Below, in pieces: positions 1-64,000 of a DNA stretch of 64,000 bases (positions within the stretch are counted from its first letter, which is position 1; every line of letters starts with the position of its first letter). This DNA is from Rhodococcus sp. ARC_M5 (GTDB taxonomy: Bacteria; Actinomycetota; Actinomycetes; Mycobacteriales; Mycobacteriaceae). Made by a program: the position numbers and the translations under genes. Under the pieces are notes generated by a model. That model saw nothing but the letters and a program-made list of their open reading frames with translations, was not told the DNA's origin and made no database searches. The DNA is taken from contig NZ_JALGQE010000001.1 of assembly GCF_022810405.1 (NCBI RefSeq), forward strand, positions 558,001 through 622,000, given 5' to 3'.

Positions 1-26
1 CAGTCGGTGCCGAGCAAGGGTCCTCG

Positions 27-740
27 ATGGTCAATCAGCGCAGTTCTGCGAAGCAAAACGTCACGACGGTACGGCCGGCGACGCGCGAGGAGTATCTGTC
101 GACCTGGTCGACACTGCACAACGGCATCGATCCGTCCTCGTCCGCGTTGGTCTCGGGCTGGCTTCGCATCGTGTACGCGCTGAGCGCTCCCCTGGTTCGT
201 GCGTCCGTGTCCGCCCATGCCGTCACCCTCACAGCCGTTGTCGTGGCCGGGGCGGCAGTGGCTCTGTCCAGACCGGGGACCTCGGCACCACTGATCGCAG
301 CCGTGCTGATCGTGGTCTCCGGCCTGCTCGACGGTATCGACGGCGGAGTCGCGATGATCGGCCGCTCCCAGTCCCAGTGGGGCTACCTACTCGACACCGT
401 CGCCGATCGCTGCAGCGACCTGCTCCTCGTGGCGAGCGGCCTTGCTTTGGGAGCGCCGATGCCACTGGTGGTGGCGGTCGGCGTGACGACGTTGCTGCAC
501 GAGATGGCCCGGGCTCGAGCGGTGGGTTCCGGAATCGAGGACGTCGGCTTTCTGACGGTGTGGGAGCGTCCTTCGCGGGTGATCGCGGCTGCGGTCACGG
601 CAACGGTTGCCGGAGCCGCACCGGCGGCTGCCGGAACGTCGGCAACGATCGGTGTTTCCGTCACGTGTGCGCTCGCGGTGGTCGGGTTCACCCAGTTGAT
701 GTTCGGCTTGCGTCGGCGGGCCGATCGAATTCCGCGGTGA
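27..740 (+). CDS. CDP-alcohol phosphatidyltransferase family membrane protein
   Basis: Members of this family transfer a phospho-alcohol from a CDP-activated donor during phospholipid or phosphoinositide synthesis in the membrane. The signature is visible at D102, D105-G106, A109, G119, D123 and D127, with correct spacing for D-x2-D-G-x2-A-R-x8-G-x3-D-x3-D. The usual Arg after A109 is Met110 here. Hydrophobic helices lie on both sides of the motif (about 44-100 and 140-230). The reading frame is open to the left edge, so the true start may lie upstream of base 27. The 3' end overlaps the convergent BrkB-type gene by 53 bases. The substrate alcohol cannot be told from the sequence. Confidence 0.85.
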   Translation: MVNQRSSAKQNVTTVRPATREEYLSTWSTLHNGIDPSSSALVSGWLRIVYALSAPLVRASVSAHAVTLTAVVVAGAAVALSRPGTSAPLIAAVLIVVSGLLDGIDGGVAMIGRSQSQWGYLLDTVADRCSDLLLVASGLALGAPMPLVVAVGVTTLLHEMARARAVGSGIEDVGFLTVWERPSRVIAAAVTATVAGAAPAAAGTSATIGVSVTCALAVVGFTQLMFGLRRRADRIPR

Positions 741-1524
741 TCAGCCAGCCGGCAAGCGCCAGGACGTGGAACACGAACATCCACAACATGATTGCTACTC
801 CGCCGCCGATCGCGGTGAGGCCGCCGAACGGTGCACCCAGATCCACCGGAATCGCCAGGAACAAGATGAATCCGTGGACGAACCCGGTGACGATGGACGA
901 GGTGACGAGCGATCCGACGATGAGCGCCCGCCAGCCCACCGCTCGTGGCGCTATCACTCGGTAGGTCCACGCCAGAGGGACCGACAGAATGAGCCACAGG
1001 CAATTGAAGCCGAGGAACACGCGTAGCGCCATGTCTCCGATTCCACCGCCCCCGGTCGATGCATCGAGCAATCGAGCCACGCCGAGTACGCCCGCGAGCA
1101 GTACCGGTGCGGCGGCGAAGAACGGCACCATTGCCAGCCGACCGCGCCAGCCGGTGAACGATTCTCGAATCGGTGCGAACCGTACGATCGCCCTGCGCAG
1201 GCCCTCCCCGTAGAACGTCGCAGGGAAGACGGCGATCAGGACCCCGAGCGGGCCGAGCTCGATTCCTGCCGTGGCCAATCCATCCACCGCCGCGCGAGCC
1301 CCCAGAGCGTCCGGCAGCAACCCCGACATCGCGTCGAACCCTCCGCGGACCCACTCCTCCGACACCAGTAGTGCACAGGCGCGGATGGTGAGGAGCAGCA
1401 GCGGAATTACCGCTATGACGGCATAGAACGTCAGGCCACCCGCTATCAGGGTGGTGTCCTCACGAGCAAACCCGGCTTTGATGGCGGCGAGAGCGTCGGC
1501 CACCCGGGTTCGAATCGTTGTCAT
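688..1524 (-). CDS. YihY/BrkB family (YhjD-like) inner-membrane protein
   Basis: A 278-residue polytopic membrane protein with about six hydrophobic segments. The N-terminal part reads as the YihY/BrkB family, with a short amphipathic leader followed by the GLTFYAVIAVIPLLLL segment at about 29-44. The family is annotated variously as transporters or, for YhjD, as linked to lipid A/LPS transport in Gram-negatives. The role in actinobacteria is unknown. The start at 1524 is the only sensible one. The gene runs towards the phosphatidyltransferase and overlaps its end. The Ohr/OsmC-like gene lies 33 bases upstream on the same strand. Confidence 0.85.
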   Translation of the reverse strand: MTTIRTRVADALAAIKAGFAREDTTLIAGGLTFYAVIAVIPLLLLTIRACALLVSEEWVRGGFDAMSGLLPDALGARAAVDGLATAGIELGPLGVLIAVFPATFYGEGLRRAIVRFAPIRESFTGWRGRLAMVPFFAAAPVLLAGVLGVARLLDASTGGGGIGDMALRVFLGFNCLWLILSVPLAWTYRVIAPRAVGWRALIVGSLVTSSIVTGFVHGFILFLAIPVDLGAPFGGLTAIGGGVAIMLWMFVFHVLALAGWLITAEFDRPADASRTSTG

Positions 1525-1557
1525 GCCGGAAATGTGCCACAGGATCCCGACGCGGCG

Positions 1558-1950
1558 TCAGGCAAGGGTGACGTCGACCCCGTCGATGGCCTTGAGGAAC
1601 GGGCAGATCGATGTCGCCTGAGCCAGTACCGCTTCGGGGTCGTCCGTACCGGGCAGGGAGACCGAGAGCGCGAACGTCGCGTCGTATCCGGATGCCTCGG
1701 AGTCGGTGAGAACGACAGTCCCCTTGACCGCCAGTTCGTCGACGCTGCCGCCGACCGTTCCGAGCGCGATACGAAGGGATTCGACGAGGCAGCTCGACAG
1801 TGCGGCTGCCATCAGCTGTTCGGGGTTGGTGCTCCCTCCGGGCCCACCCAGCTGTTCGGGCTCACGCACGCCCAGTGACAGGACGCCGTCGTCGGAGGTG
1901 ACGCCGGTCGCGGTGGCGGAGACGGTCGCGGTGTAGAGCTCGGTGTTCAT
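1558..1950 (-). CDS. Ohr/OsmC family peroxide-resistance protein (variant active site)
   Basis: A 130-residue cytoplasmic protein of the Ohr/OsmC family, which reduces organic hydroperoxides with a pair of cysteines. Both are present: C54 in an SSC context and C116 in SICPF. The glycine-rich GGPGGSTNPEQL block (35-46), typical of Ohr, is also present and carries the conserved Glu. The GGRxG segment near residue 16-20 that supplies the catalytic Arg of Ohr is replaced by GVTSDDG, so activity may differ. The ATG at 1950 is chosen because it gives the standard YTAT N-terminus; a frame extending to 1995 adds 15 residues unlike the family. An inverted repeat just upstream (1962-2000) may be an operator. 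Confidence 0.85.
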   Translation of the reverse strand: MNTELYTATVSATATGVTSDDGVLSLGVREPEQLGGPGGSTNPEQLMAAALSSCLVESLRIALGTVGGSVDELAVKGTVVLTDSEASGYDATFALSVSLPGTDDPEAVLAQATSICPFLKAIDGVDVTLA

Positions 1951-1961
1951 GCCTGTCGAAT

Positions 1962-2000
1962 GTCCAGTGATCGGTCGATCGAAACCGTCGATCACTGGAC
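1962..2000. promoter_or_regulatory. 11-bp inverted repeat upstream of the Ohr/OsmC-like gene
   Basis: The arms GTCCAGTGATC (1962-1972) and GATCACTGGAC (1990-2000) are perfect inverted repeats separated by 17 bases. The repeat begins 12 bases upstream of the Ohr-like start codon. The position suits an operator or a 5' UTR hairpin. No cognate regulator is encoded next to it. Confidence 0.5.
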
Positions 2001-2025
2001 TCTCGGACTGCCGCGGAGCCCCACG

Positions 2026-2047
2026 TGTCGATGCTCACACATCGACA
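2026..2047. promoter_or_regulatory. 8-bp inverted repeat in the divergent promoter region
   Basis: TGTCGATG (2026-2033) and CATCGACA (2040-2047) form a perfect inverted repeat with a 6-base spacer. It lies directly upstream of the SigF-like promoter of the ferritin-like gene. It could be a repressor or activator site; this is inferred from position only. Confidence 0.4.
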
Positions 2048-2053
2048 GCACCC

Positions 2054-2080
2054 GTTTGACCGAACCTACTCACGGGTAAT
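2054..2080 (+). promoter_or_regulatory. SigF/SigB-type stress promoter
   Basis: GTTT (2054-2057), 16 bases, then GGGTAAT (2074-2080). This matches the actinobacterial stress-sigma consensus (GTTT, 15-17 bases, GGGTA). Transcription would start near 2087 and give a leader of about 77 bases to the ferritin-like gene at 2164. No experimental support is available from the sequence. Confidence 0.55.
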
Positions 2081-2163
2081 GACACGAACAGGGCCGGGCA
2101 TCACGCTGTGACCCACAGGCATCGGCCAGAAACAGTCGACCACCCGACCGAAAGGGGAGCACC

Positions 2164-3117
2164 ATGAGCACATCCACGTTGATCGCGCAGTTGCGCGTTG
2201 CACTGCAGCTGACGAACACCGAGATCCAGATCGCGGAAACTCGCGTCGTTCAGGCGCGCACCGAGGCGGTACGCAGGGAGTTGACACAGAACGCCGCGAA
2301 CGGACGTGAGCGCGCGGCAGCCATCGAGGAGGCCCTTCGCGGTCTCGGTGGACTGCCCGAACTCGTCGCGCCGTTCCTGGGGCGCACGCTCGCTGCCGTC
2401 AAGACGGTCGCAGAGCAGGCACAGCCGTTCGACGAGGCACTGTTGGGCGATCTCGCACTCGAGCAGCAACTGCTGGGCCGCGCCAAGTACATCAAGGCAC
2501 TGGCCACGGCAGCGAACGAGCCCACCGTCGTCGCACTGGCGACCCGGCTGGCCACAGCGCACAGCGCAACGGTGGAATGGCTGGAGACGGTGCTCGCGGA
2601 AGACGCGCTCGGCGGACCCGCAGCACTGCGACGCACTCCGTTCCAAGCGGCCGCAGGCACTGCCGTGAAGATCGTCAACGCACCGGCGACGTGGTCGGCA
2701 CGTGGACTCGATCGCGCGCTGGACGCGGCTCGCTCCACCCCGGACCGCCTCGGAGCGCTCCTGGGCCGTGGCGCTCACGCCGGTGACGTGGCCGTCAAGA
2801 CTCTGACGGCAAGCCGCGACGCCGCACTCGAAGCAGCCGAGGACGTCACCCGTAGCGAGGGAGTCGACACCGTCGCCGACGCGATCCACACCGCGCGGTC
2901 GGCCGGCGGAATCCTCGACGCCGACGAGCTTCCGATCGCAGACTACGACGACCTCAATGTCTCGGACGCTGTTGCCGCCATCAAGGACCTCACGAACCCG
3001 ACCGACGTTCGCACCGTCGTGACGTACGAAGAGGCGCACAAGAACCGCCACGGAGTCGTGTCCGCAGGACAGACGCGCGTGGCAGCCATCGCCAAGGATG
3101 TCATCTCGATCGACTGA
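2164..3117 (+). CDS. Ferritin-like domain protein
   Basis: A 317-residue Ala-rich, almost entirely helical protein. The first 160 residues read as a four-helix bundle with repeated Glu/Gln/His positions (for example E80-Q81-Q82 and H120), as in proteins annotated ferritin-like in Rhodococcus. The second half is long amphipathic helix with many Arg/Asp pairs. No signal peptide is seen. Metal binding cannot be confirmed because a clean E-x2-H pair is not obvious. AAAGGGGAG sits just before the ATG. A SigF-like promoter lies upstream and a strong terminator downstream, so it is probably a single-gene stress transcript. Confidence 0.7.
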   Translation: MSTSTLIAQLRVALQLTNTEIQIAETRVVQARTEAVRRELTQNAANGRERAAAIEEALRGLGGLPELVAPFLGRTLAAVKTVAEQAQPFDEALLGDLALEQQLLGRAKYIKALATAANEPTVVALATRLATAHSATVEWLETVLAEDALGGPAALRRTPFQAAAGTAVKIVNAPATWSARGLDRALDAARSTPDRLGALLGRGAHAGDVAVKTLTASRDAALEAAEDVTRSEGVDTVADAIHTARSAGGILDADELPIADYDDLNVSDAVAAIKDLTNPTDVRTVVTYEEAHKNRHGVVSAGQTRVAAIAKDVISID

Positions 3118-3125
3118 CCCTTCTG

Positions 3126-3173
3126 CGAATACCGATGCGGCCCGTGAACTTCCGGGCCGCATCGCTGTATTCG
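3126..3173. terminator. Strong hairpin between convergent genes
   Basis: An 11-bp perfect GC-rich stem (3134-3144 with 3153-3163, 8-base loop) is extended by an outer CGAATAC/GTATTCG pairing (3126-3132 with 3167-3173). It lies between the stop of the ferritin-like gene (3117) and the stop of the convergent dehydrogenase (3184), so it can serve both strands. Confidence 0.8.
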
Positions 3174-3183
3174 AAGCAGTGCG

Positions 3184-4365
3184 TCAGGGTTTCAGCAACA
3201 CCTTGATGGCACCGTCCTGCTTCTTCTGGAAGATGTCGTATGCGTGCGGAGCCTCTTCGAGGGAAAGCTCATGCGTGGCAAACGAATCGACGCCCAGAGG
3301 ATCGTCGTCGCCGAGTAGCGGCATGATGTCGTCGACCCACTTCTTGATGTTCGCCTGACCCATGCGAAGCTGAATCTGCTTGTCGAACATGGTCATCAGC
3401 GGGAGCGGGTCGGCCATGCCGCCGTACACGCCGATGATCGAGATGGTTCCGCCGCGTCGAACGATATCGATTGCCGAGTAGAGCGCGCCCAGTCGGTCGA
3501 CACCGGCCTTCTGCATCATCGGCGCTGCCACGGCATCCGGGAGCATGCCGACTATCTGCTGCGCCAGTTTACCGACCGGAGACCCGTGTGCCTCCATGCC
3601 CACCGCATCGATCACCGAGTCCGTGCCTCTGCCGTCGGTCATCTCGCGGATGACGTCGCCGACGCCCCCGCTGTGCTCGGCCAGGTTCACCGTTTCGATT
3701 CCCCGGGCCGCGGCCCGCGCCAAGCGCTCGGGAACGAGGTCGACGGCTATGACACGAGCGCCCTTGTGCTGTGCGATGCGCGCCGCCATGTCTCCGATGG
3801 GCCCGAGACCGAGAACCGTCACCGATCCCCCGTCCGGAATGGCGGCGTATTCGACAGACTGCCATGCGGTGGGCAATACGTCGGAAAGGTAGACGAAGCG
3901 CGAATCCGGCGGCCCCTCCGGAACTTTGATGTGGGTGAACTGCGCCTGCGGGACGCGCAGATACTCGGCTTGACCGCCGGGAACTTGGCCGTACAGCTTG
4001 GAGAAGCCGAACAGAGCTGCGCCCATCCCTTGCTCACGAACCTGAGTGGTCTCGCACTGGGTGTACAGACTCGAATTGCACATGTAGCAATGTCCACACG
4101 AGATCTGGAACGGGATGACCACGCGGTCGCCGACGGCGAGATCGCCTGTCTCCGAACCCACTTCCTCGACAATTCCCATCGGCTCGTGGCCCAGAATGTC
4201 ACCCTGGTCCATGAAGGCACCGAGGGTTTCGTACAGGTGCAGGTCCGATCCGCAAATGTTGGTGGTCGTGATCTTCACGATCGCGTCCGTCGGCAGTTCT
4301 ATCCGCGGATCGGGAACCGTATCGACGCTGACGTTCCTCTTGCCCTGCCATGTCACTGCGCGCAT
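3184..4365 (-). CDS. Zinc-dependent alcohol dehydrogenase (formaldehyde dehydrogenase-like)
   Basis: A 393-residue medium-chain dehydrogenase. Catalytic zinc ligands are C38, H60 and E61 in the NICGSD and GHEP contexts. Structural zinc ligands are C90, C93, C96 and C104. The NAD(P)-binding glycine motif GLGPIG lies at about 182-187. The length and the long insertion after the cofactor domain match the glutathione-independent formaldehyde-dehydrogenase/threonine-dehydrogenase-like branch; the exact substrate is unknown. The start at 4365 is fixed by AGGAG six bases upstream; the open frame continues to 4668 without family-like sequence. A SigF-like promoter lies upstream. Confidence 0.88.
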   Translation of the reverse strand: MRAVTWQGKRNVSVDTVPDPRIELPTDAIVKITTTNICGSDLHLYETLGAFMDQGDILGHEPMGIVEEVGSETGDLAVGDRVVIPFQISCGHCYMCNSSLYTQCETTQVREQGMGAALFGFSKLYGQVPGGQAEYLRVPQAQFTHIKVPEGPPDSRFVYLSDVLPTAWQSVEYAAIPDGGSVTVLGLGPIGDMAARIAQHKGARVIAVDLVPERLARAAARGIETVNLAEHSGGVGDVIREMTDGRGTDSVIDAVGMEAHGSPVGKLAQQIVGMLPDAVAAPMMQKAGVDRLGALYSAIDIVRRGGTISIIGVYGGMADPLPLMTMFDKQIQLRMGQANIKKWVDDIMPLLGDDDPLGVDSFATHELSLEEAPHAYDIFQKKQDGAIKVLLKP

Positions 4366-4416
4366 GGAGGCTCCTCTCTGTTGCTCGACCCCGAAACTCG
4401 GCGTCGCACGAAACGG

Positions 4417-4446
4417 ATTACCTCGTTCGTATGCGTGCAAACGCAT
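4417..4446 (-). promoter_or_regulatory. Candidate SigF-like promoter and palindrome
   Basis: Read on the minus strand: GTTT (4442-4439), 16 bases, then GGTAAT (4422-4417), a near match to the stress-sigma consensus. The -35 region is overlapped by the perfect inverted repeat ATGCGT-gcaa-ACGCAT (4431-4446). The start codon of the zinc dehydrogenase is about 45 bases downstream of the predicted transcription start. Confidence 0.4.
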
Positions 4447-4492
4447 TGGACCGACACGATTGACCGTGACCGGGAGCGGGTAGGCGAGAACA

Positions 4493-5491
4493 ATGAGTGT
4501 CGTGACCCCCGCCATCGCCCGCACCCTCGTAGCGCCTAGCCTGCCGGTGCCCTGTGGTCCGCTGTCGGACGCCGTGGTCCGATACCTCTCGACCGGAGGC
4601 GGCACTGCACTGCCCAGCGCATCGGCTGCCGATCCGACCTCGCGTGATCTGCAACTGGCGTTGCTCATGACCTACGAACTGCACTACCGCGGATTCGAGG
4701 GCGTCGACGACGATTTGGAATGGGATCCGGCTCTGTTGCAGTTCAGGGCTCGACTCGAATCCGCGTTTCTGGACTACGTTCGTTCGGGTGTCGAACCCGG
4801 CGACGACGTCGTCGCCGAGATGGATCGCCTGTCGATCGAGACGTCGTCGGGTACCGGACCCTCGTGGTTCCTGCAGGACGAAGGATCGTGGGAGCAGATG
4901 CGCGAGTACTTCGTTCATCGGTCCGTCTACCACCTCAAGGAAGCAGATCCCCATGCATGGGCGATCCCCCGATTGACCGGCCAGGTCAAAGCCTCGTACG
5001 TCGCCGTGGAATTCGACGAGTACGGCGGTGGCAGGGGCGATCGCGTGCACCAACATCTGTGGGCCGAGTCGATGAGGGCCGCCGACCTCGATGCGTCCTA
5101 CCTCGGATACGTGGACCGCGTTCCCGCCCAGACGCTCGCGTGGGTGAACCTCATGTCGTTGTTCGGACTGCACCGCAGCCGCCGAGGTGCCACCGTGGGT
5201 CATTTCGCCGCCACGGAGATCACGTCCTCGCCGGGTTCGCAACGGTTCGTGCAGGGACTCCGCAGGCTGGCTGCACCGGCCGCGTGCATCGCGTTCTACG
5301 CCGAGCATGTCGAGGCCGATGCCGTACACGAGCAGGTACTGCGCCACGACGTGGTGGGAAATCTGATCGGTCAGGAACCACACATCGAATCCGACATCGT
5401 ATTCGGTATGCGCGCACTCGACTTCGTCGAGAACGAGCTTGCGGACCACGTGATGCAGCGGTGGTCCGCCGGTCAGTCGTCGCTGGACTGA
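4493..5491 (+). CDS. Iron-containing redox enzyme family protein (haem-oxygenase-like fold)
   Basis: A 332-residue protein resembling the actinobacterial iron-containing redox enzymes of the HDO/haem-oxygenase-like superfamily. Visible blocks are MTYELHYRGFEGVDDDLEWDP (about 60-80) and the E-Y-G-G-G-R/H-Q-H segment at about 179-190, which supplies likely acidic and His iron ligands; a further helix carries Y-x-E-H near 268-271. Many relatives are diiron oxygenases or desaturases, but the reaction here is unknown. It diverges from the zinc dehydrogenase and converges with the CDGSH gene, overlapping it by 19 bases. Confidence 0.75.
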   Translation: MSVVTPAIARTLVAPSLPVPCGPLSDAVVRYLSTGGGTALPSASAADPTSRDLQLALLMTYELHYRGFEGVDDDLEWDPALLQFRARLESAFLDYVRSGVEPGDDVVAEMDRLSIETSSGTGPSWFLQDEGSWEQMREYFVHRSVYHLKEADPHAWAIPRLTGQVKASYVAVEFDEYGGGRGDRVHQHLWAESMRAADLDASYLGYVDRVPAQTLAWVNLMSLFGLHRSRRGATVGHFAATEITSSPGSQRFVQGLRRLAAPAACIAFYAEHVEADAVHEQVLRHDVVGNLIGQEPHIESDIVFGMRALDFVENELADHVMQRWSAGQSSLD

Positions 5492-5715
5492 GGCACCCGT
5501 CGCTTCGCGCGATGGCTCGTATCGCACAGCGGGTACGTCTTGCTGCGCTTACACGTACACAGCGCTACGACGAACCGATCCGAGGTGACGACGGAGCCGT
5601 CATCGAGTTCGATCTCCACCGGCCCGTCGATCAGCATGGGTCCGCCCCGGACGAGTCTCACCCGAGTGCGCGCGGGCGCGGCGTCTCCACCCGTCGGCTC
5701 ATCGCTTGTCGCCAC
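5473..5715 (-). CDS. CDGSH-type iron-sulfur protein
   Basis: An 80-residue protein with one CDGSH/mitoNEET-type [2Fe-2S] site. The ligands C53, C55, C64 and H68 show the exact C-x-C-x8-C-x3-H spacing; the signature itself reads CDTSH. It starts with GTG and overlaps the end of the upstream methyltransferase gene by 17 bases, which implies translational coupling. The N-terminal half (about 18-45) is a short beta-rich stretch found in many bacterial CDGSH proteins. Its redox partner is unknown. Confidence 0.88.
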   Translation of the reverse strand: MATSDEPTGGDAAPARTRVRLVRGGPMLIDGPVEIELDDGSVVTSDRFVVALCTCKRSKTYPLCDTSHRAKRRVPQSSDD

Positions 5716-6385
5716 GTAACACCACCAATTCTTCGGTTCTGCGGCCTGGTTCGAGCAAGCCCCTCGCCTCGAGCCATTCGGCGCGAGACATCATGACCGG
5801 CCCGAAGTCGATTGTGCGGCATGCCGCGTCCGATACGCCGAAACCGTGAGCACCGAGCATCTCCCGTGTCCGCTGCGAACCCGAGAACTCCGAGTGGACC
5901 ACCAGAATCACACCGCCGGGCACCAGCAGTTCCGCGCCTCGCGTACACAGTGGATCGAGCACCACTCGTCCGTCCTCGCCTGCATCCCACGCGCGATGCA
6001 CACCCATTCCGGTGGGCGCGTTCTCCGACGGGACATATGGAGGATTGCACAGCAGAACGTCGAACGGCTCCACCTCGGCTGCGTCCGAGAACGACCCGAG
6101 ACGCACATCCACATCGACTCCGACCGACCGGGCATTGCGCTGTGCGCAGGCAACTGCCCGCGGAGAGATGTCGAAGGCCATCACGTCGCGGGCACCGAGC
6201 AGTGCCGCGGTGATGGCCACTGCGCCGCTACCGGTACACATGTCGAGTACGCGTGCTCCGGAGACGAGCCCCGACTCGGCTGCAACGTCGCACAGCAGGA
6301 GTGAATCCTGCTGGGGCTCGTACACTCCGGGATCAGCGTGCACTCCGGCCAGTGAGCGGACGGAGTCGAATTCGGCTGTCGTCAC
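5699..6385 (-). CDS. PrmC/HemK2-like SAM-dependent methyltransferase
   Basis: A 228-residue class I methyltransferase. Motif I (VLDMCTGSGAVAI), the acidic end of motif II (AFDIS) and the N-P-P-Y catalytic motif (CNPPYVP) are all clear. N-P-P-Y enzymes of this short type methylate glutamine, or other planar nitrogens, in proteins such as release factors. The GTG at 6385 is chosen because GGAGGA lies six bases upstream; an in-frame ATG at 6472 has no such support. The CDGSH gene is coupled downstream. Confidence 0.85.
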   Translation of the reverse strand: MTTAEFDSVRSLAGVHADPGVYEPQQDSLLLCDVAAESGLVSGARVLDMCTGSGAVAITAALLGARDVMAFDISPRAVACAQRNARSVGVDVDVRLGSFSDAAEVEPFDVLLCNPPYVPSENAPTGMGVHRAWDAGEDGRVVLDPLCTRGAELLVPGGVILVVHSEFSGSQRTREMLGAHGFGVSDAACRTIDFGPVMMSRAEWLEARGLLEPGRRTEELVVLRGDKR

Positions 6386-6460
6386 GGATGTTCCTCCAAG
6401 TATCGATTGTCGGATTCGTATTCCCGCCCCGAAGTCCCGCAAACCGGTTGCCCGGAACAT

Positions 6461-6486
6461 GCTTACGAACACGATCAGCGGGGTAA
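6461..6486 (+). promoter_or_regulatory. Candidate SigF-like promoter of the STAS-SQR pair
   Basis: GCTT (6461-6464), 16 bases, GGGTAA (6481-6486). This differs from the actinobacterial stress-sigma consensus at one -35 base. It faces the STAS gene at 6587, leaving a leader of roughly 90 bases. Confidence 0.4.
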
Positions 6487-6586
6487 GCCCTTGGATGCGC
6501 GGTTGAGGAGCAGCCCGCAGTCCTCACCGTCGACTGCCGCACTCCTGCTCCACAGGCTCAGGGGTTCGGCTCCACAGGAGTTGCCC

Positions 6587-6973
6587 ATGATCGTCGTACC
6601 GTCCATTACGCCCCCGGTCGCGGAAGTGGTTCCGTCGCTGACCGACTCGCAGAGCCTCGCTACCGAGATGAGGCTGTCAGTGGACGAAAGTGCAGGTGCC
6701 GACATCGTCGTGCGAGTGATCGGCGCAGTGGGCGATTCGGACGTTCCGGTACTTGCCGAAACGCTCGGTGAGGTCGCCGAGCGTGGCCGAGCCTTGATTC
6801 TCGACCTGTCTTCGGTGACAGGTGTCGCCGCAGGTGTCCATTCCGTGCTCGACGCCACCGCCATTCGCCTGGGTCGATGGAATCAACAGCTGACCGTGGT
6901 GCTTTCACCCGCCTTGGAATCCGAAGTCGGTCTCGTGACCGACCGAGTCGTGGTGCGTCGGTCGGTTCTGTGA
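6587..6973 (+). CDS. STAS-domain protein (anti-sigma antagonist-like)
   Basis: A 128-residue protein. Residues 20-125 form a STAS fold: a beta-strand VVRVIGAVGDSD, then LILDLSSVTGVAAGVHSVLDA, where anti-sigma antagonists carry their phosphorylated Ser. The usual D-S-S is replaced by A-A-G here, so phospho-control may be lost. The ATG at 6587 has AGGAG nine bases upstream; a longer frame to 6407 is not family-like. The stop overlaps the GTG of the next gene by four bases, so the two proteins are made together. Confidence 0.75.
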   Translation: MIVVPSITPPVAEVVPSLTDSQSLATEMRLSVDESAGADIVVRVIGAVGDSDVPVLAETLGEVAERGRALILDLSSVTGVAAGVHSVLDATAIRLGRWNQQLTVVLSPALESEVGLVTDRVVVRRSVL

Positions 6974-8169
6974 GCGCCCCGCGCAGAACGTACGACGTCC
7001 TCGTTGTCGGCGGCGGCAACGCAGGCATCAGCGCGGCCGCGCGATTGCTGAAGAAGGGCATCTCCGACGTCGCGGTCATCGAACCCAAGCAGGTGCACAC
7101 GTATCGCCCCCTGCTCTCGTACGTGGGTTCCGGGCAGGCGTCTTTGGCCGAGGCCGAGCGAACTCAGCGTTCGGTGATCCCGGCTGGATGCCGCTGGCTG
7201 GAGGATTCGGCGGTGGCGATCGACCCGGTGAATCGCGTGGTGCGATGTGCGTCGGGTTCGGACTACGGCTACCGCGATCTCGTACTCGGCCAGGGACTCG
7301 TCGTCGATACCGATGCGCTGCCCGGGGTGTGGGCTGCGCTCGCATTCCCCGGTGTCGCCAGCAATTACCTCGACCGAGCCGAACGCACCTGGCAGCTCGT
7401 GCGTGACCTACCTGCTCACAGCAGTGCTGTGTTCACCGTCCCTCGCCCGCCCGTCGGGTGCACCGGCACCACACTCAAGCCGTTGTTTCTCGCCGCGGAT
7501 CACTGGAGTCGTACCGGGCGTATGCCGGGAATCGACATCACGCTGGTGTTGGATCGGCATCGACTCCTGGGCGTGCCGGAACTCGACGCCATGGTCATCG
7601 CGCGGCTCCGCGAGCTCGGCGCGCGAATTCTGAACCGTACCGCGGTGACGGCACTGCACCCGGAGAGCAGGCACATCACGGTCACGGACCAGGACGGCAT
7701 CGACGAGCGTCTGAACTACGACATGCTGCACCTGGTACCGCCGTTCCGAGGTCCGACGTGGTTGGAGGAATCGAATCTGACCGGCTCTGCGCCGCACGGT
7801 GTGGTGGACATCGACGGACGAACTCTGCGCCATCGGGTGTACCCGAATGTCTGGGCCGCGGGTGACGGTGCAGCCATCGACACCGACTCCTCGGGTGGCG
7901 CACTGCGCAAACAGGTTTCGGTTCTCGTCGACAATCTGATCGCAGCTCGCAACGGGCAACCGTCGACGGAGTACGACGGCTACACCGTCGCCCCCATCGC
8001 AGTCGGCGCACACAAGTTGATCGCGGCCGAGTTCGACCGCACCGGGACCTTGACGCCATCGTTGCCGTCGTTTCTCGATTCACCGAAACCCAGGCGATCG
8101 GCCTGGGCGTTCGACCGATACGGCCTACCGTTGTCCTACTGGAACATGATTCTCGCCGGTCGTCTCTGA
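6970..8169 (+). CDS. FAD/NAD(P)-dependent oxidoreductase, sulfide:quinone reductase-like
   Basis: A 399-residue flavoprotein. The N-terminal dinucleotide motif GGGNAG lies at about 15-20, and a second FAD segment, NVWAAGDGAA, near residue 295. The block PRPPVGCTGTTLKPLF resembles the region of type II sulfide:quinone oxidoreductases that carries an active-site Cys. The second redox Cys expected near the C-terminal FAD motif is absent, so it may not turn over sulfide as a normal SQR. The start is GTG, coupled to the preceding STAS gene through GTGA. The 3' end overlaps the convergent glutaminase by 45 bases. Confidence 0.8.
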   Translation: MSAPRRTYDVLVVGGGNAGISAAARLLKKGISDVAVIEPKQVHTYRPLLSYVGSGQASLAEAERTQRSVIPAGCRWLEDSAVAIDPVNRVVRCASGSDYGYRDLVLGQGLVVDTDALPGVWAALAFPGVASNYLDRAERTWQLVRDLPAHSSAVFTVPRPPVGCTGTTLKPLFLAADHWSRTGRMPGIDITLVLDRHRLLGVPELDAMVIARLRELGARILNRTAVTALHPESRHITVTDQDGIDERLNYDMLHLVPPFRGPTWLEESNLTGSAPHGVVDIDGRTLRHRVYPNVWAAGDGAAIDTDSSGGALRKQVSVLVDNLIAARNGQPSTEYDGYTVAPIAVGAHKLIAAEFDRTGTLTPSLPSFLDSPKPRRSAWAFDRYGLPLSYWNMILAGRL

Positions 8170-9372
8170 CCGGTCGGGTGAATCCATGAATCCGTCGGGG
8201 TCCTCCACGGAAACTCGATGGCCGTCGTCCTCCAGTGCGTGGACCGCTTCGGTGAGGAGCCGTCGAGCCGCACCGTCGACGGCCCGAACCTCCTTGAAAT
8301 CAATTGCCACACTGCGATTTTCGGTAACTGCGGCCAGCAACCGCGATATGACGGCCTCCGCACCGGCGAACCGCAGATCTCCCTGCAGTTCCACGCTGGT
8401 CATGTCCTCGCTCTCGGTCACGCTCCTGATCGCCGATTCACCGCTGGGTGCCACGTGCATCATGTGCAGGCCCAGATCGCGCGAGAGTCGCTCGAACACC
8501 GCCACCCCGCGCACACTGTTGCCGTGCTCGTTCAGTCTCGGCGACAGAACGGCAATGCCCACCTGGCCCGGCAGCACGCCGATGATCGCGCCGGCCACCC
8601 CACTCTTGGCCGGGATACCCACGCTCGCAAGCCAGCTGCCGCTGCCGTCGTACATTCCGCAGGTCGCCATGACGGCGAGAACGTGGCGATCGACCTCCGG
8701 GTCGAGTATCTGCACACCCGTCTCGGGATTCTTGCCGCCGTTCGCCATCACCGCGGCGATCCTCGCCAAGTCGCTACAGGTCACGCTCACCGCGCACTGA
8801 CGCGCGTAGCCGTCGACGACATCGGCGGGCTCGGCGTCGAGGTGGCCGACCGACTTCAGCAGGTGTGCAATGGCAGTGTTCCGGTCATCGGATGCGAGTT
8901 CGGCCTCGTACACCGATTGGTCGATCGAGAGTTCGCGGTCGGCCATCGTGGACAGCAGAGCAGTCATACGCGCGGCGCGCTCCTCGCTCCCGCTGCCTCT
9001 GATCATCGAATGCACCGCCAGCGCACCGGCATTGATCAACGGGTTCCGCGGTCTTCCGGTTTCCGCTTCCAGGGAGATCTCGTTGAACGAGTCGCCCGAG
9101 GGTTCGACGTCGACGGCCTCGAGCACCGCCTCGATGCCGTTGTCCTCGATGGCCAGTGCATACGCGATCGCCTTCGCGATCGACTGGATCGAGAATTCGG
9201 TGTCGGTATCGCCCGCCTCGTGCAGCGATCCCGCGACGGTGGCGAGGGAGACTGCGAACGTATCGGGATCTGCCGAGGCCACTACCGGGTTGCCCTCGGT
9301 CACCGCCCCTCCGTCGAACCGTCGACAGTCCTCCAACACGGAAGCAAGGTACTCGGGAACAGGCGATCTCAT
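8125..9372 (-). CDS. glsA: Glutaminase A with C-terminal STAS domain
   Basis: A 415-residue protein. Residues 1-310 are a serine-dependent beta-lactamase-like glutaminase that converts L-glutamine to glutamate and ammonia. The S64-x-x-K67 catalytic pair, the NPLINAGAL block and the GxPAKSGVAG block are present. Residues about 325-395 form a STAS domain (VELQGDLRFAGAEAVI, then VAIDFKEVRAVDGAARRLL), as in several actinobacterial glutaminases. The STAS domain may mediate regulation or localisation. The start ATG at 9372 gives the expected N-terminus. Confidence 0.92.
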   Translation of the reverse strand: MRSPVPEYLASVLEDCRRFDGGAVTEGNPVVASADPDTFAVSLATVAGSLHEAGDTDTEFSIQSIAKAIAYALAIEDNGIEAVLEAVDVEPSGDSFNEISLEAETGRPRNPLINAGALAVHSMIRGSGSEERAARMTALLSTMADRELSIDQSVYEAELASDDRNTAIAHLLKSVGHLDAEPADVVDGYARQCAVSVTCSDLARIAAVMANGGKNPETGVQILDPEVDRHVLAVMATCGMYDGSGSWLASVGIPAKSGVAGAIIGVLPGQVGIAVLSPRLNEHGNSVRGVAVFERLSRDLGLHMMHVAPSGESAIRSVTESEDMTSVELQGDLRFAGAEAVISRLLAAVTENRSVAIDFKEVRAVDGAARRLLTEAVHALEDDGHRVSVEDPDGFMDSPDRSETTGENHVPVGQR

Positions 9373-9484
9373 GGGTCCACGCTAGTCCCCGCCGAGCAGG
9401 TCTTGACACCACAGCCGTACCGCCGTTTACACTCCTGGTTCCTCAACCGTTGTGGAGCCCCTCCCGCGAAGATCGGATCAACCA

Positions 9485-10483
9485 GTGCGATTACGACGCC
9501 TGATCGCTGCCGACTCGGCAGACCGTCTCGCCGTGTACGCGCCCGACACGAATTCATGGGTCGATCTCGACGCCGCGGTGTCGACGTTGGGTGCCGACGA
9601 GGCTCTGCGCCCACTCACCCGCACCGTGCTCGGGTTCCTCGACGCCGGTGAACGCGTGCGCGACGCGGCCACTGCCGTGGTGCAGCGCGCGGTCTCCGAA
9701 GGTGTCGCGGTGGTCGACCGACCGACACCGACGCTTCCCGTCGCCCCGGCGTCGCTCCGCTGCTTCCTCGGTTGGGAGGCGCACTGGGACCTGGCCGCGC
9801 ACAACCTGGTTCGCCGCAACCTTCCGAAAGCCGTCCCCTTCATCCGCGGATTCGAGACCGTCACTCGATCGACGTTTCCGGCACTCCGCCCGGGTCCGGG
9901 ATTCGACGACCACCCGGTCTACTACACCGGCAACCACCTCACCGTTGTCGCCGACGAAGCCGCCGTCGAGTGGCCGTCCTACAGCCGGGCGCTGGATTTC
10001 GAGCTGGAGTTCGGAGCCGTGGTGACCAGGCCCGTTCGCGACGTGTCCGCGCGCGAGGCCGCCGCTGCGATCGGCGGGTACGTGGTGTTCGACGACATCA
10101 GTGCTCGCGACACTCAATGGGAGGAGCAGCGCCGCACTCCGTTCGGACCGGTGGTCAAGACCAAGACCTTCGCCAGCTCCATGGGAGCCGATATCGTCAC
10201 CGCCGACGAGATCACGCCACGGCTGGACTCGTTGACGGCCACCGTCACGGTCGACGGCGAGCTGTGGTCGACGACCGGCACTGCAGGCATGCGGTACTCG
10301 ATCGGCGAATCACTCTCGTACGCGTGTCGCGGTGAAAACGTCTACCCCGGTGAGCTGTTGACGTCCGGCACGCTGCCGCGCGGATGCGGCCTCGAACTCG
10401 ACCGCTGGATCGCCCCGGGCGATCGCGTCGAACTGAGCATCGAAGGAATCGGCTCGGTCACCAATACGATCGGGACTCGCTGA
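9485..10483 (+). CDS. Fumarylacetoacetate hydrolase family protein
   Basis: A 332-residue enzyme of the FAH family, which hydrolyses C-C bonds or decarboxylates/isomerises 2-oxo acids with a divalent metal. The metal-ligand E-x-E appears in DFELEFGAVV and the Asp ligand in YVVFDDISARDTQ; the substrate-site SMGAD block follows. Full-length FAH-type architecture is present, with an N-terminal SH3-like part before the catalytic domain. The GTG at 9485 gives the usual RLRRL start; an upstream in-frame ATG at 9452 is possible. No pathway neighbour identifies the substrate. Confidence 0.82.
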   Translation: MRLRRLIAADSADRLAVYAPDTNSWVDLDAAVSTLGADEALRPLTRTVLGFLDAGERVRDAATAVVQRAVSEGVAVVDRPTPTLPVAPASLRCFLGWEAHWDLAAHNLVRRNLPKAVPFIRGFETVTRSTFPALRPGPGFDDHPVYYTGNHLTVVADEAAVEWPSYSRALDFELEFGAVVTRPVRDVSAREAAAAIGGYVVFDDISARDTQWEEQRRTPFGPVVKTKTFASSMGADIVTADEITPRLDSLTATVTVDGELWSTTGTAGMRYSIGESLSYACRGENVYPGELLTSGTLPRGCGLELDRWIAPGDRVELSIEGIGSVTNTIGTR

Positions 10484-10487
10484 CGAT

Positions 10488-10622
10488 TCAGCGCTCGAAG
10501 TCGGATTTGTCGGTAGAGGCATCCTGGAACATCTCCAGGAACGATCCGAACCCGGAGGCTCCCTTGCGCGATTCGTCCATGTTGTTGTCGACGGCTCCCG
10601 CCGCCCCCTCGTCGTGTGTCAT
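10488..10622 (-). CDS. Small hypothetical acidic protein
   Basis: A 44-residue open frame starting at an ATG with a weak AGG upstream. It is rich in Asp, Glu, Ser and Gly, has no membrane segment, and ends five bases from the stop of the FAH-family gene. I do not recognise a family. It sits between the FAH gene and the katG terminator, and an ATG further upstream (10673) would give 61 residues. Coding status is uncertain. Confidence 0.4.
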   Translation of the reverse strand: MTHDEGAAGAVDNNMDESRKGASGFGSFLEMFQDASTDKSDFER

Positions 10623-10707
10623 GTCTTGTAGCCTGCCGCTCGGAAATTGCAGCGAGCCTGGGACCGAGGACACGAATTGGCAACGAAAGATAACGGACCT
10701 ATAACGA

Positions 10708-10753
10708 CGAACTCGGAGCTACGGACGAGGATTCGTCCATAGCTCCGAGTTCG
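10708..10753 (-). terminator. katG terminator hairpin
   Basis: A 20-bp stem with one mismatch: 10708-10728 pairs with 10733-10753 across a 4-base loop. It begins 16 bases beyond the katG stop codon and is followed on the minus strand by a T-rich stretch. This is the end of the furA-katG transcript. Confidence 0.8.
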
Positions 10754-10768
10754 GTGGAGCAGTGAAGA

Positions 10769-13039
<2,271 letters not shown>

Positions 13040-13519
13040 TCACGAACTTCGGTGTGCTCGAGACCGGGGAGGGAACTGAACGGGAACTGCCGGCTGCTCG
13101 CGAGCAGCCGAACACTGTGCGCAGAAGCCCCAGTAGATGACTTCCGCCTCGTCGATCGTGAAACCGACGGAGTCCGATGCGGTGAGACACGGCGTCTCAC
13201 CCACCGCGCAATCCACGTCTGCGATCACGCCACAGGCGCGACACACAGCGTGGTGGTGGTTGTCGCCGACACGAGATTCGTACCGAGCAGGAGATCCTGC
13301 CGGTTCGATTCGCCGTACGAGGCGCGCCGTGCTCAACGCATTGAGAACGTCGTACACGGTTTGCCGAGACACCTCGGGCAGCACCGATCGCACGAGTCCG
13401 AGGATCGTGTCGGTGTCCGCATGAGGATTGGATCCGACGACCTCGAGCACCGCGACCCGGGGACGGGTCACGCGCATATCGGCGGCGCGTAACTGCTCCG
13501 CATACGGTGAGATCGGCAT
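13040..13519 (-). CDS. furA: FurA, Fur-family repressor of katG
   Basis: A 159-residue Fur-family regulator. The winged-helix is at about 10-80 (R-x-T-x-x-R and SRQTVYDVLNALS). The metal-binding half has H88-H90, the C93-x2-C96 pair and the C133-x2-C136 pair. In mycobacteria the orthologue represses itself and the co-transcribed katG until oxidised. The start is ATG at 13519, or the GTG immediately before it (13522). A good promoter ends seven bases upstream, so the message is probably leaderless, as described for mycobacterial furA. Confidence 0.93.
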   Translation of the reverse strand: MPISPYAEQLRAADMRVTRPRVAVLEVVGSNPHADTDTILGLVRSVLPEVSRQTVYDVLNALSTARLVRRIEPAGSPARYESRVGDNHHHAVCRACGVIADVDCAVGETPCLTASDSVGFTIDEAEVIYWGFCAQCSAAREQPAVPVQFPPRSRAHRSS

Positions 13520-13528
13520 CACAGCAAT

Positions 13529-13558
13529 ACTATCCTCCGCTTTTCTGGACAAAGTCAA
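13529..13558 (-). promoter_or_regulatory. furA-katG promoter
   Basis: On the minus strand TTGACT (13558-13553) is followed by 18 bases and GATAGT (13534-13529). The start site would fall at about 13522, on the furA initiation codon. The GGAGG at 13538-13534 would then lie upstream of the transcript and would not act as a ribosome site. The A/T-rich sequence around the -35 is where FurA would be expected to bind. Confidence 0.55.
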
Positions 13559-13676
13559 GTATGCAGCCGAACTCGTCGGATGTCGACCCCGACGTCGCAC
13601 AACAGCGTCGTCACGGGGCAAACACGACTCCCACTGTTCGCCCTCCCGTCGCTCCCTCGTGGGATTCGACCCGGCC

Positions 13677-14418
<742 letters not shown>

Positions 14419-14442
14419 GGTGTCTCCTCGAAAATTGTTGTG

Positions 14443-16596
14443 TCAGTGAGAAAAGCGGATGGAGGGCAGCACCGCGCGCAGCCACGCCGGCGACCACCAG
14501 GCACCGTGCCTGGTCAACCGCAAGAGGACAGGAAGCAGCACGAGTCGAACGAGGAACGCGTCGAGCAGTACAGCGACACCTAGGATGATGCCCATCTCCT
14601 TGGGTGGCAACGGATCGGACAGTGCGAACGTGAAGAACACTGCCACCATCACCGCTGCTGCGGCAAAGATGACGCGCCCCGAGTGGGCCAACCCGTCGAC
14701 CTGAGCAACCTTGAAGTCACCCGAGCGTTCGTAGTGTTCCTTGGCGGTGGCCAGCAGGAACACGGTGTAGTCCATGGCGATGGCGAAGATCATCGCGAAG
14801 AAGAACACCGGGCCCCAACCGTCGAGGAATCCCTGAGGCGTGAAGCCCAGCAGAGAGGATCCGTGACCGTCCTGGAAGATCAGCTTGGCGACGCCGAACG
14901 CCGCCGCGGTGGACAGCAGGCTCACCACGGTGCCGAGCAACGCGATGAGCGGAGCCTGAAGCGCCACCAGAAGCAGCACGAATCCGAGGACCAGGATGAT
15001 CCCGACGACTATCGGCAGATAGTCGTTCAAGGCCTGCTGCAGGTCCAGGTTCTCTGCCGGCGCTCCGCCGACGAGTGCCGAATCGGGCAGTGTCGATCGC
15101 AGATCGGCGAGAATGGAACCCATCGCTTCGTCGGACGGATCCACCGACGGAATTGCCTGCAGAAGTGCATATCCCGAATCGTCAGCGGCACTCTGCGGCG
15201 GCGTCACCATCGAGATCCCGTCGACCCCCGCAGCGACGGTTGCGGTCTCGACGGCATCCGCGTCGGGAACCACGACTTGCAACGCACCCGGTGCACCCGG
15301 CCCGAACTGGGCCTGCACGAGCGCGTAGCCCTGACGCACCGGTGCATCCTCGGGCACCACCGCGATCGACGGCATCGCCACCTTCAAGCCGAGCACCGGA
15401 AGCGCCAGGGCGATCAGAATTCCCACGGAGACGAGAGCGAACGGCCACGGGTGCTTGTGCAACAACTCGCCCCATGCCGCGAACTTCGGCGATCGATGCG
15501 CCTGACGCTTGGCATACGGCAACGAAGCTGCGTTGACCTTGGGGCCGAGCGCCCCCAGAGCGGCGGGCAGCAGTGTCATCGTCGCCAGCAACACGAAGGC
15601 GACGGCCAGCATGATCCCGACCGCCATGGTGCGCACTGCAGGTGCGGGGACGAGCAGCACAGCCGACAGACTCACCAGTACCGTCAGACCGGACAGCACA
15701 ACGGCTTTGCCGGCGGTGTCCATGGTTTCGGCGACGGCCGCCCGAGGGTCGGCGTTGCGCAACGCGTCGCGGAATCGAGCGACGATGAACAGCGCGTAGT
15801 CGATTCCCAGAGCGAGGGCGAACATCATCGCGAAGTTCATGGCCCACACCGAGATCGGCGTCACACCGTTGAGTAGAACGAGACCACCAGCGGACGCAAC
15901 GAGCCCGGCGACGGTGAGCAGCAGCGGCAACCCCGCGGCGACCAGTGACCCGAACGCAAGCACCATGATCGCCAATGTGACCGGCCACGAGAACAGTTCG
16001 GCTTGGATCATCGCATCGTGGTTCGCCTTGTTGAAGTCCGACCACAGGGCCGACGAACCGGTGGGATACACCTCGATTCCGTCACCCGAGAGCCCGGTCA
16101 ACCGCTCCTTCACATCGTCGACGGCTTTGACCATCTCGTCGGTGGTGCCGTTTGCCCCGGCGATGACGATGCCGGTTCGGCCGTCCGGGCTGATCGTCAT
16201 ACCCGGTTGCGGCGCAACGACGTCGCCGAATCTGGTGTCGCCGGTGAATACGTCGGACACGTCGGCAATCACATCCTGAACAGCGGGATCGGTGATGGGT
16301 GCCGAGTCGGAGTGGACGACCACCTGCACCGCTGCCGAGGAATTACCGCCGAAGTGCTGCTGGGCCAATTCCCGAACCTGTACGGATTCCGATCCGTTCG
16401 CCTGCCATCCCGCTCCGGCCAGCGACGAGAACACCGAGGGCGCAAACGAACCTAGGCCCACGAGCACGATGAGCCACACACCGAACACCCAACGTCGGTG
16501 AGTCACCATCGAGCCACCCGCGCGACCGAGCAAGCCCGGCCCGGCTACAGGTCGATCATCCGGTGGACGAAGAACTTCGGCATCACGCAGCGACAT
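14443..16596 (-). CDS. MMPL family (RND-type) transporter
   Basis: A 717-residue membrane transporter with two repeats, each of a large periplasmic loop plus a bundle of five or six helices. The first helix is at about 30-50 (HRRWVFGVWLIVLVGLG). The GIDYALFIVARFRD segment and its second-half counterpart AMDYTVFLLATAKEHYE carry the conserved acidic proton-relay residues. MMPL proteins export lipids, siderophores or small toxic molecules by proton antiport. The start at 16596 is supported by AGGAG five bases upstream. Palindromes of the CsoR/CstR type cover its promoter region. Confidence 0.92.
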   Translation of the reverse strand: MSLRDAEVLRPPDDRPVAGPGLLGRAGGSMVTHRRWVFGVWLIVLVGLGSFAPSVFSSLAGAGWQANGSESVQVRELAQQHFGGNSSAAVQVVVHSDSAPITDPAVQDVIADVSDVFTGDTRFGDVVAPQPGMTISPDGRTGIVIAGANGTTDEMVKAVDDVKERLTGLSGDGIEVYPTGSSALWSDFNKANHDAMIQAELFSWPVTLAIMVLAFGSLVAAGLPLLLTVAGLVASAGGLVLLNGVTPISVWAMNFAMMFALALGIDYALFIVARFRDALRNADPRAAVAETMDTAGKAVVLSGLTVLVSLSAVLLVPAPAVRTMAVGIMLAVAFVLLATMTLLPAALGALGPKVNAASLPYAKRQAHRSPKFAAWGELLHKHPWPFALVSVGILIALALPVLGLKVAMPSIAVVPEDAPVRQGYALVQAQFGPGAPGALQVVVPDADAVETATVAAGVDGISMVTPPQSAADDSGYALLQAIPSVDPSDEAMGSILADLRSTLPDSALVGGAPAENLDLQQALNDYLPIVVGIILVLGFVLLLVALQAPLIALLGTVVSLLSTAAAFGVAKLIFQDGHGSSLLGFTPQGFLDGWGPVFFFAMIFAIAMDYTVFLLATAKEHYERSGDFKVAQVDGLAHSGRVIFAAAAVMVAVFFTFALSDPLPPKEMGIILGVAVLLDAFLVRLVLLPVLLRLTRHGAWWSPAWLRAVLPSIRFSH

Positions 16597-16605
16597 TGTG
16601 CTCCT

Positions 16606-16621
16606 ATACGGGTGGGGGTAT
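16606..16621. promoter_or_regulatory. CsoR/CstR-type operator-like site 1 (MMPL promoter-proximal)
   Basis: ATACGGGTGGGGGTAT: ATAC/GTAT ends flank a G-run. It lies 10-25 bases upstream of the MMPL start codon and overlaps the ribosome-site region. It is a degenerate form of the sites below. Confidence 0.45.
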
Positions 16622-16672
16622 CGAACAGGGCAGACGAGACCCTCGAAACGAACGAACGTGCCCACCTTCGCA

Positions 16673-16690
16673 CATACCCAACGGGGTATG
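16673..16690. promoter_or_regulatory. Operator-like site 2: CATACCC-aacg-GGGTATG
   Basis: A perfect 7-bp inverted repeat with a 4-base spacer, of the CsoR/CstR type. It is about 80 bases upstream of the MMPL start and directly abuts site 3. Confidence 0.55.
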
Positions 16691-16726
16691 CAAGTACCCC
16701 TGGGGGTATCACCCCAGGGGTACTTG
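16691..16726. promoter_or_regulatory. Operator-like site 3: 15-bp inverted repeat with nested CCCC/GGGG palindromes
   Basis: CAAGTACCCCTGGGG (16691-16705) and its reverse complement (16712-16726) flank a 6-base loop. Each arm itself contains a CCCC-T-GGGG palindrome, so the element holds two tandem CsoR/CstR-like sites. It lies between the MarR stop (16763) and the MMPL start, so it could also act as the MarR-operon terminator, although no T-run follows on the minus strand. Confidence 0.55.
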
Positions 16727-16762
16727 TTTCAGAGCCGACGGACCGGTGTCGTCACCCGTCGA

Positions 16763-17227
16763 TCAGCGCCGACCGTTCCACTGCTTCTCGATGCCACGCA
16801 GCACCTCGAGCGTCCGAGCAGAATCGGCATCGACGGCCATCCTCGACCGAGCGCGCTCGAGCGCACGCTCGGCCCGCGCCACCGCGCGATGGCCCGAGTC
16901 GGTCGCTTCGACCATGTATTGCTGTCGATTTCGCGGATTGACGCTCCGCACCAGCAGTCCCGCCTCGACGAGACTGGCCGTCGTGGCGGTGATACTCGTC
17001 CGGTGCCGCACCAACTCCCGCGACAGCGCACTGTAGGACATCGGCCCTCGCCTGGACACCAGTTCCAGCACTTCGTACCTCGCCCAGCTCAGCCCCTGTG
17101 CGTCCAGCGCCTCCGCCAGACGAACCCGCGCGGCCGACGCCATGCGCAGCACCGTGGACACGATTTCGAGCTCGGTGGAATGCACCGGCGAGGTACCACC
17201 GTCGAACGATTCAGCGAGGGCAGTCAT
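16763..17227 (-). CDS. MarR-family regulator
   Basis: A 154-residue winged-helix regulator. The dimerisation helix is at about 18-45, and the DNA-binding part at 60-110 contains YSALSRELVRHRTSITATTASLVEAGLLVRS and the wing NPRNRQQYMVEATDSG. The gene is 12 bases downstream of the carboxylase alpha gene, so it belongs to the end of the acyl-CoA dehydrogenase/carboxylase operon. It may respond to an acyl-CoA or aromatic ligand. Its target is unknown. Confidence 0.87.
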   Translation of the reverse strand: MTALAESFDGGTSPVHSTELEIVSTVLRMASAARVRLAEALDAQGLSWARYEVLELVSRRGPMSYSALSRELVRHRTSITATTASLVEAGLLVRSVNPRNRQQYMVEATDSGHRAVARAERALERARSRMAVDADSARTLEVLRGIEKQWNGRR

Positions 17228-17239
17228 CGGAACACTCCC

Positions 17240-19036
17240 CTACTTGATCTCGGCGAGGACGGTGCCTTGGGTGATGGCGTCGCCTGCGGTGACGGTCAGG
17301 CCGGTGATGGTGCCTGCTTTGTGGGCGTTGACGGGGTTTTCCATTTTCATCGCTTCGAGGACGGCGACGAGGTCACCGGCGGCGACTTCCTGGCCTTCGG
17401 TGACGGCGACTTTGACCACGGTGCCCTGCATGGGTGCGGTGACCGAATCTCCGGATGCCGCGCCCGCTCCGGCACCGCCGCGGGTACGCGCTTTGGGTTT
17501 ACGGCGCACCGCACCGGCATTCCCGCCGTTGTTGCCGCCGAGGGTCAGTTCCCCGGGCAGGGAGACCTCGACGCGTCGGCCGCCGACCTCGACGACCACG
17601 GACTGACGGGGTAGGACCTCGTCGTCGTCGATCGGCTGTCCGGCGGTGAACGGGGGAACCTGGTTGTCCCATTCGGTTTCGATCCAGCGAGTGTGCACGT
17701 CGAAGGAGTCGCCGTCGCCGATGAACGCGGGATCGGAGACCACCGCGGCGTGGAACGGGATGACCGTCGCCAGGCCGTCGACGGTGAATTCGGCCAACGC
17801 CCGACGGGAGCGGGCGAGGGCTTCGTCGCGGGTGGCTCCGGTGACGATGAGTTTGGCGAGCATCGAATCGAACTGGCCCCCGATCACACTGCCGGATTCG
17901 ACACCGGAATCGACGCGCACACCCGGGCCGGAGGGGGCGGTGAAGGTGGTGACCGGTCCGGGGGCGGGCAGGAACCCGCGCCCGGCGTCTTCGCCGTTGA
18001 TCCGGAACTCGAACGAATGCCCGCGTGGTTCGGGATCTTCGGTGATGGACAGTTCCTCACCGTTGGCGATGCGGAACTGCTGCAGCACCAGGTCGATGCC
18101 GGAGGTTTCCTCGGTGACGGGGTGCTCGACCTGCAGGCGGGTGTTCACCTCCAGGAACGAGACGAGCCCGTCTTGGCCGACGAGGTATTCCACCGTGCCG
18201 GCACCGTAGTAGCCGGCTTCGAGGCAGATGGCTTTGGCGGAGGAGTGAATTTCTTTGCGTTGGGCGTCGGTGAGGAACGGGGCGGGGGCTTCCTCGACGA
18301 GTTTCTGGAAGCGGCGTTGCAAGGAGCAGTCGCGGGTACCGGCGACGATGACGTTGCCGTGTTGGTCGGCGATGACCTGGGCTTCGACGTGGCGTGGCTT
18401 GTCGAGGTAGCGTTCGACGAAGCATTCTCCACGCCCGAATGCGGCGACGGCTTCGCGGGTGGCCGAGTCGAACAGTTCGGGGATTTCCTCGCGGGTGCGG
18501 GCGACTTTCATGCCGCGTCCGCCGCCACCGAATGCGGCTTTGATCGCGATCGGGAGGCCGTGTTCGTCGACGAACGCCAAGATTTCGTCGGCGTCCTTGA
18601 CCGGTTCGGAGGTGCCGGGGACGGACGGTGCTTTGGCGCGGGCGGCGATGTGGCGGGCGGTGACCTTGTCGCCGAGGTCGCGGATGGACTGCGGGGACGG
18701 TCCGATCCAGATCAGTCCGGCGTCGATGACGGCCTGGGCGAAGTCGGCGTTCTCGGAGAGGAACCCGTAGCCGGGGTGGATGGCGTCGGCACCGGACTTG
18801 GCGGCGGCGTCGAGGATCTTGTCGATCACCAGATACGACTCCGCGGAGGTCTGCCCGCCGAGGGCGAAGGCTTCGTCGGCCAGGCGTACGAACGGGGCAT
18901 CGCCGTCGGGCTCGGCGTACACAGCGACACTGGCCAACCCGGCATCGGCGGCCGCCCGGATCACCCGCACCGCGATCTCACCACGATTGGCGACAAGAAC
19001 CTTGGAAATCTTCTTATGGGAGGTAGAGGTGGTCAT
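17240..19036 (-). CDS. Acyl-CoA carboxylase alpha subunit (biotin carboxylase + BCCP)
   Basis: A 598-residue AccA3-type subunit. Residues 10-460 form the biotin carboxylase with the ATP-grasp glycine loop (GGGGRGMK) and the [10 protein letters not shown] motif. A linker follows, then the biotin carrier domain with the biotinylated K564 in EAMKM. It carboxylates biotin with ATP and bicarbonate for transfer to an acyl-CoA by the beta subunit. The start is the ATG at 19036, with AAGGAC upstream. It lies 14 bases after the epsilon subunit gene. Confidence 0.94.
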
Positions 19037-19050
19037 ATGTGCGAAGTCCT

Positions 19051-19359
19051 TCACTGGCCGAATCGGGCATTGACGAAAAGAGCTGGGGCACTGGCGAGTC
19101 CGTAGCGATGCTGATCCTCGGGCCGGCCCCACAGATCCGATACCGCCGGAGCTTCGGCGACCACCGACGTTTGCGCAGCGGTCAGAACAGCAACCACGGC
19201 GGCGATGTCGGTGTCGGTGGGCTGTCCACGAAACGACCAACTGGGCGACGCAGCAACATGATTCGCTTCTGCGCTCACTGCGTCATGATTCGCTTCTGCG
19301 CTCGCTGCGTCATGATTCGCTTCTGCGCTCGCTGCGTCATGATTCGCTTCTGCGCTCAT
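19051..19359 (-). CDS. Acyl-CoA carboxylase epsilon subunit with N-terminal tandem repeats
   Basis: A 102-residue AccE-like protein. Residues 45-65 ([18 protein letters not shown]) match the short helical core of actinobacterial AccE subunits, which bind AccD and stabilise the holoenzyme. The C-terminal tail, about 75-102, includes a W-G-R-P-x-x-Q motif. The first 36 residues are unusual: about four copies of the nine-residue unit SAEANHDAA, written in 27-bp DNA repeats. The start codon overlaps the stop of accD by ATGA, so the two are coupled. Confidence 0.85.
19260..19358. repeat. 27-bp tandem repeat, 3.7 copies, inside the epsilon-subunit gene
   Basis: Three full units (19260-19286, 19287-19313, 19314-19340) and an 18-base partial unit (19341-19358) differ at only one base (an a/g change at 19278). 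The period is a multiple of three, so copy-number changes keep the frame and add or remove nine residues. The last unit carries the epsilon start codon. Confidence 0.95.
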
Positions 19360-20966
19360 AGTGGGATGTTTCCGTGTTTCTTGGGTGGGAGGGTGACTTG
19401 TTTGCGTTCGAGCAGTCGTAGCGCGGTGACGATCTGGCCGCGTGTGTGGCTCGGCGGGATGACGGCATCGAGGTAGCCGCGTTCGGCAGCGATGTAGGGG
19501 TTGACGAGGGTGTCCTCGTATTCCTGCTGCAGTGTCAACCGGAGGGCGTCGACGTCCTCACCGTTCTTCGCGGCCTCCAACAGTTTCTTGCGGTAGACGA
19601 ACCCGACAGCACCGGAGGCTCCCATGACGGCGATCTGCGCGGTCGGCCACGCCAAATTCACGTCTGCTCCCATGTGCTTGGACCCCATCACGTCGTACGC
19701 CCCGCCGTACGCTTTGCGGGTGATGACGGTGATCTTCCCGACCGTCGCTTCCCCGTAGGCGTACAACAGTTTCGCCCCACGCCGGATGATGCCGTTGAAC
19801 TCCTGCCCCGTCCCGGGCAGAAACCCGGGTACATCGACCAGGGTGATGATCGGGACGTTGAAGCAGTCGCACGTGCGGACGAACCGGGCTGCTTTCTCGG
19901 AGGCATCGATATCGAGGGTGCCCGCGAACTGGGTGGGTTGATTGGCCACGATCCCCACCGACCGGCCGTCGATCCGCCCGAACCCGACGATGATGTTGCG
20001 GGCCCGACCTTCCTGGACTTCCAAGAACTCGTCGTCGTCGAGGATCCGGGTGATCACCTCGTGCATGTCGTACGGAGTGTTCGGCGAATCGGGGATCAGG
20101 GTGTCGAGTTCGAGATCCTCGGCGGTCAACGAATCCTCGATCGCCCCGACGATCGGATCCGACGCCACGGTGCGCGGGGCGTCGGCCCGATTGTTGCTCG
20201 GGAGGTAGGACAGGAGGTCTCGGACGTAGTCGAGGGCGTCCTGTTCGCCGGACGCGACGTAGTGCGCGACCCCGGATTTCTCCATGTGGGTGTGTGCGCC
20301 ACCGAGTTCTTCCATGGTGACGTTCTCGCCGGTGACGGTTTTGATGACGTCGGGGCCGGTGACGAACATCTGGCTCGTGCCGTCGACCATGACCACGAAA
20401 TCGGTCAGGGCCGGAGAGTAGACGTGCCCGCCTGCGGCGGGTCCCATGATCACCGAGATCTGCGGGATCACCCCGGACGCGCGGACGTTGCGGTGGAAGA
20501 TCTCCCCGTACAACCCGAGGGAGACCACACCTTCCTGGATGCGGGCTCCGGCACCTTCGTTGATCCCGACCAGGGGCCGGCCGGTCTTGATCGCCAGGTC
20601 CATCACCTTGACGATCTTCTCGCCGTAGATCTCCCCGAGCGAGCCACCGAAGACGGTCGCGTCCTGGGAGAACACGCACACATCGCGGCCGTCGACGGTG
20701 CCGTAGCCGGTGACGACACCGTCACCGAACGGCCGGTTGTCGGCCAACCCGAAATTTTGTGAGCGGTGCCGCGCCAACGCGTCGAGTTCGACGAACGAGC
20801 CCTCGTCCAGCAGGGCGGTGATCCGCTCCCGCGCGGTCAGCTTGCCCTTGGCATGGACCCGCTCCACCGCTGCCTCACCGGACGGAATCTCCGCAACCGC
20901 GAGACGTTTACGAAGATCGGCCAACTTACCCGCAGTGGTATGGATATCGGGTTCGGTCGTTGTCAT
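19356..20966 (-). CDS. Acyl-CoA carboxylase beta subunit (AccD5/PccB-like)
   Basis: A 536-residue carboxyltransferase that moves the carboxyl group from biotin to an acyl-CoA, probably propionyl-CoA and/or acetyl-CoA. It resembles mycobacterial AccD5 along its whole length: the [12 protein letters not shown] start, the oxyanion-hole glycines in [14 protein letters not shown], and the C-terminal PSHTRG and PPKKHGN blocks. The partners are the epsilon subunit (coupled by ATGA) and alpha. An acyl-CoA dehydrogenase gene lies 42 bases upstream, placing the enzyme in a catabolic operon. Confidence 0.95.
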
Positions 20967-21008
20967 GCAGATGTCCCCTACGTTGTATGGAATGGGAGAT
21001 TGAGATCG

Positions 21009-22175
21009 TCAGTTCGTTGCAAGCGAGCGGGCAATCACCAGACGCTGAATCTGGTTGGTGCCCTCGAAGATCTGCGTGATCTTGGCGTCGCGCATGTATC
21101 GCTCGACGCGGAAGTCGCGGGTGTACCCGTAACCACCGAACACCTGCACCGCGTCGGTGGTCACCTTCATGGCTGCATCGGTGGCGATCAGCTTGGCCAC
21201 AGAAGCATTGCGGGAGTAAGGAAGTCCGGCGTCCCGGCGGCGAGCCGCGTCGAGATACGTCGCGCGTGCGGAGTCCACTGCCGCCGCCATGTCCGCCAGC
21301 ACGAATCCCAGGCCCTGGTGGTCGATGATCTTCTTGCCGAACGCTGTGCGCTCCTGCGCGTACTTCACAGCATCGTCGAGTGCGGCTTGCGCGATTCCGA
21401 CTGCAACAGCAGCGATTCCGAGCCGCCCTGCATCGAGCGCGCTGAAGGCGATCTGCAGCCCCTGCCCCTCCGCACCGATGCGCCACTCGGTCGGTACGTG
21501 CACGTCGTCGTAGTGCGCCGAGGTCGTCGGGATCGCGTGCAGCCCCATCTTCTCCTCGGGCTTGCCGAAGCTCAGGCCGTCGGTTCCATCCGGAACGAGA
21601 AAGCACGAGATGCCCTTCGATCCTTCGCCGGTCCGGGCGAACAGGTTGTAGAAGTCGGCCACTCCGCCGTGCGTGATCCACGCCTTCGAACCGTTCACCG
21701 TGTAGCCGCCCTCGGTCGGGGTGGCCTTGCAGCTCAAGGCTGCTGCGTCCGAACCGGCCTGCGCCTCGGACAGCGAGTAGGCACCGATCTGCGCCCCACC
21801 GAGCATGTCGGGAAGTTTGTCGGCTTTCTGCTGGTCGGTCCCGAACGCCATCACGGGATAGCAGGCCAAACCGTGCACGCTCACTGCAACGGCCACTGCT
21901 GCCCAACGCGATGCCAGCTCTTCGAGTACCTGGAGGTACACCTCGTACGGCTGGCCACCACCGCCCCACTCCTCCGCGTACGGCAGGCTCAGCAGCCCTG
22001 CTTCACCGAGAGTGGCGAACACGCCTGTCGGATAGGTCTCGCTGCGCTCGTGTTCGTCGACGATCGGGTCGAGCACCTTGTCTGCCACGTCGCGGGTCAG
22101 CGCGATGAGGTCGCGCGCTTCGGCGGTGGGCAACAGACGATCGACGGGCACGTGAACCTCCGGGATGTTCGGCAT
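21009..22175 (-). CDS. Acyl-CoA dehydrogenase
   Basis: A 388-residue flavoenzyme. The FAD/substrate motif YSLSEAQAGSD and the W-I-T-H-G loop are present, and the catalytic Glu is in QIFEGTNQIQRL near the C-terminus. It introduces the 2,3 double bond in an acyl-CoA; the co-operonic carboxylase suggests a short or branched-chain substrate such as isobutyryl-, isovaleryl- or 2-methylbutyryl-CoA. The start at 22175 directly abuts the first CAGTACTG repeat of the operator, which suggests a very short leader and repression by the divergent TetR. Confidence 0.93.
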   Translation of the reverse strand: MPNIPEVHVPVDRLLPTAEARDLIALTRDVADKVLDPIVDEHERSETYPTGVFATLGEAGLLSLPYAEEWGGGGQPYEVYLQVLEELASRWAAVAVAVSVHGLACYPVMAFGTDQQKADKLPDMLGGAQIGAYSLSEAQAGSDAAALSCKATPTEGGYTVNGSKAWITHGGVADFYNLFARTGEGSKGISCFLVPDGTDGLSFGKPEEKMGLHAIPTTSAHYDDVHVPTEWRIGAEGQGLQIAFSALDAGRLGIAAVAVGIAQAALDDAVKYAQERTAFGKKIIDHQGLGFVLADMAAAVDSARATYLDAARRRDAGLPYSRNASVAKLIATDAAMKVTTDAVQVFGGYGYTRDFRVERYMRDAKITQIFEGTNQIQRLVIARSLATN

Positions 22176-22236
22176 CAGTACTGAAGAATGATCCGCAGTA
22201 CTGATGCACAGTACTGCACAAGTCGATGCAGTACCA
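22176..22236. promoter_or_regulatory. TetR operator array of CAGTACTG repeats
   Basis: CAGTACTG occurs at 22176-22183, 22196-22203 and 22209-22216, with a CAGTAC copy at 22229-22234. The steps are 20, 13 and 20 bases. The central pair makes GTACTG-atgca-CAGTAC, a 17-bp TetR-type palindrome. It fills the space between the divergent acyl-CoA dehydrogenase and TetR genes. Confidence 0.75.
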
Positions 22237-22244
22237 TCTCCTCT

Positions 22245-22826
22245 GTGAACGCACCCGTGACCTCGCATGCCACGGCGCGCCGTTCCGAACTCTTCGACCA
22301 GCTCGTCAGCCTGTTTCTGGCGGAGGGCTTCGCACACCTGACGCTCGATACCATCGCGGCCCGGCTTCGGTGCTCCAAGTCCACCCTGTACACCCTGGCG
22401 TCGAGCAAGGATCAGCTGGTCGGCGGGGCCACCGTGCACTACTTCAAGTCCATGACGACCCAGGTCGAAAACGCCGTCGCCGAGGTCGACGGCACCCGCA
22501 ATCGCATCACCACGTACTTGACTGCGGTAGGCGCAGCGCTGGAATCGGCGTCCGAGCAATTCATGACCGACCTGGCGTCTCTCGAGGCCGCCCGCTCGGT
22601 GTACGAGCGCAATACCGCGATCGCTGCGCGCCGCGTCCAGGAGTTGATCAGCGAGGGCGTGGCCAGTGGCGAAGTACGTGATGTGCACGCGGCCTTCGTC
22701 GGCGATGTCGCTTCCTCTGTCATGGTCCGAATTCAGACTCGCGAGGTGTTCCGCCTGACCGGCCTCAGTGACGGAGACGCCTACCTCGAATTGGCGAAGT
22801 TGTTGACGGCGGGCATCGGAGCGTAG
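22245..22826 (+). CDS. TetR-family repressor of the acyl-CoA dehydrogenase/carboxylase operon
   Basis: A 193-residue regulator. The N-terminal helix-turn-helix is at about 14-55 (FAHLTLDTIAARLRCSKSTLYTLASSKDQLV), followed by the ligand-binding helical domain. The GTG at 22245 gives the usual length; no good ribosome site precedes it. It faces the acyl-CoA dehydrogenase across the CAGTACTG array and probably represses both promoters. The ligand is likely an acyl-CoA; this is inferred from the neighbours. Confidence 0.87.
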   Translation: MNAPVTSHATARRSELFDQLVSLFLAEGFAHLTLDTIAARLRCSKSTLYTLASSKDQLVGGATVHYFKSMTTQVENAVAEVDGTRNRITTYLTAVGAALESASEQFMTDLASLEAARSVYERNTAIAARRVQELISEGVASGEVRDVHAAFVGDVASSVMVRIQTREVFRLTGLSDGDAYLELAKLLTAGIGA

Positions 22827-22907
22827 TGCCGGAACCTGGGAATGAATCGACCCCGCCGAGCGCTGAGTTCTACGAACGTAGTTGATCCTTCAACGAGAGA
22901 GCACACG

Positions 22908-23927
22908 ATGAAGAAGATCGGATTCCTGTCCTTCGGACATTGGTCACCGTCCCCGCAGTCGCAGACACGATCGGCATCGGATGTGCTGTTGCAGTCGATC
23001 GACCTGGCGGTCGCGGCCGAGGAACTCGGAGCCGACGGCGCGTACTACCGCGTCCATCACTTCGCCAACCAGCTCGCCTCTCCGTTTCCGCTGCTTGCCG
23101 CCGTCGGTGCCAAGACGAACACCATCGAGATCGGCACCGGTGTCATCGACATGCGCTACGAGAATCCGTTCTACATGGCCGAGGACTCCGGCTCCGCCGA
23201 CCTCATCTCGGGCGGGCGTTTGCAGCTCGGCGTCAGCCGGGGATCGCCCGAGCAGGTCATCGAGGGCTACAGGTACTTCGGCTACGCACCCGCCGAGGGC
23301 TCCGATCATGCAGACATGGCGCGCGAGCACACCCGCATCTATCTCGATCTCCTAGAAGGCAAGGGCTTCGCGCAACCGAACCCGCGGCCGATGTTCCCCA
23401 ATCCGCCCGGCCTGCTGCGCCTCGAACCGCACGCACCGGGTCTGCGTCAGCGCATCTGGTGGGGAGCAGGCACCCGCGAGACGGCCGAATGGACAGCACG
23501 ACAGGGTATGAATCTGATGAGTTCGACGCTGTTGAGCGAGGACACCGGGGTGCCGTTCCATCAGCTGCAGGCCGAGCAGATCGAACGATTCCACAAGACG
23601 TGGAGCGACGCCGGGCACGATTTCGCTCCACGAACGTCCGTGAGCCGCAGTATCTTTCCGATAGTGAACGACCTCGATCGCGCCTACTTCGGCCGAGACG
23701 GAAGCGGCGACGATCAGGTCGGCTACCTCGACGGCGGCAAAGCCCGATTCGGCAAGACATACGCCGGAGAGCCCGATCGCCTGATCGAAGAACTGGCAGC
23801 GGACGAAGCGATCGCCGCCGCGGACACTCTGCTGCTCACCGTCCCGAACCAGTTGGGCGTCGAATACTGCGCGCATGTTCTGGAGACACTGCTGCGCGAC
23901 GTGGCCCCCGCACTGGGGTGGCGTTGA
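22908..23927 (+). CDS. LLM-class flavin-dependent oxidoreductase
   Basis: A 339-residue luciferase-like monooxygenase with a TIM barrel. The N-terminal strand KKIGFLSFGHW, a Y-R-V-H-H-F substrate loop (about 46-51) and the LGVSRGSPEQ flavin-phosphate region are typical. It uses reduced FMN or F420 supplied by another enzyme; which one cannot be told. ACGAGAGAG precedes the ATG. It follows the TetR gene by 81 bases on the same strand. The substrate is unknown. Confidence 0.87.
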   Translation: MKKIGFLSFGHWSPSPQSQTRSASDVLLQSIDLAVAAEELGADGAYYRVHHFANQLASPFPLLAAVGAKTNTIEIGTGVIDMRYENPFYMAEDSGSADLISGGRLQLGVSRGSPEQVIEGYRYFGYAPAEGSDHADMAREHTRIYLDLLEGKGFAQPNPRPMFPNPPGLLRLEPHAPGLRQRIWWGAGTRETAEWTARQGMNLMSSTLLSEDTGVPFHQLQAEQIERFHKTWSDAGHDFAPRTSVSRSIFPIVNDLDRAYFGRDGSGDDQVGYLDGGKARFGKTYAGEPDRLIEELAADEAIAAADTLLLTVPNQLGVEYCAHVLETLLRDVAPALGWR

Positions 23928-24011
23928 TCACTCGGTGACCATGGGCGATTGGTTTCGGCGGATACGGGTACTGGCAGCAGGTTCACCCGCCCCCACCTGC
24001 CAGGAGTCCCC

Positions 24012-24818
24012 ATGCTCAAACGCGACGTATCCGCGCGCCTCGATGTAGACATCACCGCCGCCACCACTCTCGAATTCCAGATCGCCATCGCACCGCACCC
24101 CGGTACGACGGTCACCGAATCGCTCTCCTTCGTTCTCGACGGTAACCCCGTCGAGGCGAAGGAAGTGAGCGGACCGCACGGCAACCGCATTCACGTCATG
24201 CCCGCCGACGTCGGCAACTTGCAGGTCTCGTACGACGCCACCATCCTGGGCAACACCACCCCGGCCCCCGTCACCGACTACGACATGTCGCTCTACCTCC
24301 GGCCCAGCCGTTACGCCGAAGCAGACAAGTTCTACGGCTTCGCCGCAACAGAATTCGGCGACTACGCCGATTCCGAGGAACTGCTGGCCAAGATCTCTGC
24401 CTGGGTGGGCGCACGCCTGAATTACGTTCCGGGAAGCAGTGATCCGATCGACGGTGCCGTCGACACGCTGCTCGCCGGACAGGGCGTCTGCCGGGACTAC
24501 TCGCACCTCGTGGTCGCCATGCTGCGTGCGGTCAACGTTCCGGCTCGACTGGTTGCGGTGTACGCACCCGGCTGCGATCCGATGGACTTTCACGCTGTTG
24601 CCGAAGCGTTCGTGGGCGGGCAGTGGCGTGTCGTCGATGCCACGTGCCTGGCACCTCGCTCGACACTGGTCCGGATCTCGGTGGGTCGCGATGCCGCCGA
24701 CACCGCATTCCTGGACAACCACAAGGGTGCCATCACACTGAACAGTTCCGTGGTCACAGCCGTGGTCGACGGCGAACTCCCCCAGGATGACATCACCGAG
24801 CTGATCTCCCTCACCTGA
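24012..24818 (+). CDS. Transglutaminase-like cysteine protease domain protein
   Basis: A 268-residue protein. An N-terminal beta-rich domain (1-90) is followed by the transglutaminase-like core. The catalytic triad C160 (GQGVCRDYSHL), H194 (MDFHAVAEAF) and D209 (WRVVDATCLA) is intact. Relatives act as proteases or amidases in cell-wall or peptide processing; no signal peptide is seen, so this one is probably cytoplasmic. The ATG at 24012 has CAGGAG upstream. Confidence 0.87.
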   Translation: MLKRDVSARLDVDITAATTLEFQIAIAPHPGTTVTESLSFVLDGNPVEAKEVSGPHGNRIHVMPADVGNLQVSYDATILGNTTPAPVTDYDMSLYLRPSRYAEADKFYGFAATEFGDYADSEELLAKISAWVGARLNYVPGSSDPIDGAVDTLLAGQGVCRDYSHLVVAMLRAVNVPARLVAVYAPGCDPMDFHAVAEAFVGGQWRVVDATCLAPRSTLVRISVGRDAADTAFLDNHKGAITLNSSVVTAVVDGELPQDDITELISLT

Positions 24819-24841
24819 TCCGCCGACCGACAGGGCCGTTA

Positions 24842-24857
24842 TGTGAGCTACATCACA
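24842..24857. promoter_or_regulatory. CRP/GlxR-type binding site
   Basis: The sequence is TGTGAGCTACATCACA. It matches TGTGA-N6-TCACA perfectly and also fits the GlxR form with central TA. It is centred about 85 bases upstream of the csbD start. A second inverted repeat, GTTTTC-ggccgt-GAAAAC (24867-24884), lies between it and the gene. It suggests cAMP-dependent control. Confidence 0.65.
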
Positions 24858-24934
24858 GCAGCGTTTGTTTTCGGCCGTGAAAACCGACTAAGTATCCGTT
24901 ACCAACAATCACAGCCACCTGAGAGGGCAACAGC

Positions 24935-25105
24935 ATGAGCTTCATCGACAAGGCCAAGAACGCAGCAGAAGACGCAATCGGCAAGGCGAAGGAAGTTGTC
25001 GGCGACGCCACGAACAACAACGACCTCGAGGCCGAAGGCAAGAAGGACCAGGGTTCGGCAGGCGTGAAGAAGGTCGGCGAGAACATCAAGGACACCTTCA
25101 AGTAA
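24935..25105 (+). CDS. CsbD family general-stress protein
   Basis: A 56-residue hydrophilic, Lys/Glu/Asp/Asn-rich protein. The pattern of K-A-K-x-A-A-E-D-A-I-G-K at the start and E-G-x-x-D-Q-x-x-G-x-x-K in the middle is the CsbD family. Homologues are induced by general stress in many bacteria; the molecular role is unknown. GAGAGGG sits about eight bases before the ATG. A perfect CRP/GlxR-type site lies upstream and a terminator 13 bases after the stop. Confidence 0.88.
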   Translation: MSFIDKAKNAAEDAIGKAKEVVGDATNNNDLEAEGKKDQGSAGVKKVGENIKDTFK

Positions 25106-25118
25106 CCCCCGATCTCAT

Positions 25119-25153
25119 CGAGTGCCGCCGATCTCGATGATCGGCGGCACTCG
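25119..25153 (+). terminator. csbD terminator
   Basis: A 15-bp perfect stem (25119-25133 with 25139-25153) has a 5-base loop and is followed by CCTTTC. It begins 13 bases after the csbD stop codon and separates it from the LapA-like gene at 25197. Confidence 0.85.
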
Positions 25154-25196
25154 CCTTTCACCCCACCCACTGCACACCAGGAAACGGATTCCCCTC

Positions 25197-25457
25197 ATGA
25201 CCACATCGACGGACACGACCAAGACCACCAAGCGTCGCGGCGGATTCGCCTCGAAGTTCGCCCTCCTCATCACGCTCGTGCTCGTGGCAGCACTCGTGAT
25301 CTTCGTGCTACAGAACACGATTCACACGAACATCAACTTCCTGGGCTGGAACTTCGATCTCGCCCAGGGCGTCTCCCTACTCGGCGCAGCAGTCGTCGGA
25401 GCCGTCATCACGCTGACTGCGACCGCTGCGCTCAAGGTTCGACGCGCAGTCCGATGA
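25197..25457 (+). CDS. LapA-like (DUF1049) small membrane protein
   Basis: An 86-residue protein with a Thr/Lys-rich N-terminus (1-19) and two transmembrane segments at about 22-40 and 55-75. The first ends in FVLQN and is followed by N-I-N-F-L-G-W, as in the LapA_dom/DUF1049 family. LapA-type proteins are linked to LPS assembly in Gram-negatives; the actinobacterial role is unknown. It overlaps the next small gene by ATGA. Confidence 0.82.
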   Translation: MTTSTDTTKTTKRRGGFASKFALLITLVLVAALVIFVLQNTIHTNINFLGWNFDLAQGVSLLGAAVVGAVITLTATAALKVRRAVR

Positions 25458-25696
25458 TTCCTTTGCTCGCACGCAAGTACCTGTACCGATACCTCATCGT
25501 CGCGATCGGCCTACCGATCCTCGCTCGACTCTTGGCCTTCGCCGGTCAGAGCCTCGAAAAGCGAACGGGAAAGGACAACGTCGTGTCCAAGGGCTTGAAA
25601 TCGGCCGGCAGATTTGCGCAGAAACGAGCCGATAAGTCGCAGGGCAAGAAGGAACGCAAATCCCGACACACCCTCGGCCAGGCCGGGTCTCGGTAG
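25454..25696 (+). CDS. Small basic membrane-associated protein
   Basis: An 80-residue protein with one hydrophobic helix at about 10-33 and a strongly basic C-terminal tail rich in Lys, Arg and Ser. It starts within the stop codon of the LapA-like gene (ATGA), so the two are translationally coupled and probably act together. I do not recognise a named family. Confidence 0.7.
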   Translation: MIPLLARKYLYRYLIVAIGLPILARLLAFAGQSLEKRTGKDNVVSKGLKSAGRFAQKRADKSQGKKERKSRHTLGQAGSR

Positions 25697-25894
25697 AGAT
25701 CGTTCAACGCTTCCCGAAGCACAGTTCGATCGTCGAACTCGACAAGTTCTCGGCCGTAGGGCTGCTCTGTATCGCAGCCTCGGCCCGCGACAACGACAAC
25801 ATCGTCGGGTTCGGCGATCTCCGCTGCGAGGGCCTACGGCGTCGCACCGACAACTCGGCCTGTCGACTCCGGGATCCGTCGGCCGCGGACTGGG

Positions 25895-26200
25895 TCAATG
25901 ACCCGCCGGGTCGGTGAGGGATTTGCCCTCCCGAGCCTTGACGCGCCTACGCTCCAGAAGCACCAAGGTAACTCCGGCCAACAGCAGAACCGTCGCGGCA
26001 ATTGCCCCGATCCACACCCAACCGGTGAAGCCGTAACCAGCTGCGGTGAGGGTGAGACCGAGGCTCACCAGCGCCACTCCGATGCAGATGTAGCCCGGCC
26101 AGTTCCGCGTGTCGACGATCGCCTCACCCGCGTGCCCGCGGGTCGTCCGATCGTCGTCAGTGGCTCCGGCGTCGGCTTCGCTCGTGTTCTCGTCTGACAT
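25895..26200 (-). CDS. Two-TM hypothetical membrane protein
   Basis: A 101-residue protein with an acidic hydrophilic N-terminus (1-40), two hydrophobic helices (about 46-68 and 72-92) and a short basic tail. GGAGGGG lies upstream of the ATG at 26200. I see no family signature beyond the two-helix pattern. It is the only minus-strand gene between the small-membrane-protein pair and the kinase gene. Confidence 0.65.
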   Translation of the reverse strand: MSDENTSEADAGATDDDRTTRGHAGEAIVDTRNWPGYICIGVALVSLGLTLTAAGYGFTGWVWIGAIAATVLLLAGVTLVLLERRRVKAREGKSLTDPAGH

Positions 26201-26303
26201 AAGGATCCCCTCCGGATGCGGACCGTTCATCCCAATCGAGACAAACCGTCCACGACGGCTGCCCGCTCGAGACCGGAGATAAACCTGACGGCGGAAGCGA
26301 TTG

Positions 26304-27095
26304 TCAGTCGTGCCAACTCACCGCGGCGAACGGAGCGTTGCTCGTCAGTCGGCCGACGATGCCCGCGTGCGCGAAGCTCTTGGCCGTGGCCACCGCATCC
26401 TGCACCTCCGCGCCCTTGGCAAGCTCGGCGGTGATGGCAGCCGCGAACACACATCCAGCTCCCGAGACCCGCTCGTCGCCCACTTTGGGGGCGCGCAGCA
26501 CTGTCAGTTCGGAACCGTCGTAGACGACATCGACGGCTTCGTCGCCGGGCAACCCTGCACCACCCTTGACCACCACGTAGCGGGGCCCGAGTTCGGCAAT
26601 GCGCTTCGCAGCCTCGCGCAAGTCGTCGACGGTCGAGATGGCGTCCATTCCGGACAACGTCTGCGCCTCGAACAGGTTGGGCGTGATCACGGTGGCCAGC
26701 GGGAGAATGTCGCGCCGGAGAGCGTTGTCGGTGTCGAGTGCAGCGCCCGGCTCCTGGCCCTTGCAGATCAGTACCGGATCGACCACCACATGCCGCCACG
26801 GCTGCAGACGCAACGAGGTCGCCACTGTCTCGACGGTACCGGGCGTACCGAGCATGCCGATCTTGACGACGTCGAGATCGTGTGCGGCCGTGGCCACTTC
26901 GATCTGATCGGCGATGACCGAGCTGTCGATGGGAACGAAACGGTGGCTCCAGCCCGACTTGGGGTCGAACGACACGATGCACGTGATCGTTCCGACGCCG
27001 TACACCCCGAGTCGCTCGAATGTCTTGAGATCGGCCTGCAGACCAGCTCCGCCGGTGGCTTCCGAACCTGCGATGACATACGCGATTGTCGACAT
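26304..27095 (-). CDS. ThiD/PdxK-type phosphomethylpyrimidine/pyridoxine kinase
   Basis: A 263-residue ribokinase-fold kinase. The N-terminal VIAGSEATGGAGLQADLKTF block binds the pyrimidine or pyridine substrate. The C-terminal GxGC anion hole is in VSGAGCVFAAAI, with DxxK-type features in VVVKGG. It phosphorylates hydroxymethylpyrimidine(-phosphate) for thiamine or pyridoxal for vitamin B6. The GVYGVGTIT segment resembles the Bacillus PdxK-type subgroup, so B6 salvage is possible. The start ATG at 27095 is the natural one; no TPP riboswitch is seen. Confidence 0.88.
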   Translation of the reverse strand: MSTIAYVIAGSEATGGAGLQADLKTFERLGVYGVGTITCIVSFDPKSGWSHRFVPIDSSVIADQIEVATAAHDLDVVKIGMLGTPGTVETVATSLRLQPWRHVVVDPVLICKGQEPGAALDTDNALRRDILPLATVITPNLFEAQTLSGMDAISTVDDLREAAKRIAELGPRYVVVKGGAGLPGDEAVDVVYDGSELTVLRAPKVGDERVSGAGCVFAAAITAELAKGAEVQDAVATAKSFAHAGIVGRLTSNAPFAAVSWHD

Positions 27096-27250
27096 GCCAT
27101 CAGTATGACAACGCGGAATCGACGGCGAATCAGGTGGTCGCATCCGATTGGGTCCGGCAGTTTCGGGGCATATGACCACTTCGGGTCGTCTCCGACGACC
27201 ACGCCGCGCGATACATCGACTTCGAGCCCAGGAGCAGCGGCGCACGATCT

Positions 27251-27266
27251 GTGATCGTGCGATCAC
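27251..27266. promoter_or_regulatory. Palindrome upstream of the SRPBCC-permease-CrtI operon
   Basis: GTGATC-gtgc-GATCAC, a perfect 6-bp inverted repeat, lies 31 bases upstream of the SRPBCC start codon. It is a plausible operator; no regulator gene is adjacent. Confidence 0.45.
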
Positions 27267-27296
27267 GCGACACGACGAGAGTTCGGAGGCCGAACA

Positions 27297-27734
27297 GTGC
27301 CCACCAGCAGGAACACGACAGCCAGTTGCGAGGACGTGTGGAACGTTCTCGCGAACGGATGGACGTACGCCACCTGGGTGGTCGGCGCATCCCGTATTCG
27401 CGCGGTCGACGACACCTGGCCCGCCCCGGGCTCCGCGATCCACCATTCGGTGGGCGCATGGCCCGCGGTCCTGAGCGACGTCACGCGTTCGGTGGGACTT
27501 CACGTCAACCGAGAACTTCGACTGGAAGCGCGGGCGCTGCCGTTCGGCAAGGCCTCGATCACGGTGCGGCTGCACCCGATTGCCACCGGTTGCCGCATGA
27601 AGATCATCGAGCACGCGATCACCCCACCGTTCGACCTGGTGCCGAATCGAGTGCAATATCTGTTGGCACATCCGCGCAACGCCGAAGCGCTCCGTCGGCT
27701 CGCTCTGCTGGCAGAGCGGTCCACGACTCCATGA
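27297..27734 (+). CDS. SRPBCC (START-like) family protein
   Basis: A 145-residue lipid/hydrophobic-ligand-binding fold protein. The DVWNVLANGWTYATWVVGASRIRAVD start (13-38) is the polyketide cyclase/dehydrase-type SRPBCC pattern. The start is GTG with GGAGG eight bases upstream. It is first in a three-gene operon, coupled by ATGA to the permease gene. It probably binds a small hydrophobic molecule handled by the CrtI-like enzyme two genes down. Confidence 0.82.
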   Translation: MPTSRNTTASCEDVWNVLANGWTYATWVVGASRIRAVDDTWPAPGSAIHHSVGAWPAVLSDVTRSVGLHVNRELRLEARALPFGKASITVRLHPIATGCRMKIIEHAITPPFDLVPNRVQYLLAHPRNAEALRRLALLAERSTTP

Positions 27735-29050
27735 GCAAGACCCCACTGCGACAGGCAGTCTCGGGCAAAATGCTGTTCGTGTTCATACTCGGCGATGTGC
27801 TGGGTGCCGGAATCTACGCGCTGGTCGGCGAGATCGCAGGCGAGGTCGGCGGAGCGATCTGGCTACCGATGCTCGTGGCGCTGCTGATGGCCCTGCTCAC
27901 CGCGGCCTCGTACGCCGAGCTCGTCACCAAGTACCCGAGGGCAGGTGGCGCGGCCGTGTTCGCGCAACAGGCCTACGGGTGCCCGCTCGTGTCGTTTCTG
28001 GTGGGATTCTCGATGCTCGCGGCAGGCGTCACCAGCGCCGCAGGCTTGGCGCTCGCCTTCTCGGGCGACTACCTGGGCGTGTTCCTCGACGTGCCTTCTG
28101 TGCCGGCGGCGGTCGTCTTCCTGCTACTGGTCGGGCTGCTCAACGCCCGCGGGATCACCGAATCGTTGCGGGCGAATCTCGCCATGACGATCGTCGAGGT
28201 ATCGGGGCTGGTGCTCATCGTCGCCCTCGCCGGTCTCGTCCTGAGCCGGGGCGACGGCACGCCGTCCAGGGTCCTCGAATTCACCGACGAGACAACTCCG
28301 ACGCTCGCAGTGCTCGGTGCGGCTCTGCTCGCGTTCTATTCGTTCGTAGGATTCGAGACATCCGCGAACATCGCCGAGGAAGTCGAGGACGTACGCCGGG
28401 TCTATCCGCGTGCTCTGCTCGGTGCCGTCACCATCGCCGGGGTGGTGTACGTGCTCGTAGGTCTTGCCGTCTCGACGGTCGTGCCTGCCGACACCCTGGC
28501 GCAATCGACCGGCCCATTGCTCGAGGTCGTCGCCGCTGCCGATGCCGGCATTCCGCCGTGGGTCTTCAGCCTCGTCGCGCTGGTAGCGGTAGCCAACGGT
28601 GCACTGCTGACCATGATCATGGCGTCGCGACTGACCTTCGGCATGGCTCGTGACGGTCTGCTTCCGGGCGTATTGGCCAAGGTTCTGCCGGGCCGCAGGA
28701 CTCCGTGGGCAGCGATCGTCGCCACCACGGTCGTCGCGATGGTGTTGTGCAGCACCGGTTCCGTCGCCGCGCTGGCGGAGACGGTCGTGCTGCTTCTGCT
28801 GTTCGTCTTCGTCAGCACCAACATCGCGGTGCTCGTACTCCGTGGCGATCGGGCCGACTCCGACCATTTCCGTACGCCGACAGTGCTCCCCGTCCTGGCG
28901 CTGATCACGTGCGCTGTGTTGTTGACTCAACAGTCCGCGGCAACGTGGCTCCGTGCCGGACTGCTCCTCGCCGTAGGAGTTGCGTTGTACGTCGCCGGTA
29001 ACGTGCTGACCGGGAAGACCACCACCGACCAGAGGAGTGCCGTCCGATGA
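27731..29050 (+). CDS. APC-family amino acid/amine permease
   Basis: A 439-residue transporter with about 12 hydrophobic helices. The first helix GDVLGAGIYALVGEIAG carries the APC glycine motif. SFVGFETSANIAEEVEDVRRVYPRAL (about 205-230) is the conserved helix-6 loop of APC permeases. It likely imports an amino acid, amine or related compound by proton symport. It overlaps the genes on both sides by four bases. Confidence 0.9.
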   Translation: MSKTPLRQAVSGKMLFVFILGDVLGAGIYALVGEIAGEVGGAIWLPMLVALLMALLTAASYAELVTKYPRAGGAAVFAQQAYGCPLVSFLVGFSMLAAGVTSAAGLALAFSGDYLGVFLDVPSVPAAVVFLLLVGLLNARGITESLRANLAMTIVEVSGLVLIVALAGLVLSRGDGTPSRVLEFTDETTPTLAVLGAALLAFYSFVGFETSANIAEEVEDVRRVYPRALLGAVTIAGVVYVLVGLAVSTVVPADTLAQSTGPLLEVVAAADAGIPPWVFSLVALVAVANGALLTMIMASRLTFGMARDGLLPGVLAKVLPGRRTPWAAIVATTVVAMVLCSTGSVAALAETVVLLLLFVFVSTNIAVLVLRGDRADSDHFRTPTVLPVLALITCAVLLTQQSAATWLRAGLLLAVGVALYVAGNVLTGKTTTDQRSAVR

Positions 29051-30639
29051 CCACCACCGAGGTCGACGCGATCGTGATCGGCAGTGGCCACAACGGCTTG
29101 GTCGCGGCGGCCGCGATGGCAGACGCCGGCTGGGACGTCGTGGTCCTCGAGGCTGCCGAACATCCCGGCGGGGCTGTGCGCAGCGCGACGCTGGTTCCTG
29201 GATTCACCAGCGATCTCTTCAGCGCGTTCTACCCACTGGCTCTCGCCTCGCCTGCCATGACGGCACTCGAGTTGGAAAGCCACGGGCTGCAGTGGTCGCA
29301 CTCCCCCGCGGCGTACGGGCACGCGCTGTCTCCGCAGGACACCGACGCACCGGTCGTTCACCACGACGTGGAGACCACTGCGGCAATGCTTTCCGAACAC
29401 GACAAGCGCGACGGCCGCACCTGGCTGGAGCTCTTCGAGCAATGGCAACGCATTCGCGAGCCCTTCATGAATTCGCTGTTCGGCCCGTTTCCACCCGTCG
29501 TCCCCGCGGCTCGCCTCGCCCGCACCCTCGGGGTGCCCGAGACACTGCGTTTCGCTCGATTCGCGGCCCTCCCCGCCCGGGTGATGGCACACGAGCTCTT
29601 CCACAGCGAGGCTGCTCGCTGCCTCCTGCTGGGTAACGCGATGCACGGTGACGTCCCGACCGATGCCCCGGTGAGCGGCATGATGGGTTGGCTGCTCACG
29701 ATGCTGGCCCAGGATGTCGGGTATCCCGCCCCGGTCGGTGGATCGTCGGCATTGACGAGCGCGTTGATTCGCCGTGGTGCCGCGTCGGGTGCGGTGCTCG
29801 AGTGCGGTCAAGCGGTCGAGCTCATCGATGTACTAGGCGGCCGCGCTCGTGCCGTGCACACCGCGGCCGGAGATACGTTCCGGGCACGCAGAGCGATCGT
29901 CGCCGACGTATCCGCACCGGCGCTGTACGGATCGCTGCTTCCATTCGACGCCGTACCGCGCCGCGTGCACGACGACTTGCGCACCTTCGAGTGGGACACC
30001 CCGGTGGTGAAGGTGAACTACGCTCTCGATCGCCGAATAGCGTGGAATTCGCCGTCTTTGGCCGATGCCGGCACCGTCCATCTCGGTGCGGACGACAACG
30101 GTCTCGTGCACTGGGCGGCAGATCTCACCACCGGTGTACTCCCCGAGAGCCCGTTCATGCTGTTCGGCCAGATGACCACCGCCGATCGCAGCAGGTCGCC
30201 GGAGGGCACCGAAAGCGCCTGGGCCTACACGCATCTCCCGCGGGGCGTCGTCGACGATGCCTCGGCAGACACCGTGGCGGGCCGAGTGGACGACGTCCTC
30301 GATGCGCACGCACCGGGCTTTCTCGATTCGGTCGTGGGCCGGGTCGTGCAACGCCCGAGCGATCTGCACGGTGCGGATGCCAATCTGCACGGTGGTGCGG
30401 TGAACGGCGGGACCGCGCAATTGCAGCAGCAGTTGATATTTCGCCCAACGCCTGGCTTGGGCCGGTCGGAAACCCCGGTGGAAGGGCTGTTTCTGGGATC
30501 GGCATCGGCGCACCCGGGTGGCGGAGTGCACGGTGCAGCCGGCCTCAATGCTGCCCGGGCCGCGCTCGGCCAACGAGGTGCGCGCGGCTGGGTGAAGAAA
30601 AAGATCACCGGTTCCCTCATCGATGCGCTGACCCGGTAG
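29047..30639 (+). CDS. Phytoene-desaturase-like (CrtI family) FAD oxidoreductase
   Basis: A 530-residue flavoprotein. The N-terminal VIGSGHNGLVAAAAMADAGWDVVVLEA dinucleotide fold and the C-terminal GLFLGSASAHPGGGVHGAAG FAD motif are typical of CrtI/NAD(P)-dependent relatives. It may desaturate, isomerise or oxidise an isoprenoid or other lipid. No other carotenoid gene is nearby, so a carotenoid substrate is not supported. It is coupled to the permease by ATGA. Confidence 0.87.
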   Translation: MTTTEVDAIVIGSGHNGLVAAAAMADAGWDVVVLEAAEHPGGAVRSATLVPGFTSDLFSAFYPLALASPAMTALELESHGLQWSHSPAAYGHALSPQDTDAPVVHHDVETTAAMLSEHDKRDGRTWLELFEQWQRIREPFMNSLFGPFPPVVPAARLARTLGVPETLRFARFAALPARVMAHELFHSEAARCLLLGNAMHGDVPTDAPVSGMMGWLLTMLAQDVGYPAPVGGSSALTSALIRRGAASGAVLECGQAVELIDVLGGRARAVHTAAGDTFRARRAIVADVSAPALYGSLLPFDAVPRRVHDDLRTFEWDTPVVKVNYALDRRIAWNSPSLADAGTVHLGADDNGLVHWAADLTTGVLPESPFMLFGQMTTADRSRSPEGTESAWAYTHLPRGVVDDASADTVAGRVDDVLDAHAPGFLDSVVGRVVQRPSDLHGADANLHGGAVNGGTAQLQQQLIFRPTPGLGRSETPVEGLFLGSASAHPGGGVHGAAGLNAARAALGQRGARGWVKKKITGSLIDALTR

Positions 30640-30795
30640 CGCCGTTACCGAACCGTGACCTTGTGTTACCAGTTCGAGATTCAACCACGGAGCCTTCCGC
30701 AATGACGCACTGGCATCGTTCATTGCACAACAACTCAGCGTCTCGCAGCCGGCGGTCACCGACCGGAACGAGCGCTTCGGGGAAGAGGTAGACAA

Positions 30796-31152
30796 ATGTT
30801 GACGAGCACCGCAACCATGGAACGCTCCATTCGCGACGACGAGGGCGTGTTCCGACTCGAGACGACAACTCGACCGAACGGCCACAACACACTGCGTGCC
30901 TTCGGCGAATTGGACATGTCCACTCGCGCCGAATTCGTGCACAGTCTCGACCTTCTGGCCTCCGTATCGACTCGGGTCTCGGTCGATCTGTCGGAGGTGT
31001 CGTTCATCTACTCCGGCGTCGCCAATGCAATCATCGATGCCACCTACGTGCATCCGGACAAGATCCGAGTACTTGCCCCCGCACGATCAGTGCGCATGGT
31101 GTTGGACGTGCTGGGCGCGGGCGAGCTGTTCGTCGATTCCTCTCGGTCGTGA
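30796..31152 (+). CDS. STAS-domain anti-sigma factor antagonist
   Basis: A 118-residue STAS protein. LRAFGELDMSTRAEFV (33-48) and VSVDLSEVSFIYSGVANAI (61-79) form the core; S73 is the likely phosphorylation site. In partner switching the dephosphorylated form binds the RsbW-type kinase and frees a sigma factor. It begins a cluster with another STAS gene, an RsbW-like kinase gene and a PP2C phosphatase gene. Confidence 0.85.
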   Translation: MLTSTATMERSIRDDEGVFRLETTTRPNGHNTLRAFGELDMSTRAEFVHSLDLLASVSTRVSVDLSEVSFIYSGVANAIIDATYVHPDKIRVLAPARSVRMVLDVLGAGELFVDSSRS

Positions 31153-31183
31153 ATCCGACTCGATAACAGGTAACGTCGAACGC

Positions 31184-31573
31184 ATGTCAGAGGAGCCGAC
31201 CGGAGGACCGTTCGAGATCGTGTCGGCCGAGCACGAGGCCACCACCGTGCTGACCGTTCGAGGCGAACTCGATCTCGACACCATCCCGGAGCTGTCGGCC
31301 ACTGCCTTCCCTGCGGCCGACACGGCCAGGGGCGGACTCGTGGTCGATCTGACCGACGTGAGCTTTCTGTCGTCGAGCGCGATCACGGTGCTGGTGCGAG
31401 TATGCGACCGCATGCCGGACGCGTCGCGCATGGCGCTGGTGGCGGTCAACGGCGTCGTCACTCGACCCGTTCAGCTGAGTGGAATCGACCGGGTGATGGC
31501 CACGTTCACAACGGTGCCGGATGCGGTTGCTCACGTGCAGTCGGCGACCCTCGACGACGAGGCCGCTCGATGA
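31184..31573 (+). CDS. STAS-domain anti-sigma factor antagonist
   Basis: A 129-residue STAS protein. LTVRGELDLDTIPELSA (23-39) and LVVDLTDVSFLSSSAITVLVRV (52-73) match the anti-sigma antagonist family; one of S63-S65 is the phosphoacceptor. It lies 31 bases downstream of the first STAS gene and 28 bases upstream of the kinase gene. Two antagonists before one kinase suggests two inputs to one switch. Confidence 0.87.
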   Translation: MSEEPTGGPFEIVSAEHEATTVLTVRGELDLDTIPELSATAFPAADTARGGLVVDLTDVSFLSSSAITVLVRVCDRMPDASRMALVAVNGVVTRPVQLSGIDRVMATFTTVPDAVAHVQSATLDDEAAR

Positions 31574-31601
31574 ACGGCCGATACCCGTCCGGACTGTGCT
31601 C

Positions 31602-32051
31602 ATGAGCGGGGTCACTCCCACGCCGTCGACTCGGCGTTGGACGCACACCGCTCCTGCGGAGTCGACCGTAGCGACATTTGTTCGCCGACGGTTGCATAGC
31701 TGGGCTCTCGAACTGGGGGTGAGCGACTCCTTGGTCGACGACATCGTGCTCGGGGTCTACGAGGCACTCGCCAACGTCGTCGAGCACGCCTACCGCTCGG
31801 CACCGGAGCCCGGAACGATGACCATCACCGCCGCGTACGAACACGAGACACTGACCGTCACGGTCTCCGACACCGGAACATGGCGGCCACCGACACCGAC
31901 GACCAACCGCAGCCACGGTCTGCAACTCGCTGCTGCGGTGGCCGACGATCTCGTCGTCGACCACCGGCCGGGGTTCGGCACCATCGTGACTGCAACGTGG
32001 ATGAACCCGGTCTCCGCCGGCCGTTCGAGATCTGCCACCCGCTCGTCATGA
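31602..32051 (+). CDS. RsbW/SpoIIAB-like anti-sigma serine kinase
   Basis: A 149-residue GHKL ATPase. The N-box Glu/Asn/His is at E54, N58 and H62 in YEALANVVEHAY; the G1 box is D90-T-G92; the G2-like loop HGLQLAAAVADD follows. It would phosphorylate STAS antagonists and bind a sigma factor. The ATG at 31602 is chosen for the family-like length; an earlier in-frame start at 31521 would overlap the STAS gene. No sigma factor gene adjoins it. Confidence 0.85.
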   Translation: MSGVTPTPSTRRWTHTAPAESTVATFVRRRLHSWALELGVSDSLVDDIVLGVYEALANVVEHAYRSAPEPGTMTITAAYEHETLTVTVSDTGTWRPPTPTTNRSHGLQLAAAVADDLVVDHRPGFGTIVTATWMNPVSAGRSRSATRSS

Positions 32052-32066
32052 CCGAAGGGAGTGCCC

Positions 32067-33317
32067 ATGTCTGCCACCGCCGCTGAACTACTCGACACGG
32101 CACCGTGTGGCGTGTTCTCGGTCGACGTCGCCACCGCACGGATCCTGTACGCCAATGCGGCCGCCGCGCGGATCACTGCACGCAGTCGTGACGCTCTCGT
32201 AGGAACAGCGGTCACCGATTTGTTCACGATCGAGTTCGAGCCGGTACTGACGGCGCTGATGGACGTTGCGTCGGGCTCACCGGACGACTCTCCGATCGGG
32301 GCCTCCGCGAAGTTGACCATCTCCGCCGAACGCAACTCCGCAATTGCCGTGTCGATACTCGCCAACAGTTTCCGCACGTCCGCGGGGGCCATGACGGTGA
32401 CGATGACGCTGCACAACGAGACCGAGCGTCACGTGCGCGAAAAGGATCTGATCGACGCCCGCGACAATGCCGAGGCCGCGCAGGACACCGCCGAGGCCGC
32501 ACTGGACAGATCACAGGACGCACTCGGCGCCTCGGAACAAGCACGCAAGCAGGCAGAGGCGGAGAAAACGCAGGTGCAGATTCTTGCGTCGACCCTGCAA
32601 CGCACCCTGCTGCCCCCGATCCTGTCCGCTCCGACAGGCATGAACGTCGCGGCCCACTATCACCCCGCATCGATCGACGAGGTCGGTGGCGACTTCTACG
32701 ACGTGTTCCCACTCGACAAGGACACATGGGGATTCTTCCTCGGCGACGTCAGCGGCAAGGGCGCGGGAGCCGCCGCCGTCACCTCGCTGACCCGATACAC
32801 CCTGCGCGCAGCTGCAGTGTTCGACCGCAATCCGATCTCCGTGCTGGAAAACCTCAACACCGTTCTGCACCACGAGTTTCACGGCGACGACCCGCGATTC
32901 TGCACGGTGGTGTTCGGCACCATCTCGCCCGGACCCGACGGCGCAGAGGTTCACCTCGCCAGCGGCGGGCACCCGCCTGCGCTGCGCGTCACTCGCGACG
33001 CGGTCGTGGACTTCGTCGACACCACCGGTGGCCAGTTGGTCGGAGCATTGGCCGAACCGCATTTCGCGTCTGCATCGGTGACGCTGCGACCCGGTGACGT
33101 CATGGCCTTCTACACCGACGGGTTGACCGAGGCGATCGTCGGACCCGGGCGGACGCGCTTCGACGACGACGGTGGCCTCGAATCTTTCGCTGCCGGAAAG
33201 GGTCCGACGACGGCACCGAAGATCGTCGACGACCTCACGTCGCTCTTGGCCTCCTTCGGGGACGGCCTGCAGGACGACGTCGCACTGCTCGCCTTCGAGG
33301 TCCCTCTTCCTGACTGA
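32067..33317 (+). CDS. PAS-PP2C (RsbU/SpoIIE-type) phosphatase
   Basis: A 416-residue protein. A PAS domain (about 8-115) is followed by a coiled coil (about 125-175, with Ala/Glu/Lys heptads) and a SpoIIE/PP2C phosphatase domain (about 190-416). The phosphatase has metal-binding motifs GGDFYDVF and FLGDVSGKGAGAAAV and the later FYTDGLTEA. It should dephosphorylate the STAS antagonists and switch the sigma system on in response to the PAS signal. AGGGAG precedes the ATG at 32067. It completes the partner-switching cluster. Confidence 0.92.
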   Translation: MSATAAELLDTAPCGVFSVDVATARILYANAAAARITARSRDALVGTAVTDLFTIEFEPVLTALMDVASGSPDDSPIGASAKLTISAERNSAIAVSILANSFRTSAGAMTVTMTLHNETERHVREKDLIDARDNAEAAQDTAEAALDRSQDALGASEQARKQAEAEKTQVQILASTLQRTLLPPILSAPTGMNVAAHYHPASIDEVGGDFYDVFPLDKDTWGFFLGDVSGKGAGAAAVTSLTRYTLRAAAVFDRNPISVLENLNTVLHHEFHGDDPRFCTVVFGTISPGPDGAEVHLASGGHPPALRVTRDAVVDFVDTTGGQLVGALAEPHFASASVTLRPGDVMAFYTDGLTEAIVGPGRTRFDDDGGLESFAAGKGPTTAPKIVDDLTSLLASFGDGLQDDVALLAFEVPLPD

Positions 33318-33354
33318 AGCTCGGCCGAGGCGTGATTATCGCACCAGGCCTCGA

Positions 33355-34635
33355 TCACCGAGACAGCATTCCGGACAGGAACACCCTCAGAACAACGTCG
33401 GCGACCTCCTCTGGGGGCTCGGCAGACCGCGTCACAGATCTGATCACCACGTTGTTGGCGAGTATCGTGGCCAATTCGAGTGCAGACGCATCGGTGGCGA
33501 AATCACCTCGGCGCTGCCCGCTTTCGATGACCGGAATGAGCGCTGACGGCACCGGAAGATGTTCCCTGATGGTGGTGACGGTACCGGGCTCGTGAAACTG
33601 CTCGAAACTCAGCGCCAGCAACATTCCCGAGCTCATCGCCCGATTACTCGCCACGAACTCCGCCAGCCGGTTCACCGTACGGGTAAGGGCGACAACCGGT
33701 TCCACTTCGAGACGAGCATCTGCGCGACCCAGTCGGAGGACCCGCTCGAACTCGGGTGTCAGCGCGGCAACGATGATGTCGACTTTGCTGGGAAACAATC
33801 GTTTGAGATCGGTGACGCTCAGAGAGGAGGCCGACGCGATGTCGGCAAGAGTGACCGAGAAATAGCCGTGTTCCGAGAACAGCGCCTCGGTGGCCGCGAT
33901 GACATCGGATTCGATATCGACCCTGGAAAGATCGAGGGATTCGAGTGATGGCGGAGTATCGACCTGCTGCGCGGTGCCCTGCCATCGATCCGAGTGCACC
34001 GGGTCCACCGCCCAGTCCAGTAACGAGTCGACTACCTCGGACACCCGTGCCGCGGAGATCGTTCCCGGGCTGAGCGTCTCCCGGAAGGCAAGCCCGTCGA
34101 GCAGAGCGACGAAAACCGTGGACAGGTCGGCTACCGTCAAAGGCCTTTTCACCGAACCGCCGCGAGCACGAAGTCGGTTGCGGATTGTGCTCTCGGCGGC
34201 GCGATCCATGGCATCGAATTCCGGTGCCAGCGACGATCGGTCCCCGGCATGATCGGAGGCGATCATGCCGCCGATCATCCTTCTCCGCATCAAGCCCGAG
34301 ATCAGGTGCTCGAAATAGACCGCGAGTTCGACGGAAGGCTGCTCGCCGGATTCATCGGGCGGTGAGTACTGCAACGACACGTGTGTGAGTAGATCCTCCA
34401 CGAACGCTTCCTTGCCGCCGCGCTCCTCGGCGCGGGAGGAGCCGGGATACACGTTGTGGAAAGTCTGATGCGACAGTCCCGCCTCGTCCACGATCGCGGC
34501 AATGGACAACGATTTGGCCAGCACCGACATATCGAGGTCGGCCAGCAAACGCAGCCCCGCCCCGAGCAGTTGTTCACGTGGTGTGGATTTCGTGCTCAAC
34601 GACAGCCGCCTACGAATGTGTGACCTTGTGGACAT
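33355..34635 (-). CDS. Double TetR-family regulator (two HTH modules in one chain)
   Basis: A 426-residue polypeptide made of two complete TetR units, each with its own helix-turn-helix. The first is at about 20-65 (IAAIVDEAGLSHQTFHNVYP) and the second at about 240-285 (LADIASASSLSVTDLKRLFPSK). Each is followed by a helical ligand-binding half. Most TetR proteins are about 200 residues and act as dimers; this chain would be a covalent pseudo-dimer. A palindrome upstream (34667-34680) may be its operator. No ligand or target is known. Confidence 0.85.
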   Translation of the reverse strand: MSTRSHIRRRLSLSTKSTPREQLLGAGLRLLADLDMSVLAKSLSIAAIVDEAGLSHQTFHNVYPGSSRAEERGGKEAFVEDLLTHVSLQYSPPDESGEQPSVELAVYFEHLISGLMRRRMIGGMIASDHAGDRSSLAPEFDAMDRAAESTIRNRLRARGGSVKRPLTVADLSTVFVALLDGLAFRETLSPGTISAARVSEVVDSLLDWAVDPVHSDRWQGTAQQVDTPPSLESLDLSRVDIESDVIAATEALFSEHGYFSVTLADIASASSLSVTDLKRLFPSKVDIIVAALTPEFERVLRLGRADARLEVEPVVALTRTVNRLAEFVASNRAMSSGMLLALSFEQFHEPGTVTTIREHLPVPSALIPVIESGQRRGDFATDASALELATILANNVVIRSVTRSAEPPEEVADVVLRVFLSGMLSR

Positions 34636-34666
34636 CGAACCATAGCAACCGGATTTGCCCGGCCAT

Positions 34667-34680
34667 GAGTTTTACAACTC
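34667..34680. promoter_or_regulatory. GAGTT-ttac-AACTC palindrome upstream of the double-TetR gene
   Basis: A perfect 5-bp inverted repeat 31 bases upstream of the start codon, in an A/T-rich stretch (TATAAAAAA follows at 34681). It could be an autoregulatory TetR site and/or the promoter. Confidence 0.4.
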
Positions 34681-34805
34681 TATAAAAAATGCCCGATAAC
34701 CCGCTACAAAACCGTGCTCGAGCTCGAACTCGGTGGTGTTGTTTCATGTTTTCCGCCGTGGTCGGATGATCGAAACACCCAACACGGACAGCGGGGGCGA
34801 ATGTG

Positions 34806-35207
34806 ATGCGAACGATGGATTCGGGTGTTACCACCACACCGATCCAGCCCATACCCGTTCCGACGGCTCAGCCCTCGCAGCGCTTTGCACCACGCCGCAG
34901 CGCATCGACCATGAGGTCTCGGACCGTCTCGACCCCCAGCACCGACAGATCCCGGTCACATGGCAAGACGTCCGACTTCGCCGATCCTGGCCTCACCGCG
35001 CGCGAGATCGCAGTCCTGGGTGCGTGGTTGCGCTGCGACTCCAAGCAGGAAGTGTGTGCGGTTCTGCACATTGCGCTCGGCACAGTCAACACCCACCTGA
35101 CTCGAATTCGCGCGAAGTATTCCACTGTCGGGCGAGCGGCACCCACCAAAGCGTCTCTCGTGGCCCGCGCACTGCAGGACGGCTTGGTCACCCTCGACGA
35201 TCTCTGA
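34806..35207 (+). CDS. LuxR-type helix-turn-helix protein
   Basis: A 133-residue protein. Residues 1-58 are Ser/Thr/Arg/Pro-rich and likely disordered. Residues about 62-125 form a GerE/LuxR helix-turn-helix (LTAREIAVLGAWL, KQEVCAVLHIALGTVNTHLTRIRAKY). No receiver or ligand domain is attached, so activity must be controlled otherwise. The ATG at 34806 follows a GTG at 34803; either could be used. It precedes the secreted lipase-like gene. Confidence 0.75.
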   Translation: MRTMDSGVTTTPIQPIPVPTAQPSQRFAPRRSASTMRSRTVSTPSTDRSRSHGKTSDFADPGLTAREIAVLGAWLRCDSKQEVCAVLHIALGTVNTHLTRIRAKYSTVGRAAPTKASLVARALQDGLVTLDDL

Positions 35208-35284
35208 CCGATAGCCGTTCGCCGCGGCGCGGTCCGATGCTAGATTCCCAGACGCACGATGTATTCATGCCGATGGTGGGGGCC

Positions 35285-37000
35285 ATGACAATTCTGGGGG
35301 AATTCGCGCGGCGTTCGTTCGTGCGTGGTGCCGTGTGCACGTCGCTGGTGGTGTCGATTTCAGCCGTGGTACCTGCCGCAGTGTCTGCGGCGCCTGTGCC
35401 GGGCCGCACCGAACGCGAGATCTCGTCGTCCTCACCCGTCACCGGGGTCGTCGCGTCGGTGGTCGTTCTCGATGCCCCGCTTCCCGTGGGTTCTGAACCG
35501 CACCCGGCGGAGTGCGATCGGCTCTCCTATCTGCGATACCGAGCCGTGGACGGTCCCGAGAATTCAGCGGACGCCGACCGAGTGCTCGTGGCACAGCCTG
35601 GAGTGTTCGAAGGTGCGGGTGCCTTCGAGTCCGTCGCACGCAACACTGTCGCCGCAGCAGCTGCCGAGGGCAGACACATCGAATTCTGGGCCCTGGACCG
35701 TCGCTCGAACTGCCTGGAGGATCACACCGGAAGCCAGGCGGCACTCGCCGCGAACGACCTCGACATCGCCACGGACTACTACTTCGCCGGGGGAACCGCC
35801 GACGGCCGCACTTTCGCCGGATACACCGACGGCGCAGGCACCGCGTGGTTGAAGGACCAGGGACTGGTGCAGACGATGCGCGACCAGTACGACGTGCTGC
35901 GTCTCGAACTCCCCGACCAGAACATCCGCAAGCAGAAGGTGCTGTGCGGTGGCCATTCCCTCGGTGGATTCCTGACCGGTTATTTCGCGAACTGGGATTT
36001 CGACGGCAACCCGGCAACCACCGATGATGCCGGATACAACCAGTGCTCCGGGTACTTCGCACTCGACACCGTGATCAAGGCCGGTCCTCCGAACCCCATC
36101 CGCAACCTCGACATTCCAGAACTCCCGCCGGCGCTCGCCGGGCCGATCGAGGCCGCGTCGGGCACCTTGACCGACGTGTACCCGGTGACGCGATTGCCCG
36201 CCGTCATCAATCCGGAAACGACGAATCTGCTTGCGATAGCGGGACTTGCCGCTCGATTGGACCCGACGGGAGTCAACGACGTCGTCGACCGACTACCGCG
36301 CAGCCTCAACTTCGATGCGACACTACGGACCTTGCTGTCCAAGGACACCTTGATGGCCACGACCGGGCTGCCCGACATCAGAACGCTGTACGCCACAAAC
36401 GAAGCCGTCGTCGGCGCGTTGCTCGACGACAATTCTCAGCCACTCGGATTTCTGCAGACCAGCGTCGGCTTCATCGGCAACGGACCCGTTCAGGACAAAT
36501 ACTTCCCGATGCCGAACGACGTGATCGCGACCATTCCGTTCTTGGGTCAGGTGTTCGGCAGCGACCGCAAGGCAGCACCGACGAGCTACGGAGATCCGTC
36601 CGTCGTCTACACGTGGCAGGACTACGACGAGATGACCCCGAACTCGTACACCGATCCCTCGAAGGAAGTCACCTCCATCTCGCAGATCGCGCGGAGCCTG
36701 AGCGAACCACCACTCGACTTCACCGAGTGGTACTTCCCGACGGCCATCACCACCGATCTGGGGCAACCGACCGCGCCGTCGATTGCCGCCCACTACCTCT
36801 ACCGCGACGGCGTGAGCCGCAACCCCGTGCTGACCCTGCAAGGCGACGGTGGTCTGGATCTGGGTGCGTCCGACAGCCCGAACGACATTCCGATCACGCT
36901 GCCCGGCTACAACCACCTCGATGTTCTGACGGCGGCGCAGAAGCAGAACAATGGCCTCCCGGAACAGGTTTCGACTCGACTGGCCGAGTTCAGCCGATGA
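35285..37000 (+). CDS. Secreted lipase/esterase-like alpha/beta hydrolase
   Basis: A 571-residue protein with a clear Sec signal peptide: basic RR near residue 9, hydrophobic core about 15-30, cleavage after A-x-A at about 35. The nucleophile elbow G-H-S-L-G is in LCGGHSLGGFLTGYFANWD (about 220). The remainder is lipase-like, with a cap region and an end in PGYNHLDVLTAAQ (a likely His region). The start at 35285 is chosen for the strong GGTGGGGG ribosome site and the signal peptide; in-frame upstream ATGs exist at 35237, 35267 and 35273. It overlaps the next hydrolase gene by four bases. Confidence 0.82.
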   Translation: MTILGEFARRSFVRGAVCTSLVVSISAVVPAAVSAAPVPGRTEREISSSSPVTGVVASVVVLDAPLPVGSEPHPAECDRLSYLRYRAVDGPENSADADRVLVAQPGVFEGAGAFESVARNTVAAAAAEGRHIEFWALDRRSNCLEDHTGSQAALAANDLDIATDYYFAGGTADGRTFAGYTDGAGTAWLKDQGLVQTMRDQYDVLRLELPDQNIRKQKVLCGGHSLGGFLTGYFANWDFDGNPATTDDAGYNQCSGYFALDTVIKAGPPNPIRNLDIPELPPALAGPIEAASGTLTDVYPVTRLPAVINPETTNLLAIAGLAARLDPTGVNDVVDRLPRSLNFDATLRTLLSKDTLMATTGLPDIRTLYATNEAVVGALLDDNSQPLGFLQTSVGFIGNGPVQDKYFPMPNDVIATIPFLGQVFGSDRKAAPTSYGDPSVVYTWQDYDEMTPNSYTDPSKEVTSISQIARSLSEPPLDFTEWYFPTAITTDLGQPTAPSIAAHYLYRDGVSRNPVLTLQGDGGLDLGASDSPNDIPITLPGYNHLDVLTAAQKQNNGLPEQVSTRLAEFSR

Positions 37001-37761
37001 CCGACAAACCTGCATTGATGTTGCTGCACGGCGTCACCATGTCGGGAGCAGCGTGGGACGACGTCGTGCCGCTTCTCACCGATAGGTTCGACGTCATCGT
37101 TCCCACCGCGGCCGGTCACCGCGGAGGTCCGGAGCTCGGCACCGAAGCGACGATTGCGGCCGTCACCGACGCTGCTGAACGCCAACTCGACGAGCGTGGG
37201 CTGGGTGCAGTTCACGTCGCCGGAAACTCGATGGGCGGATGGATGGCCGTCGAACTGGCGAGGCGGGGGCGCGCACGATCGGTCTGCGCTTTCTCACCTG
37301 CAGGACTGTGGGCGAAGGACGGGAAGCCCGGGGCCAGCCGAGCCACCTTGATCCGCACCAAGAAGTTGGCCGACGCCACTCGGCGTCTCGCCCCGCCGCT
37401 GATGACGTTCGGCCTCGTTCGCCGAATTGCCATGCGTGACATCGCGGTACACGGATACCGAATGACGACGCAGCAGGCCCGTCGATCGTTCCAGGATCTC
37501 GTAGGGTGCGACGCGGCGTACGAGTTGCTGAACACCCGCGAGAGCATGGATCCACTCGTCGATCCACCGTGCCCGGTCACCGTCGCGTGGGCCGCTCACG
37601 ATCGAATCTTCCCCTCGGCGGAATTCGTTCCCGTTGCCCAGCAGCGGCTCCCTCATGCCCGGTTCGTCACCTTGCCCGGCGTCGGCCATGTTCCGATGAT
37701 CGACGACCCGGCTCTGTGTGCCCGAACGATCATCGAGTCGATCGGAGACTCCGCTGGCTGA
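36997..37761 (+). CDS. Alpha/beta hydrolase
   Basis: A 254-residue cytoplasmic hydrolase. The oxyanion HG dipeptide is in LLLHGVTMSG, the nucleophile Ser in AGNSMGGWMAVELA (about 75), the acid near AAHDRIFP, and the His in GVGHVPMIDDP. It is coupled by ATGA to the secreted lipase-like gene, so it may process esters released outside the cell and taken up. The substrate is unknown. Confidence 0.88.
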   Translation: MTDKPALMLLHGVTMSGAAWDDVVPLLTDRFDVIVPTAAGHRGGPELGTEATIAAVTDAAERQLDERGLGAVHVAGNSMGGWMAVELARRGRARSVCAFSPAGLWAKDGKPGASRATLIRTKKLADATRRLAPPLMTFGLVRRIAMRDIAVHGYRMTTQQARRSFQDLVGCDAAYELLNTRESMDPLVDPPCPVTVAWAAHDRIFPSAEFVPVAQQRLPHARFVTLPGVGHVPMIDDPALCARTIIESIGDSAG

Positions 37762-37773
37762 CGCGAGAGCTCG

Positions 37774-39438
37774 TCACGCTTGCGCTGCGAGCGCACGTCC
37801 GGCCTGTCGGCCACCGAAGATGCACCCACCCAGGAACGTTCCTTCCAGTGAGCGGTATCCGTGCACGCCTCCGCCGCCGAATCCGGCGATCTCACCGGCC
37901 GCCCACAGTCCCTCGATCGCCTGTCCGTCGCCGTCGAGGACGCGCCCCTGCAGGTCGGTTTGAATGCCGCCCAATGTCTTTCGCGTGATGATATTCAGGC
38001 GCACGGCAATCAACGGACCCGACTTGGGATCGAGGATCTTGTGGGGTGACGCGGTACGCGCGATCCGCTCTCCGCGCGAACGACGCGAGTTGTGGATAGC
38101 AGAGATCTGTAGATCCTTGGTGAAGGGGTTGTCGACCTCACGGTCGCGGGCCTCGATCTGCCGCCGCAGATCGGCGAGGTCGATCAGGTCCTCACCGGCA
38201 ATCTTGTTCATTCCCTGGACGAGGTCGCCGAGGGAGTCGGCGACGACGAAATCCTCGCCGTTCTTCTTGAACGCCTCGACCGGTTCGCTGGCACCGGGCA
38301 ACACCCGGCTGAGAACGAGCTTGAGGTTCTTGCCGGTGATGTCCGGATTCTGTTCCGATCCCGAGAGCGCGAACTCCTTTTCGATGATCTTCTGGGTGAG
38401 GACGAACCAGGAGTACTCGAATCCGCTGTCCTGGATGGCTTTCAACGTTCCGAGGGTGTCGAATCCCGGGAAGTTCGGAACCGGGAAGCGTCGACCACGC
38501 GCGTCGAACCACATGGACGAGGGACCGGGAATGATTCGGATTCCGTGGTTCTTCCAGATCGGGTTCCAGTTCTTGATTCCCTCGGTGTAGTGCCACATGC
38601 GGTCCTTGTTGACCAGACGGCCCCCGACTTTCTCGGTGATGCCGAGCATCCGGCCGTCGACATGTTCGGGAACTCCCGAGATCAGAGACTTCGGAGCTGA
38701 TCCCAACCGGGCCGGCCAGTTCTCCCGCACCAGATCGTGATTGGCACCGATGCCTCCAGCGGTGACGAGCACGGCCCCGGCGCGCAGCTCGAACTCCCTC
38801 ACCTCGACGCGAGTACTACCCGTACCGCGCTCTGCTGCACTGGCTTCGAGGACAGCGCCGCGGACGCCTTCGACCGCACCTGCACTGACGACGAACTCGT
38901 CCACCCGGTGCCGAAAACCGAAGCGCACCAATCCCTTGTCGGCCGCCTCGCGCACGCGCCGCTCGAACGGTGCGACAACGCCGGGGCCGGTCCCCCAGGT
39001 GAGGTGGAAACGCGGCACAGAATTGCCGTGGCCCTCGGCGAGGTATCCACCGCGTTCGGCCCATCCGACGATGGGAACCCAGCGCATCCCCTGTGCATGC
39101 AGCCACGAGCGCTTCTCCCCCGCTGCGAAGTCGAGGTACGCGCGCGCCCACTGGTGACCCCAGTAGTCCTCGCCTGCGGGATCGTCGATGCCGCGGTCGA
39201 ATGTCGCGGTGCCGAGCCAGTCTTGCCACGCCAGTTCTGCAGAGTCCTTGATACCCATGCGCCGCTGCTCCGGCGTATCGACCATGAACAAACCGCCGAG
39301 CGACCAGAACGCCTGACCACCCAGGTTCTGTTCGGGCTCCTGGTCGAGGAGGAGGACCCGTTTTCCGGCGTCGGCCAATTCGGCGGTTGCCACCAGACCT
39401 GCCAGGCCGGCACCCACCACGATCACGTCTGCGTCCAT
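37774..39438 (-). CDS. FAD-binding dehydrogenase (KstD/fumarate-reductase family)
   Basis: A 554-residue flavoprotein. The N-terminal VIVVGAGLAGLVATAELADAGKRVLLLDQE dinucleotide fold and the C-terminal GLWAAGEIAGFGGGGVHGYRSLEGTFLGG segment are typical of the succinate dehydrogenase/3-ketosteroid-delta1-dehydrogenase family. It may dehydrogenate a steroid or similar ketone; a steroid substrate is not proven. The start at 39438 is used because the frame continues to 39495 without family sequence. It diverges from the PucR gene. Confidence 0.88.
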   Translation of the reverse strand: MDADVIVVGAGLAGLVATAELADAGKRVLLLDQEPEQNLGGQAFWSLGGLFMVDTPEQRRMGIKDSAELAWQDWLGTATFDRGIDDPAGEDYWGHQWARAYLDFAAGEKRSWLHAQGMRWVPIVGWAERGGYLAEGHGNSVPRFHLTWGTGPGVVAPFERRVREAADKGLVRFGFRHRVDEFVVSAGAVEGVRGAVLEASAAERGTGSTRVEVREFELRAGAVLVTAGGIGANHDLVRENWPARLGSAPKSLISGVPEHVDGRMLGITEKVGGRLVNKDRMWHYTEGIKNWNPIWKNHGIRIIPGPSSMWFDARGRRFPVPNFPGFDTLGTLKAIQDSGFEYSWFVLTQKIIEKEFALSGSEQNPDITGKNLKLVLSRVLPGASEPVEAFKKNGEDFVVADSLGDLVQGMNKIAGEDLIDLADLRRQIEARDREVDNPFTKDLQISAIHNSRRSRGERIARTASPHKILDPKSGPLIAVRLNIITRKTLGGIQTDLQGRVLDGDGQAIEGLWAAGEIAGFGGGGVHGYRSLEGTFLGGCIFGGRQAGRALAAQA

Positions 39439-39568
39439 TGGCCCCACTCTTCTGTTCGACTCGGCTGTCTCCCTCGACTGTGCTGTCGTGAGCACCGTAA
39501 CTCAAGGAAATCTGCACCAATGATGAATCGGTCTATCAGCAACTGACAAACTGTGACACGATGCCGCG

Positions 39569-40771
39569 ATGTACCCAGCCCGAGCCGCGGTGGTCGCCGA
39601 GATCGAAGGGGAGCTGGTCGCCGTCGTGGCGTCGGCAGTGCAGGCCGTTCGCGACGCAATCCCGGTATACCGCAACCTGCACGGGCCTCAACTGGCCGAT
39701 GTGGAGGCAATCGCGTATTGGTCGTTGCGACGCCTGATGACGTTGTGGGCGGGCGGCGACTCGACCATCGACGAGCGAGATCACAGTAGATTCCGCGCAA
39801 TCGGTGCCGCGCGCGCCGCCGACGGGCGGCCGTTGGCCGACGTGCTCCGAGCGTACCGAGTCGCGTCGAGCGTGTTCGTTCGGCACGTGACCACCGAGTA
39901 TCTCGATGCACTCGAACCGCCGGACATCGCCGAACTCAGCCTCGGCGTGCTCGACGCCATCGATGCGATATCCGAGGAGATCATCGGCGCGTATATCGTT
40001 GCCCGCGAACAGCTCACATCCAATCGTGCACAGGCGCATGCGCTCTTGCTCGACGACCTCGTGGCAGGCAGGCAGAATTCGCCCGGGGCGCTGGCCGATC
40101 GCGTCCGCGAACTGGACCTCGAGCTGCCTACTCACCCGAATGTGCTGGTGGTGGAGCCGATGGACGCAGGCAGGTCACTCACCGACGACACCGTCGAATC
40201 TCTCGTTCTCGCACTGGGACTCACCCCACCCGACCGCACGGCACAGTCTACTCGACGAAGCCATCTGTGCACTCGGCGTGATCAGCGCGCAATCCTGTTG
40301 TTGCCCAATGCCATCGAGCGCACCGAGGTCGAGGCCGCCTGTAACGAGATGATGCTGCGCGGGTGCCTGGTAGTGCGATCGACCATTGCCGGTGTCGGAC
40401 GTGCGTGGAGACTCGCTTCGGAGGCGCTGGACACGGCACCGGACCACGCGTTCGACGACCGTGCCGTGCTCGACAGTGGCGACGTCCAGTTGCTGGCACT
40501 GTTGACCGCACGGTCAACCGCGGACACGAGCGAGGTGGTGCGCACCGTTCTCGGCTCGCTCACCGAGTCGGCGAACAAGCATATCCTCGACGGGCTTTCG
40601 GCCTTCATCGCCACCGGCACCGCCACGGCCGCCGCGGCACAGTTGCATGTGCATCCGCAGACTCTGCGCTACCGACTGCGCCGAGCCCAGGAACTGACCG
40701 GCCGAGATCCGCGATCTGCATGGCATCGACTCGCGTTGGACACTGCGATTCAACTGCGGCAACTCGGTTGA
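39569..40771 (+). CDS. PucR-family transcriptional regulator
   Basis: A 400-residue regulator. The N-terminal RsbR/CdaR-like helical domain is at about 1-160, a GGDEF-like middle region at 160-300, and the C-terminal PucR-type helix-turn-helix at about 345-395 (GTATAAAAQLHVHPQTLRYRLRRAQELTG). It lies divergently from the FAD dehydrogenase gene with about 130 bases between them and probably regulates it. The effector is unknown. Confidence 0.85.
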   Translation: MYPARAAVVAEIEGELVAVVASAVQAVRDAIPVYRNLHGPQLADVEAIAYWSLRRLMTLWAGGDSTIDERDHSRFRAIGAARAADGRPLADVLRAYRVASSVFVRHVTTEYLDALEPPDIAELSLGVLDAIDAISEEIIGAYIVAREQLTSNRAQAHALLLDDLVAGRQNSPGALADRVRELDLELPTHPNVLVVEPMDAGRSLTDDTVESLVLALGLTPPDRTAQSTRRSHLCTRRDQRAILLLPNAIERTEVEAACNEMMLRGCLVVRSTIAGVGRAWRLASEALDTAPDHAFDDRAVLDSGDVQLLALLTARSTADTSEVVRTVLGSLTESANKHILDGLSAFIATGTATAAAAQLHVHPQTLRYRLRRAQELTGRDPRSAWHRLALDTAIQLRQLG

Positions 40772-40926
40772 TCCGGCTCGGCGGCCATCGCTGCGGCGCA
40801 CGAATGTCCGACGATCCAAGCGGTGGCATGCTGGAGACACCGACAACGAGACCGTCGAACAATGGGCACCCATGCATGAATCTTTTCGCGGTCTCGTCCA
40901 CCTGAATGGGACAGTGATCGAGCGAT

Positions 40927-41826
40927 TCAGTTGATGTTCCACGACTCGACAGCATCGAGACGCTTGCCGTCGGAATCGTACGTGTAGAAGCCCTCACCGT
41001 CCCCGAGGCCCGTCTTTCCCGCGTCGATACCCTTCTGCAGAAGATCGGCGAACTTGACCTGATCCTCGCCGCCGTGTGCGCGGGCGATGTGTGCTGCGAC
41101 GTTGAAGCCGACCGTGTCGTATATCTGGAACGGACCGGCGGGCGCCCCGGTGGCTATGCGCCACACGTTGTCGATGTCCGCCGGATTGGCAACCCCGCCG
41201 ACGTAGAGGTTGGCTCCTGCTTGCAGCAGCGGAATCAAAAGACTGTTCAACACGTATCCCGGAACTTCCTTTCGGACCGGAACGGGAACGAGACCGATCT
41301 CCGAAGCGAAGCTCAATGCGGTATCGAAATAAACGGGATCTGTTGCAGCAGTTGCCATCACCTCACCTGTGTTGTACCGCCACACGAGATTGGCGAAGTG
41401 CAGTGCAAGAAACTTTTCCGGCCGCCCGGTAGCCTCCGCAAAACTGCTGGGCAGTAGCGACGACGAGTTGGTCACGAAGATGGTTTTCGGCGGGGCGGAC
41501 GCGCCGATATCCGACCAGACACTTTTCTTCAGCTCGAGATCCTCCGGAACTGCTTCGATCACCAGGTCGGCGTCCGAAACGGCTTCCGCGACGCTGGTGG
41601 TGGTCGTGATGGATTCGATGGCCTCGTCGAAGCGCGCCTCGTCGAAGGTCTTCAGGTCACGCTTGTAGTATCCGCGCATCCATTCCCAGCGATCCGGCAG
41701 TTTGGCCAGCAATTCGTCGGAAATGTCGTATCCCACAACGGTTTTTCCGTGGTACGCAGCCTGCATCATGATCTGTGAACCGAGCACTCCAGTTCCGAAT
41801 ACGGTCACTTTCTCAACATCGGTCAT
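40927..41826 (-). CDS. 3-Hydroxyacyl-CoA dehydrogenase family protein
   Basis: A 299-residue NAD-dependent enzyme. The N-terminal fold is TVFGTGVLGSQIMMQAAYHGKTVVGYD (GxGxxG). The VTNSSSLLPS loop and H in LALHFANLV are the active-site region. The catalytic His motif is a variant: HFANLVWRYNTGEVM rather than the usual HFFNP. It should oxidise a 3-hydroxyacyl-CoA or 3-hydroxybutyryl-CoA; an imine or hydroxyacid relative is possible. The ATG at 41826 is preferred, with an alternative at 41844. Confidence 0.87.
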   Translation of the reverse strand: MTDVEKVTVFGTGVLGSQIMMQAAYHGKTVVGYDISDELLAKLPDRWEWMRGYYKRDLKTFDEARFDEAIESITTTTSVAEAVSDADLVIEAVPEDLELKKSVWSDIGASAPPKTIFVTNSSSLLPSSFAEATGRPEKFLALHFANLVWRYNTGEVMATAATDPVYFDTALSFASEIGLVPVPVRKEVPGYVLNSLLIPLLQAGANLYVGGVANPADIDNVWRIATGAPAGPFQIYDTVGFNVAAHIARAHGGEDQVKFADLLQKGIDAGKTGLGDGEGFYTYDSDGKRLDAVESWNIN

Positions 41827-42064
41827 GGACGACACACTTCCCATTCATCGAGTCACCGGTTTTCCCGCTCTTCCAGTTCTACCGTTGACCATGGAACCAC
41901 CGTCTCGGGGGTCCCACAGCGGCTCGATTCGCTGAACGACTGGTCGAGTTTCCCCGAGGAGCTGTCACGCAGCGGTGTCACCGATACTGTCGGTTGTATC
42001 TGCATCCGGTGGCGCTTCGCCGCTGTCCGTGCTGGGTTTTCGATACCACCGGGGAACCGATGCA

Positions 42065-42733
42065 GTGAACAGACAGACACCGCACCGACGACGAAAGCCA
42101 AACACCGTGGCCTTGTGGTCCGACCGCCTACTCCCCCGACTGATCGACGTCGTGCTCGACGGGTCCTACGTGCACCGCTTGCGGACCCGCGCCCTCTCCG
42201 GGCTCAGCGGCGACGTCGTGGAGATCGGGTTCGGCTCCGGCACCAACGTTCCGGTGTACCCGAGTGCGGTGACGTCCGTCGCCGCCGTCGAGCCGTCTCT
42301 CGGTGCGCGGCATCTGGCAGCCGACCGCATTGCTGCGTCATCGATTCCGATCCATTTCGTGGGACTCGACGGACAGTCGCTTCCGCTGCCCGACAACAGC
42401 TGCGACGCCGCGGTCAGCACGTTCACGCTGTGTACTGTGCCAGACCCCGCTCGTGCACTGCGTGAGATCGGACGCGTGCTTCGTCCTGGCGGCAAGTTGT
42501 TCTTCCTCGAGCACGGTCTGTCCCCGGACCCACGCGTTGCCGCGTGGCAGCGTCGCCTCGACGGCATCGAGCAACGCGTCGCCGGCGGATGCCACCTCGT
42601 TCGTAATGTCCCCGAATTGGTGACGGACGCCGGCTTCACGATGGAGGAATTGGACACCGACCGGCTACCCGGGCCCCGACTGCTGCGCCCGTGGGGACAT
42701 CTGTCGCTCGGGGTCGCCGCCGCCGACCGGTAA
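42065..42733 (+). CDS. UbiE-like SAM-dependent methyltransferase
   Basis: A 222-residue class I methyltransferase. Motif I is VVEIGFGSGTNVPVYP (about 51-66), followed by VAAVEPS; the LPLPDNSCDAAVSTFTLCTVPDPARALREIGRVLRPGG block is typical of UbiE/phospholipid methyltransferases. The start is GTG at 42065; another GTG at 42107 is possible. The substrate is unknown. Up to 240 bases of unassigned sequence precede it. Confidence 0.82.
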   Translation: MNRQTPHRRRKPNTVALWSDRLLPRLIDVVLDGSYVHRLRTRALSGLSGDVVEIGFGSGTNVPVYPSAVTSVAAVEPSLGARHLAADRIAASSIPIHFVGLDGQSLPLPDNSCDAAVSTFTLCTVPDPARALREIGRVLRPGGKLFFLEHGLSPDPRVAAWQRRLDGIEQRVAGGCHLVRNVPELVTDAGFTMEELDTDRLPGPRLLRPWGHLSLGVAAADR

Positions 42734-42790
42734 GTCGTTGCGAGTGTGGTTTCTGCTCCATCGGATCGTCGGCTGACGCATACTCGATCG

Positions 42791-43156
42791 ATGGCTGTAG
42801 ATCCCCGTGGAAGAGACCTCAAGCGCTATCTGGAAGAAGACCCCGGTGGTCCTGTGGTGATGCTCAACCTGCTGCGGTTCGCCGACGATGGCCGCGATTC
42901 ATACGCAGAATATGCGAAAGCACTGGACGAGACGTTCCTTCCGCGCTACGGCGCGACGGTGCTGTATGCGGGCGACGGTTCGACGGCGTTGGTAGCCGAC
43001 GACGGTCAGGCCTGGGATGCGGTCCTGCTGGTGCAGTACCCCTCGCGCACGGCATTCAGCGAGATGGTGGCCGATCCGGAATATCAGACGGTGACGGCAC
43101 TGCGGACCGGCGCGTTGACGGAGGCGGTTCTACAGGCCACCGTTCCCTGGGCATGA
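42791..43156 (+). CDS. DUF1330 domain protein
   Basis: A 121-residue protein of the dimeric alpha/beta-barrel DUF1330 family. GGPVVMLNLLRFADDGRDSYAEYAKAL (18-44) and AVLLVQYPSRTAFSEMVADPEYQ (78-100) are the standard blocks. Function in the family is not established; many members bind small ligands. It lies 57 bases downstream of the methyltransferase gene. Confidence 0.83.
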   Translation: MAVDPRGRDLKRYLEEDPGGPVVMLNLLRFADDGRDSYAEYAKALDETFLPRYGATVLYAGDGSTALVADDGQAWDAVLLVQYPSRTAFSEMVADPEYQTVTALRTGALTEAVLQATVPWA

Positions 43157-43187
43157 ATCTCGGTCCACCGGCCGGACGTTCGCTTGC

Positions 43188-44012
43188 TCAATCTGTCGTG
43201 AGCAACCGCTTACGGAACAGATCGAGTACCTGATCCAGCGCCTGCCGTGTCGGCTCCCCCGGCTCGTCGATCAGTCCTTCGGTGACGACGGAATGCGGCG
43301 GTCCGAATGCTTCCGGGTTGAAGGCGGAGTCGGGCAATTCCACCGAGACGAATGCGTCGCCGAGTTGCTCACGCAGCCACTGGAATCGCGCGGGCGGACA
43401 CATCTTGTCGCCTTCGAAACGCATCCCCAGGACCGTGAGCTCGCCTGCCGCACAACGACTTTTCACCTTGTCCAGGTCGCCCTGGGTGATGTCGATCGAT
43501 CGACTGCGGGACTTCGATGCCGCGAACGGAAGTGACGGCTGCGAGAGCACCGGTGCGATCAGTCGATCGTCCGCCGCCATGGCGAGAGCGAACCCGCCGG
43601 TGAAGCACATTCCGATGGCACCGACGCCTGGTCCGCCGCAGCGCTCGTGCTCCTGCGCTGCCAGGGCGCGCAGCCACACCACGACCCGTGACGATTTCCC
43701 GGTGGCCAGGATGGTGAACTCGCGACTGATGCACGCCGGCACCATGGCGCGGGACATGGTGGCAACGGTGCCGAGCGCTCCCAGTGGCGCAGCCAGCGGA
43801 TCCTTGCCGTCGACTCCGAACAGGTGCGGAACGACGGCCGTACAACCGATTCCGGCGACGGTTCTCGCGAAGTCCGCGACCCTCGGAGTGATGCCCGGCA
43901 TTTCCGACATCACGATCACAGCCGGTCCGGTTCCGATGCGATACACGGGCGCTGTCCGCCCGTCCGCGGTGAACTCGGTTCGCTCGAAGTCGGCCAGCGT
44001 GTCATCGGTCAT
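43188..44012 (-). CDS. Dienelactone hydrolase family protein
   Basis: A 274-residue alpha/beta hydrolase with a Cys nucleophile, C136, in GAIGMCFTGGFALAM, the dienelactone-hydrolase signature. A Glu-rich MSEMPGITP oxyanion-side loop lies at about 35-43. It hydrolyses cyclic esters such as dienelactones in ring-cleavage pathways, but the natural substrate here is unknown. No chlorocatechol genes are near. Confidence 0.85.
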   Translation of the reverse strand: MTDDTLADFERTEFTADGRTAPVYRIGTGPAVIVMSEMPGITPRVADFARTVAGIGCTAVVPHLFGVDGKDPLAAPLGALGTVATMSRAMVPACISREFTILATGKSSRVVVWLRALAAQEHERCGGPGVGAIGMCFTGGFALAMAADDRLIAPVLSQPSLPFAASKSRSRSIDITQGDLDKVKSRCAAGELTVLGMRFEGDKMCPPARFQWLREQLGDAFVSVELPDSAFNPEAFGPPHSVVTEGLIDEPGEPTRQALDQVLDLFRKRLLTTD

Positions 44013-44170
44013 GGGAGTGCGTCCTTCTGCCGGAGGTCCACCGCGCCGAGCCGACGCATACCGTCAAAGCTAGATCATCGGATGGACTACGGCGAGAACA
44101 CCGCAGTACCGCCCCTCACCGCGCACAAGAGAGTACAGCGACCCGAACGAGACGCCGGTGATGCGGATGA

Positions 44171-44548
44171 TCACGAAGCGGCCGAGTCCGCGATGATCGT
44201 CACGCCCAGTACGACGAACAGCGTTGCGCCGGCCGCCACTCCGGCCAGACTCGCAGCCGGCGCACCTGCCCGACGACCGATCACACTTGCCGCGACGTCG
44301 AGGACATCGATCGCGATGCCGGCCTCCACGGCTGCTTTGCGAACGTCCGCGGATGGGTGGTGCAGCGCCATTCCCAGCGCGAGATCGCGGACTCCGAACA
44401 GGCGCGTCGCCACCCCCGCACTTCCGACTTGATGCATGGGTCCGAGGCCGAAGGCACGCCACGAATGTGCGGGACTCGCCCACGAGATCAGTCCGGCGGT
44501 CGATCGCAGAACCGACAGTGCGAGCAAGGGAGTCGAACGTGTACGCAT
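44171..44548 (-). CDS. Small membrane protein with RDLALG motif
   Basis: A 125-residue protein with about three or four hydrophobic helices and the segment GVRDLALGMAL at about 52-62, common in small actinobacterial membrane proteins of unknown role. AAGGAG precedes the ATG at 44548. It is divergent from the TetR gene across a pair of palindromes and is the obvious target of that TetR. Confidence 0.72.
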   Translation of the reverse strand: MRTRSTPLLALSVLRSTAGLISWASPAHSWRAFGLGPMHQVGSAGVATRLFGVRDLALGMALHHPSADVRKAAVEAGIAIDVLDVAASVIGRRAGAPAASLAGVAAGATLFVVLGVTIIADSAAS

Positions 44549-44564
44549 GACGTCTCCTTCGAGT

Positions 44565-44608
44565 TGTAGTGGTCACTACAAGAGAAGGTACCTGTAGTGA
44601 CCACTACG
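44565..44608. promoter_or_regulatory. Pair of TetR operators
   Basis: TGTAGTG-gt-CACTACA (44565-44580) and TGTAGTG-ac-CACTAC (44593-44607) are 28 bases apart and nearly identical on opposite strands. They lie between the divergent TetR and RDLALG membrane-protein genes and likely control both. Confidence 0.8.
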
Positions 44609-44616
44609 ATCAAGGT

Positions 44617-45156
44617 GTGGTCAAGAAACATTCACGCGAAGAGATACTGTCCGTGGCACTCGAGGCCGCCCTGGAAGACGGCCTGAGCCGCTTGACCTTC
44701 GGCAGACTCGCATCGCGTTTGAAGATCAGTGATCGCATGGTCGTCTACTACTTCCCGACGAAGGACGAGCTCGTCACGTCCGTTCTGTCGGTAGTCGGAG
44801 ATCGACTGCAACACGTGTTGGCCGCCGCGTTCTCGATGCCGATGAACGACCACCGCTCACTCGTCGCGACGGCGTGGCCGGTGGTGGCACAGCCCGAGTG
44901 CGATCCGCTGTTCGGGCTCTACTTCGAGGCCATCGGACAAGCAACAGCAGGAATCGAGCCTTACAAATCCGTGGCCTCGCACTTGGTGGAGGGCTGGATC
45001 GAATGGCTCGGAGGCTTCGTCGTCGGGGACCAGGACTACCGACGCAGAGAGGCTGCCGCTGCTGTGGCTGTGCTCGACGGCCTTCTGCTCATGCGTCTGC
45101 TGGGAGGCAGTGACCTCGCCGACACGGCATCGACGTCACTGCTCGATCACCGATAG
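44617..45156 (+). CDS. TetR-family regulator
   Basis: A 179-residue regulator. The N-terminal helix-turn-helix is at about 6-50 (SRLTFGRLASRLKISDRMVVYYFPTKDELV). The start is GTG at 44617, immediately after the operator pair, so repression would block its own transcription and that of the divergent membrane-protein gene. The ligand is unknown. Confidence 0.87.
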   Translation: MVKKHSREEILSVALEAALEDGLSRLTFGRLASRLKISDRMVVYYFPTKDELVTSVLSVVGDRLQHVLAAAFSMPMNDHRSLVATAWPVVAQPECDPLFGLYFEAIGQATAGIEPYKSVASHLVEGWIEWLGGFVVGDQDYRRREAAAAVAVLDGLLLMRLLGGSDLADTASTSLLDHR

Positions 45157-45177
45157 ATCCGCTGGGGCAGAGCGGGT

Positions 45178-45972
45178 TCAGGACACCACAGGTTCTGCGA
45201 TCGGCGTCTGGAAGGACCACAGATGCCCCTCCGGATCACGAACGCCGTACTCCCTGACGCCGTAGGGCATATCGGCGGGCGCGTAGTCGATCGCTGCCCC
45301 GGTTGCGGCCACTCGAGCGTGATGGCCGTCGACGTCGTCGATCAGGACCGCGAGCGAGGCGGTGACCATGCCGTTGGTCAGGGGCGAAACCATTCGATGT
45401 TCAGGAGCCTCGCGGTGCAACCAGACAACACCGTCACCGGCGTGAACCTCTCCGTGGACCGCTCGGTCACCGTCGTATTCGATCGGTCCCGGAGCCAGTC
45501 CCAGCACGTCTACGAGGTAGGAGTGGGCCGCTGCGATGTCGCGGTAGACCAACAACGTGGTCCGACCGGTCACCGCCGGCTCTTCGGTCGACAGGCACGA
45601 GAGTAGATCCAACAGCGCGTCGTCGCCGAGAAGAGCACCGTGCAGTAGTCGGTCCTCGACCGCACGAACCCGTTCGCGCACCCGAGCAAGCTCCGCCAGC
45701 CGACGGTCCAGGTCGGCCAGATGTTGCCGAGTCAGGTGCTGGAAATCCGCCGCGTCCGGATCGACATCGGCGAGCGGAGTTCCCAATTCTCGAAGCAGTC
45801 GAATACGGTACAGCCGATCGATATCTCCTCCGTCGTACCGACGCCTACCCCCTCCGTCTCGGTCCGGGGCGAGCAAACCCAGTTCTTCGTAGTACCGCAA
45901 CGTGCGTTCGGTGACGCCGGTTCGACGCGCGACGTCACCGATTCCCCAGGTGATCGGACCTTTGCTGTTCAT
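45178..45972 (-). CDS. MerR regulator fused to a VOC (glyoxalase-like) domain
   Basis: A 264-residue fusion. Residues 8-115 are a MerR-type HTH and coiled coil (WGIGDVARRTGVTERTLRYYEELGLLAPDRDG). Residues about 135-260 are a VOC/glyoxalase fold (TTLLVYRDIAAAHSYLVDVLGLAPG and GVREYGVRDPEGHLWSFQTP). The VOC part may bind a small ligand or modify an antibiotic-like molecule and so drive the regulator. No divergent target gene is obvious. The MFS gene of the next operon ends 55 bases upstream. Confidence 0.85.
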   Translation of the reverse strand: MNSKGPITWGIGDVARRTGVTERTLRYYEELGLLAPDRDGGGRRRYDGGDIDRLYRIRLLRELGTPLADVDPDAADFQHLTRQHLADLDRRLAELARVRERVRAVEDRLLHGALLGDDALLDLLSCLSTEEPAVTGRTTLLVYRDIAAAHSYLVDVLGLAPGPIEYDGDRAVHGEVHAGDGVVWLHREAPEHRMVSPLTNGMVTASLAVLIDDVDGHHARVAATGAAIDYAPADMPYGVREYGVRDPEGHLWSFQTPIAEPVVS

Positions 45973-46027
45973 GAACCAGACGGTAGAACCTCACGTCGCG
46001 TCAGGAGCAAGATCGGCCGAGGTCGAA

Positions 46028-47320
46028 TCAGACGTCCTCGAGTCGAATTCCCTTGGTTTCCTTCATGAAGAAGCAGGCGACACCGGTCAAGGCGGCCAGG
46101 AACATGATGTACACGCCGAACACCCAGCCCAGATCGAGGCCGAGGAAGAGTTGGTTGAGATAGGGCGCTGTTCCACCGAACACCGCTACCGAGAACGAGT
46201 ACGCGAATCCGATTGCCTGCGTGCGGAGTCGGGTGGGAAAACTCTCCGACAACGTCGACGACAGAATCGAAGCCGGGACGGCGATGACGAGCAGGGCAAC
46301 TGTCGACGGGAGCAGCAACGTCCACCACTGCGTCGAGATCATCATCGTCAGAGGGATCTGCAGAACGAACATCAACACGGCGAAGGCAGCCAGCATCGGC
46401 CGGCGACCGATCGAGTCCGAGAGACGACCGAAGAACGGCAGCGACACCAACGCAATCAACTGCGCGATGACGAGCATCCAGTACGCGGTATCGGGATTCA
46501 TCCCGCGCTGCGTGATGGCGAATGTCGACACGTACGAGGTCCAGGTGTAATGCGCCGCTGTGATTCCCGACGTCATGCCGATCATCAACACGATTGCCTT
46601 CACAACCGTCTTTCGTGCGATCGGTGCCTGTTTCACCTTGTTCTGCTCCGAATCGAAGACGTCGCTCTCGTCCATGTTCTTGCGCAGGTACAACGCGAAC
46701 AGTGCCAGAACTGCACCGAGCAGGAACGGGATACGCCAACCCCATTGACCGACAGCCGATTCGGACAGTGTCGAGGTGATGACGCCACCGACGGTGTACG
46801 CCAGTGCCGAGCCGCCGAAGATCGCAACGAATGCGACGCTTCCCCACATCCCACGTCGGTTCGGTGGCGCGATCTCGCCGACGTACGAGTAGGCCGTCGC
46901 CGACTCGCCGCCGTGGGCGAAACCTTGCATGACGCGTGCGAGCAGCAGCAGCACCGACGCCCAGGCCCCGATCGCACCGTAGGTGGGCATGATGCCGATC
47001 AGCAGGCTTCCGGCGGCCATCATCAACATGGTGGTGACGAGGACGAACTTGCGCCCCTTCTTGTCTGCGATCCGTCCGAACACGATGCCGCCGAGCGGCC
47101 GCATCAGGAATCCGACGGCGAACACCGCCAACGTGGACAGTAGGGCCGAGACCGGATCGGTCTGGCTGAACATCGCCGCGGCGATGAACGGTGCGAACAC
47201 CGCGTAGGCGCTCCACTCGTACCACTCGAGTACGTTGCCGATCGTGCTGGCGAACAACGACTTCTTCCGCGAGGAGATGTCCGGTGTCGAGCGTGTGTCG
47301 CGGGGTGATCCGACGGTCAT
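46028..47320 (-). CDS. MFS transporter, MHS (metabolite:H+ symporter) type
   Basis: A 430-residue, 12-helix carrier. The MHS hallmark GFLMRPLGGIVFGRIADKKGRKFVL (about 70-95, motif A) and the R-V-M-Q-G-F-A-H-G-G-E loop are present. It probably imports a carboxylic acid by proton symport. It overlaps the stop of the acyl-CoA ligase gene by ATGA, so import and CoA activation are coupled. TetR-type operators lie upstream of the ligase. Confidence 0.9.
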   Translation of the reverse strand: MTVGSPRDTRSTPDISSRKKSLFASTIGNVLEWYEWSAYAVFAPFIAAAMFSQTDPVSALLSTLAVFAVGFLMRPLGGIVFGRIADKKGRKFVLVTTMLMMAAGSLLIGIMPTYGAIGAWASVLLLLARVMQGFAHGGESATAYSYVGEIAPPNRRGMWGSVAFVAIFGGSALAYTVGGVITSTLSESAVGQWGWRIPFLLGAVLALFALYLRKNMDESDVFDSEQNKVKQAPIARKTVVKAIVLMIGMTSGITAAHYTWTSYVSTFAITQRGMNPDTAYWMLVIAQLIALVSLPFFGRLSDSIGRRPMLAAFAVLMFVLQIPLTMMISTQWWTLLLPSTVALLVIAVPASILSSTLSESFPTRLRTQAIGFAYSFSVAVFGGTAPYLNQLFLGLDLGWVFGVYIMFLAALTGVACFFMKETKGIRLEDV

Positions 47321-48933
47321 GAGGTACCACTTTCGCTCGAGTGAGTCAGTGCTGAAACAGGTTTGAGTGCTGCGCGACGAATTTTCCCGGTCTGTGTCTT
47401 GGGCAGCTCGTCGATGATGTGTATTTCTTTCGGACGCTTGTAGGCAGCGAGCCGATCGCGCGCGAAGGCCATCAGCTCGTCGGTGGTCACGGCCGAACCA
47501 CTGCGGACCGACACGTACGCGACCACCGACTCCCCTTGATAGGTGTCGGGACGACCGACCACGGCGGCTTCGAATACCGTCGGGTGTTCGTAGAGGGCGT
47601 CCTCGACCTCTCGGGGCCAGACCTTGTATCCGGAGACGTTGATCTGGTCCTTCAGCCGGTCGACGAGATAGACCCATCCCTGTTCGTCGATGACCGCTAC
47701 GTCCCCGGTGTGCAGGCGACCTTCGGGCATCGTCGACGCCGACGCCTCCGGGTTCTTCCAGTATCCCGAGACCACCTGTGGCCCGGACACTTCCAACTCG
47801 CCGGCAACTCCCGGCTCGGTGGGTCGCCCGGTGGGGTCGAGTGTGCGCAGCCGCACGCGAGGAAGCGGCAGTCCGACGGACAGCGATCCGCTCGACGTGT
47901 CCACGGGTGCCCGGAGTCCGGGCGGCACCGCGATCACACCGGCGGTGGTCTCGGTCATTCCGTACGCATTGTGGATGTAGCACCCGAACTTCGCCTCGAA
48001 CGCGGAGACGGTGGCCGGAGGAATGGGCGCGCCGCCCGAGTACAGCGCCTTCACCGAGGCAAAATGCGCGCGGTCGGCGCCCGGGCTCTCGGAGATCGCG
48101 TTGAACACGGTGATGGACCCGATGGTGTACGTGACCCGATGCTCGACGAAAGCGTCCAACGTGACGCCCGCATGGAAGCGGTGAGCGAACACGAGCACGC
48201 AGTCCCGCACCATAGCCACAGCGGCATCGAGCATGGCCCCGGTGATGTGGAACAGCGGCGCGACGGCGAACACGACGTCCCCGTCCTCCGTACCCGCACG
48301 CTCACCGAAGTCCGAGGCCGTCGCGAACGCGTTGGCGTGCGAGATCCGAGCCCCCTTGGGCGGCCCCGTGGTTCCGGAGGTGTAGGCCAACAGCGCCAGA
48401 TCGTCCGGCTGCGGTGCGAATTCGTCCATCACGCGACCTCGGTAGGCCTCGACGAGACCGAGCAGGTCGTTCTCGGGCGTCGGCGTGATGCGCGTCGTCG
48501 CGGTGAACACACGCGGATCGTCGCGAGTCTGCAGATCCAGTCCGCTTGTGCTCACGAAGAACCGAATCGTACTGCCCTGCAACGAGGTTTCGAGCGCCTC
48601 GAGATCAGCCTCGTCGCACACGAGGGCGACGGGCTCCGCGTCGTCGAGCAGGTGCCGTAGTTCTCTGTTGCGGTACATCGGATTCAGGATCAGAGCCACA
48701 GCGCCGATCTTCCACAGCGCCAAGAACGTCAGGGCGTAATGGGGAACGTTCTGCAGATAGATCCCGACGCGGTCGCCACGAGTGACTCCGCGGTCCGCGA
48801 ACGCGGCGGCGAGAGCGTCCGAGGCCTCGTCGACCTCGCGGGCAGAGAGAACGGCGTCGAAGTACGCCAACGCGGGCCGATCGGGCGACCGGCGCACCCG
48901 GGCGCGCCAGGCATCGAGGATGATGAGGGGCAT
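47317..48933 (-). CDS. Acyl-CoA synthetase (class I adenylate-forming ligase)
   Basis: A 538-residue ligase. AMP-binding motif YTSGTTGPPKGARISH, the A5 motif YGMTETT, the A8 hinge DRLKDQINVSGYKVWPREVE and the A10 Lys in PKTQTGKIRR are all intact. It activates a carboxylic acid to its CoA thioester with ATP. The start at 48933 is the natural MPLIIL N-terminus. The adjacent importer suggests an exogenous acid; the neighbouring kinase-dehydrogenase pair suggests a 4-hydroxyacid. Confidence 0.9.
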   Translation of the reverse strand: MPLIILDAWRARVRRSPDRPALAYFDAVLSAREVDEASDALAAAFADRGVTRGDRVGIYLQNVPHYALTFLALWKIGAVALILNPMYRNRELRHLLDDAEPVALVCDEADLEALETSLQGSTIRFFVSTSGLDLQTRDDPRVFTATTRITPTPENDLLGLVEAYRGRVMDEFAPQPDDLALLAYTSGTTGPPKGARISHANAFATASDFGERAGTEDGDVVFAVAPLFHITGAMLDAAVAMVRDCVLVFAHRFHAGVTLDAFVEHRVTYTIGSITVFNAISESPGADRAHFASVKALYSGGAPIPPATVSAFEAKFGCYIHNAYGMTETTAGVIAVPPGLRAPVDTSSGSLSVGLPLPRVRLRTLDPTGRPTEPGVAGELEVSGPQVVSGYWKNPEASASTMPEGRLHTGDVAVIDEQGWVYLVDRLKDQINVSGYKVWPREVEDALYEHPTVFEAAVVGRPDTYQGESVVAYVSVRSGSAVTTDELMAFARDRLAAYKRPKEIHIIDELPKTQTGKIRRAALKPVSALTHSSESGTS

Positions 48934-48977
48934 CGAGGACTCTTTCGATCGAACATTGACCTGACCGAGATCGACCG

Positions 48978-48995
48978 ACCGAGCACTCGCTCGGT
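48978..48995. promoter_or_regulatory. TetR operator upstream of the acyl-CoA ligase-MFS operon
   Basis: ACCGAGC-actc-GCTCGGT is a perfect 7-bp inverted repeat. Its reverse-complement partner upstream of the acyl-CoA dehydrogenase (49753-49770) differs by one base. It lies between the ligase and TetR genes. Confidence 0.75.
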
Positions 48996-49084
48996 CACTT
49001 CTTCGAGTGTTACGGATCACAGCGAAAGTGTCAACCGGGTGCTTCCGGGACCACACCCGTCGCCCGGGCATCTACGGTAAGCGC

Positions 49085-49702
49085 ATGACCGCGACCGGCA
49101 CCTGGCGAACGTACGAGGGCTCGAACCTCTCCCCTGCCTTGGCGTCGGCGTTGAACAAGTTTGTCGAGCAGGGCTATCACGGAACGTCGGTACGGCAGAT
49201 CGCGGCCGGAGCCGGCCTGTCCGTTCCCGGTCTCTACCACCACTTTCCGTCGAAGCAGGCTCTGCTGGTCGGCATCATGGACGCGTCGATGGACGAGCTG
49301 TTGGAACGAACCCGATCGGCAGAGGCCGGTGCCGGCTCGTCGCCGAGTGACCGTTTCGACGCCGTCGTCGAAGCCCTGCTGCTGTTCCACATTCACAGGC
49401 GCGACGCCGCCTTCGTGTGCTCGACGGAAATCCGCAGCCTCGATCCTGCGAATCGCGCCGCCTACATCTCCAAACGCGACGAGGAACAGCGACTGCTCGA
49501 CGCGATCGTCGCCGCCGGTGTCGATGCAGGCCTGTTCGACACTCCACACCCGAGAGACGCCAGTCGAGCCGTCACGACGATGTGCATCGGCGTCGCCACG
49601 TGGTATCGCCCCGAGGGGCCGCTGCCTCCGAGCGAGCTGGTGGCGGTCTACCTCGACATTGCCCGTCGTACGGTCGGTGCTGCGACCGGCGGGCAGCAGT
49701 AG
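49085..49702 (+). CDS. TetR-family regulator of the ligase/dehydrogenase/kinase locus
   Basis: A 205-residue regulator. The N-terminal helix-turn-helix is at about 17-60 (YHGTSVRQIAAGAGLSVPGLYHHFPSKQALL). The ATG at 49085 gives a normal length; an upstream start at 49007 would extend into the operator region. The nearly identical operators on both sides imply that it controls the divergent ligase-importer operon, itself, and the dehydrogenase-kinase operon. Confidence 0.88.
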   Translation: MTATGTWRTYEGSNLSPALASALNKFVEQGYHGTSVRQIAAGAGLSVPGLYHHFPSKQALLVGIMDASMDELLERTRSAEAGAGSSPSDRFDAVVEALLLFHIHRRDAAFVCSTEIRSLDPANRAAYISKRDEEQRLLDAIVAAGVDAGLFDTPHPRDASRAVTTMCIGVATWYRPEGPLPPSELVAVYLDIARRTVGAATGGQQ

Positions 49703-49752
49703 CTGCCCCGGAATCCTTGACCCGATCGAGCGATTGTGTCAACCTTCCAGAG

Positions 49753-49770
49753 ACCGAGCGAGTGTTCGGT
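49753..49770. promoter_or_regulatory. TetR operator upstream of the dehydrogenase-kinase operon
   Basis: ACCGAGC-gagt-GTTCGGT. Its reverse complement matches the site at 48978-48995 in 17 of 18 positions. It lies 24 bases upstream of the acyl-CoA dehydrogenase GTG. Confidence 0.75.
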
Positions 49771-49793
49771 CGGTACCGGACAGGGAGCATATC

Positions 49794-51005
49794 GTGGCCA
49801 TCGATCTGACGTACGACCCCGACATCGAGAAGCTGATCGATCGGACTCGGACGTTCACTCGCGAGTACGTACTCCCCATCGAGGACCGGTTCCTGGGCAA
49901 CATCGCCGACGCCGGCGGCGACGAGCTGCGCATCGAGATGCAGGCAGCCGCTCGAGATGCCGGCGTGTTCGCGCCGCATGCGCCGGTCCAGTACGGAGGC
50001 CACGGGCTCTCGATGAGCGACCGCGCGCCTGTGTTCGAGGAAGCCGGCTACTCACTGTTCGGTCCGATCGCCCTCAACCTCGGCGCGCCGGACGAGGGCA
50101 ACGTCCACATGCTCGCTCACATCGCGTCTGCAGCGCAGAAGGAGCAGTTTCTCGCTCCCCTCGCTCGCGGTGACCAACGATCGGCCTTCGCGATGACCGA
50201 GCCGGCACCGGGTGCGGGCTCGGATCCCGCTGCCCTCACCACTGCCGCCGTCCGGGTCGACGGTGGTTGGAAGATCAACGGGCACAAGTGGTTCATCACC
50301 GGTGCCGACGGTGCGGGGTTCTTCATCATCATGGCTCGGACATCCGGCAAGCCCGGCGACCGAGGCGGTGCCACGATGTTCCTGGCACCCGCCGACACCG
50401 CGGGCATCGCCGTCGGCCGCCACATCGGCACTCTCGACAAAGCGATGATCGGTGGACATTGCGAGGTGTTCTTCGAGAACGTGTTCGTCCCCGACGAGAA
50501 CGTCCTGGGGGCCGTCGACGAGGGCTTCGCCTACGCACAGGTGCGCCTGGGGCCCGCTCGCATGACACATGTGATGCGCTGGCTCGGAGCCTCCAGACGG
50601 GCCCACGACATCGCCGTCGCTCAGGTGGCCCAGCGTGAAGGGTTCGGCGGAAAGCTCGGGGATCTCGGCATGGTGCAGAAGATGGTCGCGGACAACGAGA
50701 TCGACATCGCAGCTACCCGGGCACTGCTGACCGTTGCCTGCTTCGAGTTGGATCGAGGCGGGCACGCGAGCAACGAGACGTCCATCGCCAAGACGTTCGC
50801 CGCCGAAGCCATCTTCCGAATCGTCGACCGCAGCATCCAGATGTGCGGGGGTCTCGGGGTTTCCGACGATCTTCCGTTGGCCAGGCTTTCGCGTGAGGTA
50901 CGTCCGTTCCGCGTCTACGACGGCCCGTCCGAGGTGCACCGGTGGGCCATCGCCAAGCGAACGATCGGTGCAGCCAAGCGCGCAGCGCGGGAGGCACAGT
51001 CGTGA
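49794..51005 (+). CDS. ACAD10/11-type acyl-CoA dehydrogenase
   Basis: A 403-residue flavoenzyme. The FAD segment AFAMTEPAPGAGSDP and W-F-I-T-G-A-D loop are present. Near the C-terminus the motif is VYDGPSEVH: the usual catalytic Glu of YEGT is replaced by Asp-Gly, as in mammalian ACAD10/11 (DGPDEVH). That subgroup acts on 4-phosphoacyl-CoA rather than doing simple 2,3-dehydrogenation. The start is GTG with AGGGAG upstream. It is coupled by GTGA to an APH-type kinase gene, the same two activities fused in mammalian ACAD10/11. Confidence 0.9.
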   Translation: MAIDLTYDPDIEKLIDRTRTFTREYVLPIEDRFLGNIADAGGDELRIEMQAAARDAGVFAPHAPVQYGGHGLSMSDRAPVFEEAGYSLFGPIALNLGAPDEGNVHMLAHIASAAQKEQFLAPLARGDQRSAFAMTEPAPGAGSDPAALTTAAVRVDGGWKINGHKWFITGADGAGFFIIMARTSGKPGDRGGATMFLAPADTAGIAVGRHIGTLDKAMIGGHCEVFFENVFVPDENVLGAVDEGFAYAQVRLGPARMTHVMRWLGASRRAHDIAVAQVAQREGFGGKLGDLGMVQKMVADNEIDIAATRALLTVACFELDRGGHASNETSIAKTFAAEAIFRIVDRSIQMCGGLGVSDDLPLARLSREVRPFRVYDGPSEVHRWAIAKRTIGAAKRAAREAQS

Positions 51006-52027
51006 GCGAATTGCCGGGCATGAATCGTGATGCGCTGGAACGGTTCCTGCGGGAGAACGGGATCGAGGTCGACGGCACGTTGCTCGTCGAAATGATCAGC
51101 GGCGGGCGATCGAACCTCACCTACAGGGCGTACGACGACACCTCCACCTGGGTCGTCCGTCGACCTCCCACCAGTGGGCTCACGCCCTCCGCACACGATA
51201 TGGCCCGCGAGTGGGCCGTCACCGACGCACTCGCATCCACCGATGTACCGGTCGCGCGGACCGTCGCATTCGACCGTGACGGTTCCGCACTGGGCGCGCC
51301 CATGACCGTCGTGGAGTTCGTTCCGGGGCGAGTCGTCCGCACGCGCGAGGACCTCGACGATCTGACGGATACGCAGGTCGCGGGCAACGCCGCCGAGTTG
51401 GTGCGCGTACTCGCCGCACTTCATGCCGTCGATCCCATGTCGGTGGGTCTCGAGAAGTTCGGCCGCCCCGACGGTTTCGTCACCCGTCAGGTCGCCACGT
51501 GGGCTCGGCAGTGGCAGACGGTTAAGACTCGTGAGCTACCCGACGTCGACCGACTGCACCGTGCGCTCGAAGCTGCGGTGCCCACCCGCTCGGCCGCGTC
51601 CATCGTGCACGGCGACTATCGCGTCGACAACACCATCCTCGACGCAGAGGATCCCAGTTCTGTTGCAGCGGTGGTGGACTGGGAGATGTCCACGCTCGGC
51701 GATCCGTTGACCGATGTGGCGCTGATGTGTGTGTACCGGCAACCCGTGTTCGACGCCGTTCTCGGTGCCGATGCCGCGTGGACGAGCGACCGGTATCCCT
51801 CGGCAGCGGATCTGGTGCAGCAGTACGCCGTTCGATCGGGACGCGACGTGGACAACTGGGGCTTCTACCTGGCGTTGGCCAATTTCAAGCTCGGGGTGAT
51901 CGGCGAGGGCATCACCCATCGAGCACTGTCGGGCTCCGATACCGGTGCCGGAGCCCGCAATGCCGCCGACGCGACGCAGGAGTTCATCGCAGCCGGGCTC
52001 AGAGCGCTCTCGGGATCGGACGGGTGA
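51002..52027 (+). CDS. APH-family acyl-CoA kinase (LvaA/ACAD10-N-like)
   Basis: A 341-residue aminoglycoside-phosphotransferase-fold kinase. The HGDYRVDN catalytic loop (Asp base and Asn metal ligand) and the DWEMSTLGDP metal loop are intact. The region SGGRSNLTYRAYD forms the nucleotide loop. Paired with an ACAD10/11-type dehydrogenase, it should phosphorylate the 4-hydroxyl of a 4-hydroxyacyl-CoA, as LvaA does in levulinate catabolism. The start is GTG at 51002, inside the dehydrogenase stop codon. Confidence 0.88.
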   Translation: MSELPGMNRDALERFLRENGIEVDGTLLVEMISGGRSNLTYRAYDDTSTWVVRRPPTSGLTPSAHDMAREWAVTDALASTDVPVARTVAFDRDGSALGAPMTVVEFVPGRVVRTREDLDDLTDTQVAGNAAELVRVLAALHAVDPMSVGLEKFGRPDGFVTRQVATWARQWQTVKTRELPDVDRLHRALEAAVPTRSAASIVHGDYRVDNTILDAEDPSSVAAVVDWEMSTLGDPLTDVALMCVYRQPVFDAVLGADAAWTSDRYPSAADLVQQYAVRSGRDVDNWGFYLALANFKLGVIGEGITHRALSGSDTGAGARNAADATQEFIAAGLRALSGSDG

Positions 52028-52034
52028 TGTTGCG

Positions 52035-52976
52035 TCAGGCAGGCTCCCGCATCACGCCGATGTGGCGCACGGTTCCGGAAAGCCCCGAGAGCTCCTTCGG
52101 TTCGGACCATCCGAGCAGGTCCGTGCTGTCGGAGTAGAAGTACTTCTGGTTGGTGTAGTCGTCGTAGTACAGCCGCCAGGTGCCGTCGGGCAACTGAACG
52201 ACTGCAGGTCCTTCCTTCAAGGGGCCGAAGTCACGGAAGGTGGGGTCCAGAACGTACGGACCACCCAAAGACGGTGCGATCCAATGCTCGATGACCTTCT
52301 CGCTCTCGCCCTTCGTGAACGCATGGTAGAGCGCCCCGGCCTTCACCACCGTGGTATCGATGTGGTCGTTGATGATCCCCGTCAGCGGAACCGGCGGGCT
52401 CCATTGCGTCAGACCGGGATCGGTGGCCGTCATGAGGTACGGCACGAACCCTCCGCCGGTGGACAACGACACGATGATGCTCACGCGGTCGCCCTCGATG
52501 AACCACTCGGGTGCCCACGCCTTGGTGGTGAACGGCGACAGTGACGGAAGTTCCGAGGAGCCTGCCGAGCCGGTTCCTGGTCCAGTGCCAGGCAGGAGTA
52601 GGCAGCAATACGGGATCGGAAGGTTCTGCACGAATGTCCAATTGACGCGATCGGCGCTGCGCGCAAACCCGATCTCGGCCCCGCCGCCGTTCGTGTAGGT
52701 CACGTAGTACATACCGTCCGCAGCTCTGAAGATACTCGCGTCACGGACCACCCCGGACGGCGGTCGATAGGCCCCGCTCTGCACGGCGGTGAAGTCCGTG
52801 CCGTCGGTGGATTCGTAGACATCCATGTCACGGTCACTGTCGTTGCTGAACGCCACCATCGTGTACTGCCACGCGGAGGGTGCTGCGGCACCGGTTCCCG
52901 CAGCGGAGAACAACAGTCCGGCGACAGCGACGATCACCATGGGTACGGCGAGGAACTTACGACCGGTCGGTATCAC
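52035..52976 (-). CDS. Secreted GH43-like glycoside hydrolase (arabinanase/xylosidase-type)
   Basis: A 313-residue protein with a Sec signal peptide (about 1-30, ending AAP). The five-bladed beta-propeller pattern of GH43/DUF377-type enzymes is visible: VVRDASIFRAADGMYYVTYT (catalytic-Asp region), SPFTTKAWAPEWFIEGD, NDHIDTTVVKAG, and KEGPAVVQLPDGTWRLYYDDY (Glu general acid). It likely trims arabinan or arabinoxylan outside the cell. The start is GTG. It converges with the kinase operon, and araBDA lies 5 kb away. Confidence 0.78.
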   Translation of the reverse strand: MIPTGRKFLAVPMVIVAVAGLLFSAAGTGAAAPSAWQYTMVAFSNDSDRDMDVYESTDGTDFTAVQSGAYRPPSGVVRDASIFRAADGMYYVTYTNGGGAEIGFARSADRVNWTFVQNLPIPYCCLLLPGTGPGTGSAGSSELPSLSPFTTKAWAPEWFIEGDRVSIIVSLSTGGGFVPYLMTATDPGLTQWSPPVPLTGIINDHIDTTVVKAGALYHAFTKGESEKVIEHWIAPSLGGPYVLDPTFRDFGPLKEGPAVVQLPDGTWRLYYDDYTNQKYFYSDSTDLLGWSEPKELSGLSGTVRHIGVMREPA

Positions 52977-53050
52977 CGAGACAGTATGTACGACCCATCA
53001 GCATCGTGCGTCACTTCGACATCGGGACGAACCGATCGTTATTCGAGTCG

Positions 53051-54658
53051 TCACGGATTCACGAGGTACTGACCCAGTGGCTTGGCCTGGTACATCTCGT
53101 GATCGGCATCGTCGAGTATGTCCAGCGCACTACGGGTGTCACCGCAGTCGACGGTGACACCGCCGATGCTCGCGGTCACCGTCAACACTCGTCCTGCGGT
53201 CTCGATGGGTGTCGTCAGTTCGGCGCGCAGGTCGTCGGCCTCGGTACCGACGCAACGGGAGACGACCGCCACGAACTCGTCACCGCCTATCCGGCCCACG
53301 AAGGCTTCGGCCGGGAGGGCTCGCGTCAGACGGTCTGCGACCACACCGAGAACTGCGTCGCCGACGGTATGTCCGTGCAAGTCGTTGATGGTCTTGAAGT
53401 TGTCGAGGTCGATGAACAACACGGCGATGGAGTCCTCGCGCGCGGGCCTTGCCAGTTCTTCGTCCAGGCGCGCCAGGATCAGCGGCCTGTTCGGCAGACC
53501 GGTCAGGTCGTCGTGCGTCGCCGCGTGTTCGAGCTGCATGCTCATCCGGTATGTCTCGGTGACGTCGACGAACGTCGCGACGATCGAGGGTTCCGGATCG
53601 CCCCCGTTCAACATGGTCGCCGTCAACGACAGCCAGAAGTTGCGGCCGTCCCGGCGGCGTTCGATTCCGATCACCGCTTGGCAGGGCTGTCCGGTTTTCC
53701 TGGTGATGGCAACAGGATGCTCGAGCGGGTGAATCGGCCCTTCGTCGGTGCCGTACACCCGGAACGGAAGCACCGACGCCTGACCCGCCGTCGCCACCCC
53801 GACCCGGATGTCGAGAATCGTCTTCGCTGCGAGGTTCGCCGACTCGATGCGTCCGGCGTGATCGAGCACGACCACGCCCGCCTCCAGCGATTCCACGACC
53901 GCTGTGAAGTGTTCCTCGGCTCTGCGTACCGCACTCTGGTCGGCGCAGACCAACACGTAGCCGTCGGGCATCTGGGCCGCCGACACCATCACCGCCAGCG
54001 TCGACCCGTCCGCGTGCCGATGCGACTCGTACTGCCGACCGCCGACAGCAAGGATCGCCGCCGGATCGCAGGGCACTCCCACCGCATACGAGACGTGGCG
54101 ACCGAGTACATCCGCGGCCGGTCGTCCGTAGACCGACTCGGCAGCAGGATTCCAGGTCGACACCAAACCGTCGGGGGAAACCCCGACGATGGCATCGCTG
54201 ACGTGCTGGACCAGTGCGGCTTGCTTCTGCAGCGCCTTCTGCGCCGCTTTGTGTTCGGTGAGGTCTCGCAGTATGACCTGGTACGCCGGCTCGCCGTTCC
54301 ACACCGTGCGCACCGAGACCGCTTCCATCGTCAGCGTCGTCCCGTCCAGGGCCAGCACTGTCGCCTCCGATGCGGCGCTGGCGCTGCCGTGTGCGTCGAG
54401 GGCGGCGATCCGTTCGAGCATCGGGCCCACCGACTCGGCGGCGATGAACTCGGTGATCGGATGTCCGATGACGTCGGCGGCATCCTCGGCGCGCAGATAC
54501 TGCATCCCGGCGGGGTTGAGATACACCAGAACGCCTCGTCGATGGACACCGATCGCGTCCGGTGAATGCTCGATCAGAACCCGGTAGCGGTCGGCAAGTC
54601 CTGGCGACGCGGAACGTGATTCAGGGTCGCCGACGCCTTCGCGCTCCCCTGGGGCCAT
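53051..54658 (-). CDS. PAS-GGDEF diguanylate cyclase
   Basis: A 535-residue protein. Three PAS regions lie at about 25-135, 145-250 and 255-375, followed by a GGDEF domain (about 385-530). The signature is intact in RIGGDEFVAVVSR, with the metal-binding FIDLDNFKTIND block. It should make cyclic di-GMP from two GTP, gated by the PAS inputs. No EAL domain is present. No other c-di-GMP gene lies in the window. Confidence 0.92.
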   Translation of the reverse strand: MAPGEREGVGDPESRSASPGLADRYRVLIEHSPDAIGVHRRGVLVYLNPAGMQYLRAEDAADVIGHPITEFIAAESVGPMLERIAALDAHGSASAASEATVLALDGTTLTMEAVSVRTVWNGEPAYQVILRDLTEHKAAQKALQKQAALVQHVSDAIVGVSPDGLVSTWNPAAESVYGRPAADVLGRHVSYAVGVPCDPAAILAVGGRQYESHRHADGSTLAVMVSAAQMPDGYVLVCADQSAVRRAEEHFTAVVESLEAGVVVLDHAGRIESANLAAKTILDIRVGVATAGQASVLPFRVYGTDEGPIHPLEHPVAITRKTGQPCQAVIGIERRRDGRNFWLSLTATMLNGGDPEPSIVATFVDVTETYRMSMQLEHAATHDDLTGLPNRPLILARLDEELARPAREDSIAVLFIDLDNFKTINDLHGHTVGDAVLGVVADRLTRALPAEAFVGRIGGDEFVAVVSRCVGTEADDLRAELTTPIETAGRVLTVTASIGGVTVDCGDTRSALDILDDADHEMYQAKPLGQYLVNP

Positions 54659-54849
54659 GATCGGTCCTCACGTTCGTAGACAGACGGTCGACACTCGATT
54701 GAACCACTTACGACCGTGCCGTTGGCGAGCTGTGTCCGTTTCAGTCCGTATGTCCGTTTGTCGACTGGACCTGATGACGGTTTGCGGGGCTAAATCGAGG
54801 CGCGAGCCGAATCCGGTCCGCATACCTCGACAAGAAACGGATTTCGACG

Positions 54850-56007
54850 ATGAGCTCTCACGGCATCGACATCACCGGTATCGGCGCACTGTCCGGCTAC
54901 GGCTGGGGTGCGTCCGCCCTGTGGGACGGCCTCGCAACGGGCAAGGCAGCGGCCGGCCTGCACCACGACCACACGCGACCGGGACAGAATCCGGTGTGGC
55001 TCGCGAAGGTCCCCGACGACGGGGACCGGAGCGACGGCACCAGCCGATTCGGACGGGCACTTCGCGCGGCCGCACGCGAGGCCGTCGACGACGCGATGGC
55101 GCGGGGCTGGCAGCCGGGTCGGCGGGTGGGTCTGATCCATGCCGTCGTCCTGGGTGAAGTGGACGAGTGGCGCAACTTCTATCTGCGCGACGGCGGAGAA
55201 CGCCGTGTACGCGACTACCTGACACTGATGCCGTCCACTCCGGTGTCTCTGCTGATGCAGGAATACGGCTTTCACGGCCCGGCCATGAACGTCTCGGCGA
55301 TGTGCGCGTCGGGCAATGCAGGTCTGCTCACCGCCAAGATGTGGCTCGATACCGGATTCGTCGACGACGTCGTGTTCGTGGCCACGGACCTGTCTCTCAC
55401 TCCGGAGAACATCGACCACTTCGTGAAGCTCGGAGTCGGTGTGGTGGACGTGGAACCTCAGGAGGGCTGCCGACCGTTCCAGGAAGGCAGTCGTGGATTC
55501 GGAATGGGCGAAGCAGCAACTGCTTTCGTACTCACCAACCGTAGCGATGCTGCATACGCGCGGGTATTGGGCGGATCGATGACGCACGACGCGTTTCATG
55601 CAACCTCGATCGACCCTTCACTCACCCGGGTACGGGCCTGTTTCGAGGAGGCATTGGCCGACGCCGATGTCGTCCCCGAACAGGTGCGCTACCTCAACGC
55701 TCACGGCCCCGGCACCGCGCAATGCGATGCGGCGGAGACGGCGATGTTGGAGACGGTACTTCGGTCCAACGCGCAGGTGTACTCGGTGAAGCCGTTGACG
55801 GGACATTGCCAGGGGGCCGCGTCGGCAATCGAAACCGCGTCGGCGGTCATGGGATTCGAACGTGGACTCGTGCCTGCGGCCCCGCAGGTCTCGGATGGTC
55901 ATCACCTACTGCTCGACGGATTCACCAGAGCAGAGCCAGGATTGACGGTGAAGTCGTCATTGGGAATGGGAGGACACAACTCGGTGGTGGTGTTGGCTCC
56001 TGCGTGA
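54850..56007 (+). CDS. Stand-alone beta-ketoacyl synthase
   Basis: A 385-residue thiolase-fold ketosynthase. The catalytic Cys is in NVSAMCASGNAGLLT, the two His in LNAHGPGTAQCD and KPLTGHCQGAASAIE, and the C-terminal GMGGHNSVVVL block is intact. The full Cys-His-His triad means active condensation is likely. No acyl carrier protein, ketoreductase or other fatty-acid/polyketide gene is adjacent, so its partner is unknown. It could serve a lipid, a specialised metabolite, or a KAS II-like role. Confidence 0.83.
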   Translation: MSSHGIDITGIGALSGYGWGASALWDGLATGKAAAGLHHDHTRPGQNPVWLAKVPDDGDRSDGTSRFGRALRAAAREAVDDAMARGWQPGRRVGLIHAVVLGEVDEWRNFYLRDGGERRVRDYLTLMPSTPVSLLMQEYGFHGPAMNVSAMCASGNAGLLTAKMWLDTGFVDDVVFVATDLSLTPENIDHFVKLGVGVVDVEPQEGCRPFQEGSRGFGMGEAATAFVLTNRSDAAYARVLGGSMTHDAFHATSIDPSLTRVRACFEEALADADVVPEQVRYLNAHGPGTAQCDAAETAMLETVLRSNAQVYSVKPLTGHCQGAASAIETASAVMGFERGLVPAAPQVSDGHHLLLDGFTRAEPGLTVKSSLGMGGHNSVVVLAPA

Positions 56008-56017
56008 CGTGCGTTTC

Positions 56018-56221
56018 TCACACCTCGGTGGCAGCACCGCAAATTCCGCATTCTTCGAATTCGACGCGCTTCCAGCGGGCGACGGGTAGGAAGAACAGCG
56101 TGAATTGCTGGTACTGCTTCATCCGCACCCACTGAGTGGTGTTGTGGCACCGCGGGCAGTTTCGCGTAGCGCCCGAGCCGACGTGTTTGCGCTTGCTGCC
56201 GAAACCGAAGAGTAGGAACAT
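56018..56221 (-). CDS. Small zinc-ribbon protein
   Basis: A 67-residue protein. The motif NCPRCHN is the first C-x2-C pair and EECGICG the second. Between them is an aromatic-rich hydrophobic stretch (QFTLFFLPVARW). The start at 56221 gives the usual MFLLFGFGSKRK beginning. Similar small zinc-ribbon proteins of unknown role occur in many actinobacteria. It converges with the ketosynthase gene. Confidence 0.78.
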   Translation of the reverse strand: MFLLFGFGSKRKHVGSGATRNCPRCHNTTQWVRMKQYQQFTLFFLPVARWKRVEFEECGICGAATEV

Positions 56222-56265
56222 CACTCCAGCATAGGTGGCCCGACCGTTGCTGGGCTCGGTGCAGC

Positions 56266-56303
56266 ACGGCCGCCCTCGCATACTTCGCAGCGAGGGCGGC
56301 CGT
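56266..56303 (-). terminator. fdhA-like gene terminator
   Basis: A 14-bp perfect GC-rich stem (56266-56279 with 56290-56303) with a 10-base loop. It begins 14 bases past the stop of the formaldehyde-dehydrogenase-like gene on the minus strand. It separates that gene from the zinc-ribbon gene. Confidence 0.75.
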
Positions 56304-56316
56304 GGTCGCGGTGGTG

Positions 56317-57534
56317 TCAGCTCGCGATCATGCCGTGTGGATCGATGACGAATTTCTGCGCGACACCGCTGTCGAACTCGCGGTAACCCCGTGGCGCGTC
56401 GTCGAGCGAGATCACGGTTGCGTTGACCGCCTTCGCGATCGAAACCCGATCCGAGAGAATGGCATTCATCAGTTCACGGTGGTAGCTCATCACCGGGCAC
56501 TGACCGGTGGCGAACGAGAGCGACTTCGCCCAACCGGTGCCCAGGCTGAGCGACAGAGCACCACGCTGGGCAGCTTCGTCGACACCGCCGGGATCTCCGG
56601 TGACATACAACCCGGGAATGCCGATGCCACCGCCCGCAGTGGTGATGTCCATCAGCGAGTTGAGCACCGTGGCCGGTGCCTCGCGGGACGAGTCTCCGCC
56701 GTGGCCGCGGGCCTCGAACCCCACGGCATCCACCGCGGCGTCGACCTCGGGAACACCGAGAATCTGTTCGATCTGATCCTGCGGCGCACCCTTGCCCACG
56801 TCCACGGTCTCGCAACCGAACGTGCGCGCCTGGGCCAACCTGTCGGCGTTCATGTCACCGACGATCACCACCGACGCTCCCAGCAATTGCGCGCCGACGG
56901 CGGCGGCGAGGCCGACCGGTCCCGCACCCGCGATGTACACCGTCGCACCAGGTTTGACACCAGCGGTCACCGCTCCGTGGAAACCGGTGGGAAAGATGTC
57001 GGACAGCATGGTCAGATCCAGAATCTTCTCCAGTGCCTGGTCACGATCGGGAAATCTCAGCAGATTGAAGTCCGCGTAGGGAGCCATGACGTACTCGGCC
57101 TGGCCTCCGACCCAACCGCCCATATCCACGTAGCCGAACGCCGAGCCCGGTCGATCAGGGTTGACGTTGAGACAGATGCCGGTCTTGCGTTCCTTACAGT
57201 TTCGACACCGCCCGCACGCGATGTTGAACGGAACGGAGCAGATGTCTCCGACCTTCAGAAACTCGACATCCCGTCCGACCTCGACGATCTCGCCGGTGAT
57301 CTCGTGGCCGAGCACCAGACCCTCGGGAGCGGTCGTACGCCCACGAACCATGTGCTGATCGCTACCGCAGATGTTGGTCGAGACGACCTTCAGAATCACA
57401 CCGTGCTCGCACTTACGACCGACGTTCGCCGGGTTCACTCCGGGACCGTCGGTCAATTCGAGGCCCGGAAAGGCGATGTCCTGAACCTCCACCTTGCCCG
57501 GTCCGGCGTACGTCACTGCGCGGTTGTCTGCCAT
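56317..57534 (-). CDS. fdhA: Glutathione-independent formaldehyde dehydrogenase-like enzyme
   Basis: A 405-residue zinc medium-chain dehydrogenase. The catalytic Cys is in STNICGSDQHM (about 53-63); GHEITGEI follows. Structural zinc Cys lie in CGRCRNCKERKTGIC. The cofactor motif GAGPVGLAAAVGAQLLGA is clear. The length and the long insertion (MGGWVGGQAEYVMAPYADFNLL) match Pseudomonas-type formaldehyde dehydrogenase/dismutase, which binds NAD tightly. It would detoxify formaldehyde. AGGAGA precedes the ATG. A second, weaker relative is encoded at 3184-4365. Confidence 0.9.
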   Translation of the reverse strand: MADNRAVTYAGPGKVEVQDIAFPGLELTDGPGVNPANVGRKCEHGVILKVVSTNICGSDQHMVRGRTTAPEGLVLGHEITGEIVEVGRDVEFLKVGDICSVPFNIACGRCRNCKERKTGICLNVNPDRPGSAFGYVDMGGWVGGQAEYVMAPYADFNLLRFPDRDQALEKILDLTMLSDIFPTGFHGAVTAGVKPGATVYIAGAGPVGLAAAVGAQLLGASVVIVGDMNADRLAQARTFGCETVDVGKGAPQDQIEQILGVPEVDAAVDAVGFEARGHGGDSSREAPATVLNSLMDITTAGGGIGIPGLYVTGDPGGVDEAAQRGALSLSLGTGWAKSLSFATGQCPVMSYHRELMNAILSDRVSIAKAVNATVISLDDAPRGYREFDSGVAQKFVIDPHGMIAS

Positions 57535-57662
57535 GGTTTCTCCTCTTCGTCGAGTGAGCTGGGTGACCAGCGGGCCGGGATCATCGATCCGATCTACGCC
57601 TGTGGCCCGCATCACACCAGTATGCACAGTTTTGCATATGCGCGTCTGCGCAGAACCAGGAA

Positions 57663-57732
57663 TAAGCGCTACTTGACTCACCCGATGTTAGCGCTCACAC
57701 TGTGTTGCACACGTCACAGTGGGTGGCAACAC
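57663..57732 (+). promoter_or_regulatory. araBDA promoter/operator region
   Basis: TTGACT (57673-57678), 17 bases, CACACT (57696-57701) is a plausible promoter for araB. AGCGCT occurs at 57665-57670 and 57690-57695, 25 bases apart and flanking the -35. GTGTTGC (57702-57708) and GCAACAC (57726-57732) form a 7-bp inverted repeat just upstream of the ribosome site. Repressor binding of LacI or GntR type is likely, but no regulator gene is in the window. Confidence 0.5.
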
Positions 57733-57745
57733 GAAGGAGTTCTGC

Positions 57746-59419
57746 ATGCCGGTTGACCGCTACACGGTAGGAGTCGACTTCGGCACCCTCTCCGGCCGGG
57801 CCGTCGTGGTCCGCGTGTCCGACGGTGCCGAAATAGCTTCTGCCGTACACGAATACCGACACGCCGTGCTCGAGGAGACGCTGCCCGACGGCACGGTGCG
57901 TTTGCCCGACGCGTGGGCTCTGCAGGTGCCCGACGACTATCGCGACGTCCTGCGTCGTGCGGTTCCGGCCGCACTGGCCGCCGCAGGCATCGCACCCGAG
58001 CAGGTGGTCGGCATCGGTACCGACTTCACCGCATGCACCATGGTGCCCACATACGCGGACGGCACCCCGTTGAGCGAGGACCCTCGGTTCGTCGATCGAC
58101 CACATGCGTACGTCAAACTGTGGAAACACCATGCGGCGCAGGGCCAGGCAGACCGCATCAACGAACTGGCCGCCCGTCGCGGCGAGAGTTGGCTCCCCCG
58201 CTACGGCGGCTTGATCTCGTCGGAATGGGAATTTGCCAAGGCCTTGCAGATTCACGAGGAAGACGCCGAGATCTACCAGGCCATGGACAGATGGGTCGAG
58301 GCGGCCGACTGGATCGTCTGGCAGCTGTGTGGACGCTACGTGCGCAACGCCTGCACCGCCGGATACAAGGGCATCTACCAGGACGGTCACTATCCCTCGG
58401 TGGACTTTCTCACCGAACTGGCACCGGGCTTCGGCTCGTTCGTCGCAGACAAGCTCGATCAGCCGTTGGGCGAGTTGGGTTCACGGGCAGGCTCCTTGAC
58501 CGCCGAGGCCGCGCAATGGACCGGGCTACCCGAAGGCATCGCCGTGGCGGTCGGCAACGTCGACGCGCATGTGACTGCACCCGCCGCGGGCGCTGTGGAA
58601 CCAGGCCGGATGGTCGCCATCATGGGGACCTCGACGTGCCACGTCATGAGTTCGACGGTCCTGAAGGACGTTCCAGGTATGTGCGGGGTCGTCGACGGCG
58701 GCATCATCGCCGGATCCTTCGGCTACGAAGCGGGACAGAGCGGCGTCGGCGACATCTTCGGTTGGTTCACCCGCACCGGAGTTCCTGCGTCCTACAGCGA
58801 GGCGGCATCCGCGGCAGGTGAGTCGATACACGAGTATCTGACGCGACTGGCGGAGACGCAACACGTGGGCGAACACGGCCTCGTCGCGCTCGACTGGCAC
58901 AGCGGCAACAGGTCGATCCTGGTCGATCACGAGCTGTCCGGTCTGGTCATCGGCTCGACGCTCGCGACGCGGCCCGAGGACACCTACCGCGCTCTGCTGG
59001 AGGCGACGGCATTCGGCACCCGCGTCATCGTCGAGACGTTCCGCAACAGCGGCGTTCCCGTCGAGGAGTTCGTCGTGGCGGGAGGTCTGGCCCGCAACCC
59101 GCTGCTCATGCAGATCTACGCGGACGTCCTGCGAATACCGTTGTCCGTCATCGCATCTGCACAGGGCCCGGCGCTGGGATCTGCCATCCATGCCGCGGTG
59201 GCCGCCGGCTGCTATCCCGACGTGCCGGTCGCGTCGAAATCGATGGGCAAGGTCCGGCGCAATGCCTTCGTACCGGACGAGTCCCGATCGAAGACCTACG
59301 ACTCGCTCTACGAGATCTACCTGGAACTGCACGGCCGCTTCGGTCGGGACGTACCGACGATGCGCCGGCTGCGATCACTCCGGCGCGCTGCCCTCACCAG
59401 GAAGGTGGATGCGAAATGA
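57746..59419 (+). CDS. araB: L-ribulokinase AraB
   Basis: A 557-residue FGGY-family kinase that phosphorylates L-ribulose at O5. The N-terminal VGVDFGTLSGRAVVV phosphate loop, the GTDFTACTMVP block and the ATP-binding GGLARNPLLMQIYADV motif are typical of AraB. The ATG at 57746 has GAAGGAG upstream. araD overlaps its stop by four bases, and araA follows. Confidence 0.96.
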   Translation: MPVDRYTVGVDFGTLSGRAVVVRVSDGAEIASAVHEYRHAVLEETLPDGTVRLPDAWALQVPDDYRDVLRRAVPAALAAAGIAPEQVVGIGTDFTACTMVPTYADGTPLSEDPRFVDRPHAYVKLWKHHAAQGQADRINELAARRGESWLPRYGGLISSEWEFAKALQIHEEDAEIYQAMDRWVEAADWIVWQLCGRYVRNACTAGYKGIYQDGHYPSVDFLTELAPGFGSFVADKLDQPLGELGSRAGSLTAEAAQWTGLPEGIAVAVGNVDAHVTAPAAGAVEPGRMVAIMGTSTCHVMSSTVLKDVPGMCGVVDGGIIAGSFGYEAGQSGVGDIFGWFTRTGVPASYSEAASAAGESIHEYLTRLAETQHVGEHGLVALDWHSGNRSILVDHELSGLVIGSTLATRPEDTYRALLEATAFGTRVIVETFRNSGVPVEEFVVAGGLARNPLLMQIYADVLRIPLSVIASAQGPALGSAIHAAVAAGCYPDVPVASKSMGKVRRNAFVPDESRSKTYDSLYEIYLELHGRFGRDVPTMRRLRSLRRAALTRKVDAK

Positions 59420-60093
59420 CGGTTGTCGAGGAAGTCCGCGAGGTCGTCGAAGAGATACGCAAGGATGTGTGCGCCTTGCACTCCGAGCTGGTGCGGTACG
59501 GCCTGGTGGTGTGGACGGCCGGCAACGTCTCGGCGCGGGTTCCCGGGCGGGACCTGCTGGTCATCAAGCCCAGTGGCGTCTCCTACGACGACCTCACGCC
59601 CGGCAACATGGTGGTATGCGATCTGTACGGCAAGGTGGTCGACGGTGACCATGCACCGTCCTCCGACACCGAGGCGCAAGCCTATGTCTACCGGCACCTC
59701 GAGCACGTCGGCGGTGTGGTGCACACACATTCGCCGTACGCCGTTGCGTGGGCGGCCCGCGGCGAACCCATTCCCGTGGTCACCACGATGTGCGCGGACG
59801 AGTTCGGCGGGGACATTCCGGTCGGTCCCTTCGCGACGATCGGCGACGACTCGATCGGCCGGGGGATAGTCGACACCCTCGCGGACAGTCGATCTCCGGC
59901 AGTGTTGATGCAGAACCACGGAGTGTTCGCAGTGGGACCCACCGCTCGATCGGCGGTGAAGGCGGCGGTCATGTGCGAGGACGTCGCGCGATCGGTACAT
60001 CTGTCCTACCAACTGGGACAACCACTTCGCATTCCGAACTCGAAGGTCGACGCACTGTACGACCGCTACCAGAACGTCTACGGCCAGCGCTGA
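59416..60093 (+). CDS. araD: L-ribulose-5-phosphate 4-epimerase AraD
   Basis: A 225-residue class II aldolase-family epimerase that converts L-ribulose-5-phosphate to D-xylulose-5-phosphate. Zinc ligands are in HTHSPYA and the later QNHGVFAVG. The TAGNVSARVPG and IKPSGVSYDDL phosphate-binding blocks are present. It is coupled to araB by ATGA and is followed by araA after 39 bases. Confidence 0.95.
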   Translation: MTVVEEVREVVEEIRKDVCALHSELVRYGLVVWTAGNVSARVPGRDLLVIKPSGVSYDDLTPGNMVVCDLYGKVVDGDHAPSSDTEAQAYVYRHLEHVGGVVHTHSPYAVAWAARGEPIPVVTTMCADEFGGDIPVGPFATIGDDSIGRGIVDTLADSRSPAVLMQNHGVFAVGPTARSAVKAAVMCEDVARSVHLSYQLGQPLRIPNSKVDALYDRYQNVYGQR

Positions 60094-60132
60094 CCGGCGC
60101 ACCACATCTTTTCCACGGAAGGTACATTCTCC

Positions 60133-61617
60133 ATGTCCGAAGTATGGTTTCTCACCGGCAGCCAAAGCCTGTACGGCCCCGAAACCCTCGAGCAGGTAGC
60201 AGTCCAGTCTCGCGAGATCGCAAACAAACTCGATGCGGCACTTCCGGTCTCGGTGGTGTGGAAGCCGGTACTGCTCGACGCGTCGTCCATCCTGCGGTGC
60301 ATGCGCGAGGCGAACGCCGCCGACGAATGCGTGGGCGTCGTGACGTGGATGCACACCTTCTCCCCCGCCAAGATGTGGATTGCCGGGCTCGACGCGTTGG
60401 ACGTCCCGCTGCTTCATCTGCACACGCAGGCCGGAATGTCGTTGCCGTGGTCGACGATCGACATGGAGTTCATGAATCTCAACCAGGCCGCCCACGGCGA
60501 CCGTGAGTTCGGACACGTCGAATCTCGGGTGGGTGTTCTGCGCACGATCGTGGCGGGCCACGTCGACAATCCTGCGGTTCTGGAGCGTGCGGAGCAGTGG
60601 GTGCGAGCGGCTCTCGGTCGCGCGGAGCTGAGGTCGCTGTGCCTGGCACGTTTCGGCGACAACATGCGTGATGTCGCGGTGACCGAGGGCGACAAGGTCG
60701 AAGCGCAGTTGCGATTCGGAGTGTCCGTCAACACCTACGGGGTCAACGATCTCGTCGCGGTAGTGGACAACGTGAGCGATTCGGCGGTGTCGGACCTCAT
60801 CGACGAGTATCGGTCGTCGTACGACATCGCACCGAGTCTCGACAAGGGCGGTGACCGTCATGAATCCCTCCGCTACGGTGCCCGCGTCGAGGCCGGCCTA
60901 CGGCAGTTCCTGACCGAGGGGGGCTTCAAGGCCTTCACCACGAACTTCGAGGATCTCGGTGGGCTTCGTCAGTTACCGGGGCTCGCAGTGCAACGGCTGA
61001 TGGCCGACGGGTACGGCTTCGGCGGCGAGGGTGACTGGAAGACCTCGATGTTGTTGCGCGCCATGAAGGTGATGGCCGAGGGTCTCGACGGTGGAACGTC
61101 GTTCATGGAGGACTACACCTACCACCTGGTCCCCGGGGAAGAGAAGATCCTCGGAGCACACATGCTGGAGGTGTGCCCGTCCATCACCACCTCGCGGCCC
61201 ACCCTGGAGATCCATCCGCTGTCCATCGGCGGCCGCGAGGACCCGGTGCGACTGCGCTTCACGGCGGATCCCGGCCACGGCGTAGTCGTCGGACTGTCCG
61301 ACGTAGGTGAGCGGTTCCGGTTGACGGCCAACGTGATCGACGTGGTCGAGCCCGACCAGGCATTGCCGAAGCTACCGGTGGCGTGTGCAGTGTGGGAGCC
61401 GCAGCCGTCACTCGCGGTGTCGGCCGAATCCTGGCTCACGGCCGGGGCACCCCACCACACGGTTCTGAGTACGGCCATCGGTCTGCCTGTGCTGGAGGCA
61501 TTCTCGGACATGATCGGGGTCGAGTTGCTCGCTATCGATTCCGGCACCACGACACGAGGGTTCCAGCAGACACTGCGCTGGAACGCGGCGTACCACCGAC
61601 TCGCGGCCAAGTTGTGA
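60133..61617 (+). CDS. araA: L-arabinose isomerase AraA
   Basis: A 494-residue isomerase that converts L-arabinose to L-ribulose. The [17 protein letters not shown] start, the [11 protein letters not shown] block, the [10 protein letters not shown] metal/substrate region and the [22 protein letters not shown] block are typical of AraA; metal ligands include Glu and His residues in those blocks. The order araB-araD-araA matches some corynebacteria. GGAAGG lies 12 bases upstream of the ATG. Confidence 0.96.
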
Positions 61618-61683
61618 CGTCTTTTCTCTGAACGCCGATCGGAACGCCCTCGACGTTCGCGACCGTCGGGTACGTTTCGACCC

Positions 61684-63129
61684 ATGGCTCCGACGTGGGA
61701 ACAGATCCGAGGTTCGAACTACGGCACGATGGGCCGATCCGTCAGCGGCATCGTCCACCGACCGGAGGGGACCTGGCAACGGGTGATTCATCTCCCCGAG
61801 GCGACGTGGCGCTACGAGGACGAATCCGGGCAACCGACATTCCTCGAGAACCCGTCGGCAAGCTGGTCGCGCGACTCCGACGGCACGATGATCCACACCG
61901 ACAAGTCCGACGGCACGATGTTCGTAGCGGTCGGCGGCGGATCGCCTGCAGCGTTGTTGCGCGCATACGACGCCTTTCCTCCCCGGCCGGGCCGTGGGTT
62001 CGACGAGCAGCGCTTCGTCGAACCCAGCGAGCCCCGACCGGTCTCGGTTCGTGGCCGTGACGGTTGGGAAGTCACGGGGAGAGATCAGTTCTCGAACGAG
62101 CCGGTGACCTATGTGTTCGACGCCGAACTCGGTGTCGCGTTGCGCTGGCAGCAGGGCCAGGAATCGCTGGAACTCGAAAAGCCGGTCCTGGACGGAGAAT
62201 TCGAGTCCGCGCTGTTCGAGTGGGACGGCCCTGCGCGATCGATCGAGGACGAAATCGCGAAAATGCAGCGTGCACAGCAAGAACGAGAACGCGCAGTCGC
62301 GGGCATACCTCAGGCTGTGCCGTTGTGGCTACCGACCAAGATCAACGCCCAGTCGACGTCGGGCAATCCTCGCACCGGCGAGCTCACGTTGTCGATCCAC
62401 GGCCAGTCGCCACAATTCAACCTGCGCCGCTGGGTCACCGCGATCGGGGAGACCGCTCTCGAATGGCCGAACGACAGCACTCCCGAACGGTTCCGGCGGT
62501 CGATCGGCGTCTGGACTTACGAGATCCGTAGCTACCAGGAGATGGGTCCGGACGACTGTGCCCGGATTGTGGAATCGATCGTTGCGGTGGACCCACCTGC
62601 ACGAGACGCCGAGGAGATCGCAGCCGAGCTCGCTGCCGAGGAGAGTGACCGGCAGGAAGCGGAGGTCCTCGCAACCCTGGGTACCGGACGTTCGCTCAGG
62701 AATCATCTGATGAGCGAATCACTCTTGATACGAACCGATTTCAGTGATGATGTCGCATGGCGCGATACAGCAGTCGCTGCCATGGCACCGGTGCCGCAGG
62801 GCGACGATACGGAATTCGCGGCCTACCTGACCTGCATCGACAATCGCGAGAACGACGGCATGACCGTCGACGGCCTCCTCGACGCAATCGGTGAACCGCC
62901 GCCCTACTACGCCTTTCTGGTCGACGCCGAAACCATGAGCAACCCCGAGAAGCCGATCATCTGCGTCCATACCGGCCCCGACGAGCCGGAACGACCACGC
63001 GGCAGGACCTTTCGTGTCGTTCCTTCGGAAATGTCCAGCGTCGAAAACAATCTATCGATCGCGAACATGGACTTCGAGGATTTCGCGAACAGTGCAGACG
63101 ACGATGGAGTATTCCGGGGCTTCCGATAG
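61684..63129 (+). CDS. Hypothetical protein with C-terminal DUF6924 domain
   Basis: A 481-residue protein with two parts. The N-terminal 340 residues contain a repeated Trp/Arg/Glu-rich beta pattern (TWQRVIHLPEATWRYED) and a DUF-like sheet with an E/Q-rich helix at about 190-205; I do not recognise that part. The C-terminal 140 residues match DUF6924: LLIRTDFSDDVAWRDTAVAAM, NRENDGMTVDGLLDAI, FRVVPSEMSSVENNLSIANMDFEDFA. The function is unknown. No signal peptide or membrane segment is present. It converges with the TAXI gene. Confidence 0.78.
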   Translation: MAPTWEQIRGSNYGTMGRSVSGIVHRPEGTWQRVIHLPEATWRYEDESGQPTFLENPSASWSRDSDGTMIHTDKSDGTMFVAVGGGSPAALLRAYDAFPPRPGRGFDEQRFVEPSEPRPVSVRGRDGWEVTGRDQFSNEPVTYVFDAELGVALRWQQGQESLELEKPVLDGEFESALFEWDGPARSIEDEIAKMQRAQQERERAVAGIPQAVPLWLPTKINAQSTSGNPRTGELTLSIHGQSPQFNLRRWVTAIGETALEWPNDSTPERFRRSIGVWTYEIRSYQEMGPDDCARIVESIVAVDPPARDAEEIAAELAAEESDRQEAEVLATLGTGRSLRNHLMSESLLIRTDFSDDVAWRDTAVAAMAPVPQGDDTEFAAYLTCIDNRENDGMTVDGLLDAIGEPPPYYAFLVDAETMSNPEKPIICVHTGPDEPERPRGRTFRVVPSEMSSVENNLSIANMDFEDFANSADDDGVFRGFR

Positions 63130-63175
63130 CAGCGCGTGCGCGAATCATGGGCGCGCCGCCAACCGGCTCTGTAGA

Positions 63176-64000
63176 TCACCCGTGCCGTTTTCGATATTCC
63201 TGCTCGGCTCCGGGGTGAAGGGGGATGCTGCCGGTCATGACGAGCGACCGCGCGTCGAGAAACTGGCTGCCGATCGCCTGACCGGGAACCAGCCCGGACG
63301 ACTGATCGAGAAGCACGCTCACCAGTGCAGCGACAACGCGGTCCGGCACCTGAGGATGCGCCAGCAGAATGTTCGGAATACCGACTGTGGTGACCTCCGG
63401 ATGCTCGCCGTACACGTTCGCTGGAACCAGCACCGCCTCGTACGCGGTACCGAACTCGCGTCTGAGATCAGCAACGACGGTACCCAGATCGAGTAGCCGG
63501 ATCCCGGTTCGAGGCTCGGCAAACGCCGGAGTCGGCAGCCCGCCCGCCCACATCACGGCGTCGATTTCGTTGGTCGTCAGGGCATCTGCCGCCGAGCTCA
63601 TCGACAGCTGAACCTGTTCTACAGCACCTGCTTCCGCCACACCCGCTGCCCGCAGGACTCGCTGCGATACTTCGGTGGCACCGGACCCCGGGGCACCGAT
63701 GCTCACGTTTCGCCCTCGCAGATCCTCCATGGACTCGATAGCCGAGTCCGCACGCACTGCCACTTGAAAGTAGTTCTCGTAGACGCACCCGACCGCCGCC
63801 AGCTCTGCGCTGGGATGGCTGTAGGCGGCGTCCATGAGCGTCAGGGCCAGCTCGGCCTCCCGAGAACCCAACGCCTCGAGGTTGTCGACGGAGCCGGCCG
63901 TCGAGAGTGGAACGATCTCCGCTGCATCGGTTTCAGCGGCAGCGTCGGAGAGTAGTCCGGCGAACTCCCAGAAGAATCCGCCGATCTCGCCCGCCGCGAG
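63176..64000 (-). CDS. TAXI-type TRAP transporter solute-binding protein, truncated by the window edge
   Basis: The frame is open to base 64000, so the N-terminus, including any signal peptide, lies outside the window. The visible 274 residues contain the TAXI pattern: GEIGGFFWEFAGLL, STAGSVDNLEALGSREAELAL and MDAAY early, then NVSIGAPGSGATEVSQRVL and DAVMWAGGLPTPAF. The protein captures an acidic or amide-type solute for a TRAP permease; no permease gene is seen in the window. Confidence 0.85.
   Translation of the reverse strand, partial: LAAGEIGGFFWEFAGLLSDAAAETDAAEIVPLSTAGSVDNLEALGSREAELALTLMDAAYSHPSAELAAVGCVYENYFQVAVRADSAIESMEDLRGRNVSIGAPGSGATEVSQRVLRAAGVAEAGAVEQVQLSMSSAADALTTNEIDAVMWAGGLPTPAFAEPRTGIRLLDLGTVVADLRREFGTAYEAVLVPANVYGEHPEVTTVGIPNILLAHPQVPDRVVAALVSVLLDQSSGLVPGQAIGSQFLDARSLVMTGSIPLHPGAEQEYRKRHG

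Follow-up and report, generated by a model that had tools for sequence, protein, structure and literature searches.

Which reaction is served by a bacterial locus that sets an acyl-CoA dehydrogenase and an APH-fold kinase beside genes for a transporter, an acyl-CoA ligase and a regulator? Such a locus lies in the window, the whole 64,000-nucleotide stretch of Rhodococcus sp. ARC_M5 DNA that was analysed. Gene calls and Pfam domains confirmed all five genes, although they form two divergent transcription units instead of the single operon first proposed (Table 1). An ATGA overlap joins the transporter and ligase genes, and the dehydrogenase and kinase genes overlap by 7 bp. Further Pfam domains were Sugar_tr in the transporter, a C-terminal domain in the ligase, and the acyl-CoA dehydrogenase N, M and C domains in the dehydrogenase. 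An NCBIfam search with the five proteins gave no match above any curated cut-off. The transporter, predicted to be an MHS importer, matched general MFS models but reached 340 bits against TIGR00883 (NCBIfam, MHS 2A0106), short of its cut-off of 443 bits; the MFS part of that assignment stands, and the MHS part is kept as a likeness. The nearest PDB entries to the ligase were 8weu/8wev (234 and 233 bits).

Table 1. Genes and predicted operator copies of the locus (positions within the window).
Feature	Position	Strand	Remarks
MHS-like MFS carboxylate/H+ symporter	46028..47320	-	second gene of ligase unit; Pfam MFS_1 7e-42
Acyl-CoA ligase (AMP-binding)	47317..48933	-	first gene of ligase unit; Pfam AMP-binding 3.6e-85
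Operator copy 1 ACCGAGCGAGTGCTCGGT (predicted)	48978..48995	-	upstream of ligase; exact match
TetR-family regulator, probably repressing both units	49085..49702	+	Pfam TetR_N, TetR_C_24
Operator copy 2 ACCGAGCGAGTGTTCGGT (predicted)	49753..49770	+	between tetR and dehydrogenase; exact match
LvaC-clade acyl-CoA dehydrogenase	49794..51005	+	GTG start; tree placement, conserved residues
APH-fold kinase, tentatively ACAD11-like; predicted to act on 4-hydroxyacyl-CoA	50999..52027	+	GTG start; Pfam APH 5e-49

The dehydrogenase carries the motif VYDGPSEVH, in which Asp replaces the usual Glu as first noted. Its assignment to the ACAD10/11 type was revised: the ACAD tree placed it in a sister clade, shared with the dehydrogenases encoded in Pseudomonas lva-type operons. 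This clade contained 94 rows (support 96) and the ACAD11 clade nine (support 100), and the two together were monophyletic (SH-aLRT 100); the ACAD and kinase trees were both quick searches without bootstrap. The position of LvaC was set via the P. citronellolis dehydrogenase, 78% identical to LvaC according to PMC6692424, and via gene order. The window dehydrogenase was 48% identical to its counterparts in three Pseudomonas/Stutzerimonas lva-type operons and 36% identical to mammalian ACAD10/ACAD11, and it has HVMR in place of HCMR. The ACAD10/11-clade homologue in the same genome is another gene elsewhere (L031).

The phosphate-binding and catalytic residues of ACAD11 were taken from PMC12440821. 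The equivalents of R626, R631, H634, R637 and D753, and of H597 (ACAD11 numbering in that source), were all present in the window dehydrogenase, which thereby resembles ACAD10/ACAD11 in every residue listed there as contacting phosphate or catalytic. These residues were kept in 94 of 94 LvaC-clade and nine of nine ACAD11-clade rows (103 of 103), and the five diagnostic residues occurred together in none of nine ordinary acyl-CoA dehydrogenases. Two clades of putatively phosphate-eliminating 'dehydrogenases' are separable by sequence, with one predicted catalytic set common to both.

The predicted dehydrogenase model (pLDDT 93.8) matched ACAD11 best (2wbi, Z 46.1). An ordinary short-chain acyl-CoA dehydrogenase scored 45.5, so the fold comparison does not separate the classes, and residues and trees were relied on instead. 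That near-equality is what could be expected if an ordinary acyl-CoA dehydrogenase adjoined an unrelated kinase and the likeness to lva and ACAD10/11 were superficial. Such an explanation is highly improbable and is already largely refuted by the five diagnostic residues, by the monophyly of the two clades and by the position of the kinase, which adjoined the dehydrogenase in 37 of 38 same-genus loci (L086-L120, L123-L125). The single exception, L125, stops at a contig end. Adjacency at this frequency argues that the pairing of the two genes is not due to chance. It is not universal either: among 83 loci of the LvaC clade that lie outside the genus set (L052-L054 and L128-L207; the scan of genome contigs covered the best 80 of 589 matches), 24 had no kinase within 7 kb, and some of these, not all, lay near contig ends. 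The division of kinase and dehydrogenase between two genes is no special trait of the locus and turned out to be general in the annotated bacterial loci examined.

The kinase has the intact loops first noted for it (VHGDYRVDN and VDWEMSTLGD). Searches against the PDB gave 195 bits for 3dxp and 163 bits for ACAD11, and the kinase model (pLDDT 93.6) matched 3dxp with Z 33.8. Equivalents of the catalytic D220/N225 and of R176 were present. The R86 named in PMC12440821 had no match by number, since PDB chain numbering gives position 84 to the Arg beside the helix-C Glu; this Arg-Glu pair was invariant across the 37 aligned kinases (structure-based alignments comprised 39 and 37 selected rows). The kinase tree, a quick search rooted at its midpoint, placed the kinase tentatively with the ACAD11 branch (support 91) and split it from the LvaA-type kinases at support 100; loci had to have a kinase no more than 7 kb away to be included, so that 24 loci were dropped. 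Identity was 31% to mouse ACAD11 and 21-22% to the kinases of lva-type operons. Tree and identities together rule out an LvaA-type kinase.

The kinase branch bears on the missing small partner LvaB. By synteny, LvaB corresponds to DUF6285, which was found with LvaA-type kinases only (13 of 14, vs none of 63 other loci with flanks). As first noted, the locus has no LvaB-like partner, and DUF6285 was absent from all 37 genomes of the genus. This absence is to be expected, because the kinase is not of the LvaA type and DUF6285 accompanies only kinases that are. LvaB thereby gains a sequence family and a rule for its occurrence.

The palindrome ACCGAGCGAGTG[CT]TCGGT is common to both divergent units. 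Allowing one mismatch in the arms, it lay upstream of 33 of the 35 related dehydrogenase genes, and both dehydrogenase loci that lacked it belong to genomes without a TetR orthologue; orthologues were found in 34 of the 37 genomes (E 1e-30). Copy 1, on the ligase side, was absent where the ligase is absent (L090, L115, L116, L250). In two species, G006 and G007, the ligase lies on a different contig from the dehydrogenase, still linked to the transporter as in other relatives, and the palindrome stands about 20 bp before the ATG of this unlinked ligase. A variant of the palindrome occurred at 25 sites in 17 of the 37 genomes: 20 before dehydrogenase genes of the same family, two before the unlinked ligases of G006 and G007, and three elsewhere. 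The backward control of the variant gave no sites in the 37 genomes. Two matches at three or fewer mismatches arose in six of 100 shuffles; the two real copies have no mismatch. The window genome itself contained 40 further palindrome rows at two or three mismatches, vs seven for the backward control. Outside the genus, a site with one arm mismatch preceded the dehydrogenase in five of 11 loci (L185, L192, L195, L200, L203), with no site in L182, L184, L196, L197, L199 and L206. The palindrome is a probable shared and conserved operator of a TetR regulon. Separately, one site with a single mismatch lies in G017:C217, and the genus relatives G032 and G020 each have an extra palindrome beside abhydrolase/acetoacetate-decarboxylase-like genes and a different TetR. 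Since these extra copies adjoin a different TetR, the palindrome may not be read by the window-type TetR alone.

Uptake, CoA activation, 4-phosphorylation and phosphate removal had been proposed as one pathway, and this proposal is backed by the phosphate-binding residues and the conserved predicted operator. The MHS-like symporter would import a 4-hydroxy acid, which the ligase would convert to a 4-hydroxyacyl-CoA. By analogy with published work on ACAD10/11 and lva, the kinase would phosphorylate the 4-hydroxyl with ATP, and the dehydrogenase would expel the phosphate to give a 2-enoyl-CoA, using FAD without net oxidation. The product could then enter ordinary beta-oxidation. TetR would bind the palindrome before both units until an acyl-CoA or acid of the pathway released it. 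Candidate substrates are 4-hydroxybutyrate, 4-hydroxyvalerate or opened gamma-lactones.

As read from its sequences, the locus very probably encodes a known pathway in a distinct bacterial variant, by which the acid would lose its hydroxyl and then be burned like a fatty acid. That TetR controls it as a regulon devoted to a short 4-hydroxy acid, which would be dehydroxylated via 4-phosphorylation, appears likely by about two chances in three. The evidence for the regulon consists of gene content, clades, residues, operator conservation, co-loss and unlinked copies.

The variant shares with the lva operon (lvaR-ABCDEFG of P. putida KT2440 and P. citronellolis) the dehydrogenase clade, an APH-fold kinase, an acyl-CoA ligase, an importer and the same inferred chemistry. 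It differs in its kinase branch, in lacking DUF6285/LvaB and a reductase, in its two divergent units, in having TetR and a palindrome where lva has the PrpR-like sigma-54 regulator LvaR, and in having an MHS-like importer in place of LvaFG. With mammalian ACAD10/ACAD11 it shares the predicted conversion of 4-hydroxyacyl-CoA to 2-enoyl-CoA, and its kinase tentatively falls on the same side of the kinase tree; it differs in consisting of two separate proteins, to which a bacterial transporter, ligase and regulator are added. Homologues of lvaABCD are reported for Alpha-, Beta- and Gammaproteobacteria in PMC6692424. A search of the open-access literature found no such pathway for the genus, for which a concrete predicted operator and regulon can now be named. 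The compact cassette may serve the metabolism of 4-hydroxy acids, gamma-lactones and levulinate-derived chemicals.

The reductase bears on the substrate. A short-chain dehydrogenase directly followed the pair in 17 of the 35 loci L086-L120 of the same genus, or 17 of 23 outside the window lineage, and also in some Nocardia (L195, L200) and Gordonia (L203) loci, in Georgenia (L052) and on a Rhodococcus plasmid (L051). In L110-L112 transporter, ligase, TetR, pair and reductase occurred all together. This linkage resembles that of LvaD with LvaC, and would fit levulinate or other 4-keto acids as the true substrate, with an unlinked reductase performing the LvaD step and the rest proceeding as in Pseudomonas. 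However, in the window lineage the locus carries no reductase, in agreement with the original observation, and a search of the genome with the reductase that follows the pair in relatives gave no orthologue (best match 31%). The 4-keto acid explanation is unlikely: because the reductase is lacking, a ready-made 4-hydroxy acid is the likelier substrate in the window lineage.

Other hydroxyacyl-CoAs are possible substrates, because relatives of the pair sit in AtuA/acyl-CoA carboxylase clusters: near relatives occurred with AtuA, acyl-CoA carboxylase and other beta-oxidation genes in L051 and L123, and with acyl-CoA carboxylase in L050 (about 8 kb from limC) and L124. The pair might then dehydroxylate a larger or branched hydroxyacyl-CoA, from a terpenoid or another plant-derived acid, by phosphorylation and elimination. 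A kinase of the same fold activates a hydroxyl for elimination in the Sterolibacterium 25-hydroxysteroid kinase/25-phosphosteroid lyase system, as described in PMC8449060. The window kinase matched this 25-hydroxysteroid kinase (9ft5) with Z 28.5 and 22% identity; the substrate there is a steroid, whereas the partner of the window kinase is an acyl-CoA dehydrogenase. The ten window genes scanned with Pfam included no terpene-type gene. MHS-type importers suit small polar acids. A larger substrate is accordingly rated as improbable, below the 4-keto acids.

For the short 4-hydroxy acid, a broader scenario has about even chances: a separate actinobacterial dehydroxylation branch combining an LvaC-clade dehydrogenase, an LvaB-free ACAD11-like kinase and a genus-wide TetR-palindrome regulon. 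In the window lineage this regulon would have lost the keto-reductase and turned into a pathway dedicated to 4-hydroxy acids, and sister copies would have been drawn into terpenoid-type clusters.

Neighbouring genes were also considered. A dienelactone hydrolase gene (43188-44012) was rejected as a lactonase of the pathway; it is nearby only in window-lineage loci and not in L110-L112. In species whose ligase is not linked, the genes further out from the pair (NUDIX, GntR/aminotransferase, E1 dehydrogenase, lipase, esterase, luciferase-like and SelO genes) appear to be background synteny and offered no clue to the substrate. In L050, positions 7049-8818 encode a Fis-type regulator (Pfam).

Positions 46028-52027 of the window comprised two divergent units. 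All five genes of the original prediction were recovered by gene calls and family searches; their arrangement as a single operon was not. Two near-identical palindromes, each a putative operator, accompanied these genes.

Features of the locus and its surroundings in the window
Feature	Coordinates	Unit	Remarks
Glyoxalase-like/MerR gene	45178-45972		glyoxalase-like domain fused to MerR-type DNA-binding domain
MHS-like transporter	46028-47320	left-hand	after ligase; ATGA overlap with ligase
Acyl-CoA ligase	47317-48933	left-hand	first gene
Palindrome copy 1	48978-48995		flanks TetR gene; matched without mismatch
TetR regulator	49085-49702	right-hand
Palindrome copy 2	49753-49770		flanks TetR gene; matched without mismatch; near-identical to copy 1
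Acyl-CoA dehydrogenase	49794-51005	right-hand
APH-fold kinase	50999-52027	right-hand	7 bp overlap with dehydrogenase
Beta-ketoacyl synthase-like protein	54850-56007		adjacent to locus in window lineage

In shuffled controls allowing up to three mismatches (≤3), the palindrome matched 0.30 times on average and two matches occurred in 6 of 100 shuffles. The two sites were the only exact matches in the whole Rhodococcus sp. ARC_M5 genome; 40 more rows had two or three mismatches (control, 7). In a further 35 same-genus loci (L086-L120, 34 genomes), with at most one mismatch allowed in its arms, the palindrome began ~37-52 bp upstream of the dehydrogenase at 33. Such arms occurred 20 times in the 64 kb of the window, and four of these fell at the locus, being the two sites plus the same sites shifted by 4 bp, so chance would account for about one of the 35 loci. 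The two exceptions, loci L108 and L109, belonged to genomes G011 and G012, where a search for a TetR orthologue found none. The TetR protein would be the one that binds the palindrome.

Three same-genus loci (L090, L115 and L116) lacked a linked ligase and transporter, and no ligase was found in their genomes at E 1e-130. These loci retained the first palindrome and were missing the second, a state shared by genome G030. At the G030 locus (L250), natural decay has reduced the dehydrogenase to its last 36 codons before an 85% identical kinase; TetR and the first operator were retained.

In genomes G006 and G007 the ligase-transporter pair and the dehydrogenase were on different contigs, and the palindrome stood ~20 bp before the unlinked ligase ATG (exact in G006, one mismatch in G007). 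When 37 genus genomes were scanned with the variant carried by most of the other species, 17 of them yielded 25 sites in total (backward control, 0): 20 before dehydrogenase genes of the family, two before the G006 and G007 ligases, and three elsewhere. The unlinked palindromes and the genome scan thus join the ligase-transporter pair and the dehydrogenase-kinase pair in a single putative regulon independent of adjacency, a feature unrecognised in the first reading of the locus. Outside the genus, a similar palindrome preceded the dehydrogenase in 5 of 11 loci scanned. An exact palindrome (L232:6409-6426) and a one-mismatch copy (L233:6253-6270) were also seen where a row of abhydrolase, acetoacetate-decarboxylase-like and abhydrolase genes adjoins another TetR gene, in each case in the gap between that row and the TetR gene, which is not the TetR of this locus.

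The window dehydrogenase was 36% identical to mouse ACAD11 and 48% identical to the dehydrogenases of three lva-type (levulinate pathway) operons (Stutzerimonas plasmid, P. peradeniyensis and P. citronellolis), themselves 34-35% identical to ACAD11. Its nearest solved structures by sequence were ACAD11 (201 bits) and M. abscessus 4HR3 (192 bits). A tree of 112 rows placed it among 94 rows including the lva dehydrogenases (the LvaC clade, support 96), with ACAD11 in a nine-row sister clade (support 100); jointly, the two clades were separate from nine ordinary ACADs (support 100). The earlier ACAD10/11 label was therefore wrong, while the mechanism proposed with it was mostly right. KT2440 LvaC was placed indirectly, by gene order and the 78% identity to it given for the P. 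citronellolis dehydrogenase in PMC6692424. PMC11342911 prints LvaC identities of 62% and 56% to the ACAD10 and ACAD11 domains, in contrast with the 34-35% found here for lva-type dehydrogenases against mouse ACAD11. The published percentages could be similarities or belong to another sequence.

According to PMC12440821, R626, H634 and R637 of mouse ACAD11 touch the 4-phosphate in simulation, nonconservative changes at these residues are the most disruptive, and D753 is the base. Equivalents of R626, R631, H634, R637 and D753 were present in 94/94 LvaC-clade and 9/9 ACAD11-clade rows, and the full set in 0/9 ordinary ACADs; these counts track kinship and are not independent events. All 103 rows of the two clades had His at the H597 position, where the nine ordinary ACADs had Thr or Ser. 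In 22 of 94 LvaC-clade rows, including the window's, Val occupied position two of the HCMR motif.

The window kinase kept equivalents of catalytic D220 and N225 and of the CoA-side R176, a position occupied by Arg in 63 of 66 non-LvaA kinases versus 1 of 14 LvaA-type kinases. In a quick, midpoint-rooted tree of 80 rows, LvaA-type kinases separated with support 100 and the window kinase fell tentatively on the ACAD11 side (support 91). Predicted models had confidences of 93.8 (dehydrogenase) and 93.6 (kinase). The kinase model best matched 3dxp (Z 33.8), then Rv3168 and 25-hydroxysteroid kinase; fold comparison of the dehydrogenase did not discriminate.

The P. peradeniyensis gene order, regulator-kinase-DUF6285-dehydrogenase-reductase-ligase, corresponds to lvaR-A-B-C-D-E, making DUF6285 the most likely identity of LvaB. 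DUF6285 occurred in the loci of 13/14 LvaA-type kinases versus 0/63 others with flanks (the 66 minus mouse ACAD11, 3DXP and 9O56; flank lengths vary). The LvaB-like partner reported missing from the window was likewise missing from the 37 genus genomes searched (0 DUF6285 matches), and on these distributions its absence is a property of the kinase type. In P. citronellolis LMG 18378, a DUF6285 gene (L130:5593-6264) lies between the LvaA-type kinase and a phosphatase. PMC6692424 reports the lvaB homologue absent from the matching cluster of strain LA18T; judged from the LMG 18378 gene, it may have been overlooked. Dehydrogenase-kinase pairing is not universal within the LvaC clade: among the 83 loci not belonging to the genus set, 24 had no kinase within 7 kb, some near contig ends and others not.

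Of the 35 same-genus loci, 17 carried a short-chain dehydrogenase after the kinase, all of them among the 23 that do not belong to the window lineage. The same arrangement was present at some loci of Nocardia, Gordonia, Georgenia and Rhodococcus plasmid origin. L110-L112 combined transporter, ligase, TetR, pair and reductase in one locus. All 12 window-lineage loci were without this reductase, and a search of the ARC_M5 genome found no orthologue of it (best match 31%). With the reductase in relatives and none in the window lineage, the simplest reading is that this lineage lost it and would use ready-made 4-hydroxy acids.

Gene content, clades, residues and operator pattern are observations; substrate identity and import are presumed. 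By analogy with published ACAD10/11 and lva work, the kinase would carry out phosphorylation and the dehydrogenase phosphate elimination. A CMLS study (PMC11342911) also describes a separate-gene bacterial kinase and dehydrogenase able to substitute for ACAD10 domains. The finding is sound, and the pathway chemistry itself is already known.

The ARC_M5 genome also encoded a second dehydrogenase (L031, contig C46) in the ACAD10/11 clade, 54% identical to mouse ACAD11. On another contig (C14), the L049 kinase grouped with R. opacus kinases paired with ACAD10/11-clade dehydrogenases. In other sequences, copies of the window's dehydrogenase-kinase pair were found beside AtuA and acyl-CoA carboxylase (L051 and L123). 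A further copy, L050, lay about 8 kb from limC and was accompanied by a Fis-type regulator and acyl-CoA carboxylase; L124 was similar. These gene contexts suggest that the four copies may be used in terpenoid breakdown.
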